Assembly: GCA_018817645.1 (NCBI GenBank) | Contig: JAHITK010000006.1 | Coordinates: 1 to 48,589, forward strand | DNA from: Patescibacteria group bacterium | GTDB taxonomy: Bacteria; Patescibacteriota; Minisyncoccia; Minisyncoccales; PEYH01 | Direction: 5' to 3' | Length of the DNA stretch: 48,589 nt | In this document: positions 1-48,589 of the stretch, one piece after another | How positions within the stretch are numbered: the first letter of the stretch is position 1 | Layout: each line of letters opens with the position of its first letter | The notes under the pieces: generated by a model | The model's input: the letters and a program-made list of their open reading frames with translations, nothing else | Told to the model about the DNA's origin: nothing | Databases searched by the model: none | Program-made: the position numbers and the translations under genes

Positions 1-1095
1 AAGGGCTGTTGTGCCGGTAACAGCTAATGTATCTGCTAAACCAGTAGCGCCCGTAACATCTAAAGTGCCGCCTAAAACTGTCGCTCCAGTTCCTACGGTA
101 AGGGTGCTGGTTCCATTAATAGCCACAGAGGTCTGGGTTGGAACAATAAGACCGCCAGTCAGAGTTGTTGCGCCTGTGACTGCCAAAGTGCCAGATAAAG
201 AAGTTATAGCCGGGCTGAAAGTGCCACTAACAGTTAAATCGCCAAAAGTAGCCGCGCCCGTGACATCTAATGTACCAGTAATACTAGTATCGGGTGTAAT
301 AGTTACTGATGTAGAAGTACTTGCACCAATTGCCAAATCACCAGCTGCTAAAAGGTCAATACCGCCATTAGCATAAAGAACGCCTGTTAAGGTGCTTGCT
401 CCGGTGACGGCCAAAGTGCCGCCTAAAACTGTTGCTCCGGTTCCCACAGTAAGGGTGCTGGTTCCGTTAATAGCAACTGATGTCTGAGTTGGAACAACAA
501 TGCCTCCGGTGGCTGTTAGTGCGCCTGTTATGCCTGTCGCTCCGGTAACAGCCAATGTTCCGCCTAAAACTGTTGCTCCGGTTCCCACCGTAAGGGTGCT
601 GGTTCCGTTAATAGCCACTGATGTCTGAGTTGGAACAACAATGCCTCCGGTGGCTGTTAGTGCGCCTGTTATGCCTGTCGCTCCGGTAACAGCCAATGTT
701 CCGCCCAAAACCGTTGCTCCAGTTCCCACCGTAAGGGTGCTGGTTCCATTAATAGCCACTGATGTCTGGGTTGGGACTATAAGACCACCAGTCAGGGTTG
801 TTGCGCCTGTTACAGCTAAAGTGCTGGCAGTAGAAACCGCGCCTGTGGTTCCGCTTACAGTAAAATTAGATGTGTCAACAGCGATGCCGCCATTAGCATT
901 AAGCAGACCAGTCAAAGTGCTTATGCCGGTTACGGCTAATGTAGAACTTAAGGTTGTTGCGCCTGTTACTCCAAGCGCGTCTCCGACCGAAACATCGTCT
1001 CCGACAGTCGTGGTAGCGTTTACAACTGCTCCTACCATCAACGTCGCGAGCAGGACAGTCAATCCTGTTTTAAGAATAGAATATTTTTTACTCAT
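1..1095 (-). CDS. Repetitive surface/tail-fibre-like protein, N-terminal part with signal peptide, truncated by the window edge
   Basis: Minus-strand translation from ATG at 1095: MSKKYSILKTGLTVLLATLMVGAVVNATTTVGDDVSVGDALGVTGATTLSSTLAVTGISTLTGLLNANGG..., open to base 1, with TLAVTGATTLTGGL repeats. Absent from the ORF track because it runs off the window; plus-strand ORFs here are antisense. Confidence 0.8.
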   Translation of the reverse strand, partial: MSKKYSILKTGLTVLLATLMVGAVVNATTTVGDDVSVGDALGVTGATTLSSTLAVTGISTLTGLLNANGGIAVDTSNFTVSGTTGAVSTASTLAVTGATTLTGGLIVPTQTSVAINGTSTLTVGTGATVLGGTLAVTGATGITGALTATGGIVVPTQTSVAINGTSTLTVGTGATVLGGTLAVTGATGITGALTATGGIVVPTQTSVAINGTSTLTVGTGATVLGGTLAVTGASTLTGVLYANGGIDLLAAGDLAIGASTSTSVTITPDTSITGTLDVTGAATFGDLTVSGTFSPAITSLSGTLAVTGATTLTGGLIVPTQTSVAINGTSTLTVGTGATVLGGTLDVTGATGLADTLAVTGTTAL

Positions 1096-1187
1096 TGTAA
1101 TTCTAAATTAATTGTTAATTATTTTTTGTGCTCGTCTTATTAACCGTGCACCAGTGAATAAGGCGAACGAATTTAAGACGACCTTTT

Positions 1188-1253
1188 CCCCCACCAATCC
1201 TATGCCTGACTTCGTTAGAATTTGCGCGAAGCGCAGCATAGGATTGGTGGGGG
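1188..1253. repeat. 18-bp perfect inverted repeat with 30-nt loop
   Basis: CCCCCACCAATCCTATGC (1188-1205) and GCATAGGATTGGTGGGGG (1236-1253). Confidence 0.8.
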
Positions 1254-1325
1254 ATTTCATCCCCTACGAAATAAGGAGAAATCCCGACCTTTATTATTTT
1301 TTTATCTCTTCTTTATCACTCTATA

Positions 1326-1577
1326 TTACTTTATTCCTAATTTTTCTTCTACTGCCTTGACTCGCTTTTCTAAATCTTGAACTTCAAATCTGTATGCCAC
1401 TTGGCTTACTTTCTTGGCAATCTCTTCATGGTCACCGCGTAAATCAAATAAGGACTGGAGCATCTTTTTATTATCTTGACGCATTTCTTGATGCTCTTTG
1501 GTGTTTTCATCAAAACCCCTTTTTATCATTCCAGCCAAATCTTCCAAAGTAACATTTTGTTGAACATTGTCAGCCAT
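1326..1577 (-). CDS. Small coiled-coil hypothetical protein
   Basis: 83 aa ORF; heptad-like C-terminus FEVQDLEKRVKAVEEKLGIK. Confidence 0.7.
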   Translation of the reverse strand: MADNVQQNVTLEDLAGMIKRGFDENTKEHQEMRQDNKKMLQSLFDLRGDHEEIAKKVSQVAYRFEVQDLEKRVKAVEEKLGIK

Positions 1578-1726
1578 TTTGTTTATTGTATTTTATTATA
1601 CCATTATACTACCAAAACAAAAGAATAAAACTATAAGTCAAGATGTGGAAAACTTTTCGCCCGCAGGGCGGGCTCAAATTAAAAACGAAAAATGAAAAAA
1701 TCAAAATGACAGATTAAAATCAAAAA

Positions 1727-2119
1727 TTATTTCTTCCCTTTCAATGTCAATATGCTTGAGGCAAGGATATTCGCTATTTCCGTCAATATGTCTAATAATT
1801 TCTCCGCATCTCGCGGATTCGCTTTTTTCGAATCTTTTAATAACGCCAGCCAAAACTTAGTTTCATTTGCTGATTTAAGAGAATGGTGAAAGAAATTAAT
1901 AAAATCCTTTTTGGAACTTGCTGCCTGTGCCTCAATATAGTTCGCCCCAATACTGGTTCCGCTTCTCAATATTTGTTTCGCAAATATCTGTGAACTGGTA
2001 TCTTTCGGCAATTTGTCTATAAACCTTATCAATTCAAGGATAAAACAATATACTTTCTTCTTAAAATCATTTTTAAACTTTTCTTTGTCATTTTTCATTT
2101 TTAGTTTTACATTTTTCAT
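1727..2119 (-). CDS. Four helix bundle protein (23S rRNA intervening-sequence protein family)
   Basis: LPKDTSSQIFAKQILRSGTSIGANYIEAQAASSKKDFINFFHHSLKSANETKFWL matches the family pattern. Confidence 0.85.
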   Translation of the reverse strand: MKNVKLKMKNDKEKFKNDFKKKVYCFILELIRFIDKLPKDTSSQIFAKQILRSGTSIGANYIEAQAASSKKDFINFFHHSLKSANETKFWLALLKDSKKANPRDAEKLLDILTEIANILASSILTLKGKK

Positions 2120-4332
2120 TGTTTGAGCGCTTCTATCCTTGCCTTGACGTCCGCATAATTCGAAACATACTGCAAAATCAGCGAATACGCCTGTAAAGCA
2201 AGATTCTTGTCGTTCTTAAACTCATAAAGCTGCCCTAATGAATACAAGGCCGGAACATAATTCCCCTTGAGTTCAATTGCTTTCAGTAAAGATTCTTCTG
2301 TTTGCGCAATCAATTGCTCTTGCAATGTTTTTAATTTACTAATCTGCTCCAGGTCTCTCTCGTCGGCTTGCTCTAATTCATCTATCTGCGCTAAATTTGC
2401 CTTTGCCGACTTTAAGTATATGTTCCCTAAAACAAGCGGCAATTGCGGGTCCCGGGGAGCAAACTCATACGCTTTTTGAAAACTCGCCAGCGCTAATTGC
2501 TCAGCATTTTGTACCCCAAAACCATCAAGCGTCTGGTAAAAACTGCCCTGTTGGAACCAATTTTCGCTGTTTTTCGGATTAAGGCGCGTCACCTCCATTA
2601 CTATGCTCTCTCCGTTTGAAATATATTGCTGGAAAAGTTTTTGCTTATCCTCTTGGCTCAATTCTTGATTGCCGACTAATTCATTAAGCTGAAGCGCAAA
2701 TGCCTGGGACAGATTTCTCAAATAATCGTCTTTATTTTGGTCCAAATTGGAAGCAGAAACAATCGCTTTAATTCCGTTTTCCAAATCAGGATTTTCTGAA
2801 TTGATAAGATTGACGCCATTGGCAAAAATTACTGCTCCCGCATATCTCTGGCTGACTTTATAGGCCCCGATGCCCGCGCCAGCCATCACCACAACTGCCA
2901 ACATCATAATAGCAAAGGCCTTTTGGGGCGATTGATAGAACAAAATCTCCTTTATATTCCCCTTCCTTTCAAGACCGACGAACAGGCCGAGCATTAAAAA
3001 CGCTAAAAATAATAATGTGATGTTGGCTGGGTAGAAAAACCAGGTAAAAAACAGATACAAACAGGCGATAAAAATGCTTGACGATAATTTTGCCTCCATA
3101 GAGTCGTCATTTTTCGCCCTAAACAACGGCCTAATCCCCTGCCATAAAGCCACGCCTATCAACAACAGGACTGACAAAATACCCAGAATGCCGACTGTGG
3201 ATAACAAAGTGGTTAAGATAGAAAAACCCTGATTAAACCGCGTTTGCCAGAAAGCCCCGAGATTTATTGCCAAGGGCTTAAAAAGGTCAAACTGCTCGGG
3301 AAAAGTGGCTGGTCCGGAACCAATAATCAGGTTTTTTACAGAACTTTTCATTGTATCAGCCCCTATCTGAATAGTGGATTTGAAAGTGAGCCCGATTTCC
3401 GGAGAATAACTATATAACTTATCAGTAGGAATGCGCACAAAAACAAATATCAGGGAAACAGCCAGAATCAAAAGAGGTAGGATAAATTGCCTGATTTCCT
3501 TTTGGGTCAAAATCGGGCCCATATTTTTGCTCATCTGGGCAAGGACAAAAATAATGCCCAAGATAATACCAAGCCATACCAGCCAGTAATTGATTAAGAT
3601 AATGGATGCGAAAAATAGGATTCCGGTAATAGCGGACAGTCCAAAGATAATTTTTGATTGCCTGACCGCCTTGTCCTTGACCGCAATAACTTTACTCCCA
3701 AACAAAGACATTAACAACACGAAGGCGCAGCCGATAAATACGCCCAATGCTTCAGTGCTTCCAATAGTGTTGAAAATAAAATTCTTAGTAAGGAATAACG
3801 GGAAGATTGCTTTTCTGAGCGCTGCTTGAAACAGGAAAATAATACTCAAAACAAATGCGCTTACCAAAAACCCGAAAACGAATTTATGAGCGCCGAGTTC
3901 TGATTTTTTTGTCTCTTTTGAGCCCCTTTTTTCAATGGCTTCCTTTTTGCTAAATAAATTCGCTGACAGGAAATAAACTAAACCGCAAAGCAGTATGTTT
4001 AAAAATGTATCGGGCGTGTCGGCCACTGCGAAACTCTGACTCCGGGAAACGGAAAAAATGGTGGATATCCCTATCACAATCAGAAACAGAATCATTGCTT
4101 TGCTGATTTTCCCAAAATCCAAAGTAAATTTTCCCAAACTGATGACTTTCACGGCCCAAAGAATCAGCAATAGAAAAACAGCGATTGATAAGAACAATTG
4201 CTTATTCAGGAAAAGCGGCGAAGCGGTGAAGGGAAGAGCGAAAAGGGGCAGAAGAAAAACCAGCATCAGCGCAAGGGAATTGATTTTGAAATCTAATAGA
4301 TTTTGAAAACTAAAAAAATTCTTTTTAGGCAT
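2116..4332 (-). CDS. O-antigen ligase/polymerase-like polytopic membrane protein with C-terminal TPR region
   Basis: Many hydrophobic segments, then TPR-like ALASFQKAYEFAPRDPQLPLVLGNIYL...ALYSLGQLYEFKNDKNLALQAYSLIL. Confidence 0.75.
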   Translation of the reverse strand: MPKKNFFSFQNLLDFKINSLALMLVFLLPLFALPFTASPLFLNKQLFLSIAVFLLLILWAVKVISLGKFTLDFGKISKAMILFLIVIGISTIFSVSRSQSFAVADTPDTFLNILLCGLVYFLSANLFSKKEAIEKRGSKETKKSELGAHKFVFGFLVSAFVLSIIFLFQAALRKAIFPLFLTKNFIFNTIGSTEALGVFIGCAFVLLMSLFGSKVIAVKDKAVRQSKIIFGLSAITGILFFASIILINYWLVWLGIILGIIFVLAQMSKNMGPILTQKEIRQFILPLLILAVSLIFVFVRIPTDKLYSYSPEIGLTFKSTIQIGADTMKSSVKNLIIGSGPATFPEQFDLFKPLAINLGAFWQTRFNQGFSILTTLLSTVGILGILSVLLLIGVALWQGIRPLFRAKNDDSMEAKLSSSIFIACLYLFFTWFFYPANITLLFLAFLMLGLFVGLERKGNIKEILFYQSPQKAFAIMMLAVVVMAGAGIGAYKVSQRYAGAVIFANGVNLINSENPDLENGIKAIVSASNLDQNKDDYLRNLSQAFALQLNELVGNQELSQEDKQKLFQQYISNGESIVMEVTRLNPKNSENWFQQGSFYQTLDGFGVQNAEQLALASFQKAYEFAPRDPQLPLVLGNIYLKSAKANLAQIDELEQADERDLEQISKLKTLQEQLIAQTEESLLKAIELKGNYVPALYSLGQLYEFKNDKNLALQAYSLILQYVSNYADVKARIEALKQ

Positions 4333-4517
4333 AGTTTTAATTACTAATAATCGTTATTTGGTATTCGGATATTGTAGCACGGAAAAAATAAAAATGAAAA
4401 GTGAAAAAATAAAAATGACAATTTAAAATCTAAAATGTCAAAAAAATAATTTAAAATTTTTAATTTTTATCTGTTATTTTTCATTTTTAGTTTTTAATTT
4501 TTCATTTCTCTTAGAAA

Positions 4518-4546
4518 CCAAAAACCCGCGGAAGCGGGTTTTTGGG
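4518..4546 (-). terminator. Rho-independent terminator after the surface-protein gene
   Basis: CCAAAAACCCGCggaaGCGGGTTTTTGG just 3' of the CDS ending at 4574. Confidence 0.8.
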
Positions 4547-4573
4547 AACTTAACTAATCCTACAAGGAAAAGA

Positions 4574-7500
4574 TTAGTAAGTCAGGGAATACTTTCCATA
4601 CACTGGGAATTCGCTGTCAGAAATGCTCGCTGGGAGGGAAGCCGTTGGCGCGGTTCCCGGTCCTGAACTGGAATAGAACCAGTCAAGTCCAGAAGCCATT
4701 TGGCCTTTGGTTCCATTAACTTTTACTCTCAAACTCATACCAACCTCTGTGGATGTCCAGGTGCCGGTAGTATCAAGTTTGATTGTAAAGGTCTTGGTCT
4801 GTCCAGAAGCGATTTCTTCAGGAGTAGTCAAATCAAGAGTATATGTCGCCGCAGCAGTGGCTTCAAGGTCAGTACCACTCTGGATTCTTTCTCCCCCTTC
4901 CCATACTTCCCATGCATCAGCAGTAGTTGGTAGTTGTCCAGTCCCGGAACCCTCAAGGGTCACGGCTAAACTTTCAACCGACAATGCTCCGCCAACTGCT
5001 GTAATATCATACATGGCAATGGTCTGCATTGCGCCAGCGATACTAGCGTCGTAAGTAGTAGCAGACGCGGTTATAATCGGCTCAACATCATGCATTGTCA
5101 TATTGTTGGACGCGATAACTCCCGGGCTGACTCTTACAATCCTGTCGTTCGCAGCAGCAGTGGCAACACTGGTTACCAAGTTTGCCATTGTTTCGCCTGC
5201 GTCAATACCAGTTTTAACTACGGCCCATCCGCTGTTTGAGGCAGCTGAAGCGTCATAGTGGTAGACAACATCACCAACCCCATATTGATAGGTGGATGCA
5301 GTGCTGTATGCCTCCTGGCTGACATCAGAATCAAAAGCGAAATAACTATCGCTCGTATCTACTGTTGTGCTGGTGCCATTAACTACAAATGTATCAAGGG
5401 TGCTGAAGGTGCCGCCACTGGCATTATCTGTCATAGTGGTGACTATTCCTGTGTAGGTCATTCCAGCAGAAGCCTCGTAGAAACCAACCAAGTCGCCAAC
5501 CACTGGCAACGCGCCCGTGAGGGCAACATTGCTTCCGGTCAGTTCAACATTGATATCGCCGGTAGTTAATGTTACTGCTTTTGAACCTGTTACATCAGCA
5601 ACAGTAATGCTGGTGTCGGCAGTAACCGCTGTTACTAATCCAGCATAGACATCATTGGCTGAAGCATCATGCAGAACAACATAATCATTGACGGCAATTC
5701 CGGTTGTTGAAGTTGCGGTAGCGGTTGCGATATTGGCTGCCTGCGCTATCGCTCCGAACTTGGAAACTTCTTCAGTTGCGGCAAAGGTTTCAGCAGCTGA
5801 ACCACCGATATCTATACCAGTCGAAACCAAGTCAACTGCTTCGTTGTTGGCGGCAACCACAGGCCTTAACTCATAGTTGTCAATACTGACAACTAAATCG
5901 CCTGCCATATAGTGTCCGACACTGGAAGCTGAACCCGGTTCGGTTGTTATTGCTCCGCAATAACCGGTATCGTGGCTCGCCATAATGGCAGAGTTTGACC
6001 AATCGCCCAAGGCCTCAACAGAAGCATATTTGGCTCTGGCTTTATCACCTGAACCCATTGTCAGGGCATCAGAAGTATCAATCCATAAACTGTAACTTTC
6101 TGAACCATAATAAGGAATGGTTTCAGACAGCCCAGAGAAGGTGATTACTCCTGAAACAGCTGATTTGCCGGAGCCGAGAGTAGCGCTTCCGTGCTTTAAG
6201 GTGTAATTGGTGAAGTCCCTGTCTTGGCTACCTCCGGTCTCAACAGTGAATCTAAAGGTATCAATGGTAATCGGCTCATATAATGTACCGAAAGTCATAT
6301 CTAATACCTTTACTCCTGTTTCATTAGCGTGCAAAACAGCAGCATTCGGATTTGAACCATTCTTAAGGGTCAAAATTCCGGATGTCTGAATAGTCATTGT
6401 CTGTCCGCCTGCAGCTGCGCTGTTTGTCACTGCCTCTCCAGAGGTTGAGCCCGTGCCGGAAATGTCATCAGCGTCAAAGTCAGCGATATATGTGCCGCTG
6501 GCTGTGCTCTGGTCAAAATTGGCGCAAACAATAACCACTTGAGAACTGGAAGCAGGGATAGTAAAGACCCCGCCTGTTGAGAAACTGTCGTTGGCGCCGG
6601 CCACTGAAGAGTCAACTGAACCGATTAAGGTTGAGCTGGTCTCACTGCAGGTTCCGGCTCCTTTCTGCATCCAGAGTTCGTTAACAGCAGAAATAAGACT
6701 AGCGCTGCTTACAACATCAATATTGAAGGTGGAAATATACACGCCTTCGCTTGACCCGGTCTGAAGAACAAATTGTCCGATTTGCTTTGCCGCCCCGGCA
6801 ATTATGCTCTTATTACCCCAACTGGCATCCTTAACAACTGTTAAGGTTCCGGCTGCGCCGGTCAAAGTATTGGCGTTCAACGCTGATGTCTGATATTCCA
6901 CGAAGTCACCAGTTGTCAATCGTTTTACATAAACATCCTCAATGGCAAATCTAAAGGAATCAGCGCTGGACAAATCACTCCTTAAATTACCAACAATACT
7001 TATGGTCTCTGTTGTTCCAGAAGGAATAGTGAAATAACTGGACAGAGTATAATTAGTTCCGGTGGTAGAAGGAGCGTCGCTGGCAACGGTCAAGGCATAA
7101 TGGCTTGCGCCATCAGAGGTCTTTACATTGACAGTTCCGGTAAAGATATCATCTGACTCGTTGTCGGTAGTGCCGCTGTCTCCATTGTCAGGAGCAACTC
7201 TGGTCACTAAATAGAATTTAAGTCGTCTCACTTCAATATCTTCGCCTTTTGCCTTCAGGTCAAACTTAGCAAATACCACTTCGTTTCCGCCTGCTGGCAC
7301 TGTTCCGGTTGGAGAAGTATTTGACAGGACTACTGTCAAAGAACCTGCGGTAGCGGTTATATGGTTATAACCACTAACATTGACGGCAATATCTCCGATT
7401 GGGAAAGATGTGTCAACAGTGTTTCCAGTGGCGGTTGCCAAAATTCTGGTTCCAGTATCCTTGCCAAGAACAACGACATCATAGTCGTTCAAAATAACGG

Positions 7501-8902
7501 CCTGGGTGGTTCTGGAGGCCCCGTCAACCAAATCAACATACAATGAAAGCGTCTTGGAAGAGCCGTTAGGAACTAAATATCCCGGGCTGCTGGTCAAATC
7601 AAAGGTGACATACTTGTCATCGCTTTGCGCCACAGTTGCCAGGGTATTGCCATTAGCATCTTTCAATATCCAATTGGCAATGTCCCCGTCAGCCGCGCTG
7701 CCGTTGTTATAAACGGTCAACTCTTCAAGATAGACATCTTCATTAGAAGTTGTCTCGGTGAACTTGAACCTTGTCAGAAGTTGGTCTGTATTGCCAATGT
7801 CAACTGATGCAGTGGTTGTTCTTAAACTCACTACGTCAACATCAACAGCGCCCAATACGCTCGCTCCGGTAGCCAAAGAGAAAGTATTGCCAACCAAGGA
7901 CAACCCGCTCGGGTCGCCAGAAATGGCTGTAACTTTTACTCCAAAAGTTCCGGAAGTGGCAGTAGAACCAAGGTGGGTCAAAATAGAAATCTTCTGCGTA
8001 GTTCCTTTGGCAATAGTAATCGGCTTGCTGGTGAAAGTAATAGCAGCCAATTTGCTGGAGAAGGTATAGACATTGCCATGTCTTACACCATCCTTGTCTT
8101 GAACCAAAACACCGCTTATCATGCTGTCTACGGAAATACCAAATCTTTCAACAGTGATAGAAGTGATATCCCAATCAGTACTACCTGCTGTTGCATCAAA
8201 CACCAACATCGTGTTGTATGCTGAATTTGACATCAAGGTAGCCGCCGCGGGATTAGTGCTGGCCAAAGCCACTGAATGGTCGCCAGCTACCACCGGAGGC
8301 GTTACACCCTCGGCTAAAGTGTTGCAAACATCGCTATACCAATAAAATCCGGCTGCTACGCAGTCAGCTTCAGTGGTATAATCGCTGGCAACTGGGGTAA
8401 CTGGAGGGGTCACTACGCTTGCAGATAACAAGCTGTTCAGTTTGGCTCTGGTTGTCTGGCCCACATAACCAGTGCCTTTTGTTAAGCCCCAAGAAGCAAG
8501 AATTGCTGAAGCAAACTTCTCCTGGAAAGCAATAACAGAGGCCTTGGTGATGGAGCCGAAATAACCAGTAGCTCCAACAGTGGTTGGATAGGTCGGCGCT
8601 CCAATCTCTGCTTTCAATATAATCTGTAAGTACTTTACCTCATCATTTGTCATGCCGTATTTCAGGGCATTCTGGAAGGTAAAGCCATCGGGAATTCCTG
8701 TGTAAGCTGCAGGGGTAGCGGTTGTGCCGCCTTCAAGGGTGGCCAATTGAGCCTGGTATTGAAGAAGCAGAGCTTGTAAATCCGCAATTTGGGCTTCAAG
8801 CTCAGCCATAGTCAAACCATAGACCGGCGCGATTGAACCGCCGAGCATCATCACAGCACAAGTCACTGTAGATACTCCTGCAACGATTCTTTTAATACTC
8901 AT
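4574..8902 (-). CDS. Large S-layer-like secreted protein with N-terminal peptidoglycan-binding domain
   Basis: 1442 aa; signal peptide; LKYGMTNDEVKYLQIILKAE...TGYFGSITKASVIAFQEKF...GYVGQTTRAKLNSLL (PG_binding_1-like); beta-rich repetitive remainder. Confidence 0.8.
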   Translation of the reverse strand: MSIKRIVAGVSTVTCAVMMLGGSIAPVYGLTMAELEAQIADLQALLLQYQAQLATLEGGTTATPAAYTGIPDGFTFQNALKYGMTNDEVKYLQIILKAEIGAPTYPTTVGATGYFGSITKASVIAFQEKFASAILASWGLTKGTGYVGQTTRAKLNSLLSASVVTPPVTPVASDYTTEADCVAAGFYWYSDVCNTLAEGVTPPVVAGDHSVALASTNPAAATLMSNSAYNTMLVFDATAGSTDWDITSITVERFGISVDSMISGVLVQDKDGVRHGNVYTFSSKLAAITFTSKPITIAKGTTQKISILTHLGSTATSGTFGVKVTAISGDPSGLSLVGNTFSLATGASVLGAVDVDVVSLRTTTASVDIGNTDQLLTRFKFTETTSNEDVYLEELTVYNNGSAADGDIANWILKDANGNTLATVAQSDDKYVTFDLTSSPGYLVPNGSSKTLSLYVDLVDGASRTTQAVILNDYDVVVLGKDTGTRILATATGNTVDTSFPIGDIAVNVSGYNHITATAGSLTVVLSNTSPTGTVPAGGNEVVFAKFDLKAKGEDIEVRRLKFYLVTRVAPDNGDSGTTDNESDDIFTGTVNVKTSDGASHYALTVASDAPSTTGTNYTLSSYFTIPSGTTETISIVGNLRSDLSSADSFRFAIEDVYVKRLTTGDFVEYQTSALNANTLTGAAGTLTVVKDASWGNKSIIAGAAKQIGQFVLQTGSSEGVYISTFNIDVVSSASLISAVNELWMQKGAGTCSETSSTLIGSVDSSVAGANDSFSTGGVFTIPASSSQVVIVCANFDQSTASGTYIADFDADDISGTGSTSGEAVTNSAAAGGQTMTIQTSGILTLKNGSNPNAAVLHANETGVKVLDMTFGTLYEPITIDTFRFTVETGGSQDRDFTNYTLKHGSATLGSGKSAVSGVITFSGLSETIPYYGSESYSLWIDTSDALTMGSGDKARAKYASVEALGDWSNSAIMASHDTGYCGAITTEPGSASSVGHYMAGDLVVSIDNYELRPVVAANNEAVDLVSTGIDIGGSAAETFAATEEVSKFGAIAQAANIATATATSTTGIAVNDYVVLHDASANDVYAGLVTAVTADTSITVADVTGSKAVTLTTGDINVELTGSNVALTGALPVVGDLVGFYEASAGMTYTGIVTTMTDNASGGTFSTLDTFVVNGTSTTVDTSDSYFAFDSDVSQEAYSTASTYQYGVGDVVYHYDASAASNSGWAVVKTGIDAGETMANLVTSVATAAANDRIVRVSPGVIASNNMTMHDVEPIITASATTYDASIAGAMQTIAMYDITAVGGALSVESLAVTLEGSGTGQLPTTADAWEVWEGGERIQSGTDLEATAAATYTLDLTTPEEIASGQTKTFTIKLDTTGTWTSTEVGMSLRVKVNGTKGQMASGLDWFYSSSGPGTAPTASLPASISDSEFPVYGKYSLTY

Positions 8903-9119
8903 TTTAGATTATCTTTCCTTTTATTTCTCGTAATAGCCGTTTTAGGTTATCAACGATCGTAAAAGGATTCATTTATACATTTAATTTTTTTGTTTCGACC
9001 TTTACCCTTCCGCCATCCTTTGCTAAAGCTACGGAATGGCATCGGGCTGACTTCTCTTGGACCGCTTCTACAAGACAAACGCCGCTGGTGATCCAAACAA
9101 CGGCTCGTCAGATTTCAAA

Positions 9120-9845
9120 TTATTTGCTGTTCGTAAGCATTAAAATCTTTTCTAACGCTTGGCTGTAATTTCCATTATTATAATCGGCTTTCGCCTGGCT
9201 GAACAGGTGTGCCTGCTCATCGCTCAAGGTCTGGCTTTCTGTTATGTTTATGAGGTTTTTAACCAATTCTTTGGTGGTATTCTGGATATTCTCTTCAAGC
9301 GCTTCCGCTGTTTTGCTGGAGAGAACGCTCGCCTTGTCTTTTAATTCAGCCATTTCTTCCACATTTTCCTCGTTCGCGCTCAAGGCCCCTACTTTCTTAT
9401 TAATATCTGCGACTGATTCCACAATTTTGGCGGTTTCCGCCGGGTCTTTAGACGCGGAAGGAATAGCGCTCGCCGCCTTGTCTAACATATCTGCCACTTC
9501 CTTTATATCCGCTGGCTTTTTCAAACTATCAAGCTTGGTCTGGGCTAACACCAAATAAGTGGCTGGCGTGTCGTTGGCCGGGATAACTCCCACCTTATTT
9601 CCATTCAATGTCTGTAGATATAAATATGCGGTTATGCCGGCCGCCACGAGCATTACTATAAAAGCAGGGATAGCGATCGGGATTAAGCGGGCTGGCTGGA
9701 AAGAAAACAAAAAGCCACGGCTATGCGCGGTTTCTTCTGGCTGAAAGCTATCCAAAATAAAGGACTTGGTGTCCTCGACCCATTCTCTCTCCGGCTTTAC
9801 TCCTCCTAATGCCTTTAATTGTGCGATAATCTGCTTGTTTTCCAT
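9120..9845 (-). CDS. Putative single-pass membrane anti-sigma-like protein
   Basis: From ATG 9845: MENKQIIAQLKALGGVKPEREWVEDTKSFIL...; one TM (LIPIAIPAFIVMLVAAGITAYLYL); directly downstream of the ECF sigma gene. Confidence 0.65.
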   Translation of the reverse strand: MENKQIIAQLKALGGVKPEREWVEDTKSFILDSFQPEETAHSRGFLFSFQPARLIPIAIPAFIVMLVAAGITAYLYLQTLNGNKVGVIPANDTPATYLVLAQTKLDSLKKPADIKEVADMLDKAASAIPSASKDPAETAKIVESVADINKKVGALSANEENVEEMAELKDKASVLSSKTAEALEENIQNTTKELVKNLINITESQTLSDEQAHLFSQAKADYNNGNYSQALEKILMLTNSK

Positions 9846-10006
9846 TTTTCTTTTCTTTTTTATTTTGCCTTTTGCGTTTTTCGCTTTGCGCTTTACACGA
9901 TATGTATCGGATGATGGATTCTGCGGTATCGGATTTCGGCTTTCTATATAGTAGACGAAGAAACCCGCCAAACGTTACAGTTGAAAGTCAGAACTTGACC
10001 TTATCG

Positions 10007-10118
10007 CCTGTGGATAACTTTCCCCAAAAAATTACGAGGCCGGGCCTCGTAGTGAGAATCCTTATATCTGGCGTGGGTTCCGACGTTTTACGAAAATTAC
10101 GAGGCCCGGCCTCGTAGT
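10007..10118 (+). repeat. Paired-palindrome REP/BIME-like element, copy 1
   Basis: cctgtggataactttccccaaaaaattACGAGGCCGGGCCTCGTagtgagaatcc...ACGAGGCCCGGCCTCGTag; palindromes 10034-10050 and 10099-10115. Confidence 0.95.
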
Positions 10119-10129
10119 GACCTTGTCAG

Positions 10130-10627
10130 CTACCTCGCGCCTTCTTTCAGCTGTTCCATCGCTCTGTGAAGCAATACTCTTGTTGCTCCCTTGGACTTTC
10201 CGAGTATTTTGGCAATCTCGCCAATAGACAACCCGTCCACATAGCGCCAAACAACCACATTCTGATAATCCTCTTTAAGGGCGTTGAGCCCTTGTTTTAC
10301 GATTTCCAAAGCAGCGTCCTGTTTCTCCTGCGCCTCAATAGGCGCGGTCATATCCTCTATTTCTTTAGTGTCCTCAATCGATATTGTCCTCATCTCTTTA
10401 TTGGTCCGGTAAAAATCAATGACTAAATGCCGGGCCGTAGTATAAAGATAAGCTCTTGGATTTTTTATTTTATCTTCCTGCTGAAAACTCTTCCAGGTTT
10501 TCAAAAAGACCTCGGAAGTCAAATCCTCGGCAATCTCCTGGGAACTGACTTTAATAGAAATAAAACGATAGATGCTCTCCACATAGTTATCGTATATCTT
10601 ACTGAATTTTTTTTGCTTTTTATCCAT
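10130..10627 (-). CDS. RNA polymerase sigma-70 family (ECF) factor
   Basis: IYDNYVESIYRFISIKVSSQEIAEDLTSEVFLKTWKSF (region 2) and YVDGLSIGEIAKILGKSKGATRVLLHRAMEQLKE (region 4). Confidence 0.92.
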   Translation of the reverse strand: MDKKQKKFSKIYDNYVESIYRFISIKVSSQEIAEDLTSEVFLKTWKSFQQEDKIKNPRAYLYTTARHLVIDFYRTNKEMRTISIEDTKEIEDMTAPIEAQEKQDAALEIVKQGLNALKEDYQNVVVWRYVDGLSIGEIAKILGKSKGATRVLLHRAMEQLKEGAR

Positions 10628-10645
10628 TATTTATTTAAACAATAA

Positions 10646-10724
10646 TGTCCGGATTCTTTTCTGGACAGGTGGATAACTTGTGGACATATTGTGGACAATA
10701 ATATTTTATGTCCGACATCTGTCC
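10646..10724. promoter_or_regulatory. Operator-like array of GGACA/TGTCC half-sites upstream of the sigma gene
   Basis: GGACA at 10682 and 10693 (11-bp period), TGTCC at 10709 and 10720 (11-bp period, inverted), plus TGTCC 10646 and GGACA 10663. Confidence 0.6.
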
Positions 10725-10735
10725 GCAATCCAATT

Positions 10736-11383
10736 TTATTTTAAAACATATAAAACATCATCTCTGCCCTCCCTGATTCTGTCTATCGCCCCTTTATTAA
10801 TCAATGCGCTTAGGTCTCGACGCAAAGTTCTGGAACTTAAAGAAGCAAACATGCTTTTGATTTCTGACAAGGAAAGCTGATTTTTCGCCTTTAACAATTC
10901 TAAAACCTGTTTTTGCCTTACAAAAGGATTGGAGGAGGCCCTGTTAACAGTCCTATTTTCCTCCGGTTTTTTATCCACCGCAACCGAGGGAAAACTGATT
11001 TTCCCCAATATTTCTGCCTCTTTTTTCACTGCTTTTACCGGATTTTCCGGCAAACTCCTTATAAAATCCATTATTTTACCATATTCCCTCCTTAAAACCA
11101 AAAAATTCTTGCTGTTCACCCAGTTTTGTTTTTCGGCTATGGAAAGATAAGCGAAAAGAACTTCAATCCCCTTGCTGATATTCTTTTTATTGCCCGGGTT
11201 TATCCCCGAACAGATAAAATCAGCTAAAATATTATTAGCTTTTTGCCTGATTTGAGCTTGCAGGGGCTCGTTTTCAGGGAAATTCCCAGTCACCTGATAC
11301 ACGGCAACTGTTAATCTTATAGCGTCCTCCTTGCAGAACATAGTTAAAGAGTAAAAGCGCTCAACAACTTCAGAAATCGGCAT
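10736..11383 (-). CDS. Protein with C-terminal DeoR-like winged HTH
   Basis: RQKQVLELLKAKNQLSLSEIKSMFASLSSRTLRRDLSALINKGAIDRIREGRDDVLYVLK. Confidence 0.75.
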   Translation of the reverse strand: MPISEVVERFYSLTMFCKEDAIRLTVAVYQVTGNFPENEPLQAQIRQKANNILADFICSGINPGNKKNISKGIEVLFAYLSIAEKQNWVNSKNFLVLRREYGKIMDFIRSLPENPVKAVKKEAEILGKISFPSVAVDKKPEENRTVNRASSNPFVRQKQVLELLKAKNQLSLSEIKSMFASLSSRTLRRDLSALINKGAIDRIREGRDDVLYVLK

Positions 11384-11951
11384 CCCAGACCAATTCGGTA
11401 AAATTCTTCAGGTTTTCAAGCTGGCTCGCGTTGAGGTTTAATGATTTATTCACCGCTTCTGCTATCAAATCCTCTGAAATGGCAATGCTTTCCCCTGTTT
11501 TAATCTCTCTCTCGCCAATGCGATTCTGAATATAGTCCTCGCAAAAAATCTTTTGCTCGGCGCTAAGAGTGACCGAACTTCCGCTCAAATACTCTCTTAA
11601 AGCCCGGCGGGCAAGATGGGTAATGCCGTCTCCGTTTTCAGCAACTTCCTCATATTTCTTTCCAGCAGAGATAATAAGGGAATTATCATTATTACTCTCG
11701 GCGCTGCTGATTTCTTCCGTCTCGCTGTCAGTAATGCCTATGGACAACGCCCCTTCTTTCTCGGCTGCTTGCTCGCTTTCGTTAAAAGCAAGATTGTCTG
11801 TGCCTATACTGGAGAACATATTTATCTTGTATTCTGCCAGTTTTCCCGAAAACTTGAGAAAAACAAAAGTAGAGGCCACTGCTAATACAAATACTGCTAC
11901 CAGGACCATAGTAAAAATTCCCCTCCGATGTTGAAACATAGTAAGCTCCAT
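11370..11951 (-). CDS. Membrane-anchored hypothetical protein
   Basis: N-terminal TM, then KYEEVAENGDGITHLARRALREYL...AEQKIFCEDYIQNRIG; overlaps the next gene, suggesting co-transcription. Confidence 0.75.
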   Translation of the reverse strand: MELTMFQHRRGIFTMVLVAVFVLAVASTFVFLKFSGKLAEYKINMFSSIGTDNLAFNESEQAAEKEGALSIGITDSETEEISSAESNNDNSLIISAGKKYEEVAENGDGITHLARRALREYLSGSSVTLSAEQKIFCEDYIQNRIGEREIKTGESIAISEDLIAEAVNKSLNLNASQLENLKNFTELVWDADF

Positions 11952-12045
11952 ATTTTTATTATTAAATTATCTTTCTTTACTTTAATCAATTTTAGATTTT
12001 TGTAAAGCCCTTTTGTCCTCTTTGGCGAGTCGGACAATATGCGGA

Positions 12046-12408
12046 CAAAAAGTCAAAGTTCCCAACTGGAAGTCGGGAACTACTATTTAAGGGGGCAGAA
12101 AATCTCTGCCAAAGAACTGCTTAGCAAAGAACAATAGAATGGCATGCGGGGAGGGCGGCTTATACGGACTTCCCTCCCCTGACTCTTTTTGAGAATCTTT
12201 GTTGCGAACTTAGCCTGTTGCGTTACTCGAGAAAGCCTACTTAAAGCCCTCGCTCGCAGCCGACTCTCTTGCCTGTGGAGTAGCCACTACTTACCGCTCG
12301 AGGGGGAGAAAGCGACTAGCAGAACTCCCGCCTTTAGTCCGTCAACCACGGAGGTTGGAGGTATGCCGTCCCCCCGAAAAAAGGAGGACTGACACAGTTC
12401 TCTTGCTA
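12046..12408 (-). ncRNA. Candidate structured ncRNA 'A', paralogous to the RNA at 13187-13521
   Basis: Minus promoter TTGACA-N16-TACAAT (12442-12415), terminator-like hairpin AGTTCCC/GGGAACT plus T-rich tail at 12081-12046, conserved blocks shared with RNA B. Confidence 0.7.
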
Positions 12409-12414
12409 TTTTCA

Positions 12415-12442
12415 ATTGTACATTCAAATTAACTCCTGTCAA
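12415..12442 (-). promoter_or_regulatory. Sigma70-type promoter for RNA A
   Basis: Minus strand TTGACA (12442-12437), 16-bp spacer, TACAAT (12420-12415). Confidence 0.7.
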
Positions 12443-12460
12443 ATGAATCAACAGATAGGC

Positions 12461-12571
12461 CCTGTGGAAAACTCCCCCTCAAAAATTACGAGGCCGGGCC
12501 TCGTAGTGAGAATCCATTGATTTGACGCGGTTTCCGCCAAATGCAAAAATTACGAGGCCCGGCCTCGTAAT
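12461..12571 (+). repeat. Paired-palindrome REP/BIME-like element, copy 2
   Basis: Palindromes 12488-12504 and 12552-12568; leader cctgtggaaaactcccc. Confidence 0.95.
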
Positions 12572-12666
12572 TACCCCTCATAATTTCCTTAAAATTTCAA
12601 TTTATAAAAAGGTCCGCCTCGCGACTCGCGAACGAAGCGGACACCCAGACACAACGCCCAAAAGAA

Positions 12667-13080
12667 CTAATTCCTGACAGAATTTTCAGCCCCATCAATA
12701 TACTCCACATATATTCTCCGCCTCTCTGCCTCTTTGACCAATCTCTCGTCAAACACTCCGTTAGGAGTGTTGACTATTGAGATGCCTCCTTCTCGGTTTA
12801 AGGCCGCGACCCTGGTAACCAACTGGCCTGGCTCCTCAACCCCGTCAAGCCAAGTTATGGTTGGATAGGGGCGCCAGAGGCCACCATCGCCAACACTTAC
12901 CTCTGCCGTCCTAAGCACCCTTAATCTCCCTATGTTGTCACAAACCACTGAAACCCCCATGGGATAGTTGCAAGCGCAGGGAAGATCTACAGTATCACTT
13001 CTATCAAACCGGAGCGTGATGATTTTATCCGACCTTCCTCTCATTTCGTCCGGCATTGAAAAAATTCTCTTTCCTGGCAT
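12667..13080 (-). CDS. Small hypothetical protein between the two ncRNA candidates
   Basis: 137 aa from ATG 13080 (MPGKRIFSMPDEMRGRSDK...) preceded by AAAGGAGGGAAA. Confidence 0.7.
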   Translation of the reverse strand: MPGKRIFSMPDEMRGRSDKIITLRFDRSDTVDLPCACNYPMGVSVVCDNIGRLRVLRTAEVSVGDGGLWRPYPTITWLDGVEEPGQLVTRVAALNREGGISIVNTPNGVFDERLVKEAERRRIYVEYIDGAENSVRN

Positions 13081-13186
13081 TTTCCCTCCTTTATTTTTAC
13101 GCGGCAAAGATTTAAATAAATCCTGTTTCTAATTTCATCTTACTCACCTATAATTTAAAGTCAACTTTTTGATAAATATATTGCTC

Positions 13187-13521
13187 TAAGAAAGAAACAA
13201 GTCCTCGGCATTGCCAAGGACTCTTCGGGTTAACGGCGAGCGATAATGAATAACGCTCGAAAGGTGCTGGAAAGAACAAACAAAGAACACTGAAAGTGGT
13301 ATGCGGGAGGGGCGGCTTAATAACGGACCACCTCCCTTGCTCTGAGAAGGAGAGCGCAGTGTTTGTCAGTCACTACGCCGGGCTCTTGTCAACGCGTATT
13401 AGCGTTGAGCCCTCAAAGAGCAACCACCGCTCGCGCTTGCCGCTCAGGTGTAAGGAGGTTACCTTGAACCACCTTAGTCCGCAAACCCGTCTGCCAAGGA
13501 GGATAAACAGAACGGTGTCTT
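13187..13521 (-). ncRNA. Candidate structured ncRNA 'B', paralogous to RNA A
   Basis: Minus promoter TTGACA-N16-CATAAT (13555-13528); terminator AGTCCTTGGCaatGCCGAGGACT + TTGTTTCTTTCTT (13222-13187); blocks shared with A. Confidence 0.72.
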
Positions 13522-13527
13522 ATTTTT

Positions 13528-13555
13528 ATTATGCATCTAATTAAAACTTTGTCAA
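13528..13555 (-). promoter_or_regulatory. Sigma70-type promoter for RNA B
   Basis: Minus strand TTGACA (13555-13550), 16-bp spacer, CATAAT (13533-13528). Confidence 0.7.
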
Positions 13556-13591
13556 GACAAAATCCGCTATTCTTGGCGGATTTAGCGGACC

Positions 13592-13640
13592 GGTGGAAAA
13601 CTTTCCCCAAAAAATTACCCGCCCCAGGCGGGTAATTTTT
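13592..13640 (+). repeat. REP leader joined to a different palindrome; probably also terminator of the upstream CDS
   Basis: gtggaaaactttccccaaaaaattac, as in REP copy 3, followed by CCGCCCCAGGCGGGtaattttt instead of GAGGCCGGGCCTC. Confidence 0.8.
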
Positions 13641-13686
13641 ACTGCAATGATTATTTATAATATAAACCAACTAATTTAAGAACTTA

Positions 13687-16600
13687 TTAGGGACTTAAAA
13701 ACACGGTTCCATCCTTGCCGCTATATGATGCGTTGTCTGAATTCGCTCCGCCAAGTGCTGCTATCACTCCTGTGAATCCGCCCATATTCCCATAAATAGC
13801 AATTCTTCCTCCACCGCCTCCACCGCTGATAGAAGACGCTGATCCTCCATTCGCCGATATGGTCCCCGCTCCCTCAATAGCGCCGGCCGAGAGATAAATG
13901 GTCCCACCACTCCCGGCGCCACTTGCAGGATAACCACTGGTGTGCGGGATACCATTATCGCCATTAGATGAAATTACTCCGTTAATAATAATCTCGCCCG
14001 CAATAGTTATCTTAATTTTCCCACCGCCGTTTCCTCCTTTCCTTGTCTCGGTTGAATTGCCTCCGCCAGAACCGAAATCATCCGGCATTTGCTCGTCTCC
14101 ATACGGCTGACCGAATCCGGATGAAGGATAATTCCTCCCGCCCAAACCGCCATAACTTCCGCCATATGCGATAATGCCGGCTCCCGGCCCTTCTTCGGCA
14201 AGATAGCCAAGTCCTGCAGACGAAATTGCAGAACCGCTGTCTATCGCCAAAGAGTTGCTTTGAATCAAAATATTTGCCGTGATTTCACTATCTTCCAAAG
14301 TAATATTATTCCCTTCCATAGTCACAATCTTTTGATTCTGGCCGACAAGTTGAGATTGACTTAAACCAAACGTATCGCCAATATTTATTGCCGTATCGTC
14401 TGATGCTATTAAAGTCACGCTATCTTGAACATCAAGATTCGCGCAACTCAATTGATTAGGCAAATAAAAATTCGCGCCTCCCTTAATGGCTATATCGCTG
14501 AAAATATAACTATCATTGCTCAAAATTATTGCGCCATTGCGCCCGTTATTATCAATAACCAAATTTCCTGTTTCCCCTTGGCTCATAAAGACGGTTCCCG
14601 GACCTCCGTTAACAACATTGTCCGCGTCCTCTCCGCCGAATGCTTGAATATTCCCAGTAAAATTATTTGCATCATAATAAATCGCGACTCTTCCTCCTCC
14701 GCCAGCCCCAGAACCGGACGAAGATCCTCCTCCATTTGCCCTGATGATGCCTGTTCCTGATAAGACGCTTGTTGTTATATAGACAGACCCGCCGCTCCCA
14801 GCGCCAGTGGAAGCAGGCCCGCCAAAACTATGCAGGAGTCCGTCCTCCCCATTGGCCGAGATAAGGCCGTTATTTAATAATTCTCCTTGCACATCTAAAA
14901 TAATCGCTCCTCCGCCAGCTCCTCCTCGCCGATACGTGCTGAAGCCCGGGACTTCGGGATTCCCTAAGGCGCCTGACCCAAGATCTGCAGGGAATTCTAA
15001 ATCGCCGTAAATAAATAATCTCGGATCCCCTCCATTTCTTCCACCAATGCCCCCATGGCTTGCGCCTGTCTGGCTCGCAAAACTTACGCCCGGTCCCTGA
15101 TCAGACAAATAACCGTTCCCGTCAGCCAGAATCCCTGCGCTATTATCAATAGTGATGTTGTCCGCTATTATCTTAACTCCCTTAAAGGGTTCTAAAGAAA
15201 TATCAGAGTTAACAAATAAATTAATTCCTTCAAGAATCACCAAATCTTTAAAAACATATTCGCCTGCGCTAAGAGCTATGTCTTGAGAAATCTCTGTAAG
15301 GGGGTCGTATTCATCTATTATCCCATCGTTGTCCAAATCAGAATACAAAGAAAAATTTCTTTGCTTCGGAGAGGGTTCCTGCTCTTCAAAATCGTTACTA
15401 TTATCGTTTGTGTCTATATATCGCAAATAACCATCTCTGTCCGGGGACAATTTCCGTGCCAAACTTTTATCACTTGAACTCGTTGCTGCCTGTGTCTCAA
15501 AAACAAGCGGTTCGCCCCAACCAAGAGCGTCAATCTTGCAATCTATCGCTGCCTGCGTGGTGGTTGCTTGGCCTGGATTGCAAGAAAAAACCGCGGCCGC
15601 TCCTGCCTCGTCGCTTAAATGAGTTTGATACGGCTTCCAATCCGATTCTTCTTCTGAATAATCGCCCATTCCTACAAGAAAATATTCCTTTGCTTGAATT
15701 ATGGAGGTGCTCGTGGGAAATTCTTTGTTTAAAAATGGATTATTCCAATCACGGCCCGCTGAAAAATAACTGAAATAAAACCCGGATAAGGAAAACTCCT
15801 GTTCAAGGGGGTTATAGAGCTCAACAAATTCTTCACTGCCAGCAGACCGCACTTCAGAAATTATTAAATCTTGGGCAAAAACATTTTCCTCAAGTGATTC
15901 TGTTAATGTCAAAATAATTGTCACTAAGCCCGACTGATCGCCATCGGCATCCTGCGCCCGAATATTGATAGTGTTTTGACCGGACACCAGGGTGACCGTA
16001 ATCTGCCACTCATTATTTTCGTCAACCAAGATTTCTTGACTGTCCAAAATAATAATATCGCCTGACCGGGCTGTACCCTCAATAAGTATCTGCACTCCTC
16101 CGGCCTCACTGTCAACATCATCGCTCGGACTAAATGAATCCCCGTCGTTGGGAGAAATAATTTCCGGCAAAGGGGGTCCGCTTAAATTAACATAACTAAA
16201 AGTATCTCCTTCCTCTGCCTCGGACCATGCCTCAATATTGCCTGCCAAATCAACGGCTCGCGACCTAAAATAATAAGCATGACTGTCAGCTCCGCTAAAA
16301 TCCGCGCTTGTCCCTTGGACAGCGATTTGCCAGTCCTGCCAAGAACCTGCCAGGCCATCCTTAAATTGGATATCATAATCGGCAATGCCCGACTCATCAC
16401 TGCCCGACCAAGTCACGATGAAATTAGCCGAGGATTGGGAGACGTCTAACTCCAATACTTGAGAAAGAGGGGCTAAAGTATCTAATATAATTGAAGATGA
16501 GTTGCCGAGAGGACTGATGTTCCCAGCCATATCTTTGCTCCAGACATAAACAGTTTTCGAACCATCAGCCTCTGATAAAGCAAATATCTCTGGTTTTTCG

Positions 16601-19527
16601 TTTTGCCAATCAGGATCATCTACGCTGGGTTTTCCAGGGTCTTCTGACAAAAACCATTCTGATCCCTCTTCGGTGCTAGAGGCCGAGACAGTCACTCCTA
16701 CAATTCTTTGATTGGTGTAAAATTCTGAATATGTGTCTATGTCAAACAAAGAAATATTCGGGCTTTCAATTGCAGTGTCAATAGCCCAAGCGTATTCAGC
16801 AGGAGTGAGATCGGTATTTAAAAATAAATCTGTTGCTTTGGATAAAAATTTATGTTGACCGTTATATAAACCCGGATACACTTTTGGAGACTCGCAGGAT
16901 TCCCAATCTTGACTATCTAATTTACATTCAAAACTACAATTTTCCTCATTCGCATGGAAGATAAAAATAGCTTGGGTCTGATTGGTTAAAAGGGGTGGGC
17001 CGGAAGTGATCTCGGTTTCAGGGGAGGTGTCGTCAATTTCTTTCAGAATATCCTCCAAAACCGGCTCTATAAAACTCTTGTTTTTTGATTTAGACGTAGG
17101 CTCCTGAATCTCAAAATCCTCACTATTGTTATCAGTGTCTTGATAGCCCCCCGAACCAATCGCCTTTCTTCCTAAGGATTGATAGAAGATAGAATGGGGA
17201 TAAGGCGTTCTTGCGCCAGTAAAACCAAGCCCGTCAAGCCATTCCCCAACCATATCTCTGCTTTTCGGATTATCGCCAAAGGCCTGGCCCTCAACAAACG
17301 GACTGTTATGACCTGTGCCCCAAGCTACAGCGTCAATGATGTTTTGACCCTGGTCAAGCAAGGCAACACTTTCGTCCTGGATGAGATAAGAAGTACTGAA
17401 AGTATCGGCCCCGACTGAAGAGGGATAATTCTCATCTTTGGAACCGGCCCATAAGAAATAACCTTCCCCAGGGATAGCACTTCCTCCGGGGAAAATCCGG
17501 ATTGAGGACTCTGCCCCATTTTGATTCCTCTTTCTTAAACGCCAACCACTAATATCTACGCTACTGCTTGAAGGGTTATAGAGTTCAATAAAGTCCTGAC
17601 CTTTTGTTTCTCCCTCAATCTGAACCTCGCTAATTAGAATCTTTGGAGAAGGGATTGATGAATGTCCGCCACTGCCGGAACCTCCACTTCCTCCGCTGCT
17701 TCCGCTTGCGCTGCCAGCTCCAGTATCCCCGATGGCGCCAGAATTTAAAAAGCTGCCTGTTTGCTCTTGCGCAAACAATCCTATCTCCCCCTTAGAATTC
17801 GTGGGCGAAGGCGACTCGTTGAGCGAAAAATCCGCGGCATTATTATTAGTGTCAATATGATTAGAACGCTCTAAACTCTTATTGGTTTCAAGTCCTTTTT
17901 GTAATATCTTTCCCTGCGCCTCTACGGCCGATTGAGGCGCGGACTGCTCCGGTTTTCCCCAACTCACTTTATCTAAAATATTTCCCTCATTGTCTGAAAC
18001 AATAACCCCGCTCACGCTGCTTAATTGAGCGCTGAAAACCGCGTCCCCTTGAACTTTTTTATTATCAATTATTAATTCTCCGCCGATTAAAAGAAAATAC
18101 CCTTTGGCAGGGATGATATTTTTATTCCAAGTAATTTTCTTTTTTGTTATATTATTGCTTGAATTGACCAACTGAAGTTGAAAATTGGCGTCGCTTAATT
18201 CAATCGGCGCATTGTTAGGGTTATAAATTTCAATAAATTCATTTTGGGCTTTATTAAGACCGGCGCAAACCTCGTTTATCAAAATATTCTGCCCGGTTTG
18301 TTGGTCTTGTCCGGGATCAAATTCTGCTGTTCCCGAAGATATCCCTCCTCCGACCTGTAAAAGATTTATTCTCTCTCCCAACGCATCTAATTGTTCCTGC
18401 AAGGACTCTATTTTTTCCATAAAAGCCAACAAATCATCCTCTGTAACTATGTCTTGCGCCTGTTCTTCCAATGCATTGTATTCGGCTTGACTAAGAAATG
18501 ATTTAAATGCGCGAAATTGTTCTAAGATATTGGCAATAAATTGGCCTAAGGCGCTGTCCGCGGACATGTCCAATGTCCCATCTTGATTATTTTCTATATC
18601 AGGAACATCTACCACTGAAGCTCCCGAGAAAAAATCGCCTATTCTTCCGAAAAAATTCTTTATTGTATCCCCGAGTTTTTCAAAAAATCCTTTTTCGTGA
18701 AAATCAAAATAAGGGACATTGTCCGGAAATTCAAGTTGAATATTGGGCTGAGATTTCCAAGAATAACTGTGGGTAATTTCACTCTGCCAGTAGCCAGCGC
18801 GCTCTCTATCCATTTCTCCGCGTATTGTCAAAACAAAAGGGGCGATCTTTTTGCCCTGCGCATAATCAGTAGAGTAATTCCAGCCAGTTCCCAATAAAGA
18901 TCCCCAGGAGCCTCGCGACTCCGGCGCTCCTATTGGCTCGGAAGAAAAAATTTTGATTACTGCCTCGCCTTGATTATCTGTTTCTGGATAATAAAAAATA
19001 ATATATTGAAACTGCTGTTTTTCTTTTTTGCCCTGAAAATTATTATAAGAAAAATCCAAATTCCCGGTGGCTACCTTGACCTCGTTCTCTTTTAACCACT
19101 GGCCAAGATAATTGACCGCTTGTTCAACGGTCAATTTTTCAATTTCTTTTATAACCTCTCCAATACTCTGGGTAAAAAATACTTTGCCAACCTTATATCC
19201 TAATTTGGCAATCTCTATTCCTACTTCTTTCGGACCCTCTATTAATAAATAATCTCTTATATTGTCCCTAACTGACTTTCGGACAATCATAGAGGCCGCT
19301 TCCTTTTCTGCACTGGCTACTGAAACCACTGATTCTATCCAAGTATCGGTTAATACTTGTGGAATGGTCCGTAAAATATTCTTTGCGTCTGTATTATTAA
19401 TATATATAAATTTATCTAAATCTTCGACGCTAAAATCATTATTACTTACCGCACTAACAGAGCCGACTCCTAATGTAAAAAGCCGTAACAGAATTAGTAA
19501 AAACAATAAAAAGATGGGCCTTCTCAT
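13687..19527 (-). CDS. Giant secreted surface protein with several lamin-tail domains and Gly-rich repeats
   Basis: 1946 aa, signal peptide; ILINEVCAGLNKAQNEFIEIYNPNNAPIELSDANFQL, ILISEVQIEGETKGQDFIELYNPSSSSVDISGWRLR, LIISEVRSAGSEEFVELYNPLEQEFSLSGFYF; C-terminal GGAGGGAIILDVQG / GSGGTIYLSAGAIEGAGTISANGG repeats. Confidence 0.85.
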   Translation of the reverse strand: MRRPIFLLFLLILLRLFTLGVGSVSAVSNNDFSVEDLDKFIYINNTDAKNILRTIPQVLTDTWIESVVSVASAEKEAASMIVRKSVRDNIRDYLLIEGPKEVGIEIAKLGYKVGKVFFTQSIGEVIKEIEKLTVEQAVNYLGQWLKENEVKVATGNLDFSYNNFQGKKEKQQFQYIIFYYPETDNQGEAVIKIFSSEPIGAPESRGSWGSLLGTGWNYSTDYAQGKKIAPFVLTIRGEMDRERAGYWQSEITHSYSWKSQPNIQLEFPDNVPYFDFHEKGFFEKLGDTIKNFFGRIGDFFSGASVVDVPDIENNQDGTLDMSADSALGQFIANILEQFRAFKSFLSQAEYNALEEQAQDIVTEDDLLAFMEKIESLQEQLDALGERINLLQVGGGISSGTAEFDPGQDQQTGQNILINEVCAGLNKAQNEFIEIYNPNNAPIELSDANFQLQLVNSSNNITKKKITWNKNIIPAKGYFLLIGGELIIDNKKVQGDAVFSAQLSSVSGVIVSDNEGNILDKVSWGKPEQSAPQSAVEAQGKILQKGLETNKSLERSNHIDTNNNAADFSLNESPSPTNSKGEIGLFAQEQTGSFLNSGAIGDTGAGSASGSSGGSGGSGSGGHSSIPSPKILISEVQIEGETKGQDFIELYNPSSSSVDISGWRLRKRNQNGAESSIRIFPGGSAIPGEGYFLWAGSKDENYPSSVGADTFSTSYLIQDESVALLDQGQNIIDAVAWGTGHNSPFVEGQAFGDNPKSRDMVGEWLDGLGFTGARTPYPHSIFYQSLGRKAIGSGGYQDTDNNSEDFEIQEPTSKSKNKSFIEPVLEDILKEIDDTSPETEITSGPPLLTNQTQAIFIFHANEENCSFECKLDSQDWESCESPKVYPGLYNGQHKFLSKATDLFLNTDLTPAEYAWAIDTAIESPNISLFDIDTYSEFYTNQRIVGVTVSASSTEEGSEWFLSEDPGKPSVDDPDWQNEKPEIFALSEADGSKTVYVWSKDMAGNISPLGNSSSIILDTLAPLSQVLELDVSQSSANFIVTWSGSDESGIADYDIQFKDGLAGSWQDWQIAVQGTSADFSGADSHAYYFRSRAVDLAGNIEAWSEAEEGDTFSYVNLSGPPLPEIISPNDGDSFSPSDDVDSEAGGVQILIEGTARSGDIIILDSQEILVDENNEWQITVTLVSGQNTINIRAQDADGDQSGLVTIILTLTESLEENVFAQDLIISEVRSAGSEEFVELYNPLEQEFSLSGFYFSYFSAGRDWNNPFLNKEFPTSTSIIQAKEYFLVGMGDYSEEESDWKPYQTHLSDEAGAAAVFSCNPGQATTTQAAIDCKIDALGWGEPLVFETQAATSSSDKSLARKLSPDRDGYLRYIDTNDNSNDFEEQEPSPKQRNFSLYSDLDNDGIIDEYDPLTEISQDIALSAGEYVFKDLVILEGINLFVNSDISLEPFKGVKIIADNITIDNSAGILADGNGYLSDQGPGVSFASQTGASHGGIGGRNGGDPRLFIYGDLEFPADLGSGALGNPEVPGFSTYRRGGAGGGAIILDVQGELLNNGLISANGEDGLLHSFGGPASTGAGSGGSVYITTSVLSGTGIIRANGGGSSSGSGAGGGGRVAIYYDANNFTGNIQAFGGEDADNVVNGGPGTVFMSQGETGNLVIDNNGRNGAIILSNDSYIFSDIAIKGGANFYLPNQLSCANLDVQDSVTLIASDDTAINIGDTFGLSQSQLVGQNQKIVTMEGNNITLEDSEITANILIQSNSLAIDSGSAISSAGLGYLAEEGPGAGIIAYGGSYGGLGGRNYPSSGFGQPYGDEQMPDDFGSGGGNSTETRKGGNGGGKIKITIAGEIIINGVISSNGDNGIPHTSGYPASGAGSGGTIYLSAGAIEGAGTISANGGSASSISGGGGGGRIAIYGNMGGFTGVIAALGGANSDNASYSGKDGTVFLSP

Positions 19528-19537
19528 GCTCTCTTTT

Positions 19538-20146
19538 TTAATATATAAAAATGTTATCTAAAAATTTATCAAAAAACTCTGAGCATTTTCCCTCTTCATC
19601 TGGCAAAAATACAGTATCCAATCTATATATCATTTCACCTTTGGGGATTTCTATACCAACTATCTTGCCCCAGCCCTTCTTATCAAAAATTGTTCTTAGA
19701 GATTGATGCCCGCTTATCCCCAAAACATCATATCTCCCAGATATTGAAGCAGAATATTTCTCAGGATCTTGGATACTATTTCTTACTATATCTGCTGTGG
19801 TTTTATCATATTCTATCCAAATACTAAATCCACAACCTGTAGCGAGAAATCCAGCCTCATCAGTCGTGAGGTCTGGACTATTAAAATTCACAATCCACTC
19901 GTCAGGACCTATTTCCCTTTTTTCTACTTCCCATCCTGCCGGCGCTTTGAGATTTATTCCGGCATGCTTGTTTTCCACGATCTTTCCGTCTGGCCCGTCT
20001 TTTATGACATAATATTTGGGCGCTTCAAATTTAACGCCCGGCGTCACTCTTTCGGTGTCCTCGCTTAATCCTAACCATAATAAAACACCTACTATTACCA
20101 AAACAAAAAAACCTAACACGAGAAAGAAATAAAATTTCTTCTTCAT
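19538..20146 (-). CDS. Membrane-anchored hypothetical protein
   Basis: Start at 20146 (MKKKFYFFLVLGFFVLVIVGVLLWLGLSED...); N-terminal TM. Confidence 0.7.
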   Translation of the reverse strand: MKKKFYFFLVLGFFVLVIVGVLLWLGLSEDTERVTPGVKFEAPKYYVIKDGPDGKIVENKHAGINLKAPAGWEVEKREIGPDEWIVNFNSPDLTTDEAGFLATGCGFSIWIEYDKTTADIVRNSIQDPEKYSASISGRYDVLGISGHQSLRTIFDKKGWGKIVGIEIPKGEMIYRLDTVFLPDEEGKCSEFFDKFLDNIFIY

Positions 20147-20220
20147 AATTTTAGTAAAAATAAAAATATTTGAAGATTGTAGAACATTTTTAAAATTAAA
20201 CCAAACAAAAATAACAAAAT

Positions 20221-20333
20221 ACCTGTGGAAAACTTTCCCCAAAAAATTACGAGGCCGGGCCTCGTAGTGAGAATCCTTATATCTGGCGTGGGTTCCGACG
20301 TTTTACGAAAATTACGAGGCCCGGCCTCGTAAT
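20221..20333 (+). repeat. Paired-palindrome REP/BIME-like element, copy 3 (RAYT 3' flank)
   Basis: Palindromes 20249-20265 and 20314-20330; inter-palindrome spacer identical to copy 1. Confidence 0.95.
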
Positions 20334-20361
20334 TCTGAAAATCGACTAAATTTTGGACTCA

Positions 20362-20391
20362 AAACTGCTCTAAACTGCTCTAAACTGCTCT
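20362..20391. repeat. 3 x 10-bp tandem repeat
   Basis: aaactgctct x3, between REP copy 3 and the RAYT stop. Confidence 0.9.
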
Positions 20392-20421
20392 AAAAAATAT
20401 TAAAAAATAAATCATTCCAAA

Positions 20422-21129
20422 TCATTCTAAAAAATCTGTTTTATCTATTCCTTTAGAATAAATGCTTGATTTGGATAATATCCAAGAGTTTATTTCGTTC
20501 TTAATTTCTTGTTTTCCGTTAAATAACTTCGCAAAAAAATCTTTTTTAATCAATGAAGGAAAATTATCTTTCCCTAAATAATCCTGATAACTGGACCAGC
20601 GATATTCGCTCCCTAAAAATTGAATGGCCTTCTGGGGATTAAGAACTTTCCATTCTTTCCACTGCGGCTCAACGAGTTCTATCGGATTTGTGTTTATATA
20701 AACAAAATTATTTTTAAGCTGCGTTTCTGTCTGGATAAGTTTAGCTCTAAACCGTCCCTCAAAAAGAGATCCTGTTCTTTGATATTTTTTATTAAAAAAA
20801 TACGCATATCCGCCGAGTTTCCTTGTATATTTCGTAATGCCATTTTCTGTGATTTGCCGAATAAGAAGATGAAAATGGTTGCCCATTAAAGCAAATGCGT
20901 GAATTTCGACCAAGGGATTCTTGGGCTGATAAGACATCACCAGCTCTTTTTGTCGCTTCCAAAAAGCGCGGGATTGCCACGGCGAAGGCGCTGTATCGTT
21001 AAAAACTAACAAACTATTAATAAAACGAAGGCGATCTTCATCGTCTAAGAATATTTTACGCTTATCATTTCCGCGCTCTATAATATGGTAGAATTCACCA
21101 TTGATTAATTCGGTTTTTCTTTTTGGCAC
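20422..21129 (-). mobile_element. REP-associated tyrosine transposase (RAYT; Y1/IS200-like HUH)
   Basis: GEFYHIIERGNDKRKIFLDDEDRLRFI, HAFALMGNHFHLLIR (HUH), YAYFFNKKYQRTGSLFEGRFRAKLI, YRWSSYQDYLG; REP copies on both sides. Confidence 0.92.
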
Positions 21130-21173
21130 ATATTTATAATAACTTATAACAAAAACTTTTTAAGGGTTAACAC

Positions 21174-21309
21174 CCTGTGGAAAACTTTTATCTATATCCG
21201 TCTCGAGCGGCCCCCAAAAAATTACGAGGCCGGGCCTCGTAGTGAGAATCCTTATATCTGACATGGGTTTTCGGCGATAGCAGAAATTACGAGGCCGGGC
21301 CTCGTAATT
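21174..21309 (+). repeat. Paired-palindrome REP/BIME-like element, copy 4 (RAYT 5' flank)
   Basis: Palindromes 21224-21240 and 21289-21305; leader ctgtggaaaactttt with extra sequence. Confidence 0.95.
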
Positions 21310-21330
21310 TCTGTCTCTTAATTCTGTTTA

Positions 21331-21359
21331 TTGCAATCTGAATAAAATAGGGTTATAAA
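21331..21359 (+). promoter_or_regulatory. Putative promoter for RNA C
   Basis: TTGCAA-N17-TATAAA. Confidence 0.5.
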
Positions 21360-21365
21360 AAATAA

Positions 21366-21610
21366 CGGGGCGTTTTGGCTCCAAAACTTGCAAGGAGGTG
21401 ATCGCCGCAATGAAGCGAGCGCTATAGTTCTGTAGTGCCTCGTTACGGTGTACATCGTTATCCTCTCGGGACGCAAAAGAGGATAGCGTCCCTTTTGTCC
21501 AAGGGACCCCTTTGGTCGGACAACACAGGACAACCGCACAAACATAGCACTCTCGGGTAAAACCCAGACATCAACAAGGCGGACCTTTCCAAGGCCCGCC
21601 TTTCCCGTTT
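21366..21610 (+). ncRNA. Candidate structured RNA 'C'
   Basis: Upstream promoter; nested alternative hairpins; terminator GGCGGaCCTTtccAAGGcCCGCC + TTTcccgTTT (21578-21610); contains AAGGAGGTGATC. Confidence 0.55.
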
Positions 21611-21635
21611 CAAGATAATATAACCGAGATTGCCA

Positions 21636-21664
21636 TTGACACGGATTAAATATAGTGTTATCAT
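21636..21664 (+). promoter_or_regulatory. Sigma70-type promoter for the 77-aa membrane protein
   Basis: TTGACA-N17-TATCAT, about 30 bp before the ATG and its SD. Confidence 0.7.
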
Positions 21665-21695
21665 ATTATTACTTTGCTGAAGTTAAGGAGGGCAT

Positions 21696-21929
21696 ATGAA
21701 TACTCTACGCGAAGTCCTAAAAAAGGACTGGCCTATGATCGGATGGAAGAGGGCAGCCAAGATTTCTGTCCTCTGTGTCGTGATGGCGTGCGGGATAATC
21801 CTGGGCGGATTCCCGGGAACCAAACTCTTGGAAGTTCTGGGTTTGGGCTGCGGTTTAGGCGCTGGATTTACTTTGATTGCTTTTGCTACTGCCATCTGGC
21901 GCATCCACCGCCAAACAGAATCGCCATAA
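21696..21929 (+). CDS. Small membrane protein, 77 aa
   Basis: SD TTAAGGAGGGCAT-ATG; hydrophobic segments ISVLCVVMACGIILGG and GCGLGAGFTLIAFATAI. Confidence 0.75.
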   Translation: MNTLREVLKKDWPMIGWKRAAKISVLCVVMACGIILGGFPGTKLLEVLGLGCGLGAGFTLIAFATAIWRIHRQTESP

Positions 21930-22008
21930 AGACGAGGCAAAGGAAAAGGAGAAACACAACTTCTCCTTTTTCCTTTTCTGGATTAAAAACCAAACGGAGT
22001 ATCAAAAA

Positions 22009-22141
22009 CCCTCTGGATAACTTTTATTTATACCCGCCCCGGTCGGGCCAAAAAATTACGAGGCCGGGCCTCGTAGTGAGAATCCGTTGATTTGACGCGG
22101 TTTCCGCCAAATGCAAAAATTACGAGGCCCGGCCTCGTAAT
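22009..22141 (+). repeat. Paired-palindrome REP/BIME-like element, copy 5
   Basis: Palindromes 22058-22074 and 22122-22138; leader ctctggataacttttatttatacccgccccggtcggg; spacer nearly identical to copy 2. Confidence 0.95.
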
Positions 22142-22185
22142 GACCTCATAATAATAAAAGCCAAAGGGTTAGGAGATAGATTGCT

Positions 22186-23124
22186 CTACCCAACCCTCTG
22201 GCTCTCAATTTTCTCAAGCCATTTTTGAATGGCTTTTATTGCTGTTTGAGTATGCTCCCTGCTCTCAAAAATTATATGAGGAGCGCCGCTTAAAGAAACT
22301 ATTGTCTTGTCGCAGGGATGCCGCTCAAGAAACGCTTCTGCTTGCTGATTGGCTGGAATCAAGTCATTTTCCGACTTGAGAAGCAAAACAGGCACGTTCG
22401 GCGGAAGAATTATTGCTGGAGCATTGATTAAGGATTCTAAACTCTCGATGGTAAAAGATATCACTGTATCCGGGTCTTTCAGGAATCTTGTGATTAGTTT
22501 TCTTGTTTCTTTGAACTGGGTGGTAACGGCCTCGGTGGAAGGAATGCTCCAGTTAACAAAGACAAAAACAGGGATTGGCGGCTTAAATCTGCGCTTCAAT
22601 TCCTCATAATAGCGCCATTGAGGAATCTTTAAAATTCTCGGCTTCACATATTGTCCGATCTCGGCTCCAGAACTGGCAAAACCAGCCTGGAAAATAGCGC
22701 CGTCTAAGACATCACCTTTGTCCTCGGCCAGAAGATAACTGGTGACAATGCCTCCGATAGAGGAACCCAAACCATAAACAATTTCTGGTCGGAATTCCTG
22801 TTTTAACCAGTAAACTGCTCTCTGAAGCTGCTGACAAAGAGTTGTCAGTTCAAAATCGCAGCAACTGCGAAGTTTGTTAAACAGGCCCTTACGATTGCCA
22901 ACTGTGACTCCTCCCCGGCTCTGCCCTATTCCCGGCAAGTCAATAGCGATAAGAGTTGCTTCAAGTTGAACAGCAATTTCTTTCAGTGCCTCTTTGAACC
23001 ATCCTCCGTGGAGGCAAATAGGAGAAAGATAAACAATCAATCTCTTCCCTGCCCCTTGATACAGCCAAGCGCCCAGAGCATCCTGCTCTCCGTCAGTTCT
23101 TATCAAAATCTCTTTTGGCTCCAT
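22186..23124 (-). CDS. Alpha/beta hydrolase
   Basis: GLGSSIGG nucleophile elbow; SENDLIPANQQAEAFLERHPCD and GAPHI; SD AAAGGAGGTGAAGAGA before MEPKEIL. Confidence 0.8.
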   Translation of the reverse strand: MEPKEILIRTDGEQDALGAWLYQGAGKRLIVYLSPICLHGGWFKEALKEIAVQLEATLIAIDLPGIGQSRGGVTVGNRKGLFNKLRSCCDFELTTLCQQLQRAVYWLKQEFRPEIVYGLGSSIGGIVTSYLLAEDKGDVLDGAIFQAGFASSGAEIGQYVKPRILKIPQWRYYEELKRRFKPPIPVFVFVNWSIPSTEAVTTQFKETRKLITRFLKDPDTVISFTIESLESLINAPAIILPPNVPVLLLKSENDLIPANQQAEAFLERHPCDKTIVSLSGAPHIIFESREHTQTAIKAIQKWLEKIESQRVG

Positions 23125-23180
23125 TCTCTTCACCTCCTTTTCAAAGAACCACTTTTATATTACCGCTTTTACCTTTTTTT

Positions 23181-23218
23181 TGTAAAGAAAAAGAGAGCGC
23201 CGGAAAGCCAGCGCTCTC
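23181..23218 (-). terminator. Rho-independent terminator after plsY
   Basis: Minus strand GAGAGCGCtggctttccgGCGCTCTCTTTTTCTTT. Confidence 0.85.
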
Positions 23219-23237
23219 GCATCTCATTTTCCATAAT

Positions 23238-23951
23238 TCAAACTCCAACTGCCAAATCTGACAGATATCTTCTGACTCTGCCCACATGCTTGAGCAGGGC
23301 GATGATAGTGGCTCCAAGGGCTATCCAGAAAAGTTGATGCCCAAAACAGAACCATATTATAGGAAGAGTGCCAGCGATACCGATTATCCTTCCCAAGACC
23401 TGCGAACCAAGCACAGAAAAGGCCTTCTTAAACAATCCTTTGAATCCTGCCTTTCTGGGCATCGGCTCCTTGAACTCCATAGTGGTCATCACAAATTCAG
23501 TGAGCCAAACAGTGGCAATGACAACACCCACTGCCGCGAAACCAGCTCCGGGATTCAAAAACAAGACAGCGCCGAGAAGACAGGCCAGGCCTTTTCCACC
23601 TTTAAAACCGAGAGAAACTGGCCAGTTGTGACCAATGACCACAAAGGCGGCGGCCAAAGCAAACAGCCAAAGGGTCAGAGAGGGGGAGAAGTGTTGAATC
23701 CTGGAAACCCCGAAGGCAATTGCCATAACAACTACTCCTTTCCCGACATCTCCGATTAAGGCCGTAAGCAGAGGCCCAATCTTTTTTGTCGCCCGCCAGA
23801 CATTCATTGCTCCAATGTTGCCGGAGCCCTCTTTGGATAAGTCCTTCCCATGCCTTTTGGCCACCAAATGACTAAAAGGGATGGATCCTATTAGATAGCT
23901 GATACACATAATCGCAACCAAATACACTCCTTCCAAATCTGCCCCTTCCAT
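23238..23951 (-). CDS. plsY: Glycerol-3-phosphate acyltransferase PlsY
   Basis: YLIGSIPFSHLVAKRHGKDLSKEGSGNIGAMNVWRATKK, IGHNWPVSLGFKGGKGLA; SD AAGGAGG before ATG 23951. Confidence 0.9.
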   Translation of the reverse strand: MEGADLEGVYLVAIMCISYLIGSIPFSHLVAKRHGKDLSKEGSGNIGAMNVWRATKKIGPLLTALIGDVGKGVVVMAIAFGVSRIQHFSPSLTLWLFALAAAFVVIGHNWPVSLGFKGGKGLACLLGAVLFLNPGAGFAAVGVVIATVWLTEFVMTTMEFKEPMPRKAGFKGLFKKAFSVLGSQVLGRIIGIAGTLPIIWFCFGHQLFWIALGATIIALLKHVGRVRRYLSDLAVGV

Positions 23952-24004
23952 TTCGGCCTCCTTATAAGTTGACAAATATTGCTATTTTCATATTATATCT
24001 TAGT

Positions 24005-24033
24005 TTGACTTTGTCAATCAATTATGGTAAAAA
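24005..24033 (+). promoter_or_regulatory. Divergent promoter region between plsY and the DhaL gene with palindromic -35
   Basis: TTGACT-N17-TAAAAA on plus; TTGACtttGTCAA palindrome (24005-24017) also supplies a minus-strand -35-like TTGACA toward plsY. Confidence 0.5.
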
Positions 24034-24091
24034 ATGACAATCACACAGGTAATGTTGTTCATTGACAAAACCCATAGAGGAGGTGAACAAA

Positions 24092-24802
24092 GTGCCAAAG
24101 CAGAGAAAGAAGGGGCTTCGTATTCAGGTTTTAAAGAGAGCAACTCTTTCAGTAGAGTTCCTGAAAACCATGCTCCACAATATGAGCCGGGCGGTTGCTG
24201 ACAAGATAGACGAAATCAACAAAAGGAATTATTATCCAGTGCCTGATAAAGACACAGGCAGCAATTTAGCCAAAACCATTGGTGAGGCCGCTGAAATTGT
24301 AGGCAGCAAGGAATATCCTTCTGCGAGAGAACTCATTGAAGACCTCACCGAGGAGATCCTGCTGGATAGTGCGCGGGGAAACATCGGTCTTATTGTGACA
24401 GCCTGGCTTTCGGCATTCCTCGTCCGATTGTCAGAAGGAGAAGAGCTGAACTCAAAAACCTTGGCTCATGCCTTTAAGGAAGGAGAAAAGGCGGCCTATG
24501 AGGTCTTGGACAATCCCCGCAAAGGCACTGTCTTGGATCCCATCACGAGTTCAAGCAAAGCCGCTCTTGCAGCCTCAGAAAACCAAGCAGATCTTAGAGA
24601 ACTGGTAAAAGCAGTGCGCGCAAAAGCGCAGACAGCTCTTGAGAAAACCACAGAAGAACTGGAGGCATTGCTAAAGGGAGATTTCAGTCCAGAAGAAATC
24701 CAGCGATTGAAAAAGGAAAAAGTCGTTGACGCCGGGGCCTTTGGCTTCGTGATAATGCTCGGCCGCTTCTTAGACCTGCTTCAATCAGCGGCAAGAGAGT
24801 AA
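24092..24802 (+). CDS. DhaL/DAK2-domain protein (FakA N-terminal domain-like)
   Basis: SD GAGGAGGTGAACAAA-GTG; NYYPVPDKDTGSNLAKTIGEAAE, SARGNIGLIVTAWLSAF, KGTVLDPI, VVDAGAFGFVIMLGRFLDLL. Confidence 0.85.
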   Translation: MPKQRKKGLRIQVLKRATLSVEFLKTMLHNMSRAVADKIDEINKRNYYPVPDKDTGSNLAKTIGEAAEIVGSKEYPSARELIEDLTEEILLDSARGNIGLIVTAWLSAFLVRLSEGEELNSKTLAHAFKEGEKAAYEVLDNPRKGTVLDPITSSSKAALAASENQADLRELVKAVRAKAQTALEKTTEELEALLKGDFSPEEIQRLKKEKVVDAGAFGFVIMLGRFLDLLQSAARE

Positions 24803-24812
24803 GGAGACAAAA

Positions 24813-25109
24813 GTGAAGAAGAAAAAAAAGAAAGCAAGACCTCGCTATGAAATCGTGGCAAGAATCTTCAGGAATACAACAATGCCGTTAAGGGACTGGA
24901 AAGAGCAGATTGCAACAGAGCTTCGTGAATTGGGCAACAGTTTAGATATCCACGTCAACCATTCGGGCAAAAAAGCCGTCATTCACATCCACACCAATGC
25001 GCCTGAAGAGGTGAAAATCATCATTACTGCCTTCAGTAAGGCCGATACAACTCCTCGATTTGAGGAACAAGACCTGGAAGAACAGGTAAGGGAGGTGCAG
25101 AATGTCTGA
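24813..25109 (+). CDS. Small protein resembling the FakA middle domain, encoded separately
   Basis: KKKARPRYEIVARIFRNTTMPLRDWKEQIATELRELGNSLDIHVNHSGKKAVIHIHTNAPEEV, resembling the DVKVHVHTNNPGEV motif; overlaps the start of the DegV gene. Confidence 0.65.
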   Translation: MKKKKKKARPRYEIVARIFRNTTMPLRDWKEQIATELRELGNSLDIHVNHSGKKAVIHIHTNAPEEVKIIITAFSKADTTPRFEEQDLEEQVREVQNV

Positions 25110-26028
25110 CAAGAAACCATTGGGACTGGTTGTTGGCGAGACCGCGGATCTGCCTCAATCCTTTACACAAAAAAACGGGATTGAAGTAGTGCAGTTTGAA
25201 GTGAATTTCCCTGAAGACATTTCCGACCGGAATCCCAGAAAGAACTTCTACGCAAGAATGAGGCAGGGAGAGATACCAAAAACCGCCCAGCCGCCTGTTG
25301 GGCAATACCTAAAGGCCTTCCGCGCGGCGCTGGACAAGTTTGACCAAATCCTGGTCATTATTATGACCGGTGATCTTTCGGGAGCCCTCCAGTCATCTCA
25401 ACAGGCCAAGAGAAGAATGCCTGAAGAAGAACAAGCAAAGGTCCATATCATTGACTCGCGCCTGGCAAGCGTTGCCGAAGGCCTGGTGTGCTGGAAAGCC
25501 CAAGAACTCATCAAGGCGGGCAAGGATACCATCGAAATTGTTGGATATCTTGAGTCGATAAAAAAGGCCGAGGAGCTCATTGCCGAAGGCAAAAACCCTG
25601 AGCAAATTCTTGGATTTGAACCGCTGGAAATCGGTTCCTTGGGCCTTCTGGAAAGCGCGAAGTGGCTAGAAATCGGAGGAAGAATCTCACACGCAGACGC
25701 TGTCAAGGCAGAAATCGCCAAGAAGATTGGCATGCGGGCCGCGATCACCCTGAAACACGGCAAAGTGGAAGGAGTAGGAAAAAAGGGCGTGAAATTCTCT
25801 CCAAGAGGAGTAGTCGCCTCTCTCTTAGGGGAAATAAAGAGGGCTCGGCAACAGCTCGGTCCAGATATGAAAATTGCCATTGCTCATGCTGATGTTTCAA
25901 AAAAGCAGCTGCAAAAGCTTATAATGGGCATAAGGGATATGAGGGTTGAACTCCTCTTTGTTTCAGAGATAACCCCAGTCCTTGGAACCTATAGCGGTCC
26001 AGGCACCATCTTGATTGCCTGGATATAG
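25102..26028 (+). CDS. DegV family (FakB-like) fatty-acid-binding protein
   Basis: LVVGETADLPQSF, TAQPPVGQYLKAFR, TGDLSGALQSSQQAK, VHIIDSRLASVAEGL, GGRISHADAVKAEIAKKIGMRAAITLKHGKV, YSGPGTILIAWI. Confidence 0.88.
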   Translation: MSDKKPLGLVVGETADLPQSFTQKNGIEVVQFEVNFPEDISDRNPRKNFYARMRQGEIPKTAQPPVGQYLKAFRAALDKFDQILVIIMTGDLSGALQSSQQAKRRMPEEEQAKVHIIDSRLASVAEGLVCWKAQELIKAGKDTIEIVGYLESIKKAEELIAEGKNPEQILGFEPLEIGSLGLLESAKWLEIGGRISHADAVKAEIAKKIGMRAAITLKHGKVEGVGKKGVKFSPRGVVASLLGEIKRARQQLGPDMKIAIAHADVSKKQLQKLIMGIRDMRVELLFVSEITPVLGTYSGPGTILIAWI

Positions 26029-26136
26029 CAACACCCTGACGGGAACAAACTTTCTTTGGATGAAAGTGATCTCGTTGGGGTTTTCTTTTTAAATTTCGCA
26101 TATTTTAAAATTTCACATATTTTAAAGTAAAATAAT

Positions 26137-26250
26137 CCTCTGTGGATAACTTTTCCCAAAAAATTACGAGGCCGGGCCTCGTTGCGACAATCCCTAATAC
26201 TGGCGTGGGTTTCGACGTTTAGCATAAATTACGAGGCCGGGCCTCGTACT
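26137..26250 (+). repeat. Paired-palindrome REP/BIME-like element, copy 6
   Basis: Palindromes 26166-26182 and 26231-26247; leader tgtggataacttttccc. Confidence 0.95.
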
Positions 26251-26262
26251 GTTGTTTTGCGT

Positions 26263-26293
26263 TGAAAAAAAACAGAGGCAGGGGTCTGCCTCT
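26263..26293 (-). terminator. Canonical Rho-independent terminator (minus)
   Basis: Minus strand AGAGGCAGacccCTGCCTCTGTTTTTTTTC; two more perfect hairpins upstream at 26302-26328 and 26360-26392. Confidence 0.85.
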
Positions 26294-26538
26294 TGGCGTT
26301 GGCGCGCTTTCTCAAAGAGAAAGCGCGCAGATAAGGTTGTCAAAGTGCGGTTGAGTTTTCCCGGTCGGGGCGCCACAGGCGCCCCGACCGGGTGTGAAAA
26401 AGCGAAAAAGAAAGTGCGGAGAAAAAGATGGTCAAATCTCCGTCTGTGTACTACTACGTAAATCCTGAAAGCGCCACAACGATCATTGTGCGTCACCCCT
26501 TACCTGTGTTCTTGCCACTAGTCATCGAAGAAGTACTT

Positions 26539-26619
26539 CTAGAAGACCACGACAGCCAAAGCCACAGCGGAGATAACGAGCGACAACACGGCCAACGAAA
26601 GGACCAACGCCCTCTTCAT
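26539..26619 (-). CDS. Putative 26-aa single-TM micro-protein
   Basis: MKRALVLSLAVLSLVISAVALAVVVF with SD AAAAGGAGAG at 8-nt spacing. Confidence 0.55.
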   Translation of the reverse strand: MKRALVLSLAVLSLVISAVALAVVVF

Positions 26620-26665
26620 CTCTGACTCTCCTTTTCCGAACCTGCAATAGCAGGGCTTCGATCGC

Positions 26666-26692
26666 TCACCACAACAGTTTGGCGCGAACCAT
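26666..26692 (-). CDS. Putative 8-aa leader peptide
   Basis: AAAAGGAGGTGA-ATG GTT CGC GCC AAA CTG TTG TGG TGA = MVRAKLLW*, between clpB and the 26-aa ORF. Confidence 0.35.
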   Translation of the reverse strand: MVRAKLLW

Positions 26693-26783
26693 TCACCTCC
26701 TTTTACAGAGATTCCCTCACTCAAAAATCTTGAGTTCAGACCAAAAAATCCGAGTCCTGACAGATCCTCTGGTCCAAACTCAA

Positions 26784-29477
26784 TTATTTTATTTTAACCC
26801 CTTCTCTTTTCTTAGACAAGGTTTTCAAAAAATTGAAAATGATTTCCCCTGCTTTAACGCTCAAATTAACCGTTTCTCCTTGTTTGATTTCCCCAATCAC
26901 AATTTTCAAGGAAAGCGGGTCAAGAATGAATTTCTGGATGACCCTTTTCAACGGCCGGGCGCCCAAATTCATATCAAAACCTTTTTCCGCCAGCAATTCT
27001 TTGGCTTCCTTGTCAGCCCGCAATTTTATCCCCTTCCTTTCCAGCCGCTTAGAGACCTTGACAAGCTCAAGCTCAACAATCTGCTGAATTTGTTTTTTGG
27101 CCAAATAATTGAAGATTATAATCTCATCAACCCGGTTCAAAAACTCCGGCCGAAAATTTTCTTTCAACGCCTCGTTCACCCTGTCTTTCAATGTCTGAAA
27201 TTCTTCTTTATCATTGTCTATAAATCCCATTGTGCCCATTTTGGCAATAAATTCCGAGCCAAGATTGGAAGTCATAATAATAATGGTGTTTTTGAATGAA
27301 ACCGGCCGGCCTTTGGCATCAGTGAGCCGTCCGTCATCTAAAATCTGAAGCAGGATGTTAAAGACCTCGGGATGGGCTTTTTCTATTTCATCCAAAAGCA
27401 CAACGTTGTAAGGCCTTCTCCTGATTTTCTCGGTAAGCTGTCCAGCTTCCTCATAGCCCACATAGCCCGGAGGCGAACCAATCATCTTGGACACGCTGTG
27501 GGACTCCATATACTCTGACATATCTAAGCGAATCAAAGCATTCTCGTCATTAAACAGAAATTCTGCCAAGGCCTTGGCGGTTTCGGTTTTACCAACGCCG
27601 GTGGGACCTAAAAATATAAAGGAACCGAGAGGTTTGTTTTCCTCGGCAATCCCGGCCCGGCTGCGCCTGATAGCATTGGAAATGGCTTCTATCGCCTGTT
27701 CTTGGCCTACGACCCGGCGGGAAATGGAATTTTCCATTCTTACCAATTTTTTTGTTTCCTCTTCCAATAAATTAGTGGCGGGAATTCCGGTCCAATGCGA
27801 AACCACCCGGGCAATGTCTTCCTCCCCGACTTCCTCTTTCAAAACCTGATGTTTTTTTCTAAAATTAGTAAGCTCCTGCTCTTTTTTCTGAACGTCTTTC
27901 AATATATTCGGAACTAATCCGTATTTGATACGCGCTACTTTTTCCAAATCGCCTTCGCGCTCAGCCACTTCGGCCTCAAAACTTAATCTTTCATTGTCTG
28001 TTTTCAAAACCTTAAGCGCCTGAATTAAGTCCTTCTCTGTTTTCCATTTCATCTCCAAACCTTTTGCTTTTTCTTTCAAATCAGCCAATGTTCTTAAGCA
28101 GGCAGACAACCTCTTTTTTGAAGCAGGATCCTGCTCGTTTTTTAGCGCCTCCCTTTCAATGGTCAGCCGCTGTATTTCTTTCTTCACTTCCTCCACTTCC
28201 GCTGGTTCTGATTCCATTTCCAAACGCAATCCGGAAGCCGCTTCATCCATCAAGTCCACGGCCTTATCAGGCAGAAATCTGTCTGCGATATATCTGGCAG
28301 AAAGCTCGGCAGCAGCGATTAAAGCCGAATCCCTTATTTTTACGCCATGATGAAGTTCGTATTTTTGCTTAATGCCCCTTAAAATCGCAATCGTATCTTC
28401 TATGCTCGGCTCAACAACATATACCGGCATAAATCTTCTCTCCAAAGCCGGGTCTCTTTCAATGTATTTTTGGTATTCTTTCAGAGTGGTGGCTCCGATG
28501 GCTCTCAATTGTCCGCGGGCCAGGGCCGGTTTTAATAAATTAGAGGCATCAATCGCGCCCTCGGCCGCGCCGGCGCCCATCACGGTATGGAGCTCGTCAA
28601 TAAGAAGAAAATAGTGGTCTTTGGCGCGCTCAATTTCCTTTAAGAGCGCTTTTATCCTCTGCTCAAACTCTCCGCGGAATTTTGTTCCGGCAATCAAAAG
28701 ACCCAAATCAAGGGCAATAATCTCCTTATTCTTCAAGCTCTCCGGCGCATCCCCTTTGATAATCCTCTGGGCCAATCCCTCAACAATGGCGGTCTTGCCA
28801 ACACCGGCCTCGCCGATTAAAACCGGGTTGTTTTTCGTCCGCCGGGAAAGAATCTGAACCACCCTTCTTATCTCATTCTCCCGGCCAATCACCGGGTCAA
28901 GTTTTCCTTCCTCAGCCAACTTGGTGAGGTTCTTGCAATATTTTTCAATCACTTGATACTTGGACTCTGGATCCGGATCGGTAATGTTCTCTCCGCCCCT
29001 CATCTCTGACAAAAGTTTCAAAACATTTTCATAATCAAGACCAACGGAACCGTAAGGGAATAAAATCTTCTTGGCTTCAGAAGGCACTTCAAGCAGAGCC
29101 AGGAAAAGATGCTCCACGGAAATAAACTGGTCTTTCATCCTGATTGATTCTTTTCTCGCCCGATCAAGAACGCCTGCCAAATCTTGGGTTAGATAAAATT
29201 GAAGTCCCATCGGCTGATCTTCAAAATCATCAAGATTAGAAATATGCTCCCTTGATTTAATCGCCTTAACCATTTTGTTTTTCAATTCCGGCACCACAAT
29301 CTTTAACTTGCGCAAGATAGCGGAGACAATCGTGTCTTCCTGGCTGACCAAAGAATACAAAAGATGCAGCGCGTCAATCTGCTGCTGATTTTGTTTCCGC
29401 GCCAGCGACTGGGACATCAAAATGGCTTGCTGGGCTTTTTGAGTAAAATCTCCGCCAGGATTTGCAAACATAAACAA
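26784..29477 (-). CDS. clpB: Clp ATPase, ClpB-type disaggregase
   Basis: Two AAA+ modules ([37 protein letters not shown]), a ClpB-like middle coiled coil, [17 protein letters not shown]. Confidence 0.88.
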
Positions 29478-29604
29478 TTTAACAAATTAACAATTAAACA
29501 AGCGCTTCGCTTTAACAATGAAACAATTCTCCCTATTCTTATTTAAACCCAAAAGACACCGAAAGTCAACCTCAAAAAGGCCAACTCTTGAATATTTTTT
29601 TGTT

Positions 29605-30987
29605 TTACTTTTTCCTTTCACCGAGAACGACTATAAGAGTTATCTCCTTCCCCTCTCTTAAAATTTTGAGATTTACCGAATCATTGGGATTATAATCCAA
29701 GATAATCTTGGCCAAGGGATTCTCGGAGGTAATTTTAACGCCATTGAATTCCAAAATAATATCATTCTTCTTAATCCCGGCTTTGGCCGCCGGACTGTCG
29801 GCCACAACGGCTGTCTCCGTGTCTTTTCCCAAAGAATCCTTGCCAATCCAGGCCCCATAATCAACAGACAAATTATTGGCTTCGCTGATTTCTTCGGTGA
29901 TTAGCGTGTAAGACACACCCAACCACGGATAAACAATGGTTCCCGTCTTTTTTACCTGGTCAATGTCTCTCTTCGCCATATTAATAGGCAAGCTAAAGCC
30001 GATATTCTCTCCGCTGGAAGAGCGGGCGGCATTAATCCCGATTACTTCCCCGGCCAGATTTAAAAGCGGACCGCCGGAATTGCCCGGATTAATGGCGGCG
30101 TCTGTTTGAATAATGCCTTCCAAATTCTCGCTAAAGCCCGCTTCGCCCGTCGCCGTAATGTTCCGGCCTAATCCGGAAATAACGCCCACTGACACGGTAT
30201 TCTGGAATTCTCCCAAAGCGTAACCGATGGCTATCACTGTTTGGCCGATCTGCAAACTGGAAGAATCGCCCAACTTCACGGTGGGAAATGTTTTTCTTTC
30301 CCCTTCAGGGGCATCTGACTGGTCAACTTTGAGAACAGCTAAATCATAGAACGGATCCTTGGCCAAGATTTTAGCCGGGTATTTCGAGCCGTCGCCGAAA
30401 AAAACCGTGTATTCCGCGCCCTCTTCCAAAGTGACATGTTTGTTTGTTAAAATTATGCCGTCTGAAGAAATAATGAATCCGGTTCCCCCGCCCACTTGCT
30501 GTTTTTCTGTTCCGTTTTCGCGGTATTGGGGAATAAGAAAATCGCTTCCAAAGGGCCAATTCAAACCGCCGAAAGGGTCAATATAGTATTTCTCCAAAAT
30601 CGGGACATCTTTGCTGATAACAATGCTTACCACGGCCGGCGAATAATCCTTAACCGCCTGAATAATCCTCTGCTCCTGGGTTGTCTGGGGAATGTAGTTA
30701 TTTTGGATGGTCGTGTCTTTTCTAATAATAGGGACTCCCTGTTGCTCCAGAATATCAATAACCTGATTCTGCCAATAATAGTTGGTGAGAATCGCGCCGG
30801 CTGCGCCGGCTGTGATGGATACCAAAATTATCAACACTGCCAAAAGTCCCGGCCGATGTTTTATTCTGCCCCTATTCTTAGCAATGACCTTAAGTTTGCC
30901 TAAGTCTATCTTTGGAAAGCGGAAACTATTTTTTATTGAACTGCTGTTTTGCCAAAAATTACTACTTTCCTCCATTTTGTTAGTCAA
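29605..30987 (-). CDS. S1C trypsin-like serine protease with PDZ domain (HtrA/DegP-like)
   Basis: TNKHV (His), YDLAVLKV (Asp), NPGNSGGPLLN (Ser), C-terminal PDZ. Confidence 0.9.
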   Translation of the reverse strand: MTNKMEESSNFWQNSSSIKNSFRFPKIDLGKLKVIAKNRGRIKHRPGLLAVLIILVSITAGAAGAILTNYYWQNQVIDILEQQGVPIIRKDTTIQNNYIPQTTQEQRIIQAVKDYSPAVVSIVISKDVPILEKYYIDPFGGLNWPFGSDFLIPQYRENGTEKQQVGGGTGFIISSDGIILTNKHVTLEEGAEYTVFFGDGSKYPAKILAKDPFYDLAVLKVDQSDAPEGERKTFPTVKLGDSSSLQIGQTVIAIGYALGEFQNTVSVGVISGLGRNITATGEAGFSENLEGIIQTDAAINPGNSGGPLLNLAGEVIGINAARSSSGENIGFSLPINMAKRDIDQVKKTGTIVYPWLGVSYTLITEEISEANNLSVDYGAWIGKDSLGKDTETAVVADSPAAKAGIKKNDIILEFNGVKITSENPLAKIILDYNPNDSVNLKILREGKEITLIVVLGERKK

Positions 30988-31025
30988 CCATTTCGGCTGG
31001 CAATTGCCTTCAATGGCTAATTTTA

Positions 31026-31409
31026 TTAACGATTAAATAAATATGATATGCCTCTGATGATGTGGGGCAGGAAAATAAATCCGGCCACAGCAGCCGCGCC
31101 GATAACAGCCATTAAGACCGCGCCAGCCGCCAAATCCTTTATTTTCCTGATTTCCTGGTTGTGATTGCTGTCTATCAAATTAGTAACCCTTTCCACTTGG
31201 GTATTCATCAGCTCAATGCCCAAAACCAAAAAAATACACAGGGTTATTATCGCTCTTTCCTGCAAATCAAGGGGGAAATAAAGCATAAAAAAGACCACGA
31301 TCAGAGCGATAATTACCCCGATTCTTACGGTATTTTCCTCCTTAATGCCTATGCGCAGGCCGTTAAAAGCAACCTGAAAGCTCTTTAATAATTTCTTAGG
31401 GTTGATAAT
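31026..31409 (-). CDS. dgkA: Diacylglycerol kinase / undecaprenol kinase family
   Basis: LLKSFQVAFNGLRIGIKEENTVRI, LGIELMNTQVERVTNLI, IRKIKDLAAGAVLMA. Confidence 0.85.
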   Translation of the reverse strand: MINPKKLLKSFQVAFNGLRIGIKEENTVRIGVIIALIVVFFMLYFPLDLQERAIITLCIFLVLGIELMNTQVERVTNLIDSNHNQEIRKIKDLAAGAVLMAVIGAAAVAGFIFLPHIIRGISYLFNR

Positions 31410-31517
31410 CATAATTTTTAGAGTATCTACTATTTTGATACTTTCTAAAATTGTTGTCAAATAAAAGCCGCGGGCCTGGCTCGCAAGAAAAATTTACGAT
31501 GAAAAATGCCAAGGATT

Positions 31518-32519
31518 TTACTGCATCAGCAAATTTTTTATTTCGTTCCAGATTTCGGGTTGGTTTTGTTTTTCTTTCATCCAATACCACCACTCCGACC
31601 CCCAAAGATAAAAAGTGTCTGTTCCGGTATCCTTGGCATATTGGATTATTTTTCTTATTTTCTGAAGATCCATAGTTTTTTCCTGTTCTTCTAAAGGAGA
31701 ATCAGATAACAAGGTCTGACCCCACGGTTCCGCCTGGAGCTCAACGCAAATAACCTTTTTATTAAATAACTTACCTATTAACCAGGCCTTTCTATGATAG
31801 AAAACGGGGGGAAACGGCGGCCTAAAGTAAAATTTAAAATCACTGGACCAAACCACCCGGTATAGAGTATGCCCGACCATATCGCCATATTTCGCCGCTT
31901 TGAACCAGAAAGGAAACTCTCCGCTCTCGCTCACCACCACTGGTCTTTTTTCAGGGTCAAGGGATTTAACCAAATCTATTTCTTTTTTTATGTCCTTTCC
32001 GGAAATAAGGGGGCAATTGTCTCCAAAAGGAAAAAAGGGTTCGTTTTCCACTTGCCACATTTTAATCGCGGAATAATCTCTATACCTCAAAACCACCTGT
32101 TCCAGATAATTTAAAAGTTTCTTGTTGAAATCTTCTTGACTTAAATTTTTTGCCCAATCCGGGATATGGCATTCCGGCCAGCGCGGGACTTTTCTGCCGA
32201 TGACCAAAAGGACTTCCGCACCTCTTTTTTCCGCCTGCTCAATCTGCCAATCCAAATCAGCAAAATCAAACACTCCCGGCTCTTTTTCTATTGAATCCCA
32301 GTAGGCGACCAGTTTTAAATTTTTAACCTGCAAATCGTCTAAAATCGCCAGGTAGTTGGCTCTCCAATCCAGCCCTAAGAGCTCGGCTTGTTTTTGGGAA
32401 AACACCGCTCCCCAGGTGATGTTCTCGGCGGGAGTGGCTTTACCAATAAATAAAAAAACAAGGAGGCCGATGATGAAAATCAAGAAAAGGAAAAGTATAA
32501 TTTTAAAAACTTTAGGCAT
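31518..32519 (-). CDS. Secreted TIM-barrel glycoside hydrolase-like protein
   Basis: N-terminal TM/signal; YWDSIEKEPGVFDFADLDWQIEQAEKRGAEVLLVIG, IKMWQVENEPF, KVICVELQAEPWG. Confidence 0.7.
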   Translation of the reverse strand: MPKVFKIILFLFLIFIIGLLVFLFIGKATPAENITWGAVFSQKQAELLGLDWRANYLAILDDLQVKNLKLVAYWDSIEKEPGVFDFADLDWQIEQAEKRGAEVLLVIGRKVPRWPECHIPDWAKNLSQEDFNKKLLNYLEQVVLRYRDYSAIKMWQVENEPFFPFGDNCPLISGKDIKKEIDLVKSLDPEKRPVVVSESGEFPFWFKAAKYGDMVGHTLYRVVWSSDFKFYFRPPFPPVFYHRKAWLIGKLFNKKVICVELQAEPWGQTLLSDSPLEEQEKTMDLQKIRKIIQYAKDTGTDTFYLWGSEWWYWMKEKQNQPEIWNEIKNLLMQ

Positions 32520-32520
32520 T

Positions 32521-33453
32521 TCAAACGGCTAATAATACTAATCCTGCGATTATAAATAAGATCGCGAAAATTTTCTGGATGATAATTTTTTTGGAAACCT
32601 CGTCAGCCAAGAATTTCGGAAATTTATAAGACAAAATAATGGTAAAAATCAAAAGGAAGACATATCTCGTTCCTTCCAGCGCGTTGATGAAAGCAAGATA
32701 GGATAAGGGCGCAAGGAAAATCGCAAGGTTCTGCAAAATGCCGGCGCCGGCGCCGATAATTTGATTGGAAATAAACAATAAAGCGATTTTGGGCTTCTTT
32801 AAAAAAGACGACCATGGCGCTTTCTTTTTCTTAAAAATCTCTCCCTTCACTTCTTTGGAGAATAAAAACAAAAGAGCAATTAAAAAGCCGCCAACTTTAA
32901 TCCAGATTAAGCCGGAAATAAACGGCTGGGAAATATAAACCAGCTTTGCGGTTAAAAAACTTAGGGCAAATAAAAAAGCGGTCAAAGAGGATAAGATAAA
33001 ACTTTTTTGGGTTACTCCCCGCTTCTTCTCTGAACTAATAAACACACTCCCTACTATCAATAATAAAAATGCTAAAATTTTTGCCGAACTAAGCGGTTCA
33101 AACGTATCTTTGGATTGCCAGGCGAAAATATAACTCAAAATTAAAGTGAAAATCGGCAGAATCCCGCCGATAGCCGGAATCACCCTGGAGGCCTCAAATA
33201 ATCGCAGCGATTCAAATAGGCCCAGAAGCGCAAAAAACCAAAGAGCGCCGGAAAGCAAGGCAATCAATAAGGTTAATGAATCGGGGATGGTAAAACCAAA
33301 CGGAGCCAAAACAAAAACAAGAATGCCAAGCACACTCACATAAAAAGCGTAAAGTTTCGGTTTGGCAAGAGGGCCGGTCAATAAAAAGTCGTCAATAACC
33401 GCTGATATTGCCAAAAGAAAATAAGCGATGATGGCAAAAATTATCCAAAGCAT
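32521..33453 (-). CDS. EamA/DMT-superfamily transporter-like membrane protein
   Basis: About 10 hydrophobic helices in a two-repeat layout, 310 aa. Confidence 0.7.
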   Translation of the reverse strand: MLWIIFAIIAYFLLAISAVIDDFLLTGPLAKPKLYAFYVSVLGILVFVLAPFGFTIPDSLTLLIALLSGALWFFALLGLFESLRLFEASRVIPAIGGILPIFTLILSYIFAWQSKDTFEPLSSAKILAFLLLIVGSVFISSEKKRGVTQKSFILSSLTAFLFALSFLTAKLVYISQPFISGLIWIKVGGFLIALLFLFSKEVKGEIFKKKKAPWSSFLKKPKIALLFISNQIIGAGAGILQNLAIFLAPLSYLAFINALEGTRYVFLLIFTIILSYKFPKFLADEVSKKIIIQKIFAILFIIAGLVLLAV

Positions 33454-33467
33454 ATTTTATTATTTTA

Positions 33468-33616
33468 CAGCGAGGATATTTTATTTGAAATGCGTCTCGA
33501 GGCCGAGCGGGCAGGGTTTCCCCCGCTCAAGCGGGGGAAGAACGAAGCCGAGAGTCGAGTAATAATTTCCTCGCTGAGGAAATTGTTGCGTCAGTTCAAA
33601 TGAAATATCCGAGCTG
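33468..33616. repeat. MITE-like element with imperfect ~25-bp terminal inverted repeats
   Basis: CAGCGAGGATATTTTATTTGAAATG at left, TCAGTTCAAATGAAATATCCGAGCTG at right; internal hairpins CCCCCGCTcaAGCGGGGG and AATTTCCTCgctGAGGAAATT. Confidence 0.6.
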
Positions 33617-33619
33617 TTG

Positions 33620-34795
33620 CTAACCTTCTACAAACAACTGATTGTTTTTACAGATTTCAGAATAAAAATAGGCGCTCGGACGGGGTTTTCTTTCAAGGGT
33701 GCTATAATCAATTTCAATCAATCCGAATCTGGGACCAAAACCATCGGCCCATTCAAAATTGTCCATCAAAGACCAATAAAAATATCCTCTGACATCAATT
33801 CCTTCTTGAGTTGCCCAGTGGACATTTCTCAAGACCTCTCTTATATACCACTCTCTATTCTTATCCCCTGCATCAGCCAATCCATTTTCTGTGATATAAA
33901 CCGGCTTATTGTATCTTTTAAGCTCCTTTAATAAATAATAAATTCCCTCTGGATATAATTCCCAGCCCATATCAGAGACCTTTTTGTTTTCGTTCCGGAT
34001 TAAACCCGGAAATTTAATTTTGAAATGGAAATAATAATTCAACCCAATAAAATCGCAATGATTTTTAATCTTATTCAAAAAATATCTGTTTTGCCACCAA
34101 TCAGGAAGCCCTACGATAAATCTATCCAATAAATTCTTAGATGGCTCAAAATAAGTATTATGTTTCACTATCCCTACTAAAACTTTGTCTCGGCCGAATG
34201 TTTTAAATAATCTGTAAACACTCTGGTGAGCTCTGATTAAATTATTGACCACGCGGATATATAAAAAGATATTCCTTTTTTGAGGCAGCCATCTTTTGGC
34301 AAGATAGCCCTGCCCAGCGAAAACCATCGGCTCATTAATCGTTGCCCAAAAATCAATCAAATCCTGATATTCTCCGAATAATTTGGCGGCGTACCTGGTG
34401 AAATATTCTATTGACTTGTTATTGGCAAACCCGCCGATTTCGGCCAGCCATTGGGGCAGAGTAAAATGATGCAAAGTGACCATTGTCTTGATTCCTCTCT
34501 GCTTCAGGGCTGACAACACTCTCCGGTAATGCTCAATTTCTATTTTATCAAATTCTCCCTGCCTCGGTTCTATTTTCGCCCATTCAATTGAAAAACGGTG
34601 GGCGTTTTGGTTCAGTTTTTTTAACAAATCAAAATCCGGCTCAAAGCGGTTGTAATGGTCGCAGGCAAGGCCGGCGGGACCGTGTCCTCTTTTGGGCGGA
34701 TTGATCTCCCAATCAGAAAGCTTATTTCCGCCTTCCACCTGATAAGCGGAAGTGGCGCTTCCCCATAAAAAATTGTCTGGAAACTTCAGAACCAT
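33620..34795 (-). CDS. Family 1 glycoside hydrolase (beta-glucosidase-like)
   Basis: FPDNFLWGSATSAYQVEGG, HRFSIEWAKIEPRQGEFD, TINEPMV, PVYITENGLAD, YFYWSLMDNFEWADGFGPRFGLIEID. Confidence 0.93.
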   Translation of the reverse strand: MVLKFPDNFLWGSATSAYQVEGGNKLSDWEINPPKRGHGPAGLACDHYNRFEPDFDLLKKLNQNAHRFSIEWAKIEPRQGEFDKIEIEHYRRVLSALKQRGIKTMVTLHHFTLPQWLAEIGGFANNKSIEYFTRYAAKLFGEYQDLIDFWATINEPMVFAGQGYLAKRWLPQKRNIFLYIRVVNNLIRAHQSVYRLFKTFGRDKVLVGIVKHNTYFEPSKNLLDRFIVGLPDWWQNRYFLNKIKNHCDFIGLNYYFHFKIKFPGLIRNENKKVSDMGWELYPEGIYYLLKELKRYNKPVYITENGLADAGDKNREWYIREVLRNVHWATQEGIDVRGYFYWSLMDNFEWADGFGPRFGLIEIDYSTLERKPRPSAYFYSEICKNNQLFVEG

Positions 34796-35865
34796 TAAAT
34801 CCCTAATTTTAATCTGATAATTTTTGACACTGATTGATTTATCCTTTCTTCGCTTATTCTACCATTTTCCACTGCTTTAATAAGTGCCTCTACCCCAGCG
34901 CTGGCCGGCAAACGCCAACCGGAAAAAATCAAAATATCAATGCCCGCTTCTACGGGTAAAGAAACAATGTCTTCTAATTCATACTTATTTAATAAAGAAT
35001 TTTGGTCCAAATCATCAGAAATTACCAAAACTTCATTTCCTAATTCTGATTTCAAAAAATCAATTCCTTTTGGGGAAAAAGTAAAAGGCACATCCTCGTC
35101 TATGTTTTTATAGATAACATTAACAATCATCACCATCTCCGGCTTAGCAGACATCGCTTCTTTAAACAGACCTATGTCCGGAACCTCCTCCTTTATCGCC
35201 AATTTTTCTTCTGGATTAAAATCAATGTTCCCATAACCGGGAAAATGTTTGATTGCGGTAAAAATTTCTGCGGTCTTCTGGCCTGAAATTAAATTTCTTG
35301 CCAAATCTCCTGCGTTTGACTGCTTCTCTCGGAAGGAACGGCTGTAAATAAAATCGTCTGGCTCGACTTTATCCAAAACCGGCGCAAGATTGAGCGTAAC
35401 CCCGAATTGCTTCAGTTCCTGTCCTCTTTTAAGGCCGATTTCAAAAGCGATTTCCGGATCATTAATAACGCTTTGGCCTATTTGCTCCTGAAGAAAACCA
35501 ATCCTGTTGATTTCTCCTCCTTCCTGGTCAACGGCTATGAATAATGGGATGCCAGTGTCCTGCAGGGCTATTTGCTGAAGCCCGTCTACTAATTTCAGCA
35601 ACTGGAGCTCGTTTCCTATATTCCAACCCAAGAGCAAAATTCCTCCCGGATGAAGTTCTTTTATCATTGACTTTATCTCTTCAGTAAGTTCTTGGCCGTC
35701 AAAGCCAATAATAAAAATTTGGCCTATTTTTTGCTTTAAGCTTAAGTTACCCCATAAAAAATTATCGGATAATTTTGTGATATCATCGGACTGGCCGGAA
35801 AGACCAATCAGCAATATCGTCATTGCCAAAATCGTCATTATGATAATGAGAAAGGCGAGTTTCAT
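34795..35865 (-). CDS. Family 3 glycoside hydrolase N-terminal domain protein (NagZ-like)
   Basis: QKIGQIFIIGFDGQEL, IPLFIAVDQEGGEINRIG, FGVTLNLAPVLD, AIKHFPGYG, VLVISDDLDQ. Confidence 0.88.
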   Translation of the reverse strand: MKLAFLIIIMTILAMTILLIGLSGQSDDITKLSDNFLWGNLSLKQKIGQIFIIGFDGQELTEEIKSMIKELHPGGILLLGWNIGNELQLLKLVDGLQQIALQDTGIPLFIAVDQEGGEINRIGFLQEQIGQSVINDPEIAFEIGLKRGQELKQFGVTLNLAPVLDKVEPDDFIYSRSFREKQSNAGDLARNLISGQKTAEIFTAIKHFPGYGNIDFNPEEKLAIKEEVPDIGLFKEAMSAKPEMVMIVNVIYKNIDEDVPFTFSPKGIDFLKSELGNEVLVISDDLDQNSLLNKYELEDIVSLPVEAGIDILIFSGWRLPASAGVEALIKAVENGRISEERINQSVSKIIRLKLGI

Positions 35866-35880
35866 TTCTTTATTATCTCA

Positions 35881-36318
35881 TTTTTTCCGACTTTCTAAAA
35901 CCCTGACATTTCTAAATCCTTTTGATAAGTAATAAAAATAGAGTTGACCCCATTTTGACCATTTTTTCCGACTTTCTAAAACCCTGACATTTCTAAATCC
36001 TTTTGATAAGTAATAAAAATAGAGTTGACCCCATTTGTCCTTGTCTATCAGATAATGAGTGATGCCCAGCTTTTCACATTCCATATCCAAAGGATGCAAT
36101 CTGGGTTTCATCGGGTTAGAACTCTTCGGATATCCGGTATATCTATTGGTGAATGTGGCGTGATTATCTGTCTGCAACCCTGAAACGATAAAGGGGTAGA
36201 ATCTAACCAGGGAATCAAGGAATAATATGCTTTCTAATGGAAAAATGATGGAAAAATGATGGAAAAATGGGGTCAACTCTATTTTCCCCTCTTCGAGCAA
36301 CAACCGAAAACCCATCAC
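35881..36318 (-). pseudogene. Decayed DDE integrase/transposase remnant with inverted repeats and an 81-bp tandem duplication
   Basis: QTDNHATFTNRYTGY...HPLDMECEKLGITHYLID resembles rve core QTDNGSEFTNR...KLGITHKLI; AAAAATAGAGTTGACCCCATTT at 35934 and 36015, reverse complement at 36263-36285. Confidence 0.7.
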
Positions 36319-36411
36319 TGGGTTTTTGAATTCAGGGAATTAAGGTAATGTAAACCAATATATCAAAAGAATTCAAAAATGCTTAAAATCTATCTTCAAA
36401 AATTATTCTTT

Positions 36412-37920
36412 CTAAAACCCTGCGATCCGGAATCGGTGGTCTTTTTTCCAGCGGATGATTAAATAACTCAAAAAGAGATAATAAAAGATAATCCAGACCC
36501 AAGAAATTTTCAAACTTATTGACGAAAAAGCCAAAGAAGCGAAAAAATTAGAAATAATCTGGAGATAAGAAAGAATCAGCCAGCAAGGGAAAATAAATAT
36601 TAGGGCGAAAATCCCGGCAAAGAGTCCAAAAAGAGCGGAAAGAAAACCAAAAACAAGAATGAACGGCAATAATGGAAGAATTAAAACATTGGTTATCGGG
36701 GCCACTAAAGAAATATATCCGAAATTAGAGATTAAAATCGGCAAAGTGAAAATCTGGGCAGCCAAGCTCATGGCCAAAACATTTCTCAATTCCAAAAAAT
36801 TTGGAATTCTCCTGAGCCATCGCGAAAATATGGGAAATAAATAATTTATGCCCAGCACCGCCAGAAAAGAAAGCTGAAATCCAATGTTGTTTAAGAGAAA
36901 CGGGTTAAAGGCAAGCATTACCGCAGCCCCGAAAACAATGGCCCTTGAAGAATCGCTTTGCCTCCCCAAAATCTGGCCGAATAGATATAAAAAGCCCATA
37001 ATTCCGGCCCTGATGGTTGAGGCCTGAAAGCCCGTAAAAATAATGAAAAATAAAATGAAAATTATGGTCAGAAAAAAAGCTTGCTTTCTCCAAAGCCCCA
37101 GTCCCAGAAACCCCAACATCAGGATATTCATCAGAATCATTACGTGCATGCCGGAAATGGCGGTAAGATGGCGGATTCCCGCTTTATTCAGTGTTTCCTC
37201 TAATTCCGGACTCAATCGCGACTTGTCGCCTAAAATTATCGCTCCCAAAAGCAAACTGCTGTTAACGGAAAAATTGCGATAAATGCTTTCCCTGAGTTTA
37301 TTTTTCATTGCCAAAATCCCCTGAAAAAATCTTTGGCTTAAAGAAAGATGATTTCCATTGCCAATTATCTTGATTTCCGGCGAAAAACTGACGGCAAAAA
37401 TCCCCTGCCGGAATAAATATTCCCGGTAATCAAATCCCTCAAATTCCGGCGGCTTTTCAATCTTTCCGGAAATTTCAACGCTCTGCCCGTATTCGTATCG
37501 CGGATAAAAGGGGACAAAAGCCAAAATCCTCTCCTGGGTCGCGATTTTCTGGTTGTTTATTTCTTCCAATTTTACGATTATCTTTTGGCTTCCTTGATTT
37601 ATGTCCGGCTCTTTAATAATTATCCCGGATATTTCCACCTCCGCACCAAAAAATTTTTCAACCTCTTTTTCAAAATTATCCTTCTGGAAACATTCCGCCC
37701 TCATAAATCCCATAGAGAAGAAAATCAAAGAAATAATAAAAACCCATTTTGATTTCTTGAGCAAGAAAAATGAAACCAAGACCAGGAAAAGAAAAACGCT
37801 TCCAATAAGCCAGAAAGCGTTTCGCAGAATCAGTCCAAAGAAAATTCCGATTACAAAAGAGAGACCGGAGCAGAAAATAATTTTAGCGGCAAAGGCATTA
37901 CCTGATTTGACAAACATCAA
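36412..37920 (-). CDS. comEC: ComEC/Rec2-family competence protein
   Basis: LLLGAIILGDKSRLSPELEETLNKAGIRHLTAISGMHVMIL; polytopic membrane region. Confidence 0.9.
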   Translation of the reverse strand: MMFVKSGNAFAAKIIFCSGLSFVIGIFFGLILRNAFWLIGSVFLFLVLVSFFLLKKSKWVFIISLIFFSMGFMRAECFQKDNFEKEVEKFFGAEVEISGIIIKEPDINQGSQKIIVKLEEINNQKIATQERILAFVPFYPRYEYGQSVEISGKIEKPPEFEGFDYREYLFRQGIFAVSFSPEIKIIGNGNHLSLSQRFFQGILAMKNKLRESIYRNFSVNSSLLLGAIILGDKSRLSPELEETLNKAGIRHLTAISGMHVMILMNILMLGFLGLGLWRKQAFFLTIIFILFFIIFTGFQASTIRAGIMGFLYLFGQILGRQSDSSRAIVFGAAVMLAFNPFLLNNIGFQLSFLAVLGINYLFPIFSRWLRRIPNFLELRNVLAMSLAAQIFTLPILISNFGYISLVAPITNVLILPLLPFILVFGFLSALFGLFAGIFALIFIFPCWLILSYLQIISNFFASLAFSSISLKISWVWIIFYYLFLSYLIIRWKKDHRFRIAGF

Positions 37921-38596
37921 AATGAGGCGTTATTTCTTCCTTCAGTTTTTCCAGATATTCGTCCGGGAAGGACTTGGCTTTTGCAAGTTTGGGGTTCAGG
38001 AGTTTGCCTTGCGACTGGAAATTTTGCAAAAAATATTTGGGCGCAGGCGAAATCCATTTTACGATTTCCAAGATATCTTTCTTTTCCACCAACCCCGGGA
38101 CAAGAGTGGTCCTGAATTCAAAATCAATCACTCCTTTTTTTAACAATTTTATGCTTTTGTCTATCTGTCCAACATCAATATCCGCGCCAACCACTGTCTT
38201 ATATCTCTTTTTGGGCGCCTTAACATCCATTGCCGCATAATCAAGCAAGTTCAATTCAATCAGCTGCCGCAGCATTTCCGGACGGCTCCCGTTGGTGTCC
38301 AGTTTTATCAAAAACCCCATCTCCTGAATCTTTTCTATAAAATCCGGGAGGTCGTCATAGATGGTCGGCTCGCCTCCGCAAATTACCACTCCGTCTAAGA
38401 ATCCTTTCCTTTCTTCAAGGAATTCCCAAATCTTTTCTTCGGGAATCAATGGATGTTTTTTAATCTCCTCTGCCAAAACAAGCTCGGGATTATAGCAGAA
38501 CGGACATTTAAAATTACAACCGCTGACAAATATGGTAGCGGCAACCTTCCCCGGATAATCAATAAGGGTAGATTTTTGAATGCCTCCTATCCTCAT
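37898..38596 (-). CDS. nrdG: Anaerobic ribonucleoside-triphosphate reductase activating protein (radical SAM)
   Basis: GCNFKCPFCYNPELV, VVICGGEPT, KLDTNGSRPE; overlaps nrdD by 4 bp. Confidence 0.9.
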   Translation of the reverse strand: MRIGGIQKSTLIDYPGKVAATIFVSGCNFKCPFCYNPELVLAEEIKKHPLIPEEKIWEFLEERKGFLDGVVICGGEPTIYDDLPDFIEKIQEMGFLIKLDTNGSRPEMLRQLIELNLLDYAAMDVKAPKKRYKTVVGADIDVGQIDKSIKLLKKGVIDFEFRTTLVPGLVEKKDILEIVKWISPAPKYFLQNFQSQGKLLNPKLAKAKSFPDEYLEKLKEEITPHFDVCQIR

Positions 38597-41500
38597 ATCT
38601 TGAGATTAAACACTTTCCTGTCCTTGAATTCCTGCTGTTTCCCCGCATTCCATTGTTTCACGGGGCGGATGTAGCCGACAACCCTTGAATAAACTTCGCA
38701 GGGTTGCTCCACCACGCATTTCGGACACTTAAAATGTTCGCCGGCGATATATCCATGAACCGGGCAGATGGAAAAAGTCGGAGTCAAGGTAATATAGGGA
38801 AGCTTAAATTTAGTAAAAATATTTTTTACCAGCGCTTTAACCGCTTCCGCCCCGGACAGCCGCTCCCCGGCAAAAATATGCAAGACCGTGCCGCCGGTAT
38901 AACGGCACTGCAATTCGTCTTGAAGTTTCAGCGCTTCAAAAACATCGTCAGTATAATTGACTGGCAATTGGCTGGAATTGGTATAATAGGGAACTTCCGG
39001 AGTGCCGGCGGCAACGATGTCCGGATATTTTTCTTTGTCTTTTTGAGCCAGGCGGTATCCAGTGCTCTCACCGGGCGTCGCTTCCAAATTATACATATGG
39101 TCTGTTTCTTTCTGATATCGCAATAGCCGTTCTCTCATAAAATCCATTATCTCCAGTGAGAATTTCCTTCCATTATTTGACGCCACTCCCTCTCCCAGAA
39201 AGTTAACAAGCGCCTCGTTCATTCCAATTAAACCAATAGTGGAAAAATGATTGGCATAATATGCTCCCCTGGCTTGTTTAACCCCACTCAAGTAATACTT
39301 TGAATAAGGATAAAGCCCTTTTTCAATATAGTTTTCTATGGTTTTTCTTTTAATCTCCAAACTTTCTTTGGCTAAATCCATGGCTTTGCCAAGTTGTTCA
39401 AGAAAATCTTTTTTGGTTTTGGAAAGATAACCGATTTTCGGAAGATTAATAGTGACTACTCCGATGCTGCCCGTGAGCGCGCCGGCGCCAAACAACCCCC
39501 CGCCCCCGCGGTTATGAAGTTCTTTCATGTTCAACCGAAGCCGGCAACAATTAAAAGAAATTTGCCCCAAAGAATGCAGAAAAAGATGGTTTTTTTGAAG
39601 TTCTATATCGTAAAACTCTATTGGTTTTTTATATTTTTTAATTTTAATTTCCTGCGCTCTAGTCAAATAAATATTGCTATTCTTGATTTTTAAACTCTCT
39701 TGAGTATGAGCTCTGTATTTTTCTAATGTATTAGACCCGGTCGTTCTAGACTTAGTCAGTCCTGGCACCTTGGTGGTAGAGACTGCCATCCACCCCGGTA
39801 GTCTTTCGGCCAAAATCGGATTATTAATGCATCCGTTCCCTTGTTTGATTTTTGACTTAGCATGCTGCAAATAAATTATCTGGCTCTTTTTCCTTAATTT
39901 ATAGGTAACGGGCTTCCCGATTAAAGAATAAAGCAACACAAGGTCGCGAGATAATTCTAAATCATTTATATGGATTTCTTGCCTTCTATCATAGCCGTCA
40001 CCCTTAAAGTGAAATTCTAAAAAACTTTTGATAACATCGGGGGGAGAATTAAATAAAATCTGGGGCAATCTTCCATATTTTTTAAATCCTGCATTATAAA
40101 ATTTTCTGGCTAATTTGGTGTTATAAACATAAAGATAGTAAGTATTATATTTTGGGTCTTGCTTCTCTTTACAATCCAAATTAAAAACTTTTTTAATTAG
40201 TCCTCTTATTAAATTCAGATTTTCCAAATCCCCTGTCTTAAAAGTAAATTGTAGGCCTCTCGGCTCTCCAAAATGAACATAATTTTTCCTATTTTTAAAC
40301 AAATAATTTCCATCTGCCACAAAATATCCTAATATTTTAGCCAAATCTTCATTGAAACTGAATTCCTCAATGCTCTGATATTTTTTAGATAAAACTCCCT
40401 CGTCTGCTCTCTTAATAACCAAGAGATAATCTCCTTTTTTAATATCTTTGGCGAACTTCATCACAATTCCTTGTTGGCAATAAACCGCCACCGGGTGGTT
40501 TAATGAGAATATTGCTTTTCTGCCGTCTACGCTACTAATTTCTACTACTCGGGTATCGCTAATCTTTAAGAATCTCTTTATCGGAGCCCATTCTAACTTT
40601 AAGGTTTTTGGATTCAAGGACAGTCCTTCTATTCTCCCTTCTTTTTTACATTCTGACCACCCTTCTTTGTCAAACTCTCCGTCTTTATAATTCTCCGCTA
40701 CTTCTTTAACGGAAAGTCTTTTAATTTTTCTTGAATTCCTAACTAAAATTTCCTGACTTCCCTCTAAACACATACTTCTGACATCTTCTGGACTCATATC
40801 GGAATTAATATAGTTGGCGAAATAATTGATTCCGTATTTTGCCGAGGCCTCAAAGATTAAATCAAAAACCGTACCGTCCCAGGGAAAATCTTTAGTGATA
40901 TTTATGGTTGGAATCGGAAAATGGAAAGGCCGGCCGTATTTGTCCCCCTCAATCATCGTTTCATACAGCGCTTTATCAAAGATTCTCATCTCTTCCTCAA
41001 ATTCGCCGTATGTTTCCTCTTGGGGCTTCCCTCCCCAGATAACGGGTTGTCTGGAAAAGACCGGCGACGGTTTTAAATCCAATGTTATATTTGAAAACGG
41101 ATTCTGAAATCCCACTCTCGTCGGCACCGCCATATTAAACAAGAATTCCTGCAAGGATTGCTTGACCTGCTCATAATTTAAATTGTCATAACGGATAAAA
41201 GGCGCCAAGAGGGTGTCAAAATTAGAAAAAGCCACCGCTCCAGCGATTTCTCCTTGAACAGTGTATAGAAAATTTACCACCTGTCCCAAGACAGCCCGGA
41301 AATGTTTGGGCGGTTTTGATTCCACTTTTCCCGGCGCGCCGCCGAATCCGCGCAGTAAAAGATCATAGAGGTCCCATCCGGCGCAATAAAGCCCTAAGGT
41401 ATCCAGGTTGTGGATATGAAAATCATTATGCTCTACTGCCTGTCTGATTTCTTTCGGGTAAATTTTATTGAGCCAATACTTTTTGACAATATATGAAACG

Positions 41501-41916
41501 CCGTAATGATTAAGGCCCTGCAAAGAAAAGGTCATATTGGCATTTTCCCGAACTTCCCAATCCAATTTTCCGAGATATTGGTCAACCCTGTCAACCGCTT
41601 CTTCGCTGGCCGCCACCGCTTCCCTTGTTATTCTCCTTTGCTCCCGGTAAAGGATATAGGCCCGGGCTGTTTCAGTAAGATTTTCCGCGATTAAAACCTC
41701 CTCCACGATATCCTGAACCTGCTCAACATTCGGAATTTCGCCTTCCTTAAAGCGCCGGCCCAAAATATCCGACACTTTTTTGGAAAGTTTTTTAGATAAA
41801 ACGCCATCCGCCTGGCCGGTCGCAGTGATGGCTTTATAAATGGCTTTGGCTATCTTTTCCTGTTCAAAATCAACAATACTCCCGTCCCTTTTTTTAACTT
41901 TAACAATCTTTGTCAT
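38593..41916 (-). CDS. nrdD: Anaerobic ribonucleoside-triphosphate reductase, interrupted by an intein
   Basis: ATP-cone N-terminus, NCCRLRLNMKELHNRGGGGLFGAG, CPVHGYIAGEHFKCPKC, glycyl-radical C-terminus RVVGYIRPVKQWNAGKQQEF. Confidence 0.93.
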   Translation of the reverse strand: MTKIVKVKKRDGSIVDFEQEKIAKAIYKAITATGQADGVLSKKLSKKVSDILGRRFKEGEIPNVEQVQDIVEEVLIAENLTETARAYILYREQRRITREAVAASEEAVDRVDQYLGKLDWEVRENANMTFSLQGLNHYGVSYIVKKYWLNKIYPKEIRQAVEHNDFHIHNLDTLGLYCAGWDLYDLLLRGFGGAPGKVESKPPKHFRAVLGQVVNFLYTVQGEIAGAVAFSNFDTLLAPFIRYDNLNYEQVKQSLQEFLFNMAVPTRVGFQNPFSNITLDLKPSPVFSRQPVIWGGKPQEETYGEFEEEMRIFDKALYETMIEGDKYGRPFHFPIPTINITKDFPWDGTVFDLIFEASAKYGINYFANYINSDMSPEDVRSMCLEGSQEILVRNSRKIKRLSVKEVAENYKDGEFDKEGWSECKKEGRIEGLSLNPKTLKLEWAPIKRFLKISDTRVVEISSVDGRKAIFSLNHPVAVYCQQGIVMKFAKDIKKGDYLLVIKRADEGVLSKKYQSIEEFSFNEDLAKILGYFVADGNYLFKNRKNYVHFGEPRGLQFTFKTGDLENLNLIRGLIKKVFNLDCKEKQDPKYNTYYLYVYNTKLARKFYNAGFKKYGRLPQILFNSPPDVIKSFLEFHFKGDGYDRRQEIHINDLELSRDLVLLYSLIGKPVTYKLRKKSQIIYLQHAKSKIKQGNGCINNPILAERLPGWMAVSTTKVPGLTKSRTTGSNTLEKYRAHTQESLKIKNSNIYLTRAQEIKIKKYKKPIEFYDIELQKNHLFLHSLGQISFNCCRLRLNMKELHNRGGGGLFGAGALTGSIGVVTINLPKIGYLSKTKKDFLEQLGKAMDLAKESLEIKRKTIENYIEKGLYPYSKYYLSGVKQARGAYYANHFSTIGLIGMNEALVNFLGEGVASNNGRKFSLEIMDFMRERLLRYQKETDHMYNLEATPGESTGYRLAQKDKEKYPDIVAAGTPEVPYYTNSSQLPVNYTDDVFEALKLQDELQCRYTGGTVLHIFAGERLSGAEAVKALVKNIFTKFKLPYITLTPTFSICPVHGYIAGEHFKCPKCVVEQPCEVYSRVVGYIRPVKQWNAGKQQEFKDRKVFNLKI
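39550..40770 (-). mobile_element. NrdD intein (407 aa) with LAGLIDADG endonuclease motifs
   Basis: Starts CLEGSQEILVRNS after ...PEDVRSM, ends LHSLGQISFN before CCRLRL; LAKILGYFVADG and FLEFHFKGDG; Hint block SLNHPVAVYC. Confidence 0.92.
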
Positions 41917-42011
41917 TGGCTTGATAGGATAAACTTGCCCGGTGAAGGAGCAAGTATTGTGTTTAATGTCTTTATATTACCTTAACTCCTGATTTCGGTC
42001 AAAAAGGGGTC

Positions 42012-42178
42012 TCTTGTGGAAAACTTTTACTTAACCCGCCCAAGGCGGGCTTGCCCGCCTTGGGCGAACCACTAAAAAATTACCAGGAAAAATTACGAGG
42101 CCGGGCCTCGTAGTGAGAATCCTCAATACTGGTGTGGCTTCCGACGTTTAACAGAAATTACGAGGCCGGGCCTCGTAA
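42012..42178 (+). repeat. Paired-palindrome REP/BIME-like element, copy 7, with an extra nested palindrome
   Basis: Palindromes 42095-42111 and 42160-42176; insertion CCCGCCCAAGGCGGGCttGCCCGCCTTGGGCG between leader and first palindrome. Confidence 0.92.
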
Positions 42179-43279
42179 TGGCAGATACATTTGGAAAAGT
42201 TTGTTAAAAACTTTTTCCCAGGCAAAATTTTTGGAAAATTCCAAAGATGCACTCCTTATTCTTTCCCTAATCTCCGCCTCGTCTAACAAGATATTCACTT
42301 TCTGAAAAATATCCGGCGCCTCTTTTGGCCTGGTCAAAAAGCCGTTTTCTCCGTCTTTTACCAGCGATTTTGAACCGCCGGCATCAGCCACCACTGGAAC
42401 AAGCCCGGAGGCCATGGCTTCAATGGTGACATTCCCGAATGTCTCTGTGGTTGACGGAAAAACGAATATATCTGAAGAAGCGTATGCCTGCGAAAGTTCA
42501 ATTCCTTCAATATGGCCAAGGAAGATGACACCGGGCATAAGTTGCTCTAATTCTTTGCGCACCGGCCCTTCGCCCGCAACGACCATTACAAAATCATTCC
42601 TTTTTGCCTTTAATAATTTGTATGCTTCCGCTAAAGTACGCAGGTCTTTCTCCCAAGTAAGGCGACAAACGCACAATAAAATTAATTTATTTTCATTTTG
42701 AATAATTTTTTGTCTCCAATCTGGCGAACGGAAAGAAATGTCAAAATTGACAAAATCCACTCCCCAAGGAATGGTTAGGACATTTGGTATCCGATGGTCA
42801 ATAAGTTCCTGCGCCATAACTTGCGAAGGGGTGGTGGTAAAACTCATCTGTTTATACAACCTCCTCAACAAAAACCAAGCGAATGGTCTAAGAAAACCGA
42901 GATTATAGTAGACGAAATATTTACAAAAATCGGTATTATGAGTGGCGACAATCGGAATACGGCGTCTCTTGGCGTATTTTAAAGCGGACCAGGCAATAGT
43001 ATCCGGACTGTGAAGGTGGATGATGTCCGGCTTAAATTCGTCCAGTTGCTTTTGAAACTTCCTGGTGCCGGGCAAAGAAAGACGATAAGCCCTATAAAGC
43101 GGGAATACTATTGAAGGAATCTTGATAACCGGGACCGGAGACAGAGAAACATCCTCTGCCCAGCCAGTAATAATAATGGATTGGACGCCTTTTTTAAGGC
43201 CTTCATTTATAAGAGATAAAAGCACGCGGGTCACGCCGTCTTCTTTTTTGAGAGTGCCGATAAAATAAGCGATTTTCAT
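42158..43279 (-). CDS. Glycosyltransferase family 4 protein
   Basis: MKIAYFIGTLKKEDGVTRVL, IHLHSPDTIAWSALKYAK, FPSTTETFGNVTIEAMASGLVPVVADAGG; C-terminal PLRGPAS* is encoded by REP copy 7. Confidence 0.9.
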   Translation of the reverse strand: MKIAYFIGTLKKEDGVTRVLLSLINEGLKKGVQSIIITGWAEDVSLSPVPVIKIPSIVFPLYRAYRLSLPGTRKFQKQLDEFKPDIIHLHSPDTIAWSALKYAKRRRIPIVATHNTDFCKYFVYYNLGFLRPFAWFLLRRLYKQMSFTTTPSQVMAQELIDHRIPNVLTIPWGVDFVNFDISFRSPDWRQKIIQNENKLILLCVCRLTWEKDLRTLAEAYKLLKAKRNDFVMVVAGEGPVRKELEQLMPGVIFLGHIEGIELSQAYASSDIFVFPSTTETFGNVTIEAMASGLVPVVADAGGSKSLVKDGENGFLTRPKEAPDIFQKVNILLDEAEIRERIRSASLEFSKNFAWEKVFNKLFQMYLPLRGPAS

Positions 43280-43390
43280 ACAAAAATTTTTTAATTCTGC
43301 TGCCATAACTCTTTTTTCCCCGGTTCTTTACCAAAAAATCGCCTCTTTATTCCAATCTTATTCCAAAAATCGGCGATTTTTGCTATCTCG

Positions 43391-43477
43391 CTATTTTTTC
43401 TTCCTCTTCTTTTTAATAATGCCTCTTTTCTTTAATTTTCTAATAAGTCGTTTTTGATTTCTCCATCCGATTCCCAT
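43391..43477 (-). CDS. 28-aa highly basic micro-protein, paralogue 1
   Basis: MGIGWRNQKRLIRKLKKRGIIKKKRKKK*; similarity to the second copy covers the reading frame with synonymous differences. Confidence 0.7.
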   Translation of the reverse strand: MGIGWRNQKRLIRKLKKRGIIKKKRKKK

Positions 43478-43593
43478 ATTGTAAAAATTAATAATTATTT
43501 ATCCGAACTAAAGCCCGATATCCTGTCAAGGAGTTAACCTTTGGCAAATTTAACCTTTGATAAAAACTGGCAACCAAAAAACTTTAAGGTAAA

Positions 43594-43860
43594 TTATCTT
43601 TTTTTATAAGTATTGGTAGAGCGTCTCTCAACCCTAAAAACCTCAACAGATTTTTCACTCGGAAATACTTCATAAAGAATCCTGTATGTGCCAACTCTTA
43701 TTCGCCAGACATTATCTTCTCCTTTAATCTTCTCAATGTCTCCCTGATAGGGGTTTGTTTGAAATTCTTCCAAAACAAACAAAAGACGGTTTGCGTCTTG
43801 TTTGGGGAATCGCTTCATTGATTTTAAGGCACTGTGGGCAATTTTAACCTTCCATCTCAT
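43594..43860 (-). CDS. RelE/ParE-family toxin
   Basis: MRWKVKIAHSALKSMKRFPKQDANRLL...NVWRIRVGTYRILYEVFPSEKSVEVFRVERRS. Confidence 0.88.
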   Translation of the reverse strand: MRWKVKIAHSALKSMKRFPKQDANRLLFVLEEFQTNPYQGDIEKIKGEDNVWRIRVGTYRILYEVFPSEKSVEVFRVERRSTNTYKKR

Positions 43861-44062
43861 TCTTTAATTGAGAGAGAGTTAAATATTTTCCTTCTCGAAT
43901 TTCTTTTCGTCCGGCTTTGATCGCTTTCTTTTCAGATAAAGTCGACTCCACCAAAGAAATAATTTTTTTCAAGCGCAAAAACTCCTCGTATTCATCTCGG
44001 GGCATTACCACTAAATCTCCTGTCTTTGATAAATCTCTTGGAATAGCAATGACTTTGTTCAT
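43844..44062 (-). CDS. Cognate antitoxin
   Basis: MNKVIAIPRDLSKTGDLVVMPRDEYEEFLRLKKI..., overlaps the toxin start by 17 bp. Confidence 0.75.
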   Translation of the reverse strand: MNKVIAIPRDLSKTGDLVVMPRDEYEEFLRLKKIISLVESTLSEKKAIKAGRKEIREGKYLTLSQLKNEMEG

Positions 44063-44145
44063 TATTCTTAATATTAACAAATCCAAATAAAGTGGTCAAT
44101 GTCTGAGCTCCCGTTATAGGCCGCTTTTAATTTCTGTGTCAAATC

Positions 44146-44168
44146 TGTCAAAGGTTAAACCTTTGACA
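44146..44168. promoter_or_regulatory. 23-bp perfect palindrome upstream of the TA operon
   Basis: TGTCAAAGGTT-A-AACCTTTGACA; half-sites recur downstream at 43534-43565. Confidence 0.6.
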
Positions 44169-44256
44169 AAAGTCCTGCCATAAAAAATACTAACATCGCA
44201 ATCTATCTCCCAGCAAAATCTTCATAGTCGAGGAAGGATCTTTTTTGAAACCTTCT

Positions 44257-45114
44257 TTAATTTGTATCCGATCTTTCGCCAGGCAAAATGCTTTCTATCT
44301 CTATTTTTTTCAAATCTTCATAAAGTAAAAACAGAAAGGTTAATATAAAGAAAAGCAGAAAAATGTTTAAAATCCCATCAGGGATATAGCCATAAGGCAC
44401 TAAACCAAACGCTGCGCCTCCTAACCAAGCGATTCCTCCGATAAATATGCTCATCACAAATAACCGCCAAAAAACGCTTCCCCAATTTCCTTTTAATAAT
44501 TGTTTGCTTCTCACAAGGGCCACCGTGCCCTTCAAATTTTCTGCTACTAAAATAGGTATGGCTAATACAAACCATGTCCAAACTATAAGAGACCATACTG
44601 CGGCGGCGATAAGAAGAGGGATAAAAAGCAATGTTGGCGCAGAAACAATGCTCATTAATAAAACTATTATGAAGCCCAATTCAGCAAGGATGCTCTGTAA
44701 TAAAAGAATCCAAAATAGAGAGTGGATTTTCTTCCATCCCTTTTTTAATGATTCTTTAACCCCTCTTCTCTGCTTTCTTCCTTCTACGGCATAAACTATT
44801 GCAAGTAGAGGCCAAAGCTCAACAAATACAAGCACCAGTAAAAGGATAATTGCTATAAGGATTGGTATAAACCATTTTCCTAATGATAGAGCGAACGCTA
44901 AAGACAAAAAGCCGGCTATAGACATAAAAGCGATAACAATATAACCCAAGATTGAAATAACCGCTACGCCTAAAAAGGTCCTTATCCTATCTTTACAAAC
45001 CCTAAAACTTTCCTTAAAAAGTTCCCCAACCCCAGATAGTTTTCGTGTTTCCCGTGGCCGAAAAGGGGTTGAAGGCGTTGTGATTTGATTATTAGAAAAT
45101 CCTTGTTCATCCAT
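44257..45114 (-). CDS. Polytopic membrane protein
   Basis: 285 aa with about 6 hydrophobic segments. Confidence 0.7.
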   Translation of the reverse strand: MDEQGFSNNQITTPSTPFRPRETRKLSGVGELFKESFRVCKDRIRTFLGVAVISILGYIVIAFMSIAGFLSLAFALSLGKWFIPILIAIILLLVLVFVELWPLLAIVYAVEGRKQRRGVKESLKKGWKKIHSLFWILLLQSILAELGFIIVLLMSIVSAPTLLFIPLLIAAAVWSLIVWTWFVLAIPILVAENLKGTVALVRSKQLLKGNWGSVFWRLFVMSIFIGGIAWLGGAAFGLVPYGYIPDGILNIFLLFFILTFLFLLYEDLKKIEIESILPGERSDTN

Positions 45115-45153
45115 AATAATTGTTATAATTAATTATTTTTATAAGTTTAACAT

Positions 45154-45240
45154 TTATTTCTTCTTCGGCCGTCTTTTCACGATGCCTCTTTTCTTTAATT
45201 TTCTAATAAGCCGTTTTTGATTTCTCCATCCAATACCCAT
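45154..45240 (-). CDS. 28-aa highly basic micro-protein, paralogue 2
   Basis: MGIGWRNQKRLIRKLKKRGIVKRRPKKK*. Confidence 0.7.
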   Translation of the reverse strand: MGIGWRNQKRLIRKLKKRGIVKRRPKKK

Positions 45241-45275
45241 ATTGATTAACCCGCCCGAGGCGGGCAAGTGATTAA

Positions 45276-45310
45276 TGATTATTGATTATTGATTATTGAT
45301 TATTGATTAT
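45276..45310. repeat. 5 x 7-bp microsatellite (TGATTAT) overlapping the ftsZ stop codon
   Basis: tgattat x5, 45276-45310; ftsZ stop at 45307-45309. Confidence 0.9.
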
Positions 45311-46236
45311 TCCACTCCGGCCGCAATCAAGGTGATTTTCACTTCATTGGGTTTGAGTTTTCGGTCTTCTATGGCGCCGAAAATAACGCGGGTGGCAGAA
45401 GAATTTTTGGTGATAATCTTAGCGGCCTGCTGGACTTCTGTTAAAGATAAATTCTTCCCGCCGGTAATATTGAACAAAACTTTTCTTGCGCCTTGAATGC
45501 CGAAATCCAAAAAAGAAGAGTGAATTGCCATATCAGCGGCTTTCACAATCTTATCGTCTCCCTCTGCCTTGCCTACTCCGAAAAGGGCATTGCCCGAATT
45601 GCTCATTATTGCCTTAACATCCGCAAAATCCACATTGATAATGCCCGGCCTGACTATCAAGTCGGAGATACCCTGCACCGCCTGCCTTAAAACCTCGTCG
45701 CAAATCCAGAAAGCGGAAAGAAGCGTGGTCTTCTCGTCTATTTGGGCGAGAAGTTTGTCATTAGGTATGACGAAAAGGGTATCCACCCTGCTTTTTATTC
45801 TCCCCTGACCCATTTTGGCAATCGCTCTTCTTTGGGCTCCTTCAAAAGAAAAGGGCAAAGTGACCGCCCCGATTGTCAAAGCACCAAGTCCTTTGGCAAT
45901 TTCTGCCACCAAGGGAGCCGCTCCGGTTCCGGTCCCGCCTCCCAGACCGCAGACAACAAAAACAATATCGCTCCCTTTCAGCGCCCCCTCTATCAGTCCC
46001 CGGCTTTCCTCTGCCGCCTCCTTCCCTATCCTTGGGTTCATTCCGGCCCCGAGCCCCCGGGTCAATTTTTCCCCGATTTGAATTTTCTTATGGGCTTTTG
46101 TTTTCTTTATATCCTGCGCATCGCAATTAAGGGCGATCAATTCCACGCCCTGAACTTTGCATTTAGCCATCCGGGAGATGGCATTTCCTCCCGAACCGCC
46201 CACGCCCACTACTTTTATTCTCGCGCCTGTTTTCAT
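45307..46236 (-). CDS. ftsZ: Cell division protein FtsZ, without C-terminal linker/peptide
   Basis: VVGVGGSGGNAISRM, GLGGGTGTGAAPLVAEIAK; ends at ITLIAAGVE*. Confidence 0.95.
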   Translation of the reverse strand: MKTGARIKVVGVGGSGGNAISRMAKCKVQGVELIALNCDAQDIKKTKAHKKIQIGEKLTRGLGAGMNPRIGKEAAEESRGLIEGALKGSDIVFVVCGLGGGTGTGAAPLVAEIAKGLGALTIGAVTLPFSFEGAQRRAIAKMGQGRIKSRVDTLFVIPNDKLLAQIDEKTTLLSAFWICDEVLRQAVQGISDLIVRPGIINVDFADVKAIMSNSGNALFGVGKAEGDDKIVKAADMAIHSSFLDFGIQGARKVLFNITGGKNLSLTEVQQAAKIITKNSSATRVIFGAIEDRKLKPNEVKITLIAAGVE

Positions 46237-46246
46237 TATTCAGCAA

Positions 46247-47470
46247 TCAGGGGATAAAAACCCTGAAAAGCTTTTTAATTTTCGAACCAAATCCATTGCT
46301 AAAGAAAGAATTATCTCCTCCCCCTTCTCCCAATCCGCTTAATATCAGCCCGCATAAAACACTGTAACTAAGATTTTCTTCCAAGCCGAAGAAATTTTTG
46401 ATAACGCCCTTCCGCACCGGCAATTCCAATTCGCTTTTCGCGAAATTAACGATTCCCGGCAATTTAGCGCCGCCGCCGGCCAAAATCACGCCAGCCGGAA
46501 GCGCCTTTTGTTTGCCTATCTTTTTCAATTCTTTGTTTATTAAATCAAAAATTTCTGTCACTCTGGCCCGACCGGCTTTAATCATTTTTTTAGTATCAAA
46601 AACAAACTCTTCCTCTTTATTTATGCTGATTTTCTCCTTTTTCGTCTTATTTTGGAAAATATATGAACCAAACTTGCTCTTAATCTCTTCGGCGACGTTT
46701 ATATCCGCCTGCAGGGCAATCGCTATATCCCGGGTAATATGAGCGGACCCGACCGGCAAAACAGCCAAATGAATCAGGTTTCTATCCTCAAACACCGCCA
46801 ATCCCGTTGTCTCGGCTCCAATATCTATAAGGGCTGTGCCTAACTCCTTCTGCTGGGGAGTCAAAAGCGCCCTGGCAGACGCCAAAGGAGAGGGAATAAC
46901 TTCAGCGATTCTCTCGACTCCGGCTGCCATTACGGCCTCAACGAGCTTATTCAAATAGGGGGAGAAGGCGCACACTGCCAAAGCATTTACTTCCAGCTTG
47001 ATTCCTTTCATCCCGACAACATCTTTAAGTCCGGCTTCGCTGTCCACGATAAACTCCTTGGGAAAAGTGTCCAGAATCTCCTGATTGGAAGTGAGATTGG
47101 CCAGAATATTTGTTTTCGCCTCTTCCGTCACCCTATCCATATCGTCTGGCGAAACCCTTTGGTCCGCTCTGGAAATTGCCACTGCGCCATGCCCGTGTTC
47201 GGAGATAATATGAGCGCCTCCGATATTAATAAAAACATCTTTGATGCGATGGGGCCTGACCTCGTTATTGAGTTTCGTTAAAACATGATTGATTTTGTCA
47301 GAAACCACATCAGCGTCTATCACCACTCCTCTTTTCATGCCGTCGGACAGCACGCTCGCAATCGAAAGCACCGCCACCTTTTCCCCCTCTCTTTTTCTCT
47401 GGGCAACCATTCCTTTGATATACCCAGAACCAATGTCAAGCGCGCTTACTATGTTATGAGTCCGAGCCAT
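46247..47470 (-). CDS. ftsA: Cell division protein FtsA
   Basis: ALDIGSGYIKGMVA, FINIGGAHIISEHGHGAVAIS, ALIDIGAETTGLAVFED, VILAGGGAKLPGI. Confidence 0.93.
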   Translation of the reverse strand: MARTHNIVSALDIGSGYIKGMVAQRKREGEKVAVLSIASVLSDGMKRGVVIDADVVSDKINHVLTKLNNEVRPHRIKDVFINIGGAHIISEHGHGAVAISRADQRVSPDDMDRVTEEAKTNILANLTSNQEILDTFPKEFIVDSEAGLKDVVGMKGIKLEVNALAVCAFSPYLNKLVEAVMAAGVERIAEVIPSPLASARALLTPQQKELGTALIDIGAETTGLAVFEDRNLIHLAVLPVGSAHITRDIAIALQADINVAEEIKSKFGSYIFQNKTKKEKISINKEEEFVFDTKKMIKAGRARVTEIFDLINKELKKIGKQKALPAGVILAGGGAKLPGIVNFAKSELELPVRKGVIKNFFGLEENLSYSVLCGLILSGLGEGGGDNSFFSNGFGSKIKKLFRVFIP

Positions 47471-47474
47471 GTTG

Positions 47475-47891
47475 TTATTTTTTAAAAAAAGTTAAATATT
47501 CTTGCTCTTTGGCCTGCATAATTTTTGCCTCTTTTTGGTCTTTATGGTCATAGCCCAAAAGATGCAAAAGGCCGTGGATGAAAATATGCGGCAAACCGGT
47601 TTTTTTATCAAAACGGATTTCCGAAGGGCAAATTATTATTTCTCCCAAGCTCCTTGGCAGACCGGCCAGTTCCTCCGGATAATTGTCGCTCGCAAAAGAC
47701 AACACATCTGTGGACTCATCTTTCCCCCGATAAATGCGGTTTAATTCCGCCATCCTGGCTTTATTTGCAAAAACCACAGAAACATTCCATTCCTCTGCCG
47801 GTCTTTCTGTTTTCAAAACCTTTTCTCCTATTCTTCTTAATAACCTTTTATCTATGATAGAAGATTTGGTAAGGTTATTAATTTCAATCAT
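47475..47891 (-). CDS. ybeY: Endoribonuclease YbeY
   Basis: ELNRIYRGKDESTDVLSF, LGEIIICPSEIR, HIFIHGLLHLLGYDHK. Confidence 0.93.
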   Translation of the reverse strand: MIEINNLTKSSIIDKRLLRRIGEKVLKTERPAEEWNVSVVFANKARMAELNRIYRGKDESTDVLSFASDNYPEELAGLPRSLGEIIICPSEIRFDKKTGLPHIFIHGLLHLLGYDHKDQKEAKIMQAKEQEYLTFFKK

Positions 47892-47900
47892 ATAATAGAA

Positions 47901-48392
47901 CTATTTGGTCAATAACTCTTTCACCATCGCGCTCACAATTGCCCCGTCTGCCCGGCCCTGGATTTTCGGCATCAAAACACTCATTATTTTGCCCATATCT
48001 TTCAGCGACTCCGCTTTAACTTCCTTTATCGCTTCTTCGGCTAATCTCCTGATTTCCTCTGCCGGCATCTGTTCAGGCAAATATTGATTCAGAATTTCCA
48101 TTTCTTGTTTTTCCTTATCAGCTGACTCCGGCCTCCCGCCGGCCTCAAATTGCTCAATCGCTTCTTTGGACTTTTTGACCAAAGAAGAAATCACTGGAAG
48201 AACTTCCTGGTCTGTAAGCCGGCTCTTTTCAATAAGTTCCGCTTCGTCTTTGGCCTCTTTTAGCCCGGCTCTTTTTTCTTTCTCCTTTTTGATAATGCCG
48301 TCTAAAAGAAGGCGCAGGATAGAAAGCTTCCTCTCTTGCTTGTTCTTGAGAGATTCCTGCAAGTCCTTTTGAACTTTTTCTCTTAAGTCCAT
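47901..48392 (-). CDS. yqeY: GatB/YqeY domain protein
   Basis: LREKVQKDLQESLKNKQERKLSILRLLLDGI...LNQYLPEQMPAEEI...DMGKIMSVLMPKIQGRADGAIVSAMVKELL. Confidence 0.9.
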   Translation of the reverse strand: MDLREKVQKDLQESLKNKQERKLSILRLLLDGIIKKEKEKRAGLKEAKDEAELIEKSRLTDQEVLPVISSLVKKSKEAIEQFEAGGRPESADKEKQEMEILNQYLPEQMPAEEIRRLAEEAIKEVKAESLKDMGKIMSVLMPKIQGRADGAIVSAMVKELLTK

Positions 48393-48428
48393 AAGATAAG
48401 AACCCGCCTCGCTAACGCTCGGCAGAAC

Positions 48429-48589
48429 CTTGAAATTGAATTTGTCATATATTTAAATTAACGTAATTCAATTATAAGAACCTTTCGCTTCGCTCAAGAA
48501 CGCTTGAAATTAAAATCATCATATATAATTTTTTAAGGTAATTTAATTATAAGAACCTTTCGCTTCGCTCAAGAACGCTTGAAATTAAA
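48429..48589. repeat. Tandem repeat, ~74-75-bp unit, running to the window edge
   Basis: CTTGAAATT... at 48429, 48503 and 48578; AATTATAAGAACCTTTCGCTTCGCTCAAGAACG in both full units. Confidence 0.85.

Follow-up and report, generated by a model that had tools for sequence, protein, structure and literature searches.

Two stretches of DNA, A and B, lie on the minus strand of this contig from a Patescibacteria bacterium, and the question they raise is whether they are genes for structured RNAs and, if so, of what kind. The window analysed here is the whole stretch of 48,589 nt. A preliminary description had interpreted A and B as paralogous structured RNAs flanking a small gene, each with its own promoter and terminal hairpin, and possibly as an undescribed multi-copy RNA class.

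To answer this we examined the architecture of the two units (Table 1). Both promoters, TTGACA-N16-(T/C)A(C/T)AAT as described, match the sigma-70 consensus at 11 of 12 positions and are the top two among seven promoter-like sites of the region (2.2 expected), and both terminal hairpins were recovered as 11-pair stems (12081-12057 and 13223-13199). The GC content of A (51%) and B (52%) exceeds that of the genome (41%), and neither RNA, at ~350 nt each, contains an open frame of note. Each has one ATG, which as sole evidence for a non-coding nature would be weak, given that at most one ATG is also found in 14% of GC-matched genomic windows. A genome-wide scan for units with a strong promoter, a terminator within ~500 nt, no ORF of at least 50 codons and at least 44% GC returned only A, B, the RNase P RNA and one ~180-nt RNA upstream of rpsO. 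As they were retrieved beside RNase P, A and B are built like the known housekeeping RNA gene of this genome; the RNase P RNA (RF00010) likewise has a TTGACN-16-TATAAT promoter, a length of ~350 nt, 54% GC and its own terminator.

A and B are also related to each other, as had been proposed. Their local alignment score is 153.5, while 1000 dinucleotide shuffles give a mean of 85.4, a standard deviation of 8.8 and a maximum of 122 (z ~7.7); no other stretch of the window exceeds 110, and B in reverse complement scores 86.5. Identity is 57% over the aligned columns of an anchored alignment, and identical columns cluster in four runs of at least seven where 0.9 are expected by permutation (P = 0.003), which is as expected if the blocks are under selection within otherwise diverged sequence. 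All of the blocks listed in the preliminary description are present in both RNAs, in the same order and on the minus strand, but one assignment had to be changed: GAGCGG occurs twice in B, and the copy that aligns with CGAGCGGTAAG of A is TGAGCGGCAAG (13445-13436) and not CGAGCGGT at ~13433.

Both RNAs fold more stably than shuffled sequences, with z = -3.75 for A and -4.26 for B, which bears out their description as structured. A common fold, derived by hand and then enforced on the two sequences, costs 1.6 kcal/mol in A and 0.8 kcal/mol in B above the minimum free energy. From 5' to 3' it comprises a hairpin holding TCCTCCTT, the block CGGACUAA, a hairpin termed P2 and a closing helix, in which GAGCGGYAAG...GUGGY pairs with RCCA...UUUGYU...GUUC and which encloses a variable arm (P4) and hairpin P3; overall, the fold has a three-way junction in addition to the closing helix and two hairpins. 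RNAalifold, given a block-anchored alignment of the two sequences, recovers P3 and the closing helix unaided. Of 200 column shuffles, 195 do worse than the consensus fold and 5 match its energy, while the covariance term, calculated from only two sequences, is no better than in these shuffles; thus, the support for the consensus fold is mostly thermodynamic. Four compensatory positions were identified in all, by eye or by computation. In P3 the changes are G-C/A-U and A-U/G-C, in the closing helix C-G is replaced by U-A, with the CGCATGCCA/CGCATACCA difference of the preliminary description matched by GUGGC/GUGGU, and P2 also shows compensatory differences between A and B. Complementarity links the GUCCGU sequence in the P3 loop to the CGGACUAA block upstream, so that the model makes a pseudoknot or loop-loop contact likely, either within one molecule or between two; by our own estimate, such complementarity could arise by chance at the few-per-cent level. 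Collectively, the promoter, the ~350 nt of GC-rich non-coding sequence, the terminator, the blocks shared in order and a fold common to the two RNAs and near-optimal in each lead us to read A and B as non-coding RNA genes.

Table 1 Features of the A/B locus (window coordinates; structural elements are predicted)
Feature	Coordinates	Strand	Details
RNA A, predicted transcript	12046-12408	minus	~363 nt; promoter, terminator, single ATG, homology to B, fold stability
RNA B, predicted transcript	13187-13521	minus	~335 nt; promoter, terminator, single ATG, homology to A, fold stability
Promoter of A	12415-12442	minus	TTGACA-16-TACAAT; sigma-70 consensus match
Promoter of B	13528-13555	minus	TTGACA-16-CATAAT; sigma-70 consensus match
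Intrinsic terminator of A	12057-12081	minus	stem followed by T tract
Intrinsic terminator of B	13199-13223	minus	stem followed by T tract
A: shared 5' block TCCTCCTT, paired	12381-12388	minus	alignment; mean unpaired probability 0.14
B: shared 5' block TCCTCCTT, in hairpin loop	13496-13503	minus	mean unpaired probability 0.96
A: proposed pseudoknot strand CGGACTAA	12334-12341	minus	7 bp ACGGACU/AGUCCGU with P3 loop, -9.5 kcal/mol
B: proposed pseudoknot strand CGGACTAA	13474-13481	minus	8 bp GCGGACUA/UGGUCCGU (two G-U) with P3 loop, -10.8 kcal/mol
A: hairpin P2 (AGG-C-GGGAG / CTCCC-CCT)	12301-12333	minus	pair probabilities ~0.95
B: hairpin P2 (AGGUG / CACCU)	13446-13474	minus	pair probabilities ~0.4; position as in A, other sequence
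A: closing helix 5' strand, GAGCGGUAAG...GUGGC	12283-12299	minus	pairs with GCCA...UUUGCU...GUUC (two-sequence consensus)
B: closing helix 5' strand, GAGCGGCAAG...GUGGU	13423-13445	minus	pairs with ACCA...UUUGUU...GUUC; C-G to U-A relative to A
A: hairpin P3, loop GUCCGUAUAAGCCG	12148-12179	minus	pair probability ~1.0; two compensatory changes relative to B
B: hairpin P3, loop GUCCGUUAUUAAGCCG	13305-13336	minus	pair probability ~1.0
A: 3' conserved tail GCATGCCA...GTTCTTTG...GTTCTTTG, closing helix 3' strand	12110-12147	minus	alignment and consensus fold
B: 3' conserved tail GCATACCA...GTTCTTTG...GTTCTTT, closing helix 3' strand	13266-13304	minus	alignment and consensus fold
137-aa ORF between A and B	12667-13080	minus	own promoter at 13164-13137; ortholog in G001 with 52% identity; relatives in G073, G099 and G124

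The preliminary description had not been able to match A and B to tmRNA, RNase P, SRP or 6S RNA, and the Rfam scan it proposed agrees: with Rfam 15 (4227 families) there was no match at the gathering score in the window, and no credible match in the A/B region at E ≤ 10. Scanned in pieces, the whole 665-kb genome yielded RNase P (contig C10), tmRNA (contig C1), 16S, 5S and the 3' end of 23S rRNA, tRNAs, group I introns and an L10 leader, and no SRP or 6S RNA at the cut-off. Because the RNase P and tmRNA genes are located elsewhere, A and B are not unrecognised versions of either. Specifically, neither matches RF00010, the RNase P RNA of this genome lying at G000:C10:21582-21906. RNase P RNA is a pseudoknotted catalytic RNA, and a pseudoknot is also proposed for A and B, but their alignment to it scores 88 against a background of ~85, which is no better than shuffles. 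The genome's tmRNA (RF00023; L234, G000:C1, 7674-8052) resembles A and B in belonging to a class of ~350-380 nt RNAs with pseudoknots; the tRNA-like domain is missing from A and B, for which ARAGORN and RF00023 were both negative. Neither the SRP RNA nor the 6S RNA model is matched at the gathering score or at E ≤ 10. Like A and B, 6S RNA (RF00013) is a stand-alone RNA with a promoter and terminator, but a better candidate for it is the long-hairpin RNA upstream of rpsO, which gives no alignment with A or B. That unit, on the plus strand at ~896-1090 of L231 (G000:C1) and ~2950-3150 of L363 (G001:C4), is equipped with a promoter and a terminator of its own, contains a long interrupted hairpin and is conserved in this genome (G000) and in a second genome of the same genus (G001). 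Not detected by Rfam and unrelated to A/B, it is a plausible candidate for a 6S RNA or an S15 leader. A further unit in G001, on the minus strand of L360 (G001:C1) from 15634, combines a strong promoter with ~220 nt of structured, non-coding DNA that is unrelated in sequence to A/B.

We also considered group I and group II introns; no Rfam intron core is matched by A or B, which have their own promoters and terminators, and the introns of this genome are found elsewhere. Two of these are group I introns (RF00028), at 9410-9604 of L249 (G000:C26) and 1330-1750 of L247 (G000:C24), one at a contig end and one adjoining tRNA genes. The ornate RNAs raiA/ModT, OLE, GOLLD, ROOL and HEARO are structured and non-coding, and several have loop-loop contacts (PMC12286853, PMC11706538). 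All five are stand-alone RNAs with Rfam models, none of which A or B matches at E ≤ 10, and they recur across many species, whereas A and B do not. As they match no catalogued RNA family and turned up in none of the other genomes searched, A and B are probably real and new.

The distribution of the pair proved to be narrow. In its own genome, nhmmer with A and B found only A and B. Of two covariance models, R1 covers the 3' domain (72 positions) and R2 runs from CGGACUAA to the 3' tail with the variable arm shortened (156 positions). In scans of 247 order-level and 379 phylum-level genomes, R1 gave no credible match: its weak matches in order and phylum had E 0.003-0.1, of which those in the order lacked the conserved loop and upstream blocks on inspection, and the single one in the phylum (24.9 bits) was rejected on its score and by R2. 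R2 retrieved only A and B, with none in 383 class, 246 order and 262 phylum genomes or in the nine closest relatives; the genome sets of the three ranks overlap, and the large scans use stricter filters. The loop pattern GTCCGTN{1,5}AAGCCGC, sought in 196 relatives, gave five matches outside A/B, none accompanied by the other blocks, and a three-block pattern gave 31 in the contig sets of 84,980 genomes, all by chance and many of them at one coding-like Psychrobacter site. Pattern searches of viral contigs and blastn searches of phages and plasmids returned chance matches only, and a viral-contig match in L358 (24.6 bits) was rejected because it lies antisense to a YqaJ-like exonuclease gene (MTEQIQQRTPEWYAAR).

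In 654 kb of G001, which is the closest relative, nhmmer revealed no trace of A or B. The locus there is collinear, with the giant surface protein, the 137-aa ORF and the 193-aa gene all present, while the stretches bearing A and B are missing and a dehydrogenase gene and repeats stand in upstream. Hence the pair was either gained in this lineage or lost in G001. The evidence does not establish the multi-copy RNA class of the preliminary description, as a single genome has the only two copies and none of the collections searched, CPR genomes among them, yielded a homologue. A and B are an orphan pair, and to speak of a class goes too far and would need homologues. For a large structured RNA of conserved role, the combination of no homologue and absence from a same-genus genome is unusual.

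This distribution bears on one of the two leading alternatives, that A and B represent copies of an RNA element that is selfish or of recent arrival, from a plasmid or phage for instance; it would have come to this locus with the repeat-rich insertions and may have no host function. Their absence from the syntenic site in G001, where the dehydrogenase gene sits as other cargo, and from close kin would fit such an origin, as would the copies of a genus-wide palindromic repeat that sit directly upstream of both promoters. However, nothing similar was found among phages, plasmids or viral contigs, and the copies are strongly diverged and yet keep their blocks and fold, which points to selection after duplication rather than recent insertion. 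We therefore regard this explanation as unlikely. The palindromic repeat itself is present in the window at 12482-12574, 13610-13655, 20222-20331, 21212-21306, 22051-22152, 26140-26251 and 42088-42180. It takes the form (C)GAGGCC..GGCCTC(G)TAATTTTT or CCCGCC..GGCGGGTAATTTTT, with dozens of copies in G000-G003, some followed by GGGGAAAGTTWTCCACAGG with the DnaA-box-like TTATCCACA.

The other leading alternative, which we hold to be unlikely to a similar degree, is a role in cis, with A and B as long leaders or attenuators in which regulated read-through of the terminator would control the downstream genes. Each RNA ends in a terminator and lies on the same strand as a downstream conserved gene, ~95-110 nt upstream of its start codon. 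A is followed by genes for a 193-aa protein, an HTH protein and an ECF-type sigma factor, and B by the 137-aa ORF. The two downstream genes are unrelated, yet A and B are paralogous, and G001 has both genes without A or B. Moreover, a separate promoter for the 137-aa ORF (TTGACT-16-TAAGAT) is retained behind B and conserved in G001. The ORF itself, noted in the preliminary description, is a genuine gene as judged by its same-genus ortholog and its relatives in three other genomes. There is no A/B-like RNA in G001, nor beside the ORF in G073, G099 or G124, and since the ORF occurs in relatives without the RNAs, these are not tied to it; together with the promoter behind B, this makes a cis-leader role less likely than action in trans. 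The family of the ORF is uncharacterised, with members of 125-138 aa that share RG..K..LRFD...L.C.C.Y....YPS.TWLDGVE and occur sporadically in the order (relatives L202, L260, L261, L262); it has no Pfam, NCBIfam or PHROGs match.

The shared 5' block suggests a further possibility. TCCTCCTT is identical to the canonical anti-Shine-Dalgarno sequence, and C-rich-loop sRNAs of the Listeria LhrC and Staphylococcus RsaE type occur as paralogous copies with a CU-rich block able to bind Shine-Dalgarno sites. A and B could accordingly be sRNAs in which this block binds AAGGAGG ribosome-binding sites in trans and the remainder is a stabilising scaffold. The block is exactly common to both RNAs and open in the loop of B, and ~20-30 ORFs, the 137-aa ORF among them, have AAGGAGG-type sites, a 2-4 fold excess over permuted controls. 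In A, however, the block is sequestered in a stem, most genes of the genome are without an AAGGAGG-type site, and duplex scoring with the B loop ranks the neighbouring genes only 26 and 232 of 592, with reversed controls scoring similarly. Hybridisation scores in the search for antisense targets lifted no neighbours or gene set above controls. Compared with LhrC- and RsaE-type sRNAs, A and B have a much larger, folded core, a block that is closed in A and no target signal, and we consider this reading doubtful, more so than either of the preceding two.

An incidental finding on the 16S rRNA gene adds some interest to this idea. The sole copy ends GATCACACAATC where GATCACCTCCTT is expected; its 3' end reads ...GGAAGCTGTCCGTAGATCACACAATC, with helix 45 intact and no CCTCC anti-Shine-Dalgarno (L222, G000:C22, minus strand, reverse-complement ~10513-10560). 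The gene is interrupted, near E. coli position 1390, by an intron at ~9560-10420 of the same contig (minus strand), which has group II-like features and sub-threshold domain matches to RF01998 and RF00029, and contains a 139-aa ORF that we take to resemble a LAGLIDADG endonuclease; a further short intron may follow GATCAC. Gene starts show no general Shine-Dalgarno signal across the genome, with a minority having strong AAGGAGG sites. It seems very improbable to us that A and B, as stand-alone pseudoknotted RNAs of a new class, supply an anti-Shine-Dalgarno (TCCTCCTT) where the genome's own 16S rRNA seems to be without one, and help to translate or repress the few mRNAs that retain AAGGAGG sites. 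The RNA upstream of rpsO and a G001 RNA both have CCTCCTT near the 5' end, and neither is homologous to A or B. Finally, GC-rich stretches fold well by chance and we have two examples only, but there is scarcely any likelihood that the similarity and structure of A and B are accidental or that the region is a decayed remnant of coding or known RNA sequence, as the alignment, clustering and folding statistics all lie beyond controls, there are two independent strong promoter-terminator pairs, and neither Rfam similarity nor an open frame of note is present.

We thus favour, with a probability of roughly 0.55, the reading of A and B as a paralogous pair of structured non-coding RNA genes that stand alone, are predicted to be independently transcribed, would have a pseudoknotted core, probably act in trans and belong to a family so far seen only here. 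They are ordinary in gene architecture and restricted to one genome so far. In this model each RNA would fold into a compact core made up of CGGACUAA, hairpin P2 and the long closing helix enclosing the junction of the variable arm and P3, with the GUCCGU loop of P3 docking on CGGAC as a pseudoknot. More tentatively, the core may serve a structural or regulatory role, probably with a protein or another RNA as its binding partner; action in trans is suggested by the possession of a promoter and terminator, as for RNase P, and by the lack of a tie to a particular downstream gene.

Stand-alone folded RNAs of ~350 nt are rare in bacteria, and the known ones (RNase P, tmRNA, OLE, raiA) have been found to act as ribozymes, as scaffolds or as central regulators. 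In a ~0.67 Mb genome that keeps little that is dispensable, a paralogous RNA pair is a reasonable candidate for an as yet undescribed function. As only one lineage has the pair and relatives that share the locus are without it, its gain or loss would be directly open to study once more genomes are found.

Follow-up and report, generated by a model that had tools for sequence, protein, structure and literature searches.

A REPtron-like RAYT locus and its probable family of two-hairpin elements in a CPR (Patescibacteria) lineage

The transposase gene and the repeats around it

The window analyzed here is the whole 48,589-nucleotide contig of a Patescibacteria group bacterium. A preliminary description, made from the sequence alone, had proposed a CPR-like host, and the nearest named relatives among GTDB genomes were indeed Patescibacteria/Yanofskybacteria MAGs. 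The contig carries a gene for a Y1 HUH transposase of the RAYT (TnpA-REP) type (Table 1), and the two protein stretches quoted earlier, GNHFHLLIR and YFFNKKYQRTGSLFEGRF, were found exactly in its ORF. The HUH motif is NHFH (residues 84–87) and the catalytic Tyr144 lies within YINTNP; N84, H85, H87, Y144, N148 and P149 were invariant across 26 homologues of the order. The combination of HUH and Y-x3-NP is the signature of class 2 TnpA-REP proteins, the TnpA of IS200 having Y-x3-Q (Quentin et al., 2018, PMC6006769), and by these motifs the protein is a predicted class 2 TnpA-REP.

Matches to curated models were low: Pfam Y1_Tnp, at 22.2 bits, fell slightly short of its cut-off, and the match to NCBIfam REP_Tyr_transpos (1.4e-6) reached 28 bits where the cut-off is 80. 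A profile of 26 RAYT relatives matched weakly the PDB entries 2xm3 (transposase, E=0.0007) and 4er8 (TnpArep, E=0.004), which we take to be ISDra2 TnpA and E. coli TnpA-REP, respectively. Neither DnaA_C (Bac_DnaA_C) nor any other credible extra Pfam domain was detected in any of the 26 RAYTs, and a structure predicted from three sequences reached a mean pLDDT of 48, too low for the model to be of use. Five Y1 proteins are encoded in the genome in all, one of them of this RAYT type and the others from diverged genes, and this gene is not a multi-copy tnpA with Y-x3-Q, as would be expected of IS200/IS605.

The palindrome ACGAGGCCSGGCCTCGT has 14 exact matches in the window against 0.07 expected by chance, a count reached in 0 of 100 shuffles. 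They form seven pairs, all in one orientation, with starts 64 or 65 bp apart, exactly as the preliminary description had claimed. The bracketing of the Y1 gene by two copies was also confirmed, copy 3 ending 87 bp past its stop codon (about 90 in the earlier account) and copy 4 lying 46 bp before its start (about 45), counted from the left end of TGTGGAWAAC at 21176. The starts previously given for the remaining copies (10007, 12461, 22009, 26137 and 42012) fall 2–4 bp to the left of their TGTGGAWAAC ends. An Rfam scan of the window gave no match.

Table 1. Coordinates of the transposase gene, the seven element copies and one element-free place in the window; places in congeners are given as genome, contig and position.
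Feature	Position	Strand	Parts	Congeners and remarks
RAYT / TnpA-REP-type Y1 HUH transposase gene	20422..21129	-	235 aa, GTG start	
Copy 1	10009..10119	+	box 10009-10018, hairpins 10034-10050 and 10099-10115	orthologue G001 C14:53071
Copy 2	12463..12572	+	box 12463-12472, hairpins 12488-12504 and 12552-12568	
Copy 3	20224..20334	+	TGTGGAAAAC box 20224-20233, hairpins 20249-20265 and 20314-20330	orthologues G001 C14:43219, G003 C51:21859, G002 C5:3799
Copy 4	21176..21309	+	box 21176-21185, extra stretch, hairpins 21224-21240 and 21289-21305	counterparts in the same place G001 C14:42274, G003 C51:20911, G002 C5:4778
Copy 5	22011..22142	+	one-mismatch box CTCTGGATAAC, extra stretch, hairpins 22058-22074 and 22122-22138	
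Copy 6	26141..26251	+	box 26141-26150, hairpins 26166-26182 and 26231-26247	between convergent genes
Copy 7	42015..42180	+	box 42015-42024, extra stretch, hairpins 42095-42111 and 42160-42176	
Element-free place	31465..31518	.		element present in G001, G002 and G003, not in own genome (lost or never filled)

The whole genome (665 kb, 28 contigs) contains 31 palindromes, 25 of which lie outside ORFs of at least 100 aa, such ORFs covering about 85% of the sequence. The full-length copies detected by a covariance model comprised eleven strong ones and a diverged one, alongside about ten half copies, and seven of the eleven strong copies sit on this contig (p=3e-6). All that the preliminary description had recorded was found again.

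Two other features of the window were recorded. The region 21310-22000, between copies 4 and 5, showed no Rfam match and no clear gene, and belongs to a 5-kb stretch missing from the syntenic contigs of the congeners. An anaerobic ribonucleotide reductase gene at 38593-41916 contains a match to an intein-splicing domain (Pfam PF14890, 42.5 bits).

Anatomy, strand and terminal box of the element

The consensus of the element was derived from 56 full copies of four species and reads, on the window strand, CTGTGGATAACTTTCCCCCAAAAATTAC, hairpin 1, GTNGTGAGAATCCTTATATCTGGCGTGGCTTCCGACGTTTTACGAAAATTAC, hairpin 2 and GTAATT. The unit is non-coding and about 111 bp long; in RAYT strand order it consists of hairpin A, a linker of 45–50 nt, hairpin B, AATTTTTGGGGGAAAG and TTWTCCACA. 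The linker is conserved across species while the stems differ: both hairpins have ACGAGGCC in the genome of the window, G001 has ACCCGCCC in hairpin 1 and ACGAGGCC in hairpin 2, and the stems of G002 and G003 are mostly ACGCCACCCGGCRNCGT and imperfect. The extra hairpin-forming stretch of copies 4, 5 and 7 lies between the box and hairpin 1. A third conserved hairpin, in the linker, was considered and rejected, finding no support in the fold of the 56-sequence consensus.

Canonical REPs carry a GT[AG]G tag, which was absent from all 224 hairpin feet (56 copies, two hairpins, two strands), and a canonical REP identity has to be given up. Both hairpins share the 5' context AATTAC on the window strand, and the AATT of their 5' flanks is direct in 54 of the 56 copies. 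The stems are near-symmetric, and the two inverted REPs that characterize a REPIN or BIME were not found; hairpin 2 is inverted and imperfect in some G002 copies and in one G003 copy.

Compensatory changes were observed in the stems, 126 of 154 cells being Watson-Crick compared with a mean of 105 and a maximum of 121 after shuffling; within the seven copies of the window alone the stems are invariant and no covariation was seen. G-T wobbles numbered 67 on the RAYT strand vs 14 on the other strand, and the consensus fold reached -5.1 kcal/mol vs -0.4 kcal/mol. Taken together, the compensatory changes, the wobbles and the fold point to a conserved hairpin belonging to the RAYT/gene strand, as single-stranded DNA or as RNA.

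Orientation was equally regular. Every one of the 46 copies with a box is oriented opposite to the local coding strand, with negative GC skew, and the exceptions to this orientation are nearly all boxless copies. Between co-directional genes hairpin 2 adjoins the stop codon of the upstream gene in 39 cases and the reverse holds in one (p=7e-11, orthologous copies not collapsed); in 47 of 52 cases a stop codon borders the hairpin 2 side, and the median distance between the stop and the element is 86 bp. Copies flanked by convergent genes, for which polarity offers no prediction, also follow the skew in 7 of 7 cases, representing about five independent loci. By the sign that GC skew usually has, the RAYT strand would be the lagging-strand template, which is the strand used by IS608-type single-strand transposases (PMC6006769). 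On the gene strand AATTT(T) follows both hairpins in nearly all copies, and a terminator-like score is found mainly on that strand.

The TGTGGAWAAC end (TTWTCCACA on the opposite strand) is present in 46 of the 56 copies, 40 of them at near-constant spacing and with a sharp edge, and most of the ten copies without it begin at AAAAATTAC. TTWTCCACA fits the DnaA-box consensus TT[AT]TNCACA (as quoted in PMC6006769). A box lies within 120 bp after the stop codon, just 3' of the cognate hairpin, in 7 of 42 RAYT genes, compared with 20 of 929 ordinary genes drawn from two genomes of the genus only (p=3e-5). When both flanks were counted, a box was found at 12 of the 42 RAYT loci, and 15 of 18 boxes were on the RAYT strand. 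Diverged RAYTs are among those whose cognate hairpin it follows, and several hairpins of G004, from another genus, abut AGTTATCCACA without a gap.

Two sites bear on the origin of the box. At the place orthologous to copy 7, G003 has no element and still reads TTGTGGAAAACT, the box being kept, and G001 has a one-letter variant, which suggests that the box can precede the element. At the insertion G003 C35:3908 the matching G001 site has no box, which suggests that the element brings it. The latter site and the sharp, constant edge in 40 copies led to the rejection of the box as purely a target site, and because of both the box appears to be mostly carried by the element. The exact TTWTCCACA is absent from the rnpA-dnaA and dnaA-dnaN gaps (C1:30179-31534), which have only degenerate versions, so the box is a putative DnaA-binding site and could with equal likelihood be the RAYT's own junction. 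Four features were missed in the preliminary description: this end, the orientation rule, the resemblance of the flanks to terminators, and the concerted turnover set out below.

Boxes and repeats were also observed elsewhere in the genome. Upstream of mraZ (C27:44223-44321) two opposite TTWTCCACA boxes and GTTATCCCCAC precede an MraZ-like gene without a repeat element, and a similar box pair occurs in G001 (C15:132464-132552). Between rnpA and dnaA (C1, about 29880-30040) lies an AT-rich dispersed repeat of about 150 bp (AAATCCAAAATCCAAA...), which is matched at about 17 other places of the genome.

A fixed gene, dispersed repeats and their turnover

The element and the RAYT were searched in 100 genomes of relatives. 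The element was abundant only in four genomes of the genus, with 33, 37, 21 and 20 hits, and all four possess the RAYT. Half copies are included in these counts, as are hits on the opposite strand, the model being near-palindromic. The other order-mates, about 96, gave none or at most one or two weak hits. Abundance of the repeat in relatives lacking any RAYT, named in advance as grounds for refutation, was thus not observed: outside the genus the element was absent or a weak stray hit, RAYT-less relatives included. This RAYT was matched in 53 of the 100 relatives. A high RAYT load was seen in order-mates such as G017, with 15 matches in one 0.8-Mb genome, many of them with palindromes of their own.

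The association between RAYTs and flanking palindromes extends across the order. A word of at least 13 nt was shared between the two 400-bp flanks at 34 of 42 RAYT loci, compared with 74 of 1722 mismatched pairs, and a strict GC-rich hairpin on both flanks was found at 25 of 42 loci vs 0 of 336 mismatched. The more alike two RAYTs are, the more alike are their palindromes (Mantel r=0.36, p=0.0005; r=0.34 without congeners), and a further anticipated refutation, a RAYT phylogeny and repeat sequence without correlation, did not materialize either. A second RAYT of the same genome (C4:23944-24507), diverged at 34% identity, has its own family of 31 intergenic palindromes TTAGGGTNNNACCCTAA, nine of them on its own contig, and one flank also ends in GTTTTCCACAGG. 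The two RAYTs of this genome therefore have different palindrome families, one each, and a gene flanked by its own dispersed palindromes was found in four species.

In the three congeners (G001, G002 and G003) the RAYT orthologues, 74–79% identical, lie antiparallel between two element copies in the same syntenic place, one such gene per genome, which is the pattern of a low-copy, vertically inherited, non-IS gene. The RAYT of G004 is 64% identical and apparently occupies the same locus, as judged by matching neighboring genes. Its genome-specific palindrome GCAMCGAGGCCCGKCCTCGTTGC flanks the gene on either side, interrupts it once in frame, and recurs across the genome in at least 14 places; in relatives at most one or two hits with three mismatches were found. 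The in-frame copy (locus L116, C82, 5693-5715) precedes the HUH motif. Because the RAYT stays at the same locus across congeners, it counts as a fixed gene, and dispersal is confined to the repeats. The RAYT-type reading of the preliminary description therefore stands as regards the class 2 motifs, the profile matches to TnpA-REP and the cognate dispersed family, and fails as regards the gene and repeats as a joint spreading unit.

At nine loci the element was present in two, three or four of the species. Stem identity was 0.73 between orthologous copies, 0.72 between copies of different genome and locus, and 0.89 within a genome; nearly all shared loci of G001 carry the G001 stem type, and the RAYT flanks follow the same stem type as the dispersed copies. 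This is a species-specific, concerted turnover. Since orthologous copies are no more alike than unrelated ones, either repeated replacement at the same stations or homogenization by conversion must be considered, and gene conversion without the transposase could be the source of the pattern.

Proposed working, rival explanations and known systems

The reading that we favor, at a probability of roughly 0.7, is a REPtron-like system of a CPR lineage, made up of a fixed, single-copy class 2 RAYT and a cognate family of elements of about 111 bp. Several points count against it: clean empty sites are few and many copies occupy loci common to the species, the GT[AG]G tag is missing, gene conversion could produce the concerted pattern, gene strand coincides with replication strand almost everywhere, so that the two are confounded, and the protein fits the curated RAYT models weakly. 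In such a system the RAYT, acting as mobilizer, would recognize the hairpins on the strand that carries it and the neighboring genes, the presumed lagging-strand template, and would cut and rejoin single strands close to or exactly at the ends of the element, where the TTWTCCACA side may serve as junction. Elements would thereby be copied or replaced in trans in the gaps after gene stop codons, and repeated rounds may overwrite old copies with the version fitting the current RAYT, which would give the species-specific stems observed. T runs follow both hairpins when these are read in the direction of the genes, and the retention of copies is therefore probably favored at places where they might also end transcription. 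A more specific form of this proposal, in which the DnaA-box-like TTWTCCACA serves the CPR RAYT as a junction or docking site on one side only, on the lagging-strand template, and whole two-hairpin elements at fixed stations after gene ends are repeatedly rewritten to match the palindrome recognized by the RAYT of the day, is put forward as a tentative idea, possible and more doubtful than probable.

The resemblance to transcript ends could also be the whole explanation, the elements being tandem intrinsic terminators, or hairpins of mRNA 3' ends, that are under selection for this function and stay similar through gene conversion, with the RAYT nearby by coincidence. The T runs, the strand of the terminator-like score and the position behind stop codons would agree with this, and the gene-strand wobbles suit RNA as well as single-stranded DNA. 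It is nevertheless unlikely: locus-specific palindromes on both sides of 25–34 of the 42 RAYT genes, where mismatched controls are low or zero, and their co-variation with RAYT phylogeny are hard to reconcile with an incidental neighborhood, a terminator has no need of a conserved linker and box, and the copies between convergent genes obey the skew.

Readings that start from the box or from the Y1 fold fare worse. Replication-control sites linked to DnaA, of the titration or reactivation type, in which the boxes are functional and the hairpins help to present them, would account for the frequency and fixed spacing of the box, its recurrence beside cognate hairpins of diverged RAYTs and the uniform orientation to GC skew; with a single box per element, only degenerate boxes around dnaA, 30 of 42 RAYT loci without a box and no DnaA_C domain in the 26 RAYTs, this is quite improbable. 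Marginally less credible still is a standard insertion sequence of the IS200/IS605 type accompanied by non-autonomous derivatives (MITE/PATE), whose autonomous form would be the RAYT plus its two flanking copies. The Y1 fold family, two direct hairpins with a motif at one flank only, reminiscent of IS200/IS605 ends, and the flank motif retained at the element-free copy 7 site speak for it; against it stand Y-x3-NP instead of the Y-x3-Q of IS200 TnpA (table in PMC6006769), one RAYT of this type per genome in a fixed syntenic place, and flanks each of which comprises an entire element with both hairpins, not a single end.

If the REPtron-like reading holds, REP/RAYT systems, described mostly from larger genomes, would here run in CPR genomes of 0.5–0.8 Mb. 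In the main survey the non-IS members of the protein family were commoner in larger genomes (PMC6006769); the text of that 2018 survey names no CPR group, and our literature search, with most subscription papers outside its reach, found no report of a REP or RAYT for CPR/Patescibacteria. The species set, in which every member has its own stems and all have linker, locus and orientation in common, lets RAYT-repeat co-change and copy rewriting be studied as a natural experiment, and the DnaA-box-like end makes the suggested tie of TnpA-REP to replication concretely testable.

Among known systems, the closest are the REPtrons of TnpA-REP subclasses 2.2, 2.4, 2.5, 2.7 and 2.8 (PMC6006769; E. coli, Stenotrophomonas and Marinomonas in PMC8266576), which share the class 2 Y-x3-NP HUH protein, the low-copy gene flanked by its own palindromes, the dispersed intergenic copies and the strand-specific hairpins; perfect-palindrome REPs are known in group 3, and a REP in frame inside tnpA-REP, as in G004, is known for subclass 2.4. 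Unlike those REPtrons, the present system has no GT[AG]G foot and combines a fixed, direct two-hairpin unit and conserved linker with TTWTCCACA at one end, a uniform strand and a CPR host. TIRYT/subclass 2.1 (Bertels group 1; PMC3733652, PMC6006769) likewise comprises RAYT-like proteins of about 235–240 aa flanked by non-GTAG repeats. Its members bear HTH tails, some of them Bac_DnaA_C-like, and GGGGWSAS inverted repeats reported to be unlike DnaA boxes, whereas here such a domain is missing and yet the repeats have DnaA-box-like ends. REPINs and BIMEs of Pseudomonas and E. coli (PMC3116915, PMC2817692) are also paired palindromes, thought to be mobile as a unit with the RAYT acting in trans; REPINs pair their REPs inverted, whereas both hairpins here are direct in AATTAC context and without the GTAG tag. 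With IS200/IS605 (IS608, ISDra2) the system shares predicted Y1 HUH catalysis, hairpin ends, a probable lagging-strand template bias and a one-sided flank motif, and differs in the Y motif, the fixed locus and the complete element at each flank. Because layout, protein class and co-change fit, the system would work like a REPtron and not like a canonical GTAG REP; its tag, direct two-hairpin unit, box and host do not match any described REPtron subclass among those compared.
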